DNA of 64,000 nucleotides from Crossaster papposus (taxonomy: Eukaryota; Echinodermata; Asteroidea; Velatida; Solasteridae): NCBI GenBank assembly GCA_037893245.1, contig JBAIAA010000738.1:186001-250000 (forward strand), written 5' to 3'. A program made the translations under genes and the position numbers. This document shows, one piece after another, positions 1 to 64,000 of the stretch (positions are counted from its first letter, which is position 1; each line of letters opens with the position of its first letter). The notes beneath the pieces are model-generated. The model saw only the letters and a program-made list of their open reading frames with translations, searched no databases and was not told the origin of the DNA.

Positions 1-55
1 TTATTTGTGGGCGGGGATTGTGTGCACAAACCTATGGCGAATTTGAAACGCGTGT

Positions 56-67
56 GTTAACGTTAAC
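56..67 (+). other. 12-bp palindrome GTTAACGTTAAC in divergent-type monomers
   Basis: The GTTAACGTTAAC of CATTTT-type monomers is a perfect 12-bp palindrome. It is shortened to GTTAACGTTAAAA or GTTAACGTTACAA in sister types, and to GTTAACGTTATAA in all domain-2 copies, which keep only the 6-bp GTTAAC and the 8-bp TAACGTTA. The adjacent ATTTTC-A-GAAAAT is a further 13-bp odd palindrome present in most copies. Confidence 0.8.
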
Positions 68-102
68 ATTTTCAGAAAATCGAAATAAAATACTAACAAA
101 GC

Positions 103-1694
103 ATGCCCCGGGTCAAATTGCTAATTTTGCCATTCCTGGAGGCCCCCCTATATCTCCTAACACCCAGCCCTTTCCAGGGGCATGCTTTCCTTCATGCCCT
201 TATTTGTGGGCGGGGATTGTGTGCACAAACCTATGGCGAATTTGAAACGCGTGTGTTAACGTTACAATTTTCAGAAAATCGAAATAAAATAGTAACAAAG
301 CATGCCCCGGGTCAAATTGCTAATGTTGCCATTCCTGGAGGCCCCCCTCTATCTCCTAACACCCAGCGCCTTCCCGGGGCATGCTTTCCTTCATGCCCTT
401 ATTTGTGGGCGGGGATTGTGTGCACAAACCTATGGCGAATTTGAAACGCGTGTGTTAACGTTAACATTTTCAGAAAATCGAAATAAAATACTAACAAAGC
501 ATGCCCCGGGTCAAATTGCTAATGTTGCCATTCCTGGAGGCCCCCCTCTATCTCCTAACACCCAGCTCCTTCCCGGGGCATGCTTTCCTTCATGCCCTTA
601 TTTGTGGGCGGGGATTGTGTGCACAAACCTATGGCGAATTTGAAACGCGTGTGTTAACGTTAACATTTTCAGAAAATCGAAATAAAATACTAACAAAGCA
701 TGCCCCGGGTCAAATTGCTAATTTTGCCATTCCTGGAGGCCCCCCTCTATCTCCTAACACCCAGCCCCTTCCCGGGACATGCTTTCCTTCATGCCCTTAT
801 TTGTGGGCGGGGATTGTGTGCACAAACCTATGGCGAATTTGAAACGCGTGTGTTAACGTTAACATTTTCAGAAAATCGAAATAAAATACTAACAAAGCAT
901 GCCCCGGGTCAAATTGCTAATTTTGCCATTCCTGGAGGCCCCCCTATATCTCCTAACACCCAGCCCCTTCCAGGGGCATGCTTTCCTTCATGCCCTTATT
1001 TGTGGGCGGGGATTGTGTGCACAAACCTATGGCGAATTTGAAACTCGTGTGTTAACGTTAATATTTTCAGAAAATCGAAATAAAATAGTAACAAAGCATG
1101 CCCCGGGTCAAATTGCTAATGTTGCCATTCCTGGAGGCCCCCCTCTATCTCCTAACACCCAGCGCCTTCCCGGGGCATGCTTTCCTTCATGCCCTTATTT
1201 GTGGGCGGGGATTGTGTGCACAAACCTATGGCGAATTTGAAACGCGTGTGTTAACGTTAACATTTTCAGAAAATCGAAATAAAATACTAACAAAGCATGC
1301 CCCGGGTCAAATTGCTAATGTTGCCATTCCTGGAGGCCCCCCTCTATCTCCTAACACCCAGCCCCTTCCCGGGGCATGCTTTCCTTCATGCCCTTATTTG
1401 TGGGCGGGGATTGTGTGCACAAACCTATGGCGAATTTGAAACGCGTGTGTTAACGTTAAAATTTTCAGAAAATCGAAATAAAATACTAACAAAGCATGCC
1501 CCGGGTCAAATTGCTAATTTTGCCATTCCTGGAGGCCCCCCTCTATCTCCTAACACCCAGCCCCTTCCCGGGGCATGCTTTCCTTCATGCCCTTATTTGT
1601 GGGCGGGGATTGTGTGCACAAACCTATGGCGAATTTGAAACGCGTGTGTTAACGTTAAAATTGTCAGAAAATCGAAATAAAATAGTAACAAAGC
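103..1694 (+). repeat. 4-mer higher-order repeat, 796-bp period, two copies
   Basis: Monomers beginning at 103, 302, 501 and 700 are echoed by those at 899, 1,098, 1,297 and 1,496. The first of each set has CCTATATCTCC, a CCAGGGG instead of CCCGGGG, and AAATAGTAAC. The second has TAATGTTGCC and CAGCGCCTTCC. The third has TAATGTTGCC again, and the fourth reverts to TAATTTTGCC. The copies are not identical: GTTACAATTTT versus GTTAATATTTT, and CAGCTCC versus CAGCCCC. This is therefore an older or partly converted duplication than the ones further right. Confidence 0.75.
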
Positions 1695-2618
1695 ATGCCC
1701 CGGGTCAAATTGCTAATTTTGCCATTCCTGGAGGCCCCCCTCTATCTCCTAAGACCCTGCCCCTTCCCGTGGCATGCTTTCCTTCATGCCCTTATTTGTG
1801 GGCGGGGATTGTGTGCACAAACCTATGGCGAATTTGAAACGCGTGTGTTTACGTTACAATTTTTAGAAAATCGAAATAAAATACTAACAAAGCATGCCCC
1901 GGGTCAAATTTCTAATTTTGCCATTCCTGGAGGCCCCCCTCTATCTCCTAACACCCAGCCCCTTCCCGGGGCATGCTTTCCTTCATGCCCTTATTTGTGG
2001 GCGGGGATTGTGTGCACAAACCTATGGGGAATTTGAAACGCGTGTGTTAACGTTACAATTTTCAGAGAATCGAAATAAAATACTAACAAAGCATGCCCCG
2101 GGTCAAATTGCTAATTTTGCCATTCCTGGAGGCCCCCCTCTATCTCCTAACACCCAGCCCCTTCCCGGAGCATGCTTTCCTTCATGCCCTTATTTGTGGG
2201 CGGGGATTGTGTGCACAAACCTATGGCGAATTTGAAACGCGTGTGTTAACGTTAACATTTTCAGAAAATCGAAATAAAATACTAACAAAGCATGCCCCGG
2301 GTCAAATTGCTAATGTTGCCATTCCTGGAGGCCCCCCTCTATCTCCTAACACCCAGCCCCTTCCCGGGGCATGCTTTCCTTCATGCCCTTATTTGTGGGC
2401 GGGGATTGTGTGCACAAACCTATGGCGAATTTGAAACGCGTGTGTTAACGTTAAAATTTTCAGAAAATCGAAATAAAATACTAACAAAGCATGCCCAGGG
2501 TCAAATTGCTAATTTTGCCATTCCTGGAGGCCCCCCTATATCTCCTAACACCCAGCCCCTTCCAGGGGCATGCTTTCCTTCATGCCCTTATTTGTGGGCG
2601 GGGATTGTGTGCACAAAC
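1695..2618 (+). repeat. Divergent monomers without clear higher-order partner
   Basis: There are about four and a half monomers. The one starting at 1,695 is among the most diverged intact copies: CTAAGACCCTGCCCC, CCCGTGGCATGC (breaking the inverted repeat), GTTTACGTTACAATTTTTAG. The next (1,894) has AAATTTCTAAT and TATGGGGAATTT. The monomer at 2,491 again shows CCTATATCTCC with CCAGGGG, linking it to the left-end 4-mer lineage. No gene or other element is visible. Confidence 0.8.
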
Positions 2619-4209
2619 CTATGGCGAATTTGAAACGTGTGTGTTAACGTTAACATTTTCAGAAAATCGAAATAAAATAGTAACAAAGCATGCCCCGGGT
2701 CAAATTGCTAATTTTGCCATTCCTGGAGGCCCCCCTATCTCCTAACACCCAGCGCCTTCCCAAGGCATGCTTTCCTTCATGCCCTTATTTGTGGGCGGGG
2801 ATTGTGTGCACAAACCTATGGCGAATTTGAAACGCGTGTGTTAACGTTACAATTTTCAGAAAATCGAAATAAAATACTAACAAAGCATGCCCCGGGTCAA
2901 ATTGCTAATTTTGCCATTCCTGGAGGCCCCCCCTATCTCCTAACACCCAGCCCCTTCTCGGGGCATGCTTTCCTTCATGCCCTTATTTGTGGGCGGGAAT
3001 TGTGTGCACAAACCTATGGCGAATTTGAAACGCGTGTGTTAACGTTAAAATTTTCAGAAAATCGAAATAAAATACTAACAAAGCATGCCCCAGGTCAAAT
3101 TGCTAATTTTGCCATTCCTGGAGGCCCCCCTCTATCTCCTAACACCCAGCCCCTTCCCGGGGCATGCTTTCCTTCATGCCCTTATTTGTGGGCGGGGATT
3201 GTGTGCACAAACCTATGGCGAATTTGAAACGCGTGTGTTAACGTTAACATTTTCAGAAAATCAAAATAAAATACTAACAAAGCATGCCCCGGGTCACATT
3301 TTGCTAATTTTGCCATTCCTGGAGGCCCCCCTCTATCTCCTAACACCCAGCCCCTTCCCGGGGCATGCTTTCCTTCATGCCCTTATTTGTGGGCGGGGAT
3401 TGTGTGCACAAACCTATGGCGAAATTGAAACGCTTGTGTTAACGTTAACATTTTCAGAAAATCGAAATAAAATACTAACAAAGCATGCCCCGGGTCAAAT
3501 TGCTAATTTTGCCATTCCTGGAGGCCCCCCTCTATCTCCTAACACCCAGCCCCTTCCCGGGGCATGCTTTCCTTCATGCCCTTATTTGTGGGCGGGGATT
3601 GTGTGCACAAACCTATGGCGAATTTGAAACGCGTGTGTTAACGTTACAATTTTCAGAAAATCGAAATAAAATACTAACAAAGCATGCCCCGGTACAAATT
3701 GCTAATTTTGCTATTCCTGGAGGCCCCCCTCTATCTCCTAACACCCAGCCCCTTCCCGGGGCATGCTTTCCTTCTTGCCCTTATTTGTGGGCGGGGACTG
3801 TGTGCACAAACCTATGGCGAATTTGAAACGCGTGTGTTAACGTTAAAATTTTCAGAGAATCGAAATAAAATACTAATAAAGCATGCCCCGGGTCAAATTG
3901 CTAATTTTGCCATTCCTGGAGGCCCCCCTCTATCTCCTAACACCCAGCCCCTTCCCGGGGCATGCTTTCCTTCATGCCCTTATTTGTGGGCGGGGATTGT
4001 GTGCACAAACCTATGGCGAATTTGAAACGCGTGTGTTAACGTTAACATTTTCAGAAAATCGAAATAAAATACTAACAAAGCATGCCCCGGGTCAAATTGC
4101 TAATTTTGCCATTCCTGGAGGCCCCCCTCTATCTCCTAATACCCAGCCCCTGCCCGGGGCATGCTTTCCTTCATGCCCTTATTTGTGGGCGGGGATTGTG
4201 TGCACAAAG
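2619..4209 (+). repeat. 8-mer segmental duplication, copy 1 (1,591 bp)
   Basis: This block of eight monomers recurs immediately downstream at an offset of exactly 1,591 bp. The period is one short of 8x199 because the unit contains a 2-bp deletion (CCCCCCTATCTCC near 2,728), a net 1-bp deletion (C7 TATCTCC near 2,930) and a 2-bp insertion (GGGTCACATTTTGC near 3,297). All of these reappear in copy 2. So do single-base variants such as GGGCGGGAATTG, ATCAAAATAAA, CCGGTACAAATT, TTCTTGCCC, GGGGACTG and ACTAATAAAG. The left limit is set by the mismatch 2,618 C versus 4,209 G. Confidence 0.93.
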
Positions 4210-5800
4210 CTATGGCGAATTTGAAACGTGTGTGTTAACGTTAACATTTTCAGAAAATCGAAATAAAATAGTAACAAAGCATGCCCCGGGTCAAATTGCT
4301 AATTTTGCCATTCCTGGAGGCCCCCCTATCTCCTAACACCCAGCGCCTTCCCAAGGCATGCTTTCCTTCATGCCCTTATTTGTGGGCGGGGATTGTGTGC
4401 ACAAACCTATGGCGAATTTGAAACGCGTGTGTTAACGTTACAATTTTCAGAAAATCGAAATAAAATACTAACAAAGCATGCCCCGGGTCAAATTGCTAAT
4501 TTTGCCATTCCTGGAGGCCCCCCCTATCTCCTAACACCCAGCCCCTTCTCGGGGCATGCTTTCCTTCATGCCCTTATTTGTGGGCGGGAATTGTGTGCAC
4601 AAACCTATGGCGAATTTGAAACGCGTGTGTTAACGTTAAAATTTTCAGAAAATCGAAATAAAATACTAACAAAGCATGCCCCAGGTCAAATTGCTAATTT
4701 TGCCATTCCTGGAGGCCCCCCTCTATCTCCTAACACCCAGCCCCTTCCCGGGGCATGCTTTCCTTCATGCCCTTATTTGTGGGCGGGGATTGTGTGCACA
4801 AACCTATGGCGAATTTGAAACGCGTGTGTTAACGTTAACATTTTCAGAAAATCAAAATAAAATACTAACAAAGCATGCCCCGGGTCACATTTTGCTAATT
4901 TTGCCATTCCTGGAGGCCCCCCTCTATCTCCTAACACCCAGCCCCTTCCCGGGGCATGCTTTCCTTCATGCCCTTATTTGTGGGCGGGGATTGTGTGCAC
5001 AAACCTATGGCGAAATTGAAACGCTTGTGTTAACGTTAACATTTTCAGAAAATCGAAATAAAATACTAACAAAGCATGCCCCGGGTCAAATTGCTAATTT
5101 TGCCATTCCTGGAGGCCCCCCTCTATCTCCTAACACCCAGCCCCTTCCCGGGGCATGCTTTCCTTCATGCCCTTATTTGTGGGCGGGGATTGTGTGCACA
5201 AACCTATGGCGAATTTGAAACGCGTGTGTTAACGTTACAATTTTCAGAAAATCGAAATAAAATACTAACAAAGCATGCCCCGGTACAAATTGCTAATTTT
5301 GCTATTCCTGGAGGCCCCCCTCTATCTCCTAACACCCAGCCCCTTCCCGGGGCATGCTTTCCTTCTTGCCCTTATTTGTGGGCGGGGACTGTGTGCACAA
5401 ACCTATGGCGAATTTGAAACGCGTGTGTTAACGTTAAAATTTTCAGAGAATCGAAATAAAATACTAATAAAGCATGCCCCGGGTCAAATTGCTAATTTTG
5501 CCATTCCTGGAGGCCCCCCTCTATCTCCTAACACCCAGCCCCTTCCCGGGGCATGCTTTCCTTCATGCCCTTATTTGTGGGCGGGGATTGTGTGCACAAA
5601 CCTATGGCGAATTTGAAACGCGTGTGTTAACGTTAACATTTTCAGAAAATCGAAATAAAATACTAACAAAGCATGCCCCGGGTCAAATTGCTAATTTTGC
5701 CATTCCTGGAGGCCCCCCTCTATCTCCTAATACCCAGCCCCTGCCCGGGGCATGCTTTCCTTCATGCCCTTATTTGTGGGCGGGGATTGTGTGCACAAAG
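4210..5800 (+). repeat. 8-mer segmental duplication, copy 2 (1,591 bp)
   Basis: This is the second copy of the eight-monomer block. Identity at offset 1,591 continues to 5,819, where GAAACGCG differs from GAAACGTG at 4,229, giving about 1.6 kb of apparently perfect identity. Every private variant of copy 1 that I checked is present. The lack of differences, in a domain where neighbouring monomers differ at several sites, points to a recent unequal exchange or replication-slippage event in units of eight monomers. Confidence 0.93.
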
Positions 5801-6799
5801 CTATGGCGAATTTGAAACGCGTGTGTTAACGTTAAACTTTTCAGAAAATCGAAATAAAATACTAAAAAAGCATGCCCCGGGTCAAATTGCTAATTTTGCG
5901 ATTCCTGGAGGCCCCCCTCTATCTCCTAACACCCAGCCCCTTCCCGGGGCATGCTTTCCTTCATGCCCTTATTTGTGGGCGGGGATTGTGTGCACAAACC
6001 TATGGCGAATTTGAAACGCGTGTGTTAACGTTAAAATGTTCAGAAAATCGAAATAAAATACTAACAAAGCATGCCCCGGGTCAAATTGCTAATTTTGCCA
6101 TTCCTGGAGGCCCCCCTCTATCTCCTAACACCCAGCCCCTTCCCGGGGCATGCTTTCCTTCATGCCCTTATTTGTGGGCGGGGATTGTGTGCACAAACCT
6201 ATGGCGAATTTGAAACGTGTGTGTTAACGTTAACATTTTCAGAAAATCGAAATAAAATAGTAACAAAGCATGCCCCGGGTCAAATTGCTAATTTTGCCAT
6301 TCCTGGAGGCCCCCCTCTATCTCCTAACACCCAGCCCCTTCCCGGGGCATGCTTTCCTTCATGCCCTTATTTGTGGGCGGGGATTGTGTGCACAAACCTA
6401 TGGCGAATTTGAAAGGCGTGTGTTAACGTTAAAATGTTCAGAAAATCGAAATAAAATACTAACAAAGCATGCCCGGGTCAAATTGCTAATTTTGCCATTC
6501 CTGGAGGCCCCCCTCTATCTCCTAACACCCAGCCCCTTCCCGGGGCATGCTTTCCTTCATGCCCTTATTTGTGGGCGGGGATTGTGTGCACAAACCTATG
6601 GCGAATTTGAAACGCGTGTGTTAACGTTAACATTTTCAGAAAATCGAAATAAAATACTAACAAAGCATGCCCCGGGTCAAATTGCTAATTTTGCCATTCC
6701 TGGAGGCCCCCCTCTATCTCCTAACACCCAGCCCCTTCCCGGGGCATGCTTTCCTTCATGCCCTTATTTGTGGGCGGGGATTGTGTGCACAAACCTATG
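5801..6799 (+). repeat. Divergent monomers between the 8-mer pair and the cassette region
   Basis: There are five monomers. That at 5,673-5,871 ends with GTTAAACTTTTC and ACTAAAAAAGC. The next (5,872) has TTTTGCGATTCC and GTTAAAATGTTC. The monomer at 6,467-6,478 has the 1-bp-shortened GCATGCCCGGG, making it 198 bp. The same shortening reappears in monomers at 17,408, 19,992 and 20,985 but is accompanied there by a second deletion. No gene or unique sequence is present. Confidence 0.8.
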
Positions 6800-7860
6800 G
6801 CGAATTTGAAACGCGCGTGTTAACGTTAACATTTTCAGAAAATTGAAATAAAATACTAACAAAGCATGCCCCGGGTCAAATTGCAAATGTTGCCATTCCT
6901 GGAGGCCCCCCTCTATCTCCTAACACCCAGCCCCTTCCCGGGGCATGCTTTCCTTCATGCCCTTATTTGTGGGCGGGGATTGTGTGCACAAACCTATGGC
7001 GAATTTGAAACGCGTGTGTTAACGTTAACATTTTCAGAAAATCGAAATAAAATACTAACAAAGCATGCCCCGGGTCAAATTGCTAATTTTGCCATTCCTG
7101 GAGGCCCCCCTCTATCTCCTAACACCCAGCCCCTTCCCGGGGCATGCTTTCCTTCATGCCCTTATTTGTGGGCGGGGATTGTGTGCACAAACCTATGGCG
7201 AATTTGAAACGCGTGTGTTAACGTTAACATTTTCAGAAAATCGAAATAAAATACTAACAAAGCATGCCCCGGGTCAAATTGCTAATTTTGCCATTCCTGG
7301 AGGCCCCCCTCTATCTTCTAACACCCAGCCCCTTCCCGGGGCATGCTTTCCTTCATGCCCTTATTTGTGGGCGGGGATTGTGTGCACAAACCTATGGCGA
7401 ATTTGAAACGCGTGTGTTAACGTTAAAATTTTCAGAAAATCGAAATAAAATACTAACAAAGCATGCCCCGGGTCAAATTGCTAATTTTGCCATTCCTGGA
7501 GGCCCCGCTCTATCTCCTACCACCCAGCCCCTTCCCGGGGCATGCTTTCCTTCATGCCCTTATTTGTGGGCGGGGATTGTGTGCACAAACCTATGGCGAA
7601 TTTGAAAGGCGTGTGTTAACGTTAACATTTTCAGAAAATCGAAATAAAATACTAACAAAGCATGCCCCGGGTCAAATTGCTAATTTTGCCATTCCTGGAG
7701 GCCTCCCTCTATCTCCTAACACCCAGCCCCTTCCCGGGGCATGCTTTCCTTCATGCCCTTATTTGTGGGCGGGGATTGTGTGCACAAACCTATGGCGATT
7801 TTGAAAGGCGTGTGTTAACGTTAACATTTTCCGGAAATCGAAATAAAATACTAACAAAGC
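6800..7860 (+). repeat. Five-monomer cassette (GCAAATGTT ... GGCCTCC), first occurrence
   Basis: Monomers at 6,866, 7,065, 7,264, 7,463 and 7,662 form an ordered cassette. The first has GCAAATGTTGCC preceded by ACGCGCGTG, two near-consensus copies follow, then one with CCTACCACCC, then one with GGAGGCCTCC followed by GCGATTTTGAAAGG. The same order occurs at 10,845-11,839 (offset 3,979) and 14,426-15,420 (offset 3,581 more). This copy has private changes (GAAATTGAAATA at 6,841, TATCTTCTAAC near 7,317, GGCCCCGCTC at 7,507, TTCCGGAAATC near 7,832). The later copies therefore resemble each other more than this one. Confidence 0.85.
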
Positions 7861-8257
7861 ATGCCCCGGGTCAAATTGCTAATTTTGCCATTCCTGGAGG
7901 CCCCCCTCTATCTCCTAACACCCAGCCCCTTCCCGGGGCATGCTTTCCTTCATGCCCTTATTTGTGGGCGGGATTGTGTGCACAAACCTATGGCGAATTT
8001 GAAACGCGTGTGTTAAAGTTAAAATGTTCAGAAAATCGAAATAAAATACTAACAAAGCATGCCCCGGGTCAAATTGCTAATTTTGCCATTCCTGGAGGCC
8101 CCCCTCTATCTCCTAACACCCAGCCCCTTCCCGGGGCACGCTTTCCTTCATGCCCTTATTTGTGGGCGGGGATTGTGTGCACAAACCTATGGCGAATTTG
8201 AAACGCGTGTGTTAACGTTAAAATGTTCAGAAAATCGAAATAAAATACTAACAAAGC
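7861..8257 (+). repeat. Short-monomer marker pair (GGGCGGGATT + TTAAAGTTAAAATG), first occurrence
   Basis: A 198-bp monomer with GGGCGGGATTG (one G lost, near 7,971) is followed by GTGTTAAAGTTAAAATG and a monomer usually carrying GGGGCACGC. The deletion recurs with the same neighbours near 12,746, 16,326, 18,911, 22,090 and 22,886. At 22,179 the following monomer instead has GGGGCATGC and GGCCCTCCTC. The six co-inherited copies show that this pair has been duplicated as a block and is a good lineage tag for reconstructing the array's history. Confidence 0.88.
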
Positions 8258-9708
8258 ATGCCCCGGGTCAAATTGCTAATTTTGCCATTCCTGGAGGCCC
8301 CCTTCTATCTCCTAACACCCAGCCCCTTCCCGGGGCATGCTTTCCTTCATGCCCTTATTTGTGGGCGGGGATTGTGTGCACAAACCTATGGCGAATTTGA
8401 AACGCGTGTGTTAACGTTAACATTTTCAGAAAATCGAAATAAAATACTAACAGAGCATGCCCCGGGTCAAATTGCTAATTTTGCCATTCCTGGAGGCCCC
8501 CCTCTATCTCCTAACACCCAGCCCCTTCCCGGGGCATGCTTTCCTTCATGCCCTTATTTGTGGGCGGGAATTGTGTGCACAAACCTATGGCGAATTTGAA
8601 ACGCGTGTGTTAACGTTAAAATGTTCAGAAAATCGAAATAAAATACTAACAAAGCATGCCCCGGGTCAAATTGCTAATTTTGCCATTCCTGGAGGCCCCC
8701 CTCTATCTCCTAACACCCAACCCCTTCCCGGGGCATGCTTTCCTTCATGCCCTTATTTGTGGGCGGGGATTGTGTGCACAAACCTATGGCGAATTTGAAA
8801 CGCGTGTGTTAACGTTAAAATGTTCAGAAAATCGAAATAAAATACTAACAAAGCATGCCCCGGGTCAAATTGCTAATTTTGCCATTCCTGGAGGCCCCCC
8901 TCTATCTCCTAACACCCAGCCCTTTCCCGGGGCATGCTTTCCTTCATGCCCTTATTTGTGGGCGTGGATTGTGTGCACAAACCTATGGCGAATTTGAAAC
9001 GCGTGTGTTAACGTTAACATTCTCAGAAAATCGAAATAAAATACTAACAAAGCATGCCCCGGGTCAAATTGCTAATTTTGCCATTCCTGGAGGCCCCCCT
9101 CTATCTCCTAACACCCAGCCCCTTCCCGGGGCATGCTTTCCTTCATGCCCTTATTTGTGGGCGGGGATTGTGTGCACAAACCTATGGCGAATTTGAAACG
9201 CGCGTGTTAACGTTAACATTTTCAGAAAATCGAAATAAAATACTAACAAAGCATGCCCCGGGTCAAATTGCTAATTTTGCCATTCCTGGAGGCCCCCCTC
9301 TATCTCCTAACACCCAGCCCCTTCCCGGGGCATGCTTTCCTTCATGCCCTTATTTGTGGGCGGGGATTGTGTGCACAAACCTATGGCGAATTTGAAACGC
9401 GTGTGTTAACGTTAAAATGTTCAGAAAATCGAAATAAAATACTAACAAAGCATGCCCCGGGTCAAATTGCTAATTTTGCCATTCCTGGAGGCCCCCCTCT
9501 ATCTCCTAACACCCAGCCCCTTCCCGGGGCATGCTTTCCTTCATGCCCTTATTTGTGGGCGGGGATTGTGTGCACAAACCTATGGCGAATTTGAAACGCG
9601 TGTGTTAACGTTAAAATTTTCAGAAAATCGAAATAAAATACTAACAAAGCATGCCCCGGGTCAAATTGCTAATTTTGCCATTCCTGGAGGCCCCCCTCTA
9701 TCTCCTAT
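8258..9708 (+). repeat. Divergent monomers, no clear higher-order unit
   Basis: There are about seven monomers alternating between the GTTAAAATGTT and GTTAACATTTT (or GTTAACATTCTC) forms. Private changes include AACAGAGCATG near 8,452, GGGCGGGAATTG near 8,570, CACCCAACCCC near 8,720 and GGGCGTGGATT near 8,965. The CTATCACCC change at 9,708 marks where the 18-mer homology begins. Nothing other than the repeat is visible. Confidence 0.8.
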
Positions 9709-12700
9709 CACCCAGCCCCTTCCCGGGGCATGCTTTCCTTCATGCCCTTATTTGTGGGCGGGGATTGTGTGCACAAACCTATGGCGAATTTGAAACGCGT
9801 GTGTTAACGTTACAATGTTCAGAAAATCGAAATAAAATACTAACAAAGCATGCCCCGGGTCAAATTGCTAATTTTGCCATTCCTGGAGGCCCCCCTCTAT
9901 CTCCTAACACCCAGCCCCTTCCCGGGGCATGCTTTCCTTCATGCCCTTATTTGTGGGCGGGGATTGTGTGCACAAACCTATGGCGAATTTGAAACGCGTG
10001 TGTTAACGTTACAATTTTCAGAAAATCGAAATAAAATACTAACAAAGCATGCCCCGGGTCAAATTGCTAATTTTGCCATTCCTGGAGGCACCCCTCTATC
10101 TCCTAACACCCAGCCCCTTCCCGGGGCATGCTTTCCTTCATGCCCTTATTTGTGGGCGGGGATTGTGTGCACAAACCTATGGCGAATTTGAAACGCGTGT
10201 GTTAACGTTAACATTTTCAGAAAATCGAAATAAAATACTAACAAAGCATGCCCCGGGTCAAATTGCTAATTTTGCCATTCCTGGAGGCCCCCCTCTATCT
10301 CCTAACACCCAGCCCCTTCCCGAGGCATGCTTTCCTTCATGCCCTTTTTTGTGGGCGGGGATTGTATGCACAAACCTATGGCGAATTTGAAACGCGTGTG
10401 TTAACGTTAAAATTTTCAGAAAATCGAAATAAAATACTAACAGAGCATGCCCCGGGTCAAATTGCTAATTTTGCCATTCCTGGAGGCCCCCCTCTATCTC
10501 CTAACACCCAGCCCCTTCCCGGGGCATGCTTTCCTTCATGCCCTTATTTGTGGGCGGGGATTGTGTGCACAAACCTATGGCGAATTTGAAACGCGTGTGT
10601 TAACGTTAACATTTTCAGAAAATCGAAATAAAATACTAACAAAGCATGCCCCGGGTCAAATTGCTAATTTTGCCATTCCTGGAGGCCCCCCTCTATCTCC
10701 TAACACCCAGCCCCTTCCCGGGGCATGCTTTCCTTCATGCCCTTATTTGTGGGCGGGGATTGTGTGCACAAACCTATGGCGAATTTGAAACGCGCGTGTT
10801 AACGTTAACATTTTCAGAAAATCGAAATAAAATACTAACAAAGCATGCCCCGGGTCAAATTGCAAATGTTGCCATTCCTGGAGGCCCCCCTCTATCTCCT
10901 AACACCCAGCCCCTTCCCGGGGCATGCTTTCCTTCATGCCCTTATTTGTGGGCGGGGATTGTGTGCACAAACCTATGGCGAATTTGAAACGCGTGTGTTA
11001 ACGTTAACATTTTCAGAAAATCGAAATAAAATACTAACAAAGCATGCCCCGGGTCAAATTGCTAATTTTGCCATTCCTGGAGGCCCCCCTCTATCTCCTA
11101 ACACCCAGCCCCTTCCCGGGGCATGCTTTCCTTCATGCCCTTATTTGTGGGCGGGGATTGTGTGCACAAACCTATGGCGAATTTGAAACGCGTGTGTTAA
11201 CGTTAACATTTTCAGAAAATCGAAATAAAATACTAACAAAGCATGCCCCGGGTCAAATTGCTAATTTTGCCATTCCTGGAGGCCCCCCTCTATCTCCTAA
11301 CACCCAGCCCCTTCCCGGGGCATGCTTTCCTTCATGCCCTTATTTGTGGGCGGGGATTGTGTGCACAAACCTATGGCGAATTTGAAACGCGTGTGTTAAC
11401 GTTAAAATTTTCAGAAAATCGAAATAAAATACTAACAAAGCATGCCCCGGGTCAAATTGCTAATTTTGCCATTCCTGGAGGCCCCCCTCTATCTCCTACC
11501 ACCCAGCCCCTTCCCGGGGCATGCTTTCCTTCATGCCCTTATTTGTGGGCGGGGATTGTGTGCACAAACCTATGGCGAATTTGAAAGGCGTGTGTTAACG
11601 TTAACATTTTCAGAAAATCGAAATAAAATACTAACAAAGCATGCCCCGGGTCAAATTGCTAATTTTGCCATTCCTGGAGGCCTCCCTCTATCTCCTAACA
11701 CCCAGCCCCTTCCCGGGGCATGCTTTCCTTCATGCCCTTATTTGTGGGCGGGGATTGTGTGCACAAACCTATGGCGATTTTGAAAGGCGTGTGTTAACGT
11801 TAACATTTTCCGAAAATCGAAATAAAATACTAACAAAGCATGCCCCGGGTCAAATTGCTAATTTTGCCATTCCTGGAGGCCCCCCTCTATCTCCTAACAC
11901 CCAGCCCCTTCCCGGGGCATGCTTTCCTTCATGCCCTTATTTGTGGGCGGGGATTGTGTGCACAAACCTATGGCGAATTTGAAACGCGTGTGTTAACGTT
12001 AACATTTTCAGAAAATCGAAATAAAATACTAACAAAGCATGCCCCGGGTCAAATTGCTAATTTTGCCATTCCTGGAGGCCCCCCTCTATCTCCTAACACC
12101 CAGCCCCTTCCCGGGGCATGCTTTCCTTCATGCCCTTATTTGTGGGCGGGGATTGTGTGCACAAACCTATGGCGAATTTGAAACGCGTGTGTTAACGTTA
12201 AAATTTTCAGAAAATCGAAATAAAATACTAACAAAGCATGCCCCGGGTCAAATTGCTAATTTTGCCATTCCTGGAGGCCCCCCTCTATCTCCTACCACCC
12301 AGCCCCTTCCCGGGGCATGCTTTCCTTCATGCCCTTATTTGTGGGCGGGGATTGTGTGCACAAACCTATGGCGAATTTGAAAGGCGTGTGTTAACGTTAA
12401 CATTTTCAGAAAATCGAAATAAAATACTAACAAAGCATGCCCCGGGTCAAATTGCTAATTTTACCATTCCTGGAGGCCTCCCTCTATCTCCTAACACCCA
12501 GCCCCTTCCCGGGGCATGCTTTCCTTCATGCCCTTATTTGTGGGCGGGGATTGTGTGCACAAACCTATGGCGATTTTGAAAGGCGTGTGTTAACGTTAAC
12601 ATTTTCCGAAAATCGAAATAAAATACTAACAAAGCATTCCCCGGGTCAAATTGCTAATTTTGCCATTCCTGGAGGCCCCCCTCTATCTCCTAACACCCAG

Positions 12701-13289
12701 CCCCTTCCCGGGGCATGCTTTCCTTCATGCCCTTATTTGTGGGCGGGATTGTGTGCACAAACCTATGGCGAATTTGAAACGCGTGTGTTAAAGTTAAAAT
12801 GTTCAGAAAATCGAAATAAAATACTAACAAAGCATGCCCCGGGTCAAATTGCTAATTTTGCCATTCCTGGAGGCCCCCCTCTATCTCCTAACACCCAGCC
12901 CCTTCCCGGGGCACGCTTTCCTTCATGCCCTTATTTGTGGGCGGGGATTGTGTGCACAAACCTATGGCGAATTTGAAACGCGTGTGTTAACGTTAAAATG
13001 TTCAGAAAATCGAAATAAAATACTAACAAAGCATGCCCCGGGTCAAATTGCTAATTTTGCCATTCCTGGAGGCCCCCCTCTATCTCCTAACACCCAGCCC
13101 CTTCCCGGGGCATGCTTTCCTTCATGCCCTTATTTGTGGGCGGGGATTGTATGCACAAACCTATGGCGAATTTGAAACGCGTGTGTTAACGTTAAAATTT
13201 TCAGAAAATCGAAATAAAATACTAACAAAGCATGCCCCGGGTCAAATTGCTAATTTTGCCATTCCTGGAGGCCCCCCTCTATCTCCTAA
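9709..13289 (+). repeat. 18-mer segmental duplication, copy 1 (3,581 bp)
   Basis: Eighteen monomers recur at offset 3,581 bp (18x199 minus 1, owing to the GGGCGGGATT deletion near 12,746). Ordered landmarks shared with copy 2 are GGAGGCACCCC (10,089 and 13,670), CCCGAGGCATGC with CCCTTTTTTGTGG and ATTGTATGC (10,320-10,372 and 13,901-13,950), AACAGAGCATG, GCAAATGTTGCC (10,862 and 14,443), CCTACCACCC, GGCCTCC and GCATTCCCC (12,637 and 16,218). The differences I noticed are few, for example TTTTACCATT at 12,464 and CCGCGGG at about 14,032. The exact ends are approximate because flanking monomers are also similar. Confidence 0.85.
11044..12635 (+). repeat. Internal 4-mer doubling, 796-bp period
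   Basis: Monomers at 11,044, 11,243, 11,442 and 11,641 (two near-consensus, one with CCTACCACCC, one with GGCCTCC plus GCGATTTTGAAAGG) are repeated at 11,840, 12,039, 12,238 and 12,437. The same doubled 4-mer is found at about 14,625-16,216 and 17,608-18,801. It was therefore present before the 18-mer and 13-mer blocks were copied. The earlier cassette at 6,866-7,860 has a single 4-mer and goes straight into the short-monomer pair, so the doubling arose after that lineage split. Confidence 0.85.
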
Positions 13290-16200
13290 CACCCAGCCCC
13301 TTCCCGGGGCATGCTTTCCTTCATGCCCTTATTTGTGGGCGGGGATTGTGTGCACAAAACTATGGCGAATTTGAAACGCGTGTGTTAACGTTACAATGTT
13401 CAGAAAATCGAAATAAAATACTAACAAAGCATGCCCCGGGTCAAATTGCTAATTTTGCCATTCCTGGAGGCCCCCCTCTATCTCCTAACACCCAGCCCCT
13501 TCCCGGGGCATGCTTTCCTTCATGCCCTTATTTGTGGGCGGGGATTGTGTGCACAAACCTATGGCAAATTTGAAACGCGTGTGTTAACGTTACAATTTTC
13601 AGAAAATCGAAATAAAATACTAACAAAGCATGCCCCGGGTCAAATTGCTAATTTTGCCATTCCTGGAGGCACCCCTCTATCTCCTAACACCCAGCCCCTT
13701 CCCGGGGCATGCTTTCCTTCATGCCCTTATTTGTGGGCGGGGATTGTGTGCACAAACCTATGGCGAATTTGAAACGCGTGTGTTAACGTTAACATTTTCA
13801 GAAAATCGAAATAAAATACTAACAAAGCATGCCCCGGGTCAAATTGCTAATTTTGCCATTCCTGGAGGCCCCCCTCTATCTCCTAACACCCAGCCCCTTC
13901 CCGAGGCATGCTTTCCTTCATGCCCTTTTTTGTGGGCGGGGATTGTATGCACAAACCTATGGCGAATTTGAAACGCGTGTGTTAACGTTAAAATTTTCAG
14001 AAAATCGAAATAAAATACTAACAGAGCATGCCGCGGGTCAAATTGCTAATTTTGCCATTCCTGGAGGCCCCCCTCTATCTCCTAACACCCAGCCCCTTCC
14101 CGGGGCATGCTTTCCTTCATGCCCTTATTTGTGGGCGGGGATTGTGTGCACAAACCTATGGCGAATTTGAAACGCGTGTGTTAACGTTAACATTTTCAGA
14201 AAATCGAAATAAAATACTAACAAAGCATGCCCCGGGTCAAATTGCTAATTTTGCCATTCCTGGAGGCCCCCCTCTATCTCCTAACACCCAGCCCCTTCCC
14301 GGGGCATGCTTTCCTTCATGCCCTTATTTGTGGGCGGGGATTGTGTGCACAAACCTATGGCGAATTTGAAACGCGCGTGTTAACGTTAACATTTTCAGAA
14401 AATCGAAATAAAATACTAACAAAGCATGCCCCGGGTCAAATTGCAAATGTTGCCATTCCTGGAGGCCCCCCTCTATCTCCTAACACCCAGCCCCTTCCCG
14501 GGGCATGCTTTCCTTCATGCCCTTATTTGTGGGCGGGGATTGTGTGCACAAACCTATGGCGAATTTGAAACGCGTGTGTTAACGTTAACATTTTCAGAAA
14601 ATCGAAATAAAATACTAACAAAGCATGCCCCGGGTCAAATTGCTAATTTTGCCATTCCTGGAGGCCCCCCTCTATCTCCTAACACCCAGCCCCTTCCCGG
14701 GGCATGCTTTCCTTCATGCCCTTATTTGTGGGCGGGGATTGTGTGCACAAACCTATGGCGAATTTGAAACGCGTGTGTTAACGTTAACATTTTCAGAAAA
14801 TCGAAATAAAATACTAACAAAGCATGCCCCGGGTCAAATTGCTAATTTTGCCATTCCTGGAGGCCCCCCTCTATCTCCTAACACCCAGCCCCTTCCCGGG
14901 GCATGCTTTCCTTCATGCCCTTATTTGTGGGCGGGGATTGTGTGCACAAACCTATGGCGAATTTGAAACGCGTGTGTTAACGTTAAAATTTTCAGAAAAT
15001 CGAAATAAAATACTAACAAAGCATGCCCCGGGTCAAATTGCTAATTTTGCCATTCCTGGAGGCCCCCCTCTATCTCCTACCACCCAGCCCCTTCCCGGGG
15101 CATGCTTTCCTTCATGCCCTTATTTGTGGGCGGGGATTGTGTGCACAAACCTATGGCGAATTTGAAAGGCGTGTGTTAACGTTAACATTTTCAGAAAATC
15201 GAAATAAAATACTAACAAAGCATGCCCCGGGTCAAATTGCTAATTTTGCCATTCCTGGAGGCCTCCCTCTATCTCCTAACACCCAGCCCCTTCCCGGGGC
15301 ATGCTTTCCTTCATGCCCTTATTTGTGGGCGGGGATTGTGTGCACAAACCTATGGCGATTTTGAAAGGCGTGTGTTAACGTTAACATTTTCCGAAAATCG
15401 AAATAAAATACTAACAAAGCATGCCCCGGGTCAAATTGCTAATTTTGCCATTCCTGGAGGCCCCCCTCTATCTCCTAACACCCAGCCCCTTCCCGGGGCA
15501 TGCTTTCCTTCATGCCCTTATTTGTGGGCGGGGATTGTGTGCACAAACCTATGGCGAATTTGAAACGCGTGTGTTAACGTTAACATTTTCAGAAAATCGA
15601 AATAAAATACTAACAAAGCATGCCCCGGGTCAAATTGCTAATTTTGCCATTCCTGGAGGCCCCCCTCTATCTCCTAACACCCAGCCCCTTCCCGGGGCAT
15701 GCTTTCCTTCATGCCCTTATTTGTGGGCGGGGATTGTGTGCACAAACCTATGGCGAATTTGAAACGCGTGTGTTAACGTTAAAATTTTCAGAAAATCGAA
15801 ATAAAATACTAACAAAGCATGCCCCGGGTCAAATTGCTAATTTTGCCATTCCTGGAGGCCCCCCTCTATCTCCTACCACCCAGCCCCTTCCCGGGGCATG
15901 CTTTCCTTCATGCCCTTATTTGTGGGCGGGGATTGTGTGCACAAACCTATGGCGAATTTGAAAGGCGTGTGTTAACGTTAACATTTTCAGAAAATCGAAA
16001 TAAAATACTAACAAAGCATGCCCCGGGTCAAATTGCTAATTTTGCCATTCCTGGAGGCCTCCCTCTATCTCCTAACACCCAGCCCCTTCCCGGGGCATGC
16101 TTTCCTTCATGCCCTTATTTGTGGGCGGGGATTGTGTGCACAAACCTATGGCGATTTTGAAAGGCGTGTGTTAACGTTAACATTTTCCGAAAATCGAAAT

Positions 16201-16651
16201 AAAATACTAACAAAGCATTCCCCGGGTCAAATTGCTAATTTTGCCATTCCTGGAGGCCCCCCTCTATCTCCTAACACCCAGCCCCTTCCCGGGGCATGCT
16301 TTCCTTCATGCCCTTATTTGTGGGCGGGATTGTGTGCACAAACCTATGGCGAATTTGAAACGCGTGTGTTAAAGTTAAAATGTTCAGAAAATCGAAATAA
16401 AATACTAACAAAGCATGCCCCGGGTCAAATTGCTAATTTTGCCATTCCTGGAGGCCCCCCTCTATCTCCTAACACCCAGCCCCTTCCCGGGGCACGCTTT
16501 CCTTCATGCCCTTATTTGTGGGCGGGGATTGTGTGCACAAACCTATGGCGAATTTGAAACGCGTGTGTTAACGTTAAAATGTTCAGAAAATCGAAATAAA
16601 ATACTAACAAAGCATGCCCCGGGTCAAATTGCTAATTTTGCCATTCCTGGA
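13290..16651 (+). repeat. 18-mer segmental duplication, copy 2 (right end replaced)
   Basis: This is the second copy of the 18-monomer block. The correspondence at offset 3,581 holds until about 16,652, where CCCCCTTCT replaces the CCCCCCTCT of copy 1. From there the sequence follows the 13-mer lineage instead. Differences from copy 1 include CACAAAACTATGG near 13,358 and TATGGCAAATTT near 13,566. The copy is cut into by the later 13-mer duplication, so the events can be ordered: 18-mer first, 13-mer second. Confidence 0.82.
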
Positions 16652-17415
16652 GGCCCCCTTCTATCTCCTAACACCCAGCCCCTTCCCGGGGCATGCTTTC
16701 CTTCATGCCCTTATTTGTGGGCGGGGATTGTATGCACAAACCTATGGCGAATTTGAAACGCGTGTGTTAACGTTAAAATTTTCAGAAAATCGAAATAAAA
16801 TACTAACAAAGCATGCCCCGGGTCAAATTGCTAATTTTGCCATTCCTGGAGGCCCCCCCTCTATCTCCTAACACCCAGCCCCTTCCCGGGGCATGCTTTC
16901 CTTCATGCCCTTATTTGTGGGCGGGGATTGTGTGCACAAACCTATGGCGAATTTGAAACGCGTGTGTTAACGTTAACATTTTCAGAAAATCGAAATAAAA
17001 TACTAACAAAGCATGCCCCGGGTCAAATTGCTAATTTTGCCATTCCTGGAGGCCCCCCTCTATCTCCTAACACCCAGCCCCTTCCCGAGGCATGCTTTCC
17101 TTCATGCCCTTATTTGTGGGCGGGGATTGTATGCACAAACCTATGGCGAATTTGAAACGCGTGTGTTAACGTTAAAATTTTCAGAAAATCGAAATAAAAT
17201 ACTAACAGAGCATGCCCCGGGTCAAATTGCTAATTTTGCCATTCCTGGAGGCCCCCCTCTATCTCCTAACACCCAGCCCCTTCCCGGGGCATGCTTTCCT
17301 TCATGCCCTTATTTGTGGGCGGGGATTGTGTGCACAACCTATGGCGAATTTGAAACGCGTGTGTTAACGTTAAAATGTTCAGAAAATCGAAATAAAATAC
17401 TAACAAAGCATGCCC
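14831..17415 (+). repeat. 13-mer segmental duplication, copy 1 (about 2,585 bp)
   Basis: Thirteen monomers recur at offset 2,585 (2,584 after the extra C near 16,852). The unit holds the doubled 4-mer, the short-monomer pair, the CCCCCTTCT monomer, the ATTGTATGC monomers, the CCCGAGGCATGC monomer, and the 198-bp monomers with GTGCACAACC and GCATGCCCGGG. The limits are inferred from mismatches: GCATGCCCCGGG at about 14,823-14,834 against the shortened form at 17,408, and GTTAAAATTTT at about 17,567 against GTTAACATTTT at about 20,151. Confidence 0.8.
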
Positions 17416-17607
17416 GGGTCAAATTGCTAATTTTGCCATTCCTGGAGGCCCCCCTCTATCTCCTAACACCCAGCCCCTTCCCGGGGCATGCTTTCCTTCA
17501 TGCCCTTATTTGTGGGCGGGGATTGTGTGCACAAACCTATGGCGAATTTGAAACGCGTGTGTTAACGTTAAAATTTTCAGAAAATCGAAATAAAATACTA
17601 ACAAAGC
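17212..17607 (+). repeat. Pair of single-base-shortened monomers (lineage marker)
   Basis: The monomer starting at 17,212 has GTGCACAACC (one A lost, near 17,336). The next has GCATGCCCGGG (one C lost, near 17,412), so both are 198 bp. The same pair occurs at about 19,920/19,992 and 20,912/20,985. Because 198 is divisible by 3, the + strand reading frame stays in phase through these copies. This is why unusually long open frames (245 codons at 17,013-17,750, 19,597-20,334 and 20,590-21,327) appear exactly here. Confidence 0.88.
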
Positions 17608-20000
17608 ATGCCCCGGGTCAAATTGCTAATTTTGCCATTCCTGGAGGCCCCCCTCTATCTCCTACCACCCAGCCCCTTCCCGGGGCATGCTTTCCTTCAT
17701 GCCCTTATTTGTGGGCGGGGATTGTGTGCACAAACCTATGGCGAATTTGAAAGGCGTGTGTTAACGTTAACATTTTCAGAAAATCGAAATAAAATACTAA
17801 CAAAGCATGCCCCGGGTCAAATTGCTAATTTTGCCATTCCTGGAGGCCTCCCTCTATCTCCTAACACCCAGCCCCTTCCCGGGGCATGCTTTCCTTCATG
17901 CCCTTATTTGTGGGCGGGGATTGTGTGCACAAACCTATGGCGATTTTGAAAGGCGTGTGTTAACGTTAACATTTTCCGAAAATCGAAATAAAATACTAAC
18001 AAAGCATGCCCCGGGTCAAATTGCTAATTTTGCCATTCCTGGAGGCCCCCCTCTATCTCCTAACACCCAGCCCCTTCCCGGGGCATGCTTTCCTTCATGC
18101 CCTTATTTGTGGGCGGGGATTGTGTGCACAAACCTATGGCGAATTTGAAACGCGTGTGTTAACGTTAACATTTTCAGAAAATCGAAATAAAATACTAACA
18201 AAGCATGCCCCGGGTCAAATTGCTAATTTTGCCATTCCTGGAGGCCCCCCTCTATCTCCTAACACCCAGCCCCTTCCCGGGGCATGCTTTCCTTCATGCC
18301 CTTATTTGTGGGCGGGGATTGTGTGCACAAACCTATGGCGAATTTGAAACGCGTGTGTTAACGTTAAAATTTTCAGAAAATCGAAATAAAATACTAACAA
18401 AGCATGCCCCGGGTCAAATTGCTAATTTTGCCATTCCTGGAGGCCCCCCTCTATCTCCTACCACCCAGCCCCTTCCCGGGGCATGCTTTCCTTCATGCCC
18501 TTATTTGTGGGCGGGGATTGTGTGCACAAACCTATGGCGAATTTGAAAGGCGTGTGTTAACGTTAACATTTTCAGAAAATCGAAATAAAATACTAACAAA
18601 GCATGCCCCGGGTCAAATTGCTTATTTTGCCATTCCTGGAGGCCTCCCTCTATCTCCTAACACCCAGCCCCTTCCCGGGGCATGCTTTCCTTTATGCCCT
18701 TATTTGTGGGCGGGGATTGTGTGCACAAACCTATGGCGATTTTGAAAGGCGTGTGTTAACGTTAACATTTTCCGAAAATCGAAATAAAATACTAACAAAG
18801 CATTCCCCGGGTCAAATTGCTAATTTTGCCATTCCTGGAGGCCCCCCTCTATCTCCTAACACCCAGCCCCTTCCCGGGGCATGCTTTCCTTCATGCCCTT
18901 ATTTGTGGGCGGGATTGTGTGCACAAACCTATGGCGAATTTGAAACGCGTGTGTTAAAGTTAAAATGTTCAGAAAATCGAAATAAAATACTAACAAAGCA
19001 TGCCCCGGGTCAAATTGCTAATTTTGCCATTCCTGGAGGCCCCCCTCTATCTCCTAACACCCAGCCCCTTCCCGGGGCACGCTTTCCTTCATGCCCTTAT
19101 TTGTGGGCGGGGATTGTGTGCACAAACCTATGGCGAATTTGAAACGCGTGTGTTAACGTTAAAATGTTCAGAAAATCGAAATAAAATACTAACAAAGCAT
19201 GCCCCGGGTCAAATTGCTAATTTTGCCATTCCTGGAGGCCCCCTTCTATCTCCTAACACCCAGCCCCTTCCCGGGGCATGCTTTCCTTCATGCCCTTATT
19301 TGTGGGCGGGGATTGTATGCACAAACCTATGGCGAATTTGAAACGCGTGTGTTAACGTTAAAATTTTCAGAAAATCGAAATAAAATACTAACAAAGCATG
19401 CCCCGGGTCAAATTGCTAATTTTGCCATTCATGGAGGCCCCCCTCTATCTCCTAACACCCAGCCCCTTCCCGGGGCATGCTTTCCTTCATGCCCTTATTT
19501 GTGGGCGGGGATTGTGTGCACAAACCTATGGCGAATTTGAAACGCGTGTGTTAACGTTAACATTTTCAGAAAATCGAAATAAAATACTAACAAAGCATGC
19601 CCCGGGTCAAATTGCTAATTTTGCCATTCCTGGAGGCCCCCCTCTATCTCCTAACACCCAGCCCCTTCCCGAGGCATGCTTTCCTTCATGCCCTTATTTG
19701 TGGGCGGGGATTGTATGCACAAACCTATGGCGAATTTGAAACGCGTGTGTTAACGTTAAAATTTTCAGAAAATCGAAATAAAATACTAACAGAGCATGCC
19801 CCGGGTCAAATTGCTAATTTTGCCATTCCTGGAGGCCCCCCTCTATCTCCTAACACCCAGCCCCTTCCCGGGGCATGCTTTCCTTCATGCCCTTATTTGT
19901 GGGCGGGGATTGTGTGCACAACCTATGGCGAATTTGAAACGCGTGTGTTAACGTTAAAATGTTCAGAAAATCGAAATAAAATACTAACAAAGCATGCCCG
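17416..20000 (+). repeat. 13-mer segmental duplication, copy 2 (about 2,585 bp)
   Basis: This is the second copy of the 13-monomer block. Differences noticed against copy 1 are TTGCTTATTTT near 18,622, TCCTTTATGCCC near 18,692, CCATTCATGGAGG near 19,431, and the lack of the extra C seen at 16,852. That is roughly four changes in 2.6 kb, similar to the 18-mer pair and more than the 8-mer pair. Confidence 0.8.
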
Positions 20001-23000
20001 GGTCAAATTGCTAATTTTGCCATTCCTGGAGGCCCCCCTCTATCTCCTAACACCCAGCCCCTTCCCGGGGCATGCTTTCCTTCATGCCCTTATTTGTGGG
20101 CGGGGATTGTGTGCACAAACCTATGGCGAATTTGAAACGCGTGTGTTAACGTTAACATTTTCAGAAAATCGAAATAAAATACTAACAAAGCATGCCCCGG
20201 GTCAAATTGCTAATTTTGCCATTCCTGGAGGCCCCCCTCTATCTCCTAACACCCAGCCCCTTCCCGGGGCATGCTTTCCTTCATGCCCTTATTTGTGGGC
20301 GGGGATTGTGTGCACAAACCTATGGCGAATTTGAAACGCGTGTGTTAACGTTAAAATTTTCAGAAAATCGAAATAAAATACTAACAAAGCATGCCCCGGG
20401 TCAAATTGCTAATTTTGCCATTCCTGGAGGCCCCCCTCTATCTCCTACCACCCAGCCCCTTCCCGGGGCATGCTTTCCTTCATGCCCTTATTTGTGGGCG
20501 GGGATTGTGTGCACAAACCTATGGCGAATTTGAAAGGCGTGTGTTAACGTTAACATTTTCAGAAAATCGAAATAAAATACTAACAAAGCATGCCCCGGGT
20601 CAAATTGCTAATTTTGCCATTCCTGGAGGCCTCCCTCTATCTCCTAACACCCAGCCCCTTCCCGGGGCATGCTTTCCTTCATGCCCTTATTTGTGGGCGG
20701 GGATTGTGTGCACAAACCTATGGCGAATTTGAAAGGCGTGTGTTAACGTTAACATTTTCCGAAAATCGAAATAAAATACTAACAAAGCATGCCCCGGGTC
20801 AAATTGCTAATTTTGCCATTCCTGGAGGCCCCCCTCTATCTCCTAACACCCAGCCCCTTCCCGGGGCATGCTTTCCTTCATGCCCTTATTTGTGGGCGGG
20901 GATTGTGTGCACAACCTATGGCGAATTTGAAACGCGTGTGTTAACGTTAAAATGTTCAGAAAATCGAAATAAAATACTAACAAAGCATGCCCGGGTCAAA
21001 TTGCTAATTTTGCCATTCCTGGAGGCCCCCCTCTATCTCCTAACACCCAGCCCCTTCCCGGGGCATGCTTTCCTTCATGCCCTTATTTGTGGGCGGGGAT
21101 TGTGTGCACAAACCTATGGCGAATTTGAAACGCGTGTGTTAACGTTAACATTTTCAAAAAATCGAAATAAAATACTAACAAAGCATGCCCCGGGTCAAAT
21201 TGCTAATTTTGCCATTCCTGGAGGCCCCCCTCTATCTCCTAACACCCAGCCCCTTCCCGGGGCATGCTTTCCTTCATGCCCTTATTTGTGGGCGGGGATT
21301 GTGTGCACAAACCTATGGCGAATTTGAAACGCGCGTGTTAACGTTAACATTTTCAGAAAATCGAAATAAAATACTAACAAAGCATGCCCCGGGTCAAATT
21401 GCAAATGTTGCCATTCCTGGAGGCCCCCCTCTATCTCCTAACACCCAGCCCCTTCCCGGGGCATGCTTTCCTTCATGCCCTTATTTGTGGGCGGGGATTG
21501 TGTGCACAAACCTATGGCGAATTTGAAACGCGTGTGTTAACGTTAACATTTTCAGAAAATCGAAATAAAATACTAACAAAGCATGCCCCGGGTCAAATTG
21601 CTAATTTTGCCATTCCTGGAGGCCCCCCTCTATCTCCTAACACCCAGCCCCTTCCCGGGGCATGCTTTCCTTCATGCCCTTATTTGTGGGCGGGGATTGT
21701 GTGCACAAACCTATGGTGAATTTGAAACGCGTGTGTTAACGTTAACATTTTCAGAAAATCGAAATAAAATACTAACAAAGCATGCCCCGGGTCAAATTGC
21801 TAATTTTGCCATTCCTGGAGGCCTCCCTCTATCTCCTAACACCCAGCCCCTTCCCGGGGCATGCTTTCCTTCATGCCCTTATTTGTGGGCGGGGATTGTG
21901 TGCACAAACCTATGGCGATTTTGAAACGCGTGTGTTAACGTTAACATTTTCAGAAAATCGAAATAAAATACTAACAAAGCATGCCCCGGGTCAAATTGCT
22001 AATTTTGCCATTCCTGGAGGCCCCCCTCTATCTCCTAACACCCAGCCCCTTCCCGGGGCATGCTTTCCTTCATGCCCTTATTTGTGGGCGGGATTGTGTG
22101 CACAAACCTATGGCGAATTTGAAACGCGTGTGTTAAAGTTAAAATGTTCAGAAAATCGAAATAAAATACTAACAAAGCATGCCCCGGGTCAAATTGCTAA
22201 TTTTGCCATTCCTGGAGGCCCTCCTCTATCTCCTAACACCCAGCCCCTTCCCGGGGCATGCTTTCCTTCATGCCCTTATTTGTGGGCGGGGATTGTGTGC
22301 ACAAACCTATGGCGAATTTGAAACGCGTGTGTTAACGTTAAAATGTTCAGAAAATCGAAATAAAATACTAACAAAGCATGCCCCGGGTGAAATTGCTAAT
22401 TTTGCCATTCCTGGAGGCCCCCTTCTATCTCCTAACACCCAGCCCCTTCCCGGGGCATGCATTCCTTCATGCCCTTATTTGTGGGCGGGGATTGTGTGCA
22501 CAAACCTATGGCGAATTTGAAACGCGTGTGTTAACGTTAACATTCTCAGAAAATCGAAATAAAATACTAACAAAGCATGCCCCGGGTCAAATTGCTAATT
22601 TTGCCATTCCTGGAGGCCCCCCTCTATCTCCTACCACCCAGCCCCTTCCCGGGGCATGCTTTCCTTCATGCCCTTATTTGTGGGCGGGGATTGTGTGCAC
22701 AAACCTATGGCGAATTTGAAAGGCGTGTGTTAACGTTAACATTTTCAGAAAATCGAAATAAAATACTAACAAAGCATGCCCCGGGTCAAATTGCTAATTT
22801 TGCCATTCCTGGAGGCCCCCCTCTATCTCCTAACACCCAGCCCCTTCCCGGGGCATGCTTTCCTTCATGCCCTTATTTGTGGGCGGGATTGTGTGCACAA
22901 ACCTATGGCGAATTTGAAACGCGTGTGTTAAAGTTAAAATGTTCAGAAAATCGAAATAAAATACTAACAAAGCATGCCCCGGGTCAAATTGCTAATTTTG

Positions 23001-23569
23001 CCATTCCTGGAGGCCCCCCTCTATCTCCTAACACCCAGCCCCTTCCCGGGGCACGCTTTCCTTCATGCCCTTATTTGTGGGCGGGGATTGTGTGCACAAA
23101 CCTATGGCGAATTTGAAACGCGTGTGTTAACGTTAAAATGTTCAGAAAATCGAAATAAAATACTAACAAAGCATGCCCCGGGTCAAATTGCTAATTTTGC
23201 CATTCCTGGAGGCCCCCTTCTATCTCCTAACACCCAGCCCCTTCCCGGGGCATGCTTTCCTTCATGCCCTTATTTGTGGGCGGGGATTGTATGCACAAAC
23301 CTATGGCGAATTTGAAACGCGTGTGTTAACGTTAAAATTTTTAGAAAATCGAAATAAAATACTAACAAAGCATGCCCCGGGTCAAATTGCTAATTTTGCC
23401 ATTCCTGGAGGCCCCCCTCTATCTCCTAACACCCAGCCCCTTCCCGGGGCATGCTTTCCTTCATGCCCTTATTTGTGGGCGGGGATTGTGTGCACAAACC
23501 TATGGCGAATTTGAAACGCGTGTGTTAACGTTAACATTTTCAGAAAATAGAAATAAAATACTAACAAAG
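20001..23569 (+). repeat. Mosaic of rearranged cassettes at the right side of the divergent domain
   Basis: Landmarks of the earlier blocks are present but recombined. The CCTACCACCC monomer (20,391) is followed by a GGCCTCC monomer (20,590) whose tail reads GCGAATTTGAAAGG instead of GCGATTTTGAAAGG. The shortened pair follows, then the GCAAATGTTGCC monomer (21,384), a copy with TATGGTGAATTT (near 21,717), a GGCCTCC monomer (21,782) and two short-monomer pairs (22,090 and 22,886). Units are shorter than in the 13-mer (offset 795 between the last two short pairs). This suggests further unequal exchange or gene conversion close to the domain boundary. Confidence 0.75.
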
Positions 23570-23968
23570 CATGCCCCGGGTCAAATTGCTAATTTTGCCA
23601 TTCCTGGAGGCCCCCCTCTATCTCCTAACACCCAGCCCCTTCCCGGGGCATGCTTTCCTTCATGCCCTTATTTGTGGGCGGGGATTGTGTGCACAAACCT
23701 ATGGCGATTTTGAAAGGCGTGTGTTAACGTTAACATTTTCCGAAAATCGAAATAAAATACTAACAAAGCATGCCCCGGGTCAAATTGCTAATTTTGCCAT
23801 TCCTGGAGGCCCCCCTCTATCTCCTAACACGCAGCCCCTTCCCGGGGCATGCTTTCCTTCATGCCCTTATTTGTGGGCGGGGATTGTGTGCACAAACCTA
23901 TGGCGAATTTCAAACGCGTGTGTTAACGTTATAATTTTCAGAAAATCGAAATAAAATACTAACAAAGC
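23570..23968 (+). repeat. Two transitional monomers at the domain boundary
   Basis: The monomer starting at 23,571 still belongs to the divergent type (GCGATTTTGAAAGG, GTTAACATTTTCC), and its predecessor has AAAATAGAAATA. The next monomer (23,770) carries private changes ACACGCAGCC (23,831) and AATTTCAAACG (23,911), then ends with the first GTTATAATTTT of the window. From 23,969 onward copies are uniform. The switch takes place within one monomer, with no gradient. The change at 23,911 removes the TGA of AATTTGAAAC, so the local open frame runs on to 23,954. Confidence 0.9.
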
Positions 23969-24054
23969 ATGCCCCGGGTCAAATTGCTAATTTTGCCATT
24001 CCTGGAGGCCCCCCTCTATCTCCTAACACCCAGCCCCTTCCCGGGGCATGCTTT
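23964..24054 (+). other. Perfect 15-bp inverted repeat in each monomer (dyad, 61-nt loop)
   Basis: AAAGCATGCCCCGGG (23,964-23,978) and its exact reverse complement CCCGGGGCATGCTTT (24,040-24,054) flank a 61-nt C-rich loop. Each arm contains GCATGC and CCCGGG, themselves palindromes. Because the array is tandem, the right arm of one monomer can also pair with the left arm of the next across 108 nt. The arms are intact in nearly all domain-2 copies. In domain 1 they are sometimes broken (CCAGGGG, CCAAGGC, CCCGAGG, CCCGTGG, GGGGCACGC, GCATTCCCC). Any role in cruciform formation or protein binding is inference. Confidence 0.9.
24002..24042 (-). other. Four-G-tract cluster on the minus strand (possible G-quadruplex or i-motif)
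   Basis: Read on the minus strand, the region between GGAGG and the right arm gives GGG, GGGG, GGG and a run of six G, separated by 2, 2 and 14 nt. The plus strand has the matching C-tracts. The last loop is longer than the usual 7-nt limit of canonical quadruplex rules, so this is only a candidate long-loop quadruplex. The first tract overlaps the CCCGGG of the inverted repeat and would compete with it. The C-tracts are conserved in domain 2 and vary by one base in a few domain-1 copies. Confidence 0.55.
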
Positions 24055-24065
24055 CCTTCATGCCC
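24044..24065 (+). other. 7-bp hairpin GGGCATG / CATGCCC with 8-nt loop
   Basis: GGGCATG (24,044-24,050) and CATGCCC (24,059-24,065) are exact reverse complements around the loop CTTTCCTT. The left arm overlaps the right arm of the 15-bp inverted repeat, so the two structures are mutually exclusive. The motif repeats once per monomer. There is no U-tract or adjacent gene that would make it a transcription terminator. Confidence 0.8.
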
Positions 24066-25587
24066 TTATTTGTGGGCGGGGATTGTGTGCACAAACCTAT
24101 GGCGAATTTGAAACGCGTGTGTTAACGTTATAATTTTCAGAAAATCGAAATAAAATACTAACAAAGCATGCCCCGGGTCAAATTGCTAATTTTGCCATTC
24201 CTGGAGGCCCCCCTCTATCTCCTAACACCCAGCCCCTTCCCGGGGCATGCTTTCCTTCATGCCCTTATTTGTGGGCGGGGATTGTGTGCACAAACCTATG
24301 GCGAATTTGAAACGCGTGTGTTAACGTTATAATTTTCAGAAAATCGAAATAAAATACTAACAAAGCATGCCCCGGGTCAAATTGCTAATTTTGCCATTCC
24401 TGGAGGCCCCCCTCTATCTCCTAACACCCAGCCCCTTCCCGGGGCATGCTTTCCTTCATGCCCTTATTTGTGGGCGGGGATTGTGTGCACAAACCTATGG
24501 CGAATTTGAAACGCGTGTGTTAACGTTATAATTTTCAGAAAATCGAAATAAAATACTAACAAAGCATGCCCCGGGTCAAATTGCTAATTTTGCCATTCCT
24601 GGAGGCCCCCCTCTATCTCCTAACACCCAGCCCCTTCCCGGGGCATGCTTTCCTTCATGCCCTTATTTGTGGGCGGGGATTGTGTGCACAAACCTATGGC
24701 GAATTTGAAACGCGTGTGTTAACGTTATAATTTTCAGAAAATCGAAATAAAATACTAACAAAGCATGCCCCGGGTCAAATTGCTAATTTTGCCATTCCTG
24801 GAGGCCCCCCTCTATCTCCTAACACCCAGCCCCTTCCCGGGGCATGCTTTCCTTCATGCCCTTATTTGTGGGCGGGGATTGTGTGCACAAACCTATGGCG
24901 AATTTGAAACGCGTGTGTTAACGTTATAATTTTCAGAAAATCGAAATAAAATACTAACAAAGCATGCCCCGGGTCAAATTGCTAATTTTGCCATTCCTGG
25001 AGGCCCCCCTCTATCTCCTAACACCCAGCCCCTTCCCGGGGCATGCTTTCCTTCATGCCCTTATTTGTGGGCGGGGATTGTGTGCACAAACCTATGGCGA
25101 ATTTGAAACGCGTGTGTTAACGTTATAATTTTCAGAAAATCGAAATAAAATACTAACAAAGCATGCCCCGGGTCAAATTGCTAATTTTGCCATTCCTGGA
25201 GGCCCCCCTCTATCTCCTAACACCCAGCCCCTTCCCGGGGCATGCTTTCCTTCATGCCCTTATTTGTGGGCGGGGATTGTGTGCACAAACCTATGGCGAA
25301 TTTGAAACGCGTGTGTTAACGTTATAATTTTCAGAAAATCGAAATAAAATACTAACAAAGCATGCCCCGGGTCAAATTGCTAATTTTGCCATTCCTGGAG
25401 GCCCCCCTCTATCTCCTAACACCCAGCCCCTTCCCGGGGCATGCTTTCCTTCATGCCCTTATTTGTGGGCGGGGATTGTGTGCACAAACCTATGGCGAAT
25501 TTGAAACGCGTGTGTTAACGTTATAATTTTCAGAAAATCGAAATAAAATACTAACAAAGCATGCCCCGGGTCAAATTGCTAATTTTG

Positions 25588-25588
25588 T
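25588..25588 (+). other. Isolated substitution in the homogenised domain (C to T)
   Basis: TTTTGTCATTCC replaces TTTTGCCATTCC. It is one of only two single-base differences I found in intact domain-2 monomers. It is not shared with neighbouring copies, so it either arose after the last homogenisation or is a consensus error. Confidence 0.85.
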
Positions 25589-28500
25589 CATTCCTGGAGG
25601 CCCCCCTCTATCTCCTAACACCCAGCCCCTTCCCGGGGCATGCTTTCCTTCATGCCCTTATTTGTGGGCGGGGATTGTGTGCACAAACCTATGGCGAATT
25701 TGAAACGCGTGTGTTAACGTTATAATTTTCAGAAAATCGAAATAAAATACTAACAAAGCATGCCCCGGGTCAAATTGCTAATTTTGCCATTCCTGGAGGC
25801 CCCCCTCTATCTCCTAACACCCAGCCCCTTCCCGGGGCATGCTTTCCTTCATGCCCTTATTTGTGGGCGGGGATTGTGTGCACAAACCTATGGCGAATTT
25901 GAAACGCGTGTGTTAACGTTATAATTTTCAGAAAATCGAAATAAAATACTAACAAAGCATGCCCCGGGTCAAATTGCTAATTTTGCCATTCCTGGAGGCC
26001 CCCCTCTATCTCCTAACACCCAGCCCCTTCCCGGGGCATGCTTTCCTTCATGCCCTTATTTGTGGGCGGGGATTGTGTGCACAAACCTATGGCGAATTTG
26101 AAACGCGTGTGTTAACGTTATAATTTTCAGAAAATCGAAATAAAATACTAACAAAGCATGCCCCGGGTCAAATTGCTAATTTTGCCATTCCTGGAGGCCC
26201 CCCTCTATCTCCTAACACCCAGCCCCTTCCCGGGGCATGCTTTCCTTCATGCCCTTATTTGTGGGCGGGGATTGTGTGCACAAACCTATGGCGAATTTGA
26301 AACGCGTGTGTTAACGTTATAATTTTCAGAAAATCGAAATAAAATACTAACAAAGCATGCCCCGGGTCAAATTGCTAATTTTGCCATTCCTGGAGGCCCC
26401 CCTCTATCTCCTAACACCCAGCCCCTTCCCGGGGCATGCTTTCCTTCATGCCCTTATTTGTGGGCGGGGATTGTGTGCACAAACCTATGGCGAATTTGAA
26501 ACGCGTGTGTTAACGTTATAATTTTCAGAAAATCGAAATAAAATACTAACAAAGCATGCCCCGGGTCAAATTGCTAATTTTGCCATTCCTGGAGGCCCCC
26601 CTCTATCTCCTAACACCCAGCCCCTTCCCGGGGCATGCTTTCCTTCATGCCCTTATTTGTGGGCGGGGATTGTGTGCACAAACCTATGGCGAATTTGAAA
26701 CGCGTGTGTTAACGTTATAATTTTCAGAAAATCGAAATAAAATACTAACAAAGCATGCCCCGGGTCAAATTGCTAATTTTGCCATTCCTGGAGGCCCCCC
26801 TCTATCTCCTAACACCCAGCCCCTTCCCGGGGCATGCTTTCCTTCATGCCCTTATTTGTGGGCGGGGATTGTGTGCACAAACCTATGGCGAATTTGAAAC
26901 GCGTGTGTTAACGTTATAATTTTCAGAAAATCGAAATAAAATACTAACAAAGCATGCCCCGGGTCAAATTGCTAATTTTGCCATTCCTGGAGGCCCCCCT
27001 CTATCTCCTAACACCCAGCCCCTTCCCGGGGCATGCTTTCCTTCATGCCCTTATTTGTGGGCGGGGATTGTGTGCACAAACCTATGGCGAATTTGAAACG
27101 CGTGTGTTAACGTTATAATTTTCAGAAAATCGAAATAAAATACTAACAAAGCATGCCCCGGGTCAAATTGCTAATTTTGCCATTCCTGGAGGCCCCCCTC
27201 TATCTCCTAACACCCAGCCCCTTCCCGGGGCATGCTTTCCTTCATGCCCTTATTTGTGGGCGGGGATTGTGTGCACAAACCTATGGCGAATTTGAAACGC
27301 GTGTGTTAACGTTATAATTTTCAGAAAATCGAAATAAAATACTAACAAAGCATGCCCCGGGTCAAATTGCTAATTTTGCCATTCCTGGAGGCCCCCCTCT
27401 ATCTCCTAACACCCAGCCCCTTCCCGGGGCATGCTTTCCTTCATGCCCTTATTTGTGGGCGGGGATTGTGTGCACAAACCTATGGCGAATTTGAAACGCG
27501 TGTGTTAACGTTATAATTTTCAGAAAATCGAAATAAAATACTAACAAAGCATGCCCCGGGTCAAATTGCTAATTTTGCCATTCCTGGAGGCCCCCCTCTA
27601 TCTCCTAACACCCAGCCCCTTCCCGGGGCATGCTTTCCTTCATGCCCTTATTTGTGGGCGGGGATTGTGTGCACAAACCTATGGCGAATTTGAAACGCGT
27701 GTGTTAACGTTATAATTTTCAGAAAATCGAAATAAAATACTAACAAAGCATGCCCCGGGTCAAATTGCTAATTTTGCCATTCCTGGAGGCCCCCCTCTAT
27801 CTCCTAACACCCAGCCCCTTCCCGGGGCATGCTTTCCTTCATGCCCTTATTTGTGGGCGGGGATTGTGTGCACAAACCTATGGCGAATTTGAAACGCGTG
27901 TGTTAACGTTATAATTTTCAGAAAATCGAAATAAAATACTAACAAAGCATGCCCCGGGTCAAATTGCTAATTTTGCCATTCCTGGAGGCCCCCCTCTATC
28001 TCCTAACACCCAGCCCCTTCCCGGGGCATGCTTTCCTTCATGCCCTTATTTGTGGGCGGGGATTGTGTGCACAAACCTATGGCGAATTTGAAACGCGTGT
28101 GTTAACGTTATAATTTTCAGAAAATCGAAATAAAATACTAACAAAGCATGCCCCGGGTCAAATTGCTAATTTTGCCATTCCTGGAGGCCCCCCTCTATCT
28201 CCTAACACCCAGCCCCTTCCCGGGGCATGCTTTCCTTCATGCCCTTATTTGTGGGCGGGGATTGTGTGCACAAACCTATGGCGAATTTGAAACGCGTGTG
28301 TTAACGTTATAATTTTCAGAAAATCGAAATAAAATACTAACAAAGCATGCCCCGGGTCAAATTGCTAATTTTGCCATTCCTGGAGGCCCCCCTCTATCTC
28401 CTAACACCCAGCCCCTTCCCGGGGCATGCTTTCCTTCATGCCCTTATTTGTGGGCGGGGATTGTGTGCACAAACCTATGGCGAATTTGAAACGCGTGTGT

Positions 28501-30481
28501 TAACGTTATAATTTTCAGAAAATCGAAATAAAATACTAACAAAGCATGCCCCGGGTCAAATTGCTAATTTTGCCATTCCTGGAGGCCCCCCTCTATCTCC
28601 TAACACCCAGCCCCTTCCCGGGGCATGCTTTCCTTCATGCCCTTATTTGTGGGCGGGGATTGTGTGCACAAACCTATGGCGAATTTGAAACGCGTGTGTT
28701 AACGTTATAATTTTCAGAAAATCGAAATAAAATACTAACAAAGCATGCCCCGGGTCAAATTGCTAATTTTGCCATTCCTGGAGGCCCCCCTCTATCTCCT
28801 AACACCCAGCCCCTTCCCGGGGCATGCTTTCCTTCATGCCCTTATTTGTGGGCGGGGATTGTGTGCACAAACCTATGGCGAATTTGAAACGCGTGTGTTA
28901 ACGTTATAATTTTCAGAAAATCGAAATAAAATACTAACAAAGCATGCCCCGGGTCAAATTGCTAATTTTGCCATTCCTGGAGGCCCCCCTCTATCTCCTA
29001 ACACCCAGCCCCTTCCCGGGGCATGCTTTCCTTCATGCCCTTATTTGTGGGCGGGGATTGTGTGCACAAACCTATGGCGAATTTGAAACGCGTGTGTTAA
29101 CGTTATAATTTTCAGAAAATCGAAATAAAATACTAACAAAGCATGCCCCGGGTCAAATTGCTAATTTTGCCATTCCTGGAGGCCCCCCTCTATCTCCTAA
29201 CACCCAGCCCCTTCCCGGGGCATGCTTTCCTTCATGCCCTTATTTGTGGGCGGGGATTGTGTGCACAAACCTATGGCGAATTTGAAACGCGTGTGTTAAC
29301 GTTATAATTTTCAGAAAATCGAAATAAAATACTAACAAAGCATGCCCCGGGTCAAATTGCTAATTTTGCCATTCCTGGAGGCCCCCCTCTATCTCCTAAC
29401 ACCCAGCCCCTTCCCGGGGCATGCTTTCCTTCATGCCCTTATTTGTGGGCGGGGATTGTGTGCACAAACCTATGGCGAATTTGAAACGCGTGTGTTAACG
29501 TTATAATTTTCAGAAAATCGAAATAAAATACTAACAAAGCATGCCCCGGGTCAAATTGCTAATTTTGCCATTCCTGGAGGCCCCCCTCTATCTCCTAACA
29601 CCCAGCCCCTTCCCGGGGCATGCTTTCCTTCATGCCCTTATTTGTGGGCGGGGATTGTGTGCACAAACCTATGGCGAATTTGAAACGCGTGTGTTAACGT
29701 TATAATTTTCAGAAAATCGAAATAAAATACTAACAAAGCATGCCCCGGGTCAAATTGCTAATTTTGCCATTCCTGGAGGCCCCCCTCTATCTCCTAACAC
29801 CCAGCCCCTTCCCGGGGCATGCTTTCCTTCATGCCCTTATTTGTGGGCGGGGATTGTGTGCACAAACCTATGGCGAATTTGAAACGCGTGTGTTAACGTT
29901 ATAATTTTCAGAAAATCGAAATAAAATACTAACAAAGCATGCCCCGGGTCAAATTGCTAATTTTGCCATTCCTGGAGGCCCCCCTCTATCTCCTAACACC
30001 CAGCCCCTTCCCGGGGCATGCTTTCCTTCATGCCCTTATTTGTGGGCGGGGATTGTGTGCACAAACCTATGGCGAATTTGAAACGCGTGTGTTAACGTTA
30101 TAATTTTCAGAAAATCGAAATAAAATACTAACAAAGCATGCCCCGGGTCAAATTGCTAATTTTGCCATTCCTGGAGGCCCCCCTCTATCTCCTAACACCC
30201 AGCCCCTTCCCGGGGCATGCTTTCCTTCATGCCCTTATTTGTGGGCGGGGATTGTGTGCACAAACCTATGGCGAATTTGAAACGCGTGTGTTAACGTTAT
30301 AATTTTCAGAAAATCGAAATAAAATACTAACAAAGCATGCCCCGGGTCAAATTGCTAATTTTGCCATTCCTGGAGGCCCCCCTCTATCTCCTAACACCCA
30401 GCCCCTTCCCGGGGCATGCTTTCCTTCATGCCCTTATTTGTGGGCGGGGATTGTGTGCACAAACCTATGGCGAATTTGAAA

Positions 30482-30482
30482 G
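30482..30482 (+). other. Isolated substitution in the homogenised domain (C to G)
   Basis: TTTGAAAGGCGTG replaces TTTGAAACGCGTG. The same GAAAGGCG state is common in domain 1 (for example near 7,606, 11,586 and 15,168). It could therefore be a recurrent mutation or a short conversion tract from a divergent monomer. Confidence 0.85.
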
Positions 30483-33400
30483 GCGTGTGTTAACGTTATA
30501 ATTTTCAGAAAATCGAAATAAAATACTAACAAAGCATGCCCCGGGTCAAATTGCTAATTTTGCCATTCCTGGAGGCCCCCCTCTATCTCCTAACACCCAG
30601 CCCCTTCCCGGGGCATGCTTTCCTTCATGCCCTTATTTGTGGGCGGGGATTGTGTGCACAAACCTATGGCGAATTTGAAACGCGTGTGTTAACGTTATAA
30701 TTTTCAGAAAATCGAAATAAAATACTAACAAAGCATGCCCCGGGTCAAATTGCTAATTTTGCCATTCCTGGAGGCCCCCCTCTATCTCCTAACACCCAGC
30801 CCCTTCCCGGGGCATGCTTTCCTTCATGCCCTTATTTGTGGGCGGGGATTGTGTGCACAAACCTATGGCGAATTTGAAACGCGTGTGTTAACGTTATAAT
30901 TTTCAGAAAATCGAAATAAAATACTAACAAAGCATGCCCCGGGTCAAATTGCTAATTTTGCCATTCCTGGAGGCCCCCCTCTATCTCCTAACACCCAGCC
31001 CCTTCCCGGGGCATGCTTTCCTTCATGCCCTTATTTGTGGGCGGGGATTGTGTGCACAAACCTATGGCGAATTTGAAACGCGTGTGTTAACGTTATAATT
31101 TTCAGAAAATCGAAATAAAATACTAACAAAGCATGCCCCGGGTCAAATTGCTAATTTTGCCATTCCTGGAGGCCCCCCTCTATCTCCTAACACCCAGCCC
31201 CTTCCCGGGGCATGCTTTCCTTCATGCCCTTATTTGTGGGCGGGGATTGTGTGCACAAACCTATGGCGAATTTGAAACGCGTGTGTTAACGTTATAATTT
31301 TCAGAAAATCGAAATAAAATACTAACAAAGCATGCCCCGGGTCAAATTGCTAATTTTGCCATTCCTGGAGGCCCCCCTCTATCTCCTAACACCCAGCCCC
31401 TTCCCGGGGCATGCTTTCCTTCATGCCCTTATTTGTGGGCGGGGATTGTGTGCACAAACCTATGGCGAATTTGAAACGCGTGTGTTAACGTTATAATTTT
31501 CAGAAAATCGAAATAAAATACTAACAAAGCATGCCCCGGGTCAAATTGCTAATTTTGCCATTCCTGGAGGCCCCCCTCTATCTCCTAACACCCAGCCCCT
31601 TCCCGGGGCATGCTTTCCTTCATGCCCTTATTTGTGGGCGGGGATTGTGTGCACAAACCTATGGCGAATTTGAAACGCGTGTGTTAACGTTATAATTTTC
31701 AGAAAATCGAAATAAAATACTAACAAAGCATGCCCCGGGTCAAATTGCTAATTTTGCCATTCCTGGAGGCCCCCCTCTATCTCCTAACACCCAGCCCCTT
31801 CCCGGGGCATGCTTTCCTTCATGCCCTTATTTGTGGGCGGGGATTGTGTGCACAAACCTATGGCGAATTTGAAACGCGTGTGTTAACGTTATAATTTTCA
31901 GAAAATCGAAATAAAATACTAACAAAGCATGCCCCGGGTCAAATTGCTAATTTTGCCATTCCTGGAGGCCCCCCTCTATCTCCTAACACCCAGCCCCTTC
32001 CCGGGGCATGCTTTCCTTCATGCCCTTATTTGTGGGCGGGGATTGTGTGCACAAACCTATGGCGAATTTGAAACGCGTGTGTTAACGTTATAATTTTCAG
32101 AAAATCGAAATAAAATACTAACAAAGCATGCCCCGGGTCAAATTGCTAATTTTGCCATTCCTGGAGGCCCCCCTCTATCTCCTAACACCCAGCCCCTTCC
32201 CGGGGCATGCTTTCCTTCATGCCCTTATTTGTGGGCGGGGATTGTGTGCACAAACCTATGGCGAATTTGAAACGCGTGTGTTAACGTTATAATTTTCAGA
32301 AAATCGAAATAAAATACTAACAAAGCATGCCCCGGGTCAAATTGCTAATTTTGCCATTCCTGGAGGCCCCCCTCTATCTCCTAACACCCAGCCCCTTCCC
32401 GGGGCATGCTTTCCTTCATGCCCTTATTTGTGGGCGGGGATTGTGTGCACAAACCTATGGCGAATTTGAAACGCGTGTGTTAACGTTATAATTTTCAGAA
32501 AATCGAAATAAAATACTAACAAAGCATGCCCCGGGTCAAATTGCTAATTTTGCCATTCCTGGAGGCCCCCCTCTATCTCCTAACACCCAGCCCCTTCCCG
32601 GGGCATGCTTTCCTTCATGCCCTTATTTGTGGGCGGGGATTGTGTGCACAAACCTATGGCGAATTTGAAACGCGTGTGTTAACGTTATAATTTTCAGAAA
32701 ATCGAAATAAAATACTAACAAAGCATGCCCCGGGTCAAATTGCTAATTTTGCCATTCCTGGAGGCCCCCCTCTATCTCCTAACACCCAGCCCCTTCCCGG
32801 GGCATGCTTTCCTTCATGCCCTTATTTGTGGGCGGGGATTGTGTGCACAAACCTATGGCGAATTTGAAACGCGTGTGTTAACGTTATAATTTTCAGAAAA
32901 TCGAAATAAAATACTAACAAAGCATGCCCCGGGTCAAATTGCTAATTTTGCCATTCCTGGAGGCCCCCCTCTATCTCCTAACACCCAGCCCCTTCCCGGG
33001 GCATGCTTTCCTTCATGCCCTTATTTGTGGGCGGGGATTGTGTGCACAAACCTATGGCGAATTTGAAACGCGTGTGTTAACGTTATAATTTTCAGAAAAT
33101 CGAAATAAAATACTAACAAAGCATGCCCCGGGTCAAATTGCTAATTTTGCCATTCCTGGAGGCCCCCCTCTATCTCCTAACACCCAGCCCCTTCCCGGGG
33201 CATGCTTTCCTTCATGCCCTTATTTGTGGGCGGGGATTGTGTGCACAAACCTATGGCGAATTTGAAACGCGTGTGTTAACGTTATAATTTTCAGAAAATC
33301 GAAATAAAATACTAACAAAGCATGCCCCGGGTCAAATTGCTAATTTTGCCATTCCTGGAGGCCCCCCTCTATCTCCTAACACCCAGCCCCTTCCCGGGGC

Positions 33401-36400
33401 ATGCTTTCCTTCATGCCCTTATTTGTGGGCGGGGATTGTGTGCACAAACCTATGGCGAATTTGAAACGCGTGTGTTAACGTTATAATTTTCAGAAAATCG
33501 AAATAAAATACTAACAAAGCATGCCCCGGGTCAAATTGCTAATTTTGCCATTCCTGGAGGCCCCCCTCTATCTCCTAACACCCAGCCCCTTCCCGGGGCA
33601 TGCTTTCCTTCATGCCCTTATTTGTGGGCGGGGATTGTGTGCACAAACCTATGGCGAATTTGAAACGCGTGTGTTAACGTTATAATTTTCAGAAAATCGA
33701 AATAAAATACTAACAAAGCATGCCCCGGGTCAAATTGCTAATTTTGCCATTCCTGGAGGCCCCCCTCTATCTCCTAACACCCAGCCCCTTCCCGGGGCAT
33801 GCTTTCCTTCATGCCCTTATTTGTGGGCGGGGATTGTGTGCACAAACCTATGGCGAATTTGAAACGCGTGTGTTAACGTTATAATTTTCAGAAAATCGAA
33901 ATAAAATACTAACAAAGCATGCCCCGGGTCAAATTGCTAATTTTGCCATTCCTGGAGGCCCCCCTCTATCTCCTAACACCCAGCCCCTTCCCGGGGCATG
34001 CTTTCCTTCATGCCCTTATTTGTGGGCGGGGATTGTGTGCACAAACCTATGGCGAATTTGAAACGCGTGTGTTAACGTTATAATTTTCAGAAAATCGAAA
34101 TAAAATACTAACAAAGCATGCCCCGGGTCAAATTGCTAATTTTGCCATTCCTGGAGGCCCCCCTCTATCTCCTAACACCCAGCCCCTTCCCGGGGCATGC
34201 TTTCCTTCATGCCCTTATTTGTGGGCGGGGATTGTGTGCACAAACCTATGGCGAATTTGAAACGCGTGTGTTAACGTTATAATTTTCAGAAAATCGAAAT
34301 AAAATACTAACAAAGCATGCCCCGGGTCAAATTGCTAATTTTGCCATTCCTGGAGGCCCCCCTCTATCTCCTAACACCCAGCCCCTTCCCGGGGCATGCT
34401 TTCCTTCATGCCCTTATTTGTGGGCGGGGATTGTGTGCACAAACCTATGGCGAATTTGAAACGCGTGTGTTAACGTTATAATTTTCAGAAAATCGAAATA
34501 AAATACTAACAAAGCATGCCCCGGGTCAAATTGCTAATTTTGCCATTCCTGGAGGCCCCCCTCTATCTCCTAACACCCAGCCCCTTCCCGGGGCATGCTT
34601 TCCTTCATGCCCTTATTTGTGGGCGGGGATTGTGTGCACAAACCTATGGCGAATTTGAAACGCGTGTGTTAACGTTATAATTTTCAGAAAATCGAAATAA
34701 AATACTAACAAAGCATGCCCCGGGTCAAATTGCTAATTTTGCCATTCCTGGAGGCCCCCCTCTATCTCCTAACACCCAGCCCCTTCCCGGGGCATGCTTT
34801 CCTTCATGCCCTTATTTGTGGGCGGGGATTGTGTGCACAAACCTATGGCGAATTTGAAACGCGTGTGTTAACGTTATAATTTTCAGAAAATCGAAATAAA
34901 ATACTAACAAAGCATGCCCCGGGTCAAATTGCTAATTTTGCCATTCCTGGAGGCCCCCCTCTATCTCCTAACACCCAGCCCCTTCCCGGGGCATGCTTTC
35001 CTTCATGCCCTTATTTGTGGGCGGGGATTGTGTGCACAAACCTATGGCGAATTTGAAACGCGTGTGTTAACGTTATAATTTTCAGAAAATCGAAATAAAA
35101 TACTAACAAAGCATGCCCCGGGTCAAATTGCTAATTTTGCCATTCCTGGAGGCCCCCCTCTATCTCCTAACACCCAGCCCCTTCCCGGGGCATGCTTTCC
35201 TTCATGCCCTTATTTGTGGGCGGGGATTGTGTGCACAAACCTATGGCGAATTTGAAACGCGTGTGTTAACGTTATAATTTTCAGAAAATCGAAATAAAAT
35301 ACTAACAAAGCATGCCCCGGGTCAAATTGCTAATTTTGCCATTCCTGGAGGCCCCCCTCTATCTCCTAACACCCAGCCCCTTCCCGGGGCATGCTTTCCT
35401 TCATGCCCTTATTTGTGGGCGGGGATTGTGTGCACAAACCTATGGCGAATTTGAAACGCGTGTGTTAACGTTATAATTTTCAGAAAATCGAAATAAAATA
35501 CTAACAAAGCATGCCCCGGGTCAAATTGCTAATTTTGCCATTCCTGGAGGCCCCCCTCTATCTCCTAACACCCAGCCCCTTCCCGGGGCATGCTTTCCTT
35601 CATGCCCTTATTTGTGGGCGGGGATTGTGTGCACAAACCTATGGCGAATTTGAAACGCGTGTGTTAACGTTATAATTTTCAGAAAATCGAAATAAAATAC
35701 TAACAAAGCATGCCCCGGGTCAAATTGCTAATTTTGCCATTCCTGGAGGCCCCCCTCTATCTCCTAACACCCAGCCCCTTCCCGGGGCATGCTTTCCTTC
35801 ATGCCCTTATTTGTGGGCGGGGATTGTGTGCACAAACCTATGGCGAATTTGAAACGCGTGTGTTAACGTTATAATTTTCAGAAAATCGAAATAAAATACT
35901 AACAAAGCATGCCCCGGGTCAAATTGCTAATTTTGCCATTCCTGGAGGCCCCCCTCTATCTCCTAACACCCAGCCCCTTCCCGGGGCATGCTTTCCTTCA
36001 TGCCCTTATTTGTGGGCGGGGATTGTGTGCACAAACCTATGGCGAATTTGAAACGCGTGTGTTAACGTTATAATTTTCAGAAAATCGAAATAAAATACTA
36101 ACAAAGCATGCCCCGGGTCAAATTGCTAATTTTGCCATTCCTGGAGGCCCCCCTCTATCTCCTAACACCCAGCCCCTTCCCGGGGCATGCTTTCCTTCAT
36201 GCCCTTATTTGTGGGCGGGGATTGTGTGCACAAACCTATGGCGAATTTGAAACGCGTGTGTTAACGTTATAATTTTCAGAAAATCGAAATAAAATACTAA
36301 CAAAGCATGCCCCGGGTCAAATTGCTAATTTTGCCATTCCTGGAGGCCCCCCTCTATCTCCTAACACCCAGCCCCTTCCCGGGGCATGCTTTCCTTCATG

Positions 36401-39400
36401 CCCTTATTTGTGGGCGGGGATTGTGTGCACAAACCTATGGCGAATTTGAAACGCGTGTGTTAACGTTATAATTTTCAGAAAATCGAAATAAAATACTAAC
36501 AAAGCATGCCCCGGGTCAAATTGCTAATTTTGCCATTCCTGGAGGCCCCCCTCTATCTCCTAACACCCAGCCCCTTCCCGGGGCATGCTTTCCTTCATGC
36601 CCTTATTTGTGGGCGGGGATTGTGTGCACAAACCTATGGCGAATTTGAAACGCGTGTGTTAACGTTATAATTTTCAGAAAATCGAAATAAAATACTAACA
36701 AAGCATGCCCCGGGTCAAATTGCTAATTTTGCCATTCCTGGAGGCCCCCCTCTATCTCCTAACACCCAGCCCCTTCCCGGGGCATGCTTTCCTTCATGCC
36801 CTTATTTGTGGGCGGGGATTGTGTGCACAAACCTATGGCGAATTTGAAACGCGTGTGTTAACGTTATAATTTTCAGAAAATCGAAATAAAATACTAACAA
36901 AGCATGCCCCGGGTCAAATTGCTAATTTTGCCATTCCTGGAGGCCCCCCTCTATCTCCTAACACCCAGCCCCTTCCCGGGGCATGCTTTCCTTCATGCCC
37001 TTATTTGTGGGCGGGGATTGTGTGCACAAACCTATGGCGAATTTGAAACGCGTGTGTTAACGTTATAATTTTCAGAAAATCGAAATAAAATACTAACAAA
37101 GCATGCCCCGGGTCAAATTGCTAATTTTGCCATTCCTGGAGGCCCCCCTCTATCTCCTAACACCCAGCCCCTTCCCGGGGCATGCTTTCCTTCATGCCCT
37201 TATTTGTGGGCGGGGATTGTGTGCACAAACCTATGGCGAATTTGAAACGCGTGTGTTAACGTTATAATTTTCAGAAAATCGAAATAAAATACTAACAAAG
37301 CATGCCCCGGGTCAAATTGCTAATTTTGCCATTCCTGGAGGCCCCCCTCTATCTCCTAACACCCAGCCCCTTCCCGGGGCATGCTTTCCTTCATGCCCTT
37401 ATTTGTGGGCGGGGATTGTGTGCACAAACCTATGGCGAATTTGAAACGCGTGTGTTAACGTTATAATTTTCAGAAAATCGAAATAAAATACTAACAAAGC
37501 ATGCCCCGGGTCAAATTGCTAATTTTGCCATTCCTGGAGGCCCCCCTCTATCTCCTAACACCCAGCCCCTTCCCGGGGCATGCTTTCCTTCATGCCCTTA
37601 TTTGTGGGCGGGGATTGTGTGCACAAACCTATGGCGAATTTGAAACGCGTGTGTTAACGTTATAATTTTCAGAAAATCGAAATAAAATACTAACAAAGCA
37701 TGCCCCGGGTCAAATTGCTAATTTTGCCATTCCTGGAGGCCCCCCTCTATCTCCTAACACCCAGCCCCTTCCCGGGGCATGCTTTCCTTCATGCCCTTAT
37801 TTGTGGGCGGGGATTGTGTGCACAAACCTATGGCGAATTTGAAACGCGTGTGTTAACGTTATAATTTTCAGAAAATCGAAATAAAATACTAACAAAGCAT
37901 GCCCCGGGTCAAATTGCTAATTTTGCCATTCCTGGAGGCCCCCCTCTATCTCCTAACACCCAGCCCCTTCCCGGGGCATGCTTTCCTTCATGCCCTTATT
38001 TGTGGGCGGGGATTGTGTGCACAAACCTATGGCGAATTTGAAACGCGTGTGTTAACGTTATAATTTTCAGAAAATCGAAATAAAATACTAACAAAGCATG
38101 CCCCGGGTCAAATTGCTAATTTTGCCATTCCTGGAGGCCCCCCTCTATCTCCTAACACCCAGCCCCTTCCCGGGGCATGCTTTCCTTCATGCCCTTATTT
38201 GTGGGCGGGGATTGTGTGCACAAACCTATGGCGAATTTGAAACGCGTGTGTTAACGTTATAATTTTCAGAAAATCGAAATAAAATACTAACAAAGCATGC
38301 CCCGGGTCAAATTGCTAATTTTGCCATTCCTGGAGGCCCCCCTCTATCTCCTAACACCCAGCCCCTTCCCGGGGCATGCTTTCCTTCATGCCCTTATTTG
38401 TGGGCGGGGATTGTGTGCACAAACCTATGGCGAATTTGAAACGCGTGTGTTAACGTTATAATTTTCAGAAAATCGAAATAAAATACTAACAAAGCATGCC
38501 CCGGGTCAAATTGCTAATTTTGCCATTCCTGGAGGCCCCCCTCTATCTCCTAACACCCAGCCCCTTCCCGGGGCATGCTTTCCTTCATGCCCTTATTTGT
38601 GGGCGGGGATTGTGTGCACAAACCTATGGCGAATTTGAAACGCGTGTGTTAACGTTATAATTTTCAGAAAATCGAAATAAAATACTAACAAAGCATGCCC
38701 CGGGTCAAATTGCTAATTTTGCCATTCCTGGAGGCCCCCCTCTATCTCCTAACACCCAGCCCCTTCCCGGGGCATGCTTTCCTTCATGCCCTTATTTGTG
38801 GGCGGGGATTGTGTGCACAAACCTATGGCGAATTTGAAACGCGTGTGTTAACGTTATAATTTTCAGAAAATCGAAATAAAATACTAACAAAGCATGCCCC
38901 GGGTCAAATTGCTAATTTTGCCATTCCTGGAGGCCCCCCTCTATCTCCTAACACCCAGCCCCTTCCCGGGGCATGCTTTCCTTCATGCCCTTATTTGTGG
39001 GCGGGGATTGTGTGCACAAACCTATGGCGAATTTGAAACGCGTGTGTTAACGTTATAATTTTCAGAAAATCGAAATAAAATACTAACAAAGCATGCCCCG
39101 GGTCAAATTGCTAATTTTGCCATTCCTGGAGGCCCCCCTCTATCTCCTAACACCCAGCCCCTTCCCGGGGCATGCTTTCCTTCATGCCCTTATTTGTGGG
39201 CGGGGATTGTGTGCACAAACCTATGGCGAATTTGAAACGCGTGTGTTAACGTTATAATTTTCAGAAAATCGAAATAAAATACTAACAAAGCATGCCCCGG
39301 GTCAAATTGCTAATTTTGCCATTCCTGGAGGCCCCCCTCTATCTCCTAACACCCAGCCCCTTCCCGGGGCATGCTTTCCTTCATGCCCTTATTTGTGGGC

Positions 39401-39821
39401 GGGGATTGTGTGCACAAACCTATGGCGAATTTGAAACGCGTGTGTTAACGTTATAATTTTCAGAAAATCGAAATAAAATACTAACAAAGCATGCCCCGGG
39501 TCAAATTGCTAATTTTGCCATTCCTGGAGGCCCCCCTCTATCTCCTAACACCCAGCCCCTTCCCGGGGCATGCTTTCCTTCATGCCCTTATTTGTGGGCG
39601 GGGATTGTGTGCACAAACCTATGGCGAATTTGAAACGCGTGTGTTAACGTTATAATTTTCAGAAAATCGAAATAAAATACTAACAAAGCATGCCCCGGGT
39701 CAAATTGCTAATTTTGCCATTCCTGGAGGCCCCCCTCTATCTCCTAACACCCAGCCCCTTCCCGGGGCATGCTTTCCTTCATGCCCTTATTTGTGGGCGG
39801 GGATTGTGTGCACAAACCTAT

Positions 39822-40020
39822 GGCGAATTTGTGTTAACGTTATAATTTTCAGAAAATCGAAATAAAATACTAACAAAGCATGCCCCGGGTCAAATTGCTA
39901 ATTTTGCCATTCCTGGAGGCCCCCCTCTATTTCCTAACACCCAGCCCCTTCCCGGGCATGCTTTCCTTCATGCCCTTATTTGTGGGCGGGGATTGTGTGC
40001 ACAAACCTATGGCGATGGCG
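39822..40020 (+). other. Damaged monomer: 9-bp deletion, 1-bp deletion, substitution and 6-bp duplication
   Basis: GCGAATTT is joined directly to GTGTTAAC at 39,830/39,831, with loss of GAAACGCGT. In the following copy CTATTTCC replaces CTATCTCC (39,931), CCCGGGCATG has lost one G (39,951-39,960), and TATGGCGATGGCG shows a 6-bp tandem duplication (40,009-40,020). The monomer starts shift accordingly (39,880 then 40,084, a 204-bp step). Four changes in one monomer of an otherwise perfect array suggest a patched or low-quality segment, though a local repair scar is possible. Confidence 0.85.
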
Positions 40021-42777
40021 AATTTGAAACGCGTGTGTTAACGTTATAATTTTCAGAAAATCGAAATAAAATACTAACAAAGCATGCCCCGGGTCAAATT
40101 GCTAATTTTGCCATTCCTGGAGGCCCCCCTCTATCTCCTAACACCCAGCCCCTTCCCGGGGCATGCTTTCCTTCATGCCCTTATTTGTGGGCGGGGATTG
40201 TGTGCACAAACCTATGGCGAATTTGAAACGCGTGTGTTAACGTTATAATTTTCAGAAAATCGAAATAAAATACTAACAAAGCATGCCCCGGGTCAAATTG
40301 CTAATTTTGCCATTCCTGGAGGCCCCCCTCTATCTCCTAACACCCAGCCCCTTCCCGGGGCATGCTTTCCTTCATGCCCTTATTTGTGGGCGGGGATTGT
40401 GTGCACAAACCTATGGCGAATTTGAAACGCGTGTGTTAACGTTATAATTTTCAGAAAATCGAAATAAAATACTAACAAAGCATGCCCCGGGTCAAATTGC
40501 TAATTTTGCCATTCCTGGAGGCCCCCCTCTATCTCCTAACACCCAGCCCCTTCCCGGGGCATGCTTTCCTTCATGCCCTTATTTGTGGGCGGGGATTGTG
40601 TGCACAAACCTATGGCGAATTTGAAACGCGTGTGTTAACGTTATAATTTTCAGAAAATCGAAATAAAATACTAACAAAGCATGCCCCGGGTCAAATTGCT
40701 AATTTTGCCATTCCTGGAGGCCCCCCTCTATCTCCTAACACCCAGCCCCTTCCCGGGGCATGCTTTCCTTCATGCCCTTATTTGTGGGCGGGGATTGTGT
40801 GCACAAACCTATGGCGAATTTGAAACGCGTGTGTTAACGTTATAATTTTCAGAAAATCGAAATAAAATACTAACAAAGCATGCCCCGGGTCAAATTGCTA
40901 ATTTTGCCATTCCTGGAGGCCCCCCTCTATCTCCTAACACCCAGCCCCTTCCCGGGGCATGCTTTCCTTCATGCCCTTATTTGTGGGCGGGGATTGTGTG
41001 CACAAACCTATGGCGAATTTGAAACGCGTGTGTTAACGTTATAATTTTCAGAAAATCGAAATAAAATACTAACAAAGCATGCCCCGGGTCAAATTGCTAA
41101 TTTTGCCATTCCTGGAGGCCCCCCTCTATCTCCTAACACCCAGCCCCTTCCCGGGGCATGCTTTCCTTCATGCCCTTATTTGTGGGCGGGGATTGTGTGC
41201 ACAAACCTATGGCGAATTTGAAACGCGTGTGTTAACGTTATAATTTTCAGAAAATCGAAATAAAATACTAACAAAGCATGCCCCGGGTCAAATTGCTAAT
41301 TTTGCCATTCCTGGAGGCCCCCCTCTATCTCCTAACACCCAGCCCCTTCCCGGGGCATGCTTTCCTTCATGCCCTTATTTGTGGGCGGGGATTGTGTGCA
41401 CAAACCTATGGCGAATTTGAAACGCGTGTGTTAACGTTATAATTTTCAGAAAATCGAAATAAAATACTAACAAAGCATGCCCCGGGTCAAATTGCTAATT
41501 TTGCCATTCCTGGAGGCCCCCCTCTATCTCCTAACACCCAGCCCCTTCCCGGGGCATGCTTTCCTTCATGCCCTTATTTGTGGGCGGGGATTGTGTGCAC
41601 AAACCTATGGCGAATTTGAAACGCGTGTGTTAACGTTATAATTTTCAGAAAATCGAAATAAAATACTAACAAAGCATGCCCCGGGTCAAATTGCTAATTT
41701 TGCCATTCCTGGAGGCCCCCCTCTATCTCCTAACACCCAGCCCCTTCCCGGGGCATGCTTTCCTTCATGCCCTTATTTGTGGGCGGGGATTGTGTGCACA
41801 AACCTATGGCGAATTTGAAACGCGTGTGTTAACGTTATAATTTTCAGAAAATCGAAATAAAATACTAACAAAGCATGCCCCGGGTCAAATTGCTAATTTT
41901 GCCATTCCTGGAGGCCCCCCTCTATCTCCTAACACCCAGCCCCTTCCCGGGGCATGCTTTCCTTCATGCCCTTATTTGTGGGCGGGGATTGTGTGCACAA
42001 ACCTATGGCGAATTTGAAACGCGTGTGTTAACGTTATAATTTTCAGAAAATCGAAATAAAATACTAACAAAGCATGCCCCGGGTCAAATTGCTAATTTTG
42101 CCATTCCTGGAGGCCCCCCTCTATCTCCTAACACCCAGCCCCTTCCCGGGGCATGCTTTCCTTCATGCCCTTATTTGTGGGCGGGGATTGTGTGCACAAA
42201 CCTATGGCGAATTTGAAACGCGTGTGTTAACGTTATAATTTTCAGAAAATCGAAATAAAATACTAACAAAGCATGCCCCGGGTCAAATTGCTAATTTTGC
42301 CATTCCTGGAGGCCCCCCTCTATCTCCTAACACCCAGCCCCTTCCCGGGGCATGCTTTCCTTCATGCCCTTATTTGTGGGCGGGGATTGTGTGCACAAAC
42401 CTATGGCGAATTTGAAACGCGTGTGTTAACGTTATAATTTTCAGAAAATCGAAATAAAATACTAACAAAGCATGCCCCGGGTCAAATTGCTAATTTTGCC
42501 ATTCCTGGAGGCCCCCCTCTATCTCCTAACACCCAGCCCCTTCCCGGGGCATGCTTTCCTTCATGCCCTTATTTGTGGGCGGGGATTGTGTGCACAAACC
42601 TATGGCGAATTTGAAACGCGTGTGTTAACGTTATAATTTTCAGAAAATCGAAATAAAATACTAACAAAGCATGCCCCGGGTCAAATTGCTAATTTTGCCA
42701 TTCCTGGAGGCCCCCCTCTATCTCCTAACACCCAGCCCCTTCCCGGGGCATGCTTTCCTTCATGCCCTTATTTGTGG

Positions 42778-42983
42778 GCGTGGCGAATTGAAACGGGTGT
42801 AAACGTTATAATTTTCAGAAAATCGAAATATAATTTTCAGAAAATCGAAATAAAATATACTAACAAAGCATGCCCCGGGTCAAATTGCTAATTTTGCCAT
42901 TCCTGGAGGCCCCCCTCTATCTCCTAACACCCAGCCCCTTCCCGGGGCATGCTTTCCTTCATGCCCTTATTTGTGGGCGGGGT
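42778..42983 (+). other. Rearranged monomer with compensating deletion and 22-bp tandem duplication
   Basis: GTGGGCG is joined to TGGCGAATTG at 42,780/42,781, losing about 21 bp including TGTGCACA. Next come small changes (AATTGAAACGGGTGTAAACG), a 22-bp tandem duplication starting TAATTTTCAG (to about 42,852), and AAATATAC with 2 extra bases. Despite these changes the step between monomer starts is exactly 199 (42,671 to 42,870). The following monomer has lost an A in GGGGTTGTG (near 42,983). Confidence 0.85.
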
Positions 42984-44420
42984 TGTGTGCACAAACCTAT
43001 GGCGAATTTGAAACGCGTGTGTTAACGTTATAATTTTCAGAAAATCGAAATAAAATACTAACAAAGCATGCCCCGGGTCAAATTGCTAATTTTGCCATTC
43101 CTGGAGGCCCCCCTCTATCTCCTAACACCCAGCCCCTTCCCGGGGCATGCTTTCCTTCATGCCCTTATTTGTGGGCGGGGATTGTGTGCACAAACCTATG
43201 GCGAATTTGAAACGCGTGTGTTAACGTTATAATTTTCAGAAAATCGAAATAAAATACTAACAAAGCATGCCCCGGGTCAAATTGCTAATTTTGCCATTCC
43301 TGGAGGCCCCCCTCTATCTCCTAACACCCAGCCCCTTCCCGGGGCATGCTTTCCTTCATGCCCTTATTTGTGGGCGGGGATTGTGTGCACAAACCTATGG
43401 CGAATTTGAAACGCGTGTGTTAACGTTATAATTTTCAGAAAATCGAAATAAAATACTAACAAAGCATGCCCCGGGTCAAATTGCTAATTTTGCCATTCCT
43501 GGAGGCCCCCCTCTATCTCCTAACACCCAGCCCCTTCCCGGGGCATGCTTTCCTTCATGCCCTTATTTGTGGGCGGGGATTGTGTGCACAAACCTATGGC
43601 GAATTTGAAACGCGTGTGTTAACGTTATAATTTTCAGAAAATCGAAATAAAATACTAACAAAGCATGCCCCGGGTCAAATTGCTAATTTTGCCATTCCTG
43701 GAGGCCCCCCTCTATCTCCTAACACCCAGCCCCTTCCCGGGGCATGCTTTCCTTCATGCCCTTATTTGTGGGCGGGGATTGTGTGCACAAACCTATGGCG
43801 AATTTGAAACGCGTGTGTTAACGTTATAATTTTCAGAAAATCGAAATAAAATACTAACAAAGCATGCCCCGGGTCAAATTGCTAATTTTGCCATTCCTGG
43901 AGGCCCCCCTCTATCTCCTAACACCCAGCCCCTTCCCGGGGCATGCTTTCCTTCATGCCCTTATTTGTGGGCGGGGATTGTGTGCACAAACCTATGGCGA
44001 ATTTGAAACGCGTGTGTTAACGTTATAATTTTCAGAAAATCGAAATAAAATACTAACAAAGCATGCCCCGGGTCAAATTGCTAATTTTGCCATTCCTGGA
44101 GGCCCCCCTCTATCTCCTAACACCCAGCCCCTTCCCGGGGCATGCTTTCCTTCATGCCCTTATTTGTGGGCGGGGATTGTGTGCACAAACCTATGGCGAA
44201 TTTGAAACGCGTGTGTTAACGTTATAATTTTCAGAAAATCGAAATAAAATACTAACAAAGCATGCCCCGGGTCAAATTGCTAATTTTGCCATTCCTGGAG
44301 GCCCCCCTCTATCTCCTAACACCCAGCCCCTTCCCGGGGCATGCTTTCCTTCATGCCCTTATTTGTGGGCGGGGATTGTGTGCACAAACCTATGGCGAAT
44401 TTGAAACGCGTGTGTTAACG

Positions 44421-44435
44421 TTATAATATAATTTT
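44421..44435 (+). other. 5-bp insertion in one monomer
   Basis: GTTATAATATAATTTTC replaces GTTATAATTTTC, a 5-bp duplication within the AT-rich diagnostic segment. It makes this monomer 204 bp (44,262 to 44,466). Flanking copies are perfect. Confidence 0.9.
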
Positions 44436-46906
44436 CAGAAAATCGAAATAAAATACTAACAAAGCATGCCCCGGGTCAAATTGCTAATTTTGCCATTCCT
44501 GGAGGCCCCCCTCTATCTCCTAACACCCAGCCCCTTCCCGGGGCATGCTTTCCTTCATGCCCTTATTTGTGGGCGGGGATTGTGTGCACAAACCTATGGC
44601 GAATTTGAAACGCGTGTGTTAACGTTATAATTTTCAGAAAATCGAAATAAAATACTAACAAAGCATGCCCCGGGTCAAATTGCTAATTTTGCCATTCCTG
44701 GAGGCCCCCCTCTATCTCCTAACACCCAGCCCCTTCCCGGGGCATGCTTTCCTTCATGCCCTTATTTGTGGGCGGGGATTGTGTGCACAAACCTATGGCG
44801 AATTTGAAACGCGTGTGTTAACGTTATAATTTTCAGAAAATCGAAATAAAATACTAACAAAGCATGCCCCGGGTCAAATTGCTAATTTTGCCATTCCTGG
44901 AGGCCCCCCTCTATCTCCTAACACCCAGCCCCTTCCCGGGGCATGCTTTCCTTCATGCCCTTATTTGTGGGCGGGGATTGTGTGCACAAACCTATGGCGA
45001 ATTTGAAACGCGTGTGTTAACGTTATAATTTTCAGAAAATCGAAATAAAATACTAACAAAGCATGCCCCGGGTCAAATTGCTAATTTTGCCATTCCTGGA
45101 GGCCCCCCTCTATCTCCTAACACCCAGCCCCTTCCCGGGGCATGCTTTCCTTCATGCCCTTATTTGTGGGCGGGGATTGTGTGCACAAACCTATGGCGAA
45201 TTTGAAACGCGTGTGTTAACGTTATAATTTTCAGAAAATCGAAATAAAATACTAACAAAGCATGCCCCGGGTCAAATTGCTAATTTTGCCATTCCTGGAG
45301 GCCCCCCTCTATCTCCTAACACCCAGCCCCTTCCCGGGGCATGCTTTCCTTCATGCCCTTATTTGTGGGCGGGGATTGTGTGCACAAACCTATGGCGAAT
45401 TTGAAACGCGTGTGTTAACGTTATAATTTTCAGAAAATCGAAATAAAATACTAACAAAGCATGCCCCGGGTCAAATTGCTAATTTTGCCATTCCTGGAGG
45501 CCCCCCTCTATCTCCTAACACCCAGCCCCTTCCCGGGGCATGCTTTCCTTCATGCCCTTATTTGTGGGCGGGGATTGTGTGCACAAACCTATGGCGAATT
45601 TGAAACGCGTGTGTTAACGTTATAATTTTCAGAAAATCGAAATAAAATACTAACAAAGCATGCCCCGGGTCAAATTGCTAATTTTGCCATTCCTGGAGGC
45701 CCCCCTCTATCTCCTAACACCCAGCCCCTTCCCGGGGCATGCTTTCCTTCATGCCCTTATTTGTGGGCGGGGATTGTGTGCACAAACCTATGGCGAATTT
45801 GAAACGCGTGTGTTAACGTTATAATTTTCAGAAAATCGAAATAAAATACTAACAAAGCATGCCCCGGGTCAAATTGCTAATTTTGCCATTCCTGGAGGCC
45901 CCCCTCTATCTCCTAACACCCAGCCCCTTCCCGGGGCATGCTTTCCTTCATGCCCTTATTTGTGGGCGGGGATTGTGTGCACAAACCTATGGCGAATTTG
46001 AAACGCGTGTGTTAACGTTATAATTTTCAGAAAATCGAAATAAAATACTAACAAAGCATGCCCCGGGTCAAATTGCTAATTTTGCCATTCCTGGAGGCCC
46101 CCCTCTATCTCCTAACACCCAGCCCCTTCCCGGGGCATGCTTTCCTTCATGCCCTTATTTGTGGGCGGGGATTGTGTGCACAAACCTATGGCGAATTTGA
46201 AACGCGTGTGTTAACGTTATAATTTTCAGAAAATCGAAATAAAATACTAACAAAGCATGCCCCGGGTCAAATTGCTAATTTTGCCATTCCTGGAGGCCCC
46301 CCTCTATCTCCTAACACCCAGCCCCTTCCCGGGGCATGCTTTCCTTCATGCCCTTATTTGTGGGCGGGGATTGTGTGCACAAACCTATGGCGAATTTGAA
46401 ACGCGTGTGTTAACGTTATAATTTTCAGAAAATCGAAATAAAATACTAACAAAGCATGCCCCGGGTCAAATTGCTAATTTTGCCATTCCTGGAGGCCCCC
46501 CTCTATCTCCTAACACCCAGCCCCTTCCCGGGGCATGCTTTCCTTCATGCCCTTATTTGTGGGCGGGGATTGTGTGCACAAACCTATGGCGAATTTGAAA
46601 CGCGTGTGTTAACGTTATAATTTTCAGAAAATCGAAATAAAATACTAACAAAGCATGCCCCGGGTCAAATTGCTAATTTTGCCATTCCTGGAGGCCCCCC
46701 TCTATCTCCTAACACCCAGCCCCTTCCCGGGGCATGCTTTCCTTCATGCCCTTATTTGTGGGCGGGGATTGTGTGCACAAACCTATGGCGAATTTGAAAC
46801 GCGTGTGTTAACGTTATAATTTTCAGAAAATCGAAATAAAATACTAACAAAGCATGCCCCGGGTCAAATTGCTAATTTTGCCATTCCTGGAGGCCCCCCT
46901 CTATCT

Positions 46907-48010
46907 GGCGGGGGATTGTGTCACAACCTTTGGGCGCAATTTGAAACGCGTGGGTTAACGTTATAATTTTCAGAAAATCGAAATAAAATACTAACAAAGC
47001 CTCCCCGGTCAAATTGGCTAATTTTGCCATTCCTGGAGCCCCCTCTACTCCCTAACACCCACCCCTTCCCGTGTGCAGCTTTCCTTCATTCCCTTGATTT
47101 GTGGGCGGGGTTTGTTGTGCACAAACCTATGGCTAATTGTGGAAACGCGTTGGGTTATCGTTTATAAATTTATAAATCGAATATAAGAATACTAACAAAG
47201 CATGCCAGGGGTCAAATTGCTTATTTTTGCCATTCCTGTGAGGCCAGCCCCTCTTATCTCCTAACACCCAGCCCCTTCCCGGGCATGCGTTCATTCTTGA
47301 CCCTTATTTGTGGGCGGGGATTGTGTGCACAAACCTATGCGAATTTGAAACGCGTGGTGTTACGTTTATAATTTTTCAGAAAATCGAAATAAAATACTAA
47401 CAAAGCCATGGCCCCGGGTCATATTGCTATTTTGCCATTGCCTGGAGGCCCCCCTCTATCTACCTAACACCCAGCTCCCCCTGCCCACCCCCTCGTCCGC
47501 CTTCCGGGGCATGCTTTCATTCATGCCCTTATTTGTGGGGCGGGCGTATTGTGGTGCACAAACCTTTGTGGCGAATTTGAAACGCGTGTGTTAACGTTAT
47601 AGATTTTCAGAAAATCGAAAATAAAATTACTAACATAGCATGCCCCCGGGTCAAATTGCTAATGTTGCCATTTCTGGTGGCCCCCTCTATCTCCTAACAC
47701 CCCTGCCCCTTCCCCGTGGCATGGCTTTCCTTCATGGCCCTTATTTGTGGGCCCGGGGTGGATTGTGTGCACAAACAGTTGGCGGAATTTGAAACGCGTG
47801 TGTTAACTTATAATTTTCAGAAAATCGAAATAAAATACTAACAAGGCAGGCCCCGGTTCATATTGCTAATTTTGCCATTCCTGGAGGTCCCCCCCTCTAT
47901 TCTCCTAACATCCCAGCCCTTCCCGGGGTCTTGCTTTCCTTCATGCCCGTATTTGGTGGCGGGGATTGTGTGCAAAACCCTATGGCGAATTTGAAACGCG
48001 TGTTGTTATC
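46907..48010 (+). other. Degraded block of about six monomers, probable uncorrected sequence
   Basis: At 46,906 a clean monomer is cut at CTATCT and joined to GGCGGGGGATT, skipping about 53 bp. For the next 1.1 kb every monomer carries scattered single-base insertions, deletions and substitutions, for example AAAGCCTCCCCGGTC, GCCATGGCCCCGGG, TTATAGATTTTC, GCATGGCTTTCC and AAGGCAGGCCCCGG. A C-rich insertion of about 28 bp lies near 47,474-47,502. The sequence returns to perfect consensus at GTTATAATTTT (48,011). Monomer spacing inside varies from about 145 to 233 bp. The changes are not shared between neighbours, and all belong to the domain-2 type. This pattern fits unpolished long-read sequence at an assembly join. 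Confidence 0.85.
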
Positions 48011-48660
48011 GTTATAATTTTCAGAAAATCGAAATAAAATACTAACAAAGCATGCCCCGGGTCAAATTGCTAATTTTGCCATTCCTGGAGGCCCCCCTCT
48101 ATCTCCTAACACCCAGCCCCTTCCCGGGGCATGCTTTCCTTCATGCCCTTATTTGTGGGCGGGGATTGTGTGCACAAACCTATGGCGAATTTGAAACGCG
48201 TGTGTTAACGTTATAATTTTCAGAAAATCGAAATAAAATACTAACAAAGCATGCCCCGGGTCAAATTGCTAATTTTGCCATTCCTGGAGGCCCCCCTCTA
48301 TCTCCTAACACCCAGCCCCTTCCCGGGGCATGCTTTCCTTCATGCCCTTATTTGTGGGCGGGGATTGTGTGCACAAACCTATGGCGAATTTGAAACGCGT
48401 GTGTTAACGTTATAATTTTCAGAAAATCGAAATAAAATACTAACAAAGCATGCCCCGGGTCAAATTGCTAATTTTGCCATTCCTGGAGGCCCCCCTCTAT
48501 CTCCTAACACCCAGCCCCTTCCCGGGGCATGCTTTCCTTCATGCCCTTATTTGTGGGCGGGGATTGTGTGCACAAACCTATGGCGAATTTGAAACGCGTG
48601 TGTTAACGTTATAATTTTCAGAAAATCGAAATAAAATACTAACAAAGCATGCCCCGGGTC

Positions 48661-48672
48661 AAATTGTCTAAT
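48661..48672 (+). other. 1-bp insertion in one monomer
   Basis: AAATTGTCTAATT replaces AAATTGCTAATT, with one extra T at 48,667. The monomer is 200 bp (48,649 to 48,849). It lies three monomers downstream of the degraded block. Confidence 0.88.
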
Positions 48673-51600
48673 TTTGCCATTCCTGGAGGCCCCCCTCTAT
48701 CTCCTAACACCCAGCCCCTTCCCGGGGCATGCTTTCCTTCATGCCCTTATTTGTGGGCGGGGATTGTGTGCACAAACCTATGGCGAATTTGAAACGCGTG
48801 TGTTAACGTTATAATTTTCAGAAAATCGAAATAAAATACTAACAAAGCATGCCCCGGGTCAAATTGCTAATTTTGCCATTCCTGGAGGCCCCCCTCTATC
48901 TCCTAACACCCAGCCCCTTCCCGGGGCATGCTTTCCTTCATGCCCTTATTTGTGGGCGGGGATTGTGTGCACAAACCTATGGCGAATTTGAAACGCGTGT
49001 GTTAACGTTATAATTTTCAGAAAATCGAAATAAAATACTAACAAAGCATGCCCCGGGTCAAATTGCTAATTTTGCCATTCCTGGAGGCCCCCCTCTATCT
49101 CCTAACACCCAGCCCCTTCCCGGGGCATGCTTTCCTTCATGCCCTTATTTGTGGGCGGGGATTGTGTGCACAAACCTATGGCGAATTTGAAACGCGTGTG
49201 TTAACGTTATAATTTTCAGAAAATCGAAATAAAATACTAACAAAGCATGCCCCGGGTCAAATTGCTAATTTTGCCATTCCTGGAGGCCCCCCTCTATCTC
49301 CTAACACCCAGCCCCTTCCCGGGGCATGCTTTCCTTCATGCCCTTATTTGTGGGCGGGGATTGTGTGCACAAACCTATGGCGAATTTGAAACGCGTGTGT
49401 TAACGTTATAATTTTCAGAAAATCGAAATAAAATACTAACAAAGCATGCCCCGGGTCAAATTGCTAATTTTGCCATTCCTGGAGGCCCCCCTCTATCTCC
49501 TAACACCCAGCCCCTTCCCGGGGCATGCTTTCCTTCATGCCCTTATTTGTGGGCGGGGATTGTGTGCACAAACCTATGGCGAATTTGAAACGCGTGTGTT
49601 AACGTTATAATTTTCAGAAAATCGAAATAAAATACTAACAAAGCATGCCCCGGGTCAAATTGCTAATTTTGCCATTCCTGGAGGCCCCCCTCTATCTCCT
49701 AACACCCAGCCCCTTCCCGGGGCATGCTTTCCTTCATGCCCTTATTTGTGGGCGGGGATTGTGTGCACAAACCTATGGCGAATTTGAAACGCGTGTGTTA
49801 ACGTTATAATTTTCAGAAAATCGAAATAAAATACTAACAAAGCATGCCCCGGGTCAAATTGCTAATTTTGCCATTCCTGGAGGCCCCCCTCTATCTCCTA
49901 ACACCCAGCCCCTTCCCGGGGCATGCTTTCCTTCATGCCCTTATTTGTGGGCGGGGATTGTGTGCACAAACCTATGGCGAATTTGAAACGCGTGTGTTAA
50001 CGTTATAATTTTCAGAAAATCGAAATAAAATACTAACAAAGCATGCCCCGGGTCAAATTGCTAATTTTGCCATTCCTGGAGGCCCCCCTCTATCTCCTAA
50101 CACCCAGCCCCTTCCCGGGGCATGCTTTCCTTCATGCCCTTATTTGTGGGCGGGGATTGTGTGCACAAACCTATGGCGAATTTGAAACGCGTGTGTTAAC
50201 GTTATAATTTTCAGAAAATCGAAATAAAATACTAACAAAGCATGCCCCGGGTCAAATTGCTAATTTTGCCATTCCTGGAGGCCCCCCTCTATCTCCTAAC
50301 ACCCAGCCCCTTCCCGGGGCATGCTTTCCTTCATGCCCTTATTTGTGGGCGGGGATTGTGTGCACAAACCTATGGCGAATTTGAAACGCGTGTGTTAACG
50401 TTATAATTTTCAGAAAATCGAAATAAAATACTAACAAAGCATGCCCCGGGTCAAATTGCTAATTTTGCCATTCCTGGAGGCCCCCCTCTATCTCCTAACA
50501 CCCAGCCCCTTCCCGGGGCATGCTTTCCTTCATGCCCTTATTTGTGGGCGGGGATTGTGTGCACAAACCTATGGCGAATTTGAAACGCGTGTGTTAACGT
50601 TATAATTTTCAGAAAATCGAAATAAAATACTAACAAAGCATGCCCCGGGTCAAATTGCTAATTTTGCCATTCCTGGAGGCCCCCCTCTATCTCCTAACAC
50701 CCAGCCCCTTCCCGGGGCATGCTTTCCTTCATGCCCTTATTTGTGGGCGGGGATTGTGTGCACAAACCTATGGCGAATTTGAAACGCGTGTGTTAACGTT
50801 ATAATTTTCAGAAAATCGAAATAAAATACTAACAAAGCATGCCCCGGGTCAAATTGCTAATTTTGCCATTCCTGGAGGCCCCCCTCTATCTCCTAACACC
50901 CAGCCCCTTCCCGGGGCATGCTTTCCTTCATGCCCTTATTTGTGGGCGGGGATTGTGTGCACAAACCTATGGCGAATTTGAAACGCGTGTGTTAACGTTA
51001 TAATTTTCAGAAAATCGAAATAAAATACTAACAAAGCATGCCCCGGGTCAAATTGCTAATTTTGCCATTCCTGGAGGCCCCCCTCTATCTCCTAACACCC
51101 AGCCCCTTCCCGGGGCATGCTTTCCTTCATGCCCTTATTTGTGGGCGGGGATTGTGTGCACAAACCTATGGCGAATTTGAAACGCGTGTGTTAACGTTAT
51201 AATTTTCAGAAAATCGAAATAAAATACTAACAAAGCATGCCCCGGGTCAAATTGCTAATTTTGCCATTCCTGGAGGCCCCCCTCTATCTCCTAACACCCA
51301 GCCCCTTCCCGGGGCATGCTTTCCTTCATGCCCTTATTTGTGGGCGGGGATTGTGTGCACAAACCTATGGCGAATTTGAAACGCGTGTGTTAACGTTATA
51401 ATTTTCAGAAAATCGAAATAAAATACTAACAAAGCATGCCCCGGGTCAAATTGCTAATTTTGCCATTCCTGGAGGCCCCCCTCTATCTCCTAACACCCAG
51501 CCCCTTCCCGGGGCATGCTTTCCTTCATGCCCTTATTTGTGGGCGGGGATTGTGTGCACAAACCTATGGCGAATTTGAAACGCGTGTGTTAACGTTATAA

Positions 51601-54600
51601 TTTTCAGAAAATCGAAATAAAATACTAACAAAGCATGCCCCGGGTCAAATTGCTAATTTTGCCATTCCTGGAGGCCCCCCTCTATCTCCTAACACCCAGC
51701 CCCTTCCCGGGGCATGCTTTCCTTCATGCCCTTATTTGTGGGCGGGGATTGTGTGCACAAACCTATGGCGAATTTGAAACGCGTGTGTTAACGTTATAAT
51801 TTTCAGAAAATCGAAATAAAATACTAACAAAGCATGCCCCGGGTCAAATTGCTAATTTTGCCATTCCTGGAGGCCCCCCTCTATCTCCTAACACCCAGCC
51901 CCTTCCCGGGGCATGCTTTCCTTCATGCCCTTATTTGTGGGCGGGGATTGTGTGCACAAACCTATGGCGAATTTGAAACGCGTGTGTTAACGTTATAATT
52001 TTCAGAAAATCGAAATAAAATACTAACAAAGCATGCCCCGGGTCAAATTGCTAATTTTGCCATTCCTGGAGGCCCCCCTCTATCTCCTAACACCCAGCCC
52101 CTTCCCGGGGCATGCTTTCCTTCATGCCCTTATTTGTGGGCGGGGATTGTGTGCACAAACCTATGGCGAATTTGAAACGCGTGTGTTAACGTTATAATTT
52201 TCAGAAAATCGAAATAAAATACTAACAAAGCATGCCCCGGGTCAAATTGCTAATTTTGCCATTCCTGGAGGCCCCCCTCTATCTCCTAACACCCAGCCCC
52301 TTCCCGGGGCATGCTTTCCTTCATGCCCTTATTTGTGGGCGGGGATTGTGTGCACAAACCTATGGCGAATTTGAAACGCGTGTGTTAACGTTATAATTTT
52401 CAGAAAATCGAAATAAAATACTAACAAAGCATGCCCCGGGTCAAATTGCTAATTTTGCCATTCCTGGAGGCCCCCCTCTATCTCCTAACACCCAGCCCCT
52501 TCCCGGGGCATGCTTTCCTTCATGCCCTTATTTGTGGGCGGGGATTGTGTGCACAAACCTATGGCGAATTTGAAACGCGTGTGTTAACGTTATAATTTTC
52601 AGAAAATCGAAATAAAATACTAACAAAGCATGCCCCGGGTCAAATTGCTAATTTTGCCATTCCTGGAGGCCCCCCTCTATCTCCTAACACCCAGCCCCTT
52701 CCCGGGGCATGCTTTCCTTCATGCCCTTATTTGTGGGCGGGGATTGTGTGCACAAACCTATGGCGAATTTGAAACGCGTGTGTTAACGTTATAATTTTCA
52801 GAAAATCGAAATAAAATACTAACAAAGCATGCCCCGGGTCAAATTGCTAATTTTGCCATTCCTGGAGGCCCCCCTCTATCTCCTAACACCCAGCCCCTTC
52901 CCGGGGCATGCTTTCCTTCATGCCCTTATTTGTGGGCGGGGATTGTGTGCACAAACCTATGGCGAATTTGAAACGCGTGTGTTAACGTTATAATTTTCAG
53001 AAAATCGAAATAAAATACTAACAAAGCATGCCCCGGGTCAAATTGCTAATTTTGCCATTCCTGGAGGCCCCCCTCTATCTCCTAACACCCAGCCCCTTCC
53101 CGGGGCATGCTTTCCTTCATGCCCTTATTTGTGGGCGGGGATTGTGTGCACAAACCTATGGCGAATTTGAAACGCGTGTGTTAACGTTATAATTTTCAGA
53201 AAATCGAAATAAAATACTAACAAAGCATGCCCCGGGTCAAATTGCTAATTTTGCCATTCCTGGAGGCCCCCCTCTATCTCCTAACACCCAGCCCCTTCCC
53301 GGGGCATGCTTTCCTTCATGCCCTTATTTGTGGGCGGGGATTGTGTGCACAAACCTATGGCGAATTTGAAACGCGTGTGTTAACGTTATAATTTTCAGAA
53401 AATCGAAATAAAATACTAACAAAGCATGCCCCGGGTCAAATTGCTAATTTTGCCATTCCTGGAGGCCCCCCTCTATCTCCTAACACCCAGCCCCTTCCCG
53501 GGGCATGCTTTCCTTCATGCCCTTATTTGTGGGCGGGGATTGTGTGCACAAACCTATGGCGAATTTGAAACGCGTGTGTTAACGTTATAATTTTCAGAAA
53601 ATCGAAATAAAATACTAACAAAGCATGCCCCGGGTCAAATTGCTAATTTTGCCATTCCTGGAGGCCCCCCTCTATCTCCTAACACCCAGCCCCTTCCCGG
53701 GGCATGCTTTCCTTCATGCCCTTATTTGTGGGCGGGGATTGTGTGCACAAACCTATGGCGAATTTGAAACGCGTGTGTTAACGTTATAATTTTCAGAAAA
53801 TCGAAATAAAATACTAACAAAGCATGCCCCGGGTCAAATTGCTAATTTTGCCATTCCTGGAGGCCCCCCTCTATCTCCTAACACCCAGCCCCTTCCCGGG
53901 GCATGCTTTCCTTCATGCCCTTATTTGTGGGCGGGGATTGTGTGCACAAACCTATGGCGAATTTGAAACGCGTGTGTTAACGTTATAATTTTCAGAAAAT
54001 CGAAATAAAATACTAACAAAGCATGCCCCGGGTCAAATTGCTAATTTTGCCATTCCTGGAGGCCCCCCTCTATCTCCTAACACCCAGCCCCTTCCCGGGG
54101 CATGCTTTCCTTCATGCCCTTATTTGTGGGCGGGGATTGTGTGCACAAACCTATGGCGAATTTGAAACGCGTGTGTTAACGTTATAATTTTCAGAAAATC
54201 GAAATAAAATACTAACAAAGCATGCCCCGGGTCAAATTGCTAATTTTGCCATTCCTGGAGGCCCCCCTCTATCTCCTAACACCCAGCCCCTTCCCGGGGC
54301 ATGCTTTCCTTCATGCCCTTATTTGTGGGCGGGGATTGTGTGCACAAACCTATGGCGAATTTGAAACGCGTGTGTTAACGTTATAATTTTCAGAAAATCG
54401 AAATAAAATACTAACAAAGCATGCCCCGGGTCAAATTGCTAATTTTGCCATTCCTGGAGGCCCCCCTCTATCTCCTAACACCCAGCCCCTTCCCGGGGCA
54501 TGCTTTCCTTCATGCCCTTATTTGTGGGCGGGGATTGTGTGCACAAACCTATGGCGAATTTGAAACGCGTGTGTTAACGTTATAATTTTCAGAAAATCGA

Positions 54601-57600
54601 AATAAAATACTAACAAAGCATGCCCCGGGTCAAATTGCTAATTTTGCCATTCCTGGAGGCCCCCCTCTATCTCCTAACACCCAGCCCCTTCCCGGGGCAT
54701 GCTTTCCTTCATGCCCTTATTTGTGGGCGGGGATTGTGTGCACAAACCTATGGCGAATTTGAAACGCGTGTGTTAACGTTATAATTTTCAGAAAATCGAA
54801 ATAAAATACTAACAAAGCATGCCCCGGGTCAAATTGCTAATTTTGCCATTCCTGGAGGCCCCCCTCTATCTCCTAACACCCAGCCCCTTCCCGGGGCATG
54901 CTTTCCTTCATGCCCTTATTTGTGGGCGGGGATTGTGTGCACAAACCTATGGCGAATTTGAAACGCGTGTGTTAACGTTATAATTTTCAGAAAATCGAAA
55001 TAAAATACTAACAAAGCATGCCCCGGGTCAAATTGCTAATTTTGCCATTCCTGGAGGCCCCCCTCTATCTCCTAACACCCAGCCCCTTCCCGGGGCATGC
55101 TTTCCTTCATGCCCTTATTTGTGGGCGGGGATTGTGTGCACAAACCTATGGCGAATTTGAAACGCGTGTGTTAACGTTATAATTTTCAGAAAATCGAAAT
55201 AAAATACTAACAAAGCATGCCCCGGGTCAAATTGCTAATTTTGCCATTCCTGGAGGCCCCCCTCTATCTCCTAACACCCAGCCCCTTCCCGGGGCATGCT
55301 TTCCTTCATGCCCTTATTTGTGGGCGGGGATTGTGTGCACAAACCTATGGCGAATTTGAAACGCGTGTGTTAACGTTATAATTTTCAGAAAATCGAAATA
55401 AAATACTAACAAAGCATGCCCCGGGTCAAATTGCTAATTTTGCCATTCCTGGAGGCCCCCCTCTATCTCCTAACACCCAGCCCCTTCCCGGGGCATGCTT
55501 TCCTTCATGCCCTTATTTGTGGGCGGGGATTGTGTGCACAAACCTATGGCGAATTTGAAACGCGTGTGTTAACGTTATAATTTTCAGAAAATCGAAATAA
55601 AATACTAACAAAGCATGCCCCGGGTCAAATTGCTAATTTTGCCATTCCTGGAGGCCCCCCTCTATCTCCTAACACCCAGCCCCTTCCCGGGGCATGCTTT
55701 CCTTCATGCCCTTATTTGTGGGCGGGGATTGTGTGCACAAACCTATGGCGAATTTGAAACGCGTGTGTTAACGTTATAATTTTCAGAAAATCGAAATAAA
55801 ATACTAACAAAGCATGCCCCGGGTCAAATTGCTAATTTTGCCATTCCTGGAGGCCCCCCTCTATCTCCTAACACCCAGCCCCTTCCCGGGGCATGCTTTC
55901 CTTCATGCCCTTATTTGTGGGCGGGGATTGTGTGCACAAACCTATGGCGAATTTGAAACGCGTGTGTTAACGTTATAATTTTCAGAAAATCGAAATAAAA
56001 TACTAACAAAGCATGCCCCGGGTCAAATTGCTAATTTTGCCATTCCTGGAGGCCCCCCTCTATCTCCTAACACCCAGCCCCTTCCCGGGGCATGCTTTCC
56101 TTCATGCCCTTATTTGTGGGCGGGGATTGTGTGCACAAACCTATGGCGAATTTGAAACGCGTGTGTTAACGTTATAATTTTCAGAAAATCGAAATAAAAT
56201 ACTAACAAAGCATGCCCCGGGTCAAATTGCTAATTTTGCCATTCCTGGAGGCCCCCCTCTATCTCCTAACACCCAGCCCCTTCCCGGGGCATGCTTTCCT
56301 TCATGCCCTTATTTGTGGGCGGGGATTGTGTGCACAAACCTATGGCGAATTTGAAACGCGTGTGTTAACGTTATAATTTTCAGAAAATCGAAATAAAATA
56401 CTAACAAAGCATGCCCCGGGTCAAATTGCTAATTTTGCCATTCCTGGAGGCCCCCCTCTATCTCCTAACACCCAGCCCCTTCCCGGGGCATGCTTTCCTT
56501 CATGCCCTTATTTGTGGGCGGGGATTGTGTGCACAAACCTATGGCGAATTTGAAACGCGTGTGTTAACGTTATAATTTTCAGAAAATCGAAATAAAATAC
56601 TAACAAAGCATGCCCCGGGTCAAATTGCTAATTTTGCCATTCCTGGAGGCCCCCCTCTATCTCCTAACACCCAGCCCCTTCCCGGGGCATGCTTTCCTTC
56701 ATGCCCTTATTTGTGGGCGGGGATTGTGTGCACAAACCTATGGCGAATTTGAAACGCGTGTGTTAACGTTATAATTTTCAGAAAATCGAAATAAAATACT
56801 AACAAAGCATGCCCCGGGTCAAATTGCTAATTTTGCCATTCCTGGAGGCCCCCCTCTATCTCCTAACACCCAGCCCCTTCCCGGGGCATGCTTTCCTTCA
56901 TGCCCTTATTTGTGGGCGGGGATTGTGTGCACAAACCTATGGCGAATTTGAAACGCGTGTGTTAACGTTATAATTTTCAGAAAATCGAAATAAAATACTA
57001 ACAAAGCATGCCCCGGGTCAAATTGCTAATTTTGCCATTCCTGGAGGCCCCCCTCTATCTCCTAACACCCAGCCCCTTCCCGGGGCATGCTTTCCTTCAT
57101 GCCCTTATTTGTGGGCGGGGATTGTGTGCACAAACCTATGGCGAATTTGAAACGCGTGTGTTAACGTTATAATTTTCAGAAAATCGAAATAAAATACTAA
57201 CAAAGCATGCCCCGGGTCAAATTGCTAATTTTGCCATTCCTGGAGGCCCCCCTCTATCTCCTAACACCCAGCCCCTTCCCGGGGCATGCTTTCCTTCATG
57301 CCCTTATTTGTGGGCGGGGATTGTGTGCACAAACCTATGGCGAATTTGAAACGCGTGTGTTAACGTTATAATTTTCAGAAAATCGAAATAAAATACTAAC
57401 AAAGCATGCCCCGGGTCAAATTGCTAATTTTGCCATTCCTGGAGGCCCCCCTCTATCTCCTAACACCCAGCCCCTTCCCGGGGCATGCTTTCCTTCATGC
57501 CCTTATTTGTGGGCGGGGATTGTGTGCACAAACCTATGGCGAATTTGAAACGCGTGTGTTAACGTTATAATTTTCAGAAAATCGAAATAAAATACTAACA

Positions 57601-60600
57601 AAGCATGCCCCGGGTCAAATTGCTAATTTTGCCATTCCTGGAGGCCCCCCTCTATCTCCTAACACCCAGCCCCTTCCCGGGGCATGCTTTCCTTCATGCC
57701 CTTATTTGTGGGCGGGGATTGTGTGCACAAACCTATGGCGAATTTGAAACGCGTGTGTTAACGTTATAATTTTCAGAAAATCGAAATAAAATACTAACAA
57801 AGCATGCCCCGGGTCAAATTGCTAATTTTGCCATTCCTGGAGGCCCCCCTCTATCTCCTAACACCCAGCCCCTTCCCGGGGCATGCTTTCCTTCATGCCC
57901 TTATTTGTGGGCGGGGATTGTGTGCACAAACCTATGGCGAATTTGAAACGCGTGTGTTAACGTTATAATTTTCAGAAAATCGAAATAAAATACTAACAAA
58001 GCATGCCCCGGGTCAAATTGCTAATTTTGCCATTCCTGGAGGCCCCCCTCTATCTCCTAACACCCAGCCCCTTCCCGGGGCATGCTTTCCTTCATGCCCT
58101 TATTTGTGGGCGGGGATTGTGTGCACAAACCTATGGCGAATTTGAAACGCGTGTGTTAACGTTATAATTTTCAGAAAATCGAAATAAAATACTAACAAAG
58201 CATGCCCCGGGTCAAATTGCTAATTTTGCCATTCCTGGAGGCCCCCCTCTATCTCCTAACACCCAGCCCCTTCCCGGGGCATGCTTTCCTTCATGCCCTT
58301 ATTTGTGGGCGGGGATTGTGTGCACAAACCTATGGCGAATTTGAAACGCGTGTGTTAACGTTATAATTTTCAGAAAATCGAAATAAAATACTAACAAAGC
58401 ATGCCCCGGGTCAAATTGCTAATTTTGCCATTCCTGGAGGCCCCCCTCTATCTCCTAACACCCAGCCCCTTCCCGGGGCATGCTTTCCTTCATGCCCTTA
58501 TTTGTGGGCGGGGATTGTGTGCACAAACCTATGGCGAATTTGAAACGCGTGTGTTAACGTTATAATTTTCAGAAAATCGAAATAAAATACTAACAAAGCA
58601 TGCCCCGGGTCAAATTGCTAATTTTGCCATTCCTGGAGGCCCCCCTCTATCTCCTAACACCCAGCCCCTTCCCGGGGCATGCTTTCCTTCATGCCCTTAT
58701 TTGTGGGCGGGGATTGTGTGCACAAACCTATGGCGAATTTGAAACGCGTGTGTTAACGTTATAATTTTCAGAAAATCGAAATAAAATACTAACAAAGCAT
58801 GCCCCGGGTCAAATTGCTAATTTTGCCATTCCTGGAGGCCCCCCTCTATCTCCTAACACCCAGCCCCTTCCCGGGGCATGCTTTCCTTCATGCCCTTATT
58901 TGTGGGCGGGGATTGTGTGCACAAACCTATGGCGAATTTGAAACGCGTGTGTTAACGTTATAATTTTCAGAAAATCGAAATAAAATACTAACAAAGCATG
59001 CCCCGGGTCAAATTGCTAATTTTGCCATTCCTGGAGGCCCCCCTCTATCTCCTAACACCCAGCCCCTTCCCGGGGCATGCTTTCCTTCATGCCCTTATTT
59101 GTGGGCGGGGATTGTGTGCACAAACCTATGGCGAATTTGAAACGCGTGTGTTAACGTTATAATTTTCAGAAAATCGAAATAAAATACTAACAAAGCATGC
59201 CCCGGGTCAAATTGCTAATTTTGCCATTCCTGGAGGCCCCCCTCTATCTCCTAACACCCAGCCCCTTCCCGGGGCATGCTTTCCTTCATGCCCTTATTTG
59301 TGGGCGGGGATTGTGTGCACAAACCTATGGCGAATTTGAAACGCGTGTGTTAACGTTATAATTTTCAGAAAATCGAAATAAAATACTAACAAAGCATGCC
59401 CCGGGTCAAATTGCTAATTTTGCCATTCCTGGAGGCCCCCCTCTATCTCCTAACACCCAGCCCCTTCCCGGGGCATGCTTTCCTTCATGCCCTTATTTGT
59501 GGGCGGGGATTGTGTGCACAAACCTATGGCGAATTTGAAACGCGTGTGTTAACGTTATAATTTTCAGAAAATCGAAATAAAATACTAACAAAGCATGCCC
59601 CGGGTCAAATTGCTAATTTTGCCATTCCTGGAGGCCCCCCTCTATCTCCTAACACCCAGCCCCTTCCCGGGGCATGCTTTCCTTCATGCCCTTATTTGTG
59701 GGCGGGGATTGTGTGCACAAACCTATGGCGAATTTGAAACGCGTGTGTTAACGTTATAATTTTCAGAAAATCGAAATAAAATACTAACAAAGCATGCCCC
59801 GGGTCAAATTGCTAATTTTGCCATTCCTGGAGGCCCCCCTCTATCTCCTAACACCCAGCCCCTTCCCGGGGCATGCTTTCCTTCATGCCCTTATTTGTGG
59901 GCGGGGATTGTGTGCACAAACCTATGGCGAATTTGAAACGCGTGTGTTAACGTTATAATTTTCAGAAAATCGAAATAAAATACTAACAAAGCATGCCCCG
60001 GGTCAAATTGCTAATTTTGCCATTCCTGGAGGCCCCCCTCTATCTCCTAACACCCAGCCCCTTCCCGGGGCATGCTTTCCTTCATGCCCTTATTTGTGGG
60101 CGGGGATTGTGTGCACAAACCTATGGCGAATTTGAAACGCGTGTGTTAACGTTATAATTTTCAGAAAATCGAAATAAAATACTAACAAAGCATGCCCCGG
60201 GTCAAATTGCTAATTTTGCCATTCCTGGAGGCCCCCCTCTATCTCCTAACACCCAGCCCCTTCCCGGGGCATGCTTTCCTTCATGCCCTTATTTGTGGGC
60301 GGGGATTGTGTGCACAAACCTATGGCGAATTTGAAACGCGTGTGTTAACGTTATAATTTTCAGAAAATCGAAATAAAATACTAACAAAGCATGCCCCGGG
60401 TCAAATTGCTAATTTTGCCATTCCTGGAGGCCCCCCTCTATCTCCTAACACCCAGCCCCTTCCCGGGGCATGCTTTCCTTCATGCCCTTATTTGTGGGCG
60501 GGGATTGTGTGCACAAACCTATGGCGAATTTGAAACGCGTGTGTTAACGTTATAATTTTCAGAAAATCGAAATAAAATACTAACAAAGCATGCCCCGGGT

Positions 60601-62679
60601 CAAATTGCTAATTTTGCCATTCCTGGAGGCCCCCCTCTATCTCCTAACACCCAGCCCCTTCCCGGGGCATGCTTTCCTTCATGCCCTTATTTGTGGGCGG
60701 GGATTGTGTGCACAAACCTATGGCGAATTTGAAACGCGTGTGTTAACGTTATAATTTTCAGAAAATCGAAATAAAATACTAACAAAGCATGCCCCGGGTC
60801 AAATTGCTAATTTTGCCATTCCTGGAGGCCCCCCTCTATCTCCTAACACCCAGCCCCTTCCCGGGGCATGCTTTCCTTCATGCCCTTATTTGTGGGCGGG
60901 GATTGTGTGCACAAACCTATGGCGAATTTGAAACGCGTGTGTTAACGTTATAATTTTCAGAAAATCGAAATAAAATACTAACAAAGCATGCCCCGGGTCA
61001 AATTGCTAATTTTGCCATTCCTGGAGGCCCCCCTCTATCTCCTAACACCCAGCCCCTTCCCGGGGCATGCTTTCCTTCATGCCCTTATTTGTGGGCGGGG
61101 ATTGTGTGCACAAACCTATGGCGAATTTGAAACGCGTGTGTTAACGTTATAATTTTCAGAAAATCGAAATAAAATACTAACAAAGCATGCCCCGGGTCAA
61201 ATTGCTAATTTTGCCATTCCTGGAGGCCCCCCTCTATCTCCTAACACCCAGCCCCTTCCCGGGGCATGCTTTCCTTCATGCCCTTATTTGTGGGCGGGGA
61301 TTGTGTGCACAAACCTATGGCGAATTTGAAACGCGTGTGTTAACGTTATAATTTTCAGAAAATCGAAATAAAATACTAACAAAGCATGCCCCGGGTCAAA
61401 TTGCTAATTTTGCCATTCCTGGAGGCCCCCCTCTATCTCCTAACACCCAGCCCCTTCCCGGGGCATGCTTTCCTTCATGCCCTTATTTGTGGGCGGGGAT
61501 TGTGTGCACAAACCTATGGCGAATTTGAAACGCGTGTGTTAACGTTATAATTTTCAGAAAATCGAAATAAAATACTAACAAAGCATGCCCCGGGTCAAAT
61601 TGCTAATTTTGCCATTCCTGGAGGCCCCCCTCTATCTCCTAACACCCAGCCCCTTCCCGGGGCATGCTTTCCTTCATGCCCTTATTTGTGGGCGGGGATT
61701 GTGTGCACAAACCTATGGCGAATTTGAAACGCGTGTGTTAACGTTATAATTTTCAGAAAATCGAAATAAAATACTAACAAAGCATGCCCCGGGTCAAATT
61801 GCTAATTTTGCCATTCCTGGAGGCCCCCCTCTATCTCCTAACACCCAGCCCCTTCCCGGGGCATGCTTTCCTTCATGCCCTTATTTGTGGGCGGGGATTG
61901 TGTGCACAAACCTATGGCGAATTTGAAACGCGTGTGTTAACGTTATAATTTTCAGAAAATCGAAATAAAATACTAACAAAGCATGCCCCGGGTCAAATTG
62001 CTAATTTTGCCATTCCTGGAGGCCCCCCTCTATCTCCTAACACCCAGCCCCTTCCCGGGGCATGCTTTCCTTCATGCCCTTATTTGTGGGCGGGGATTGT
62101 GTGCACAAACCTATGGCGAATTTGAAACGCGTGTGTTAACGTTATAATTTTCAGAAAATCGAAATAAAATACTAACAAAGCATGCCCCGGGTCAAATTGC
62201 TAATTTTGCCATTCCTGGAGGCCCCCCTCTATCTCCTAACACCCAGCCCCTTCCCGGGGCATGCTTTCCTTCATGCCCTTATTTGTGGGCGGGGATTGTG
62301 TGCACAAACCTATGGCGAATTTGAAACGCGTGTGTTAACGTTATAATTTTCAGAAAATCGAAATAAAATACTAACAAAGCATGCCCCGGGTCAAATTGCT
62401 AATTTTGCCATTCCTGGAGGCCCCCCTCTATCTCCTAACACCCAGCCCCTTCCCGGGGCATGCTTTCCTTCATGCCCTTATTTGTGGGCGGGGATTGTGT
62501 GCACAAACCTATGGCGAATTTGAAACGCGTGTGTTAACGTTATAATTTTCAGAAAATCGAAATAAAATACTAACAAAGCATGCCCCGGGTCAAATTGCTA
62601 ATTTTGCCATTCCTGGAGGCCCCCCTCTATCTCCTAACACCCAGCCCCTTCCCGGGGCATGCTTTCCTTCATGCCCTTA

Positions 62680-62695
62680 TTTGTGGGGGGGATTG
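62680..62695 (+). other. 1-bp deletion in one monomer (GTGGGCGGGG to GTGGGGGGG)
   Basis: The C separating two G-runs is missing, producing a run of seven G. The monomer is 198 bp (62,580 to 62,778). In a homopolymer-like context this may be a sequencing or polishing error. Confidence 0.88.
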
Positions 62696-64000
62696 TGTGC
62701 ACAAACCTATGGCGAATTTGAAACGCGTGTGTTAACGTTATAATTTTCAGAAAATCGAAATAAAATACTAACAAAGCATGCCCCGGGTCAAATTGCTAAT
62801 TTTGCCATTCCTGGAGGCCCCCCTCTATCTCCTAACACCCAGCCCCTTCCCGGGGCATGCTTTCCTTCATGCCCTTATTTGTGGGCGGGGATTGTGTGCA
62901 CAAACCTATGGCGAATTTGAAACGCGTGTGTTAACGTTATAATTTTCAGAAAATCGAAATAAAATACTAACAAAGCATGCCCCGGGTCAAATTGCTAATT
63001 TTGCCATTCCTGGAGGCCCCCCTCTATCTCCTAACACCCAGCCCCTTCCCGGGGCATGCTTTCCTTCATGCCCTTATTTGTGGGCGGGGATTGTGTGCAC
63101 AAACCTATGGCGAATTTGAAACGCGTGTGTTAACGTTATAATTTTCAGAAAATCGAAATAAAATACTAACAAAGCATGCCCCGGGTCAAATTGCTAATTT
63201 TGCCATTCCTGGAGGCCCCCCTCTATCTCCTAACACCCAGCCCCTTCCCGGGGCATGCTTTCCTTCATGCCCTTATTTGTGGGCGGGGATTGTGTGCACA
63301 AACCTATGGCGAATTTGAAACGCGTGTGTTAACGTTATAATTTTCAGAAAATCGAAATAAAATACTAACAAAGCATGCCCCGGGTCAAATTGCTAATTTT
63401 GCCATTCCTGGAGGCCCCCCTCTATCTCCTAACACCCAGCCCCTTCCCGGGGCATGCTTTCCTTCATGCCCTTATTTGTGGGCGGGGATTGTGTGCACAA
63501 ACCTATGGCGAATTTGAAACGCGTGTGTTAACGTTATAATTTTCAGAAAATCGAAATAAAATACTAACAAAGCATGCCCCGGGTCAAATTGCTAATTTTG
63601 CCATTCCTGGAGGCCCCCCTCTATCTCCTAACACCCAGCCCCTTCCCGGGGCATGCTTTCCTTCATGCCCTTATTTGTGGGCGGGGATTGTGTGCACAAA
63701 CCTATGGCGAATTTGAAACGCGTGTGTTAACGTTATAATTTTCAGAAAATCGAAATAAAATACTAACAAAGCATGCCCCGGGTCAAATTGCTAATTTTGC
63801 CATTCCTGGAGGCCCCCCTCTATCTCCTAACACCCAGCCCCTTCCCGGGGCATGCTTTCCTTCATGCCCTTATTTGTGGGCGGGGATTGTGTGCACAAAC
63901 CTATGGCGAATTTGAAACGCGTGTGTTAACGTTATAATTTTCAGAAAATCGAAATAAAATACTAACAAAGCATGCCCCGGGTCAAATTGCTAATTTTGCC

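Follow-up and report, generated by a model that had tools for sequence, protein, structure and literature searches.

In human centromeres, alpha-satellite DNA is described as the product of layered expansion, with the young and most homogeneous array lying beside older, divergent monomers, and the same review argues for break-induced replication as an agent in centromeric satellites (PMC12321929). In plants, the centromere satellites CentBd and CentBs of Brachypodium are presented as locally homogenised, with local bursts of repeats (PMC10910784). To judge from these two sources, core-and-flank layering of satellites is best described in primates and in some plants (PMC12321929, PMC10910784); here we report it in an echinoderm. 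The likeness to the human system, as that review outlines it (PMC12321929), lies in an apparently young homogeneous array that adjoins older divergent monomers, whereas on the contig studied here one divergent flank is seen (left) and the other end of the array meets a probably mobile element in this assembly. The Brachypodium satellites, as summarised in their source, are comparable for their local bursts with homogenisation (PMC10910784), but in the present case one edge is common to six places of the assembly. What sets the case slightly apart is this sharing by six places, behind which the copy numbers vary widely; otherwise it is an unusually clear example of ordinary satellite behaviour and a good representative of a known kind. 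Six versions of a single edge, backed by anything from four to hundreds of uniform monomers, lend themselves to comparison, and in this way the limits to homogenisation of a satellite become measurable.

The window, i.e. the whole stretch of DNA analysed, comprises 64,000 bases (C738:186,001-250,000) of contig C738, which is 487,276 bases long and belongs to an assembly of 1.02 Gb in 1,841 contigs, from which all the evidence comes. The entire window (1-64,000) was reported by TRF as one 199-bp tandem array, and its wrap-around alignment to a single 199-bp unit gave 322 uninterrupted pieces. The reference unit for this alignment, against which every monomer of the window was scored, is the monomer at 24,066-24,264. 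Unit positions 65-66 are hereafter called the tail, which in the uniform type reads TA (GTTATAATTTT). Rfam gave no match for positions 1-3,000 of the window, and none of the titles and abstract openings listed in a literature search described this satellite, which is weak evidence of absence. The uniform-type unit contains a 15-base perfect inverted repeat (97-111, AAAGCATGCCCCGGG; 173-187, CCCGGGGCATGCTTT) that, as a matter of speculation, could favour fork stalling or fold-back.

Alpha satellite is a primate repeat with a unit of about 171 bp, which carries the CENP-B box in a subset of monomers. Here, in contrast, the unit measures 199 bp and no CENP-B box was found in it, the best match being 6 of 9 bases against the CENP-B core. 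In addition, COX1 on the mitochondrial contig (C1841) reads sensibly when AAA is translated as asparagine, as judged by eye against conserved residues after five codes had been tried; this code is used by echinoderms and some flatworms, and its use here points to an echinoderm as the probable source. An identity with alpha satellite was consequently rejected on these three grounds, and the comparison with alpha satellite arrays drawn in the preliminary description of this locus is at most an analogy.

The left part of the window (1-23,866, + strand by wrap-around alignment) is a divergent satellite domain of 120 monomers (monomers 0-119), with a mean pairwise identity of 97.63%, 67 distinct sequences and 77 variable columns. 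Its tails are mixed (AC in 63 monomers, AA in 45, CA in 11, AT in one) and never TA, so that the variation at several sites and the mixture of tails noticed beforehand are borne out. Local higher-order repeats occur in this domain: identity is raised at offsets of 18 and 13 monomers, and an 8-monomer block is present in two successive copies (monomers 13-20 and 21-28; 2,588-5,769, + strand), as seen by alignment and by offset-8 identity. The last divergent monomer (23,668-23,866, + strand) bears A40T, C48G, T65A, A66C, A73C and C163G, the last of which is the mark of the shared edge discussed below.

On the right, the first uniform-type monomer (23,867-24,065, + strand), which carries G44C, also found on contig C521, is followed by a homogenised domain of mostly perfect monomers with tail TA (24,066-64,000, + strand), extending past the window. 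All 201 full monomers of the right domain (monomers 120-320) have the TA tail, including 12 damaged ones. The 189 clean monomers show a mean pairwise identity of 99.98%, with 5 distinct sequences and 4 variable columns; this figure drops the 12 monomers from damaged patches, and with them identity in the right domain is 99.23%. The proposal of about 200 nearly identical copies with one tail thus holds for the tail and for the clean monomers, and needs amending for the 12 that lie in error-like patches. The commonest bases of the two domains differ at positions 65-66 only. A homogeneous domain directly adjoins a divergent domain of the same family (99.98% versus 97.6%), as expected of a layered array.

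The switch itself is confined to 23,831-23,932 (+ strand, wrap-around alignment). The left type is last seen in C163G (23,831) and the right type first seen in T65 (23,932), with G44C in between at 23,911. This agrees with the abrupt change within one monomer near 23.93 kb that had been claimed. There is no inserted or deleted base at the join, and both domains keep the same 199-bp register. Identity in sliding windows of ten monomers rises sharply at monomer 120: it is 0.973-0.988 in windows starting at monomers 90-117 (the last of them reach across the edge) and 0.998-1.000 in those that start at monomers 120-144. The accompanying statement that there is no gradient was nearly right, save for a slight edge effect within the uniform domain: of its clean monomers, 3 among the first 34 bear substitutions versus none of the next 155 (Fisher p 0.005).

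Four places in the uniform domain, all on the + strand, look like errors. These are 39,787-40,180 (10 deleted bases and one substitution in one monomer, 6 inserted bases in the next), 42,768-43,164 (with a locally duplicated piece, by TRF and alignment), 44,359-44,562 (a monomer with five inserted bases) and 46,904-48,015 (between perfect monomers, ends approximate). The last patch holds 184 differences from the unit, counted over 46,740-48,240, of which 144 are bases gained or lost, a single damaged monomer accounting for about 40 of the latter; to us it has the look of read sequence that escaped correction, and not of evolutionary change. We guess that the assembly was built from HiFi reads.

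Genome-wide, the 31-base TA core occurs 17,289 times. Neighbouring monomers were counted by exact tails, using GTTATAATTTTCAG for TA and GTTAAMATTTTCAG for AM (tails AC and AA), which gave 16,839 TA-TA, 26,105 AM-AM, 54 AM-TA and 92 TA-AM pairs; monomers with a CA tail or with changes near the tail, such as the last divergent monomer of the window, go uncounted. Mixed neighbours thus make up 146 of 43,090 pairs versus about 20,549 expected in random order, and we conclude that near-complete segregation with abrupt switches is the norm across the genome, of which this place is one case. Segregation is incomplete on C166, which has 14 scattered TA monomers, and single divergent monomers stand inside TA on C521 and C497. 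Some TA domains (C666, C942 and C1365) contain more variants, or a 22-base insertion in repeating order. TA monomers with this insertion were seen at C942:59,001-61,400, C1365:68,401-70,800 and C497:205,942-206,162, those of the first two contigs being repeated in a higher-order arrangement.

The edge pattern, that is C163G followed by the TA tail, was found at six places on five contigs (C738, C521, C538, C239 and twice on C891, near 9 and 411 kb), and all six copies were read and compared. A join unique to C738 is therefore unlikely. The uniform run behind the edge is four monomers long at two places and longer at the other four, with at least ten TA monomers directly behind the edge at C521, C891:9k and C239. 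The flanks of the six copies align monomer by monomer, save for small gains and losses of monomers. Specifically, differences number 2 in 2,716 sites between C738 and C521, 6 in 2,372 between C538 and C891:411k, and 21 to 39 (up to 39 of 2,715) in each of the remaining 13 pairs. Across the six copies, 50 gap-free columns vary in the flank of about 1.9 kb versus 3 in the first 0.8 kb of TA (four monomers; Fisher p 2.5e-5), and when the 19 columns in which only the rearranged C239 copy differs are set aside, the comparison becomes 31 versus 3 (p 0.007); since the denominators were rounded, C891:411k lacks about 345 flank columns and the copies are related, these p values are indicative only.

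The closest pair, C521 and C738, shares G44C in the first uniform monomer and C129T in the ninth. On C521, TA monomers run from 11,188 to a point between 72,250 and 74,001, as judged beyond 15 kb by sampling, and a lone divergent monomer interrupts them near 14.6 kb. Variant-bearing monomers number 7 among the first 17 TA monomers of C521 versus 2 in the window, which means that uniformity near the edge differs between copies. The two contigs part at the other end, where C521 passes into another satellite and C738 into inverted TA. The second pair, C538 and C891:411k, has exactly four TA monomers, the fourth with T191C, followed by the same kinds of divergent monomers, so that divergent monomers flank the run on both sides. 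T191C on a TA monomer was found at six places. Three of these are C538 and two sites on C891, in short runs; the other three (C666, C942 and C1365) have it inside TA domains and not at a right edge. The idea that a long run arose from a four-copy run was tested through this private variant; given that C239, which has a long run, is the most distant copy, C538 and C891:411k may just as well have lost copies as the other places gained them.

The remaining two copies were sampled in parts. At C891:9k, TA monomers extend from 9,002 down to 7,001 and are present again at 1-600. On C239 they were read at four places: 117,001-119,076, about 103.2-104.5 kb, 60 kb and 0.1-10.5 kb. A single divergent monomer and a stretch of other, non-satellite DNA also occur there, around 102.5-103.4 kb. 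Four TA monomers lie to the left of the marker monomer on C239, showing that the edge can be disturbed.

Outside the window, C738 is known from 14 ten-kilobase stretches plus shorter samples. The stretches read to the left hold divergent-type monomers throughout, which lie on the - strand at 1-10, 30 and 40-50 kb and on the + strand from 80 kb; 10-base and 11-base satellites at 60 and 70 kb lie between the two. A 230-bp relative of the unit fills C738:1-10,000 (stretch L001). It belongs to the same family and can be aligned to the 199-bp unit, but is about 30 bases longer, has an AA or damaged tail and lies in - orientation; on visual inspection, a portion of the unit is present in inverted form among the additional bases (AGGAATGGCAAAATTAACAATTTGA). 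None of the 386 monomers scored in stretches L001-L008, this relative included, has the TA tail, and for this reason T at position 65 is probably the derived state, in a comparison confined to C738. Together with the contrast in identity, this supports the view of the preliminary description that a divergent domain lies beside a younger, homogenised one.

To the right, the uniform type continues past the window on C738, in + orientation to 275,708 and then, in the stretches read, in - orientation to about 365,250. Perfect pieces account for 44 of 51 in L009, 52 of 52 in L010 and 23 of 29 in L011 on the + side, and for 14 of 22 in L011, 47 of 51 in L012 and 50 of 51 in L013 on the - side; all seven 600-base samples between 332 and 360 kb are of the TA type. 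The strand flip lies at C738:275,708-275,709 (L011:5708-5709), with a two-base overlap, and its sequence has one match among the 84 loci examined. Variants on its two sides are not mirror images within the 4-6 kb read, and a missing-adapter palindrome was for that reason rejected as the origin of the fold-back.

In this assembly, the array of C738 stops near 365,250, where it abuts the end of a dispersed element (from about 365,247 onward; L041 and L042). This element starts with ACACACTAAAAACTAAAGGTGC, and its first 30 bases occur 14 times. Four other copies (C113, C579, C689 and C1302) are 100% identical (rounded) over 1,352-1,353 bases, which suggests that it was probably mobile recently. 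The longest stop-free frame in its first 2.8 kb is 105 codons.

We consider it probable that two domains of the same satellite family genuinely border on each other at this edge, and that the derived one is kept uniform by exchange among its own copies. According to this model, a derived monomer variant with tail TA would have expanded, and its copies would be kept uniform by exchange among themselves, through break-induced replication, unequal exchange or gene conversion, while the older neighbouring domain would stay outside this exchange and drift. The uniformity would then stem from ongoing exchange among TA copies, the edge would predate the present length of the array, and the uniform domain would resemble the young core of a layered centromeric array. 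Concerted evolution within the TA domain that does not cross the edge is the most economical reading of these data.

A stronger form of the same proposal, to which we give only a slender chance, is that the edge is a fixed and re-used limit of concerted evolution, set at a single defined point between two monomer variants and repeated in several parts of one genome, behind which the run may swell to hundreds of copies or shrink to four while the edge stays unmoved. If so, the six copies would serve as a natural series in which to look for whatever limits exchange between satellite copies.

An assembly artefact would mean that the uniform domain is a looped or over-collapsed TA consensus, and that a short TA run, such as the run of four on C538, served to join it to a divergent flank. 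The error-like patches that persist in the uniform domain fit this, as do the TA blocks at the ends of contigs C30, C239, C497 and C891, and from these two observations it follows that such arrays are not placed reliably. In addition, the longest error-free TA stretches (14,020 and 13,289 bases) are such that reads are indistinguishable there, and the 84 loci examined contain the strand flip of C738 a single time. On C738, the length of the array, its strand flip and the point where TA ends on the right are not secure, coming as they do from one assembly. The edge, however, was checked indirectly against the possibility of an assembly join, raised at the outset, and recurs with distinguishable flanks on C521, C538 and C239 and twice on C891, so that the same error would have been needed several times. 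TA runs of ten monomers or more directly behind it at three of these places, and G44C and C129T within the run common to C738 and C521, also speak against an artefact, and the unmirrored variants argue against a simple read-through hairpin at the strand flip. All together, we regard an artefact as improbable.

The preliminary description had suggested that the edge is the limit of a single recent amplification; in the strict form of this view, one template would have been copied some hundreds of times here and the other edges would be later duplicates. In its favour, almost no variation is seen in the uniform domain, and a strand flip with a two-base overlap would fit template switching. On the other hand, TA blocks exist on several other contigs, and the edge is common to six places whose flanks are up to 39 of 2,715 sites apart, two of them with only four uniform monomers behind it and four with more. 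Since the flanks of the edge copies have drifted apart while the TA units stayed the same, a single amplification fits poorly and seems very unlikely; the suggestion was only partly right, and as worded it is not supported. The joining by rearrangement, in this lineage, of two arrays of separate origin would account for the sharpness of the edge, but is hardly credible in view of the common 199-bp register with no indel at the join, the restriction of consensus differences to positions 65-66 and the six copies of the edge. We retain exchange confined to the TA copies as the probable explanation.

Other satellites were encountered on C521 from 74,001, at C891:743,001 and C891:500,001, at C239:300,001 and at C738:60,001 and 70,001. 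Their units are of about 30 bases (AATATGTAAAGGGAAAGAAGTGTGCATAAG), 11 bases (AATTCAATGCG and a relative) and 10 bases (CATCGGACAT). On the mitochondrial contig, four tRNA genes surround COX1. Finally, contig C8 (5,301,754 bases), which may be a bacterial symbiont or a contaminant, carries COX1-type frames without inner stops at 5,208,663 and at about 2,872,001-2,873,343.
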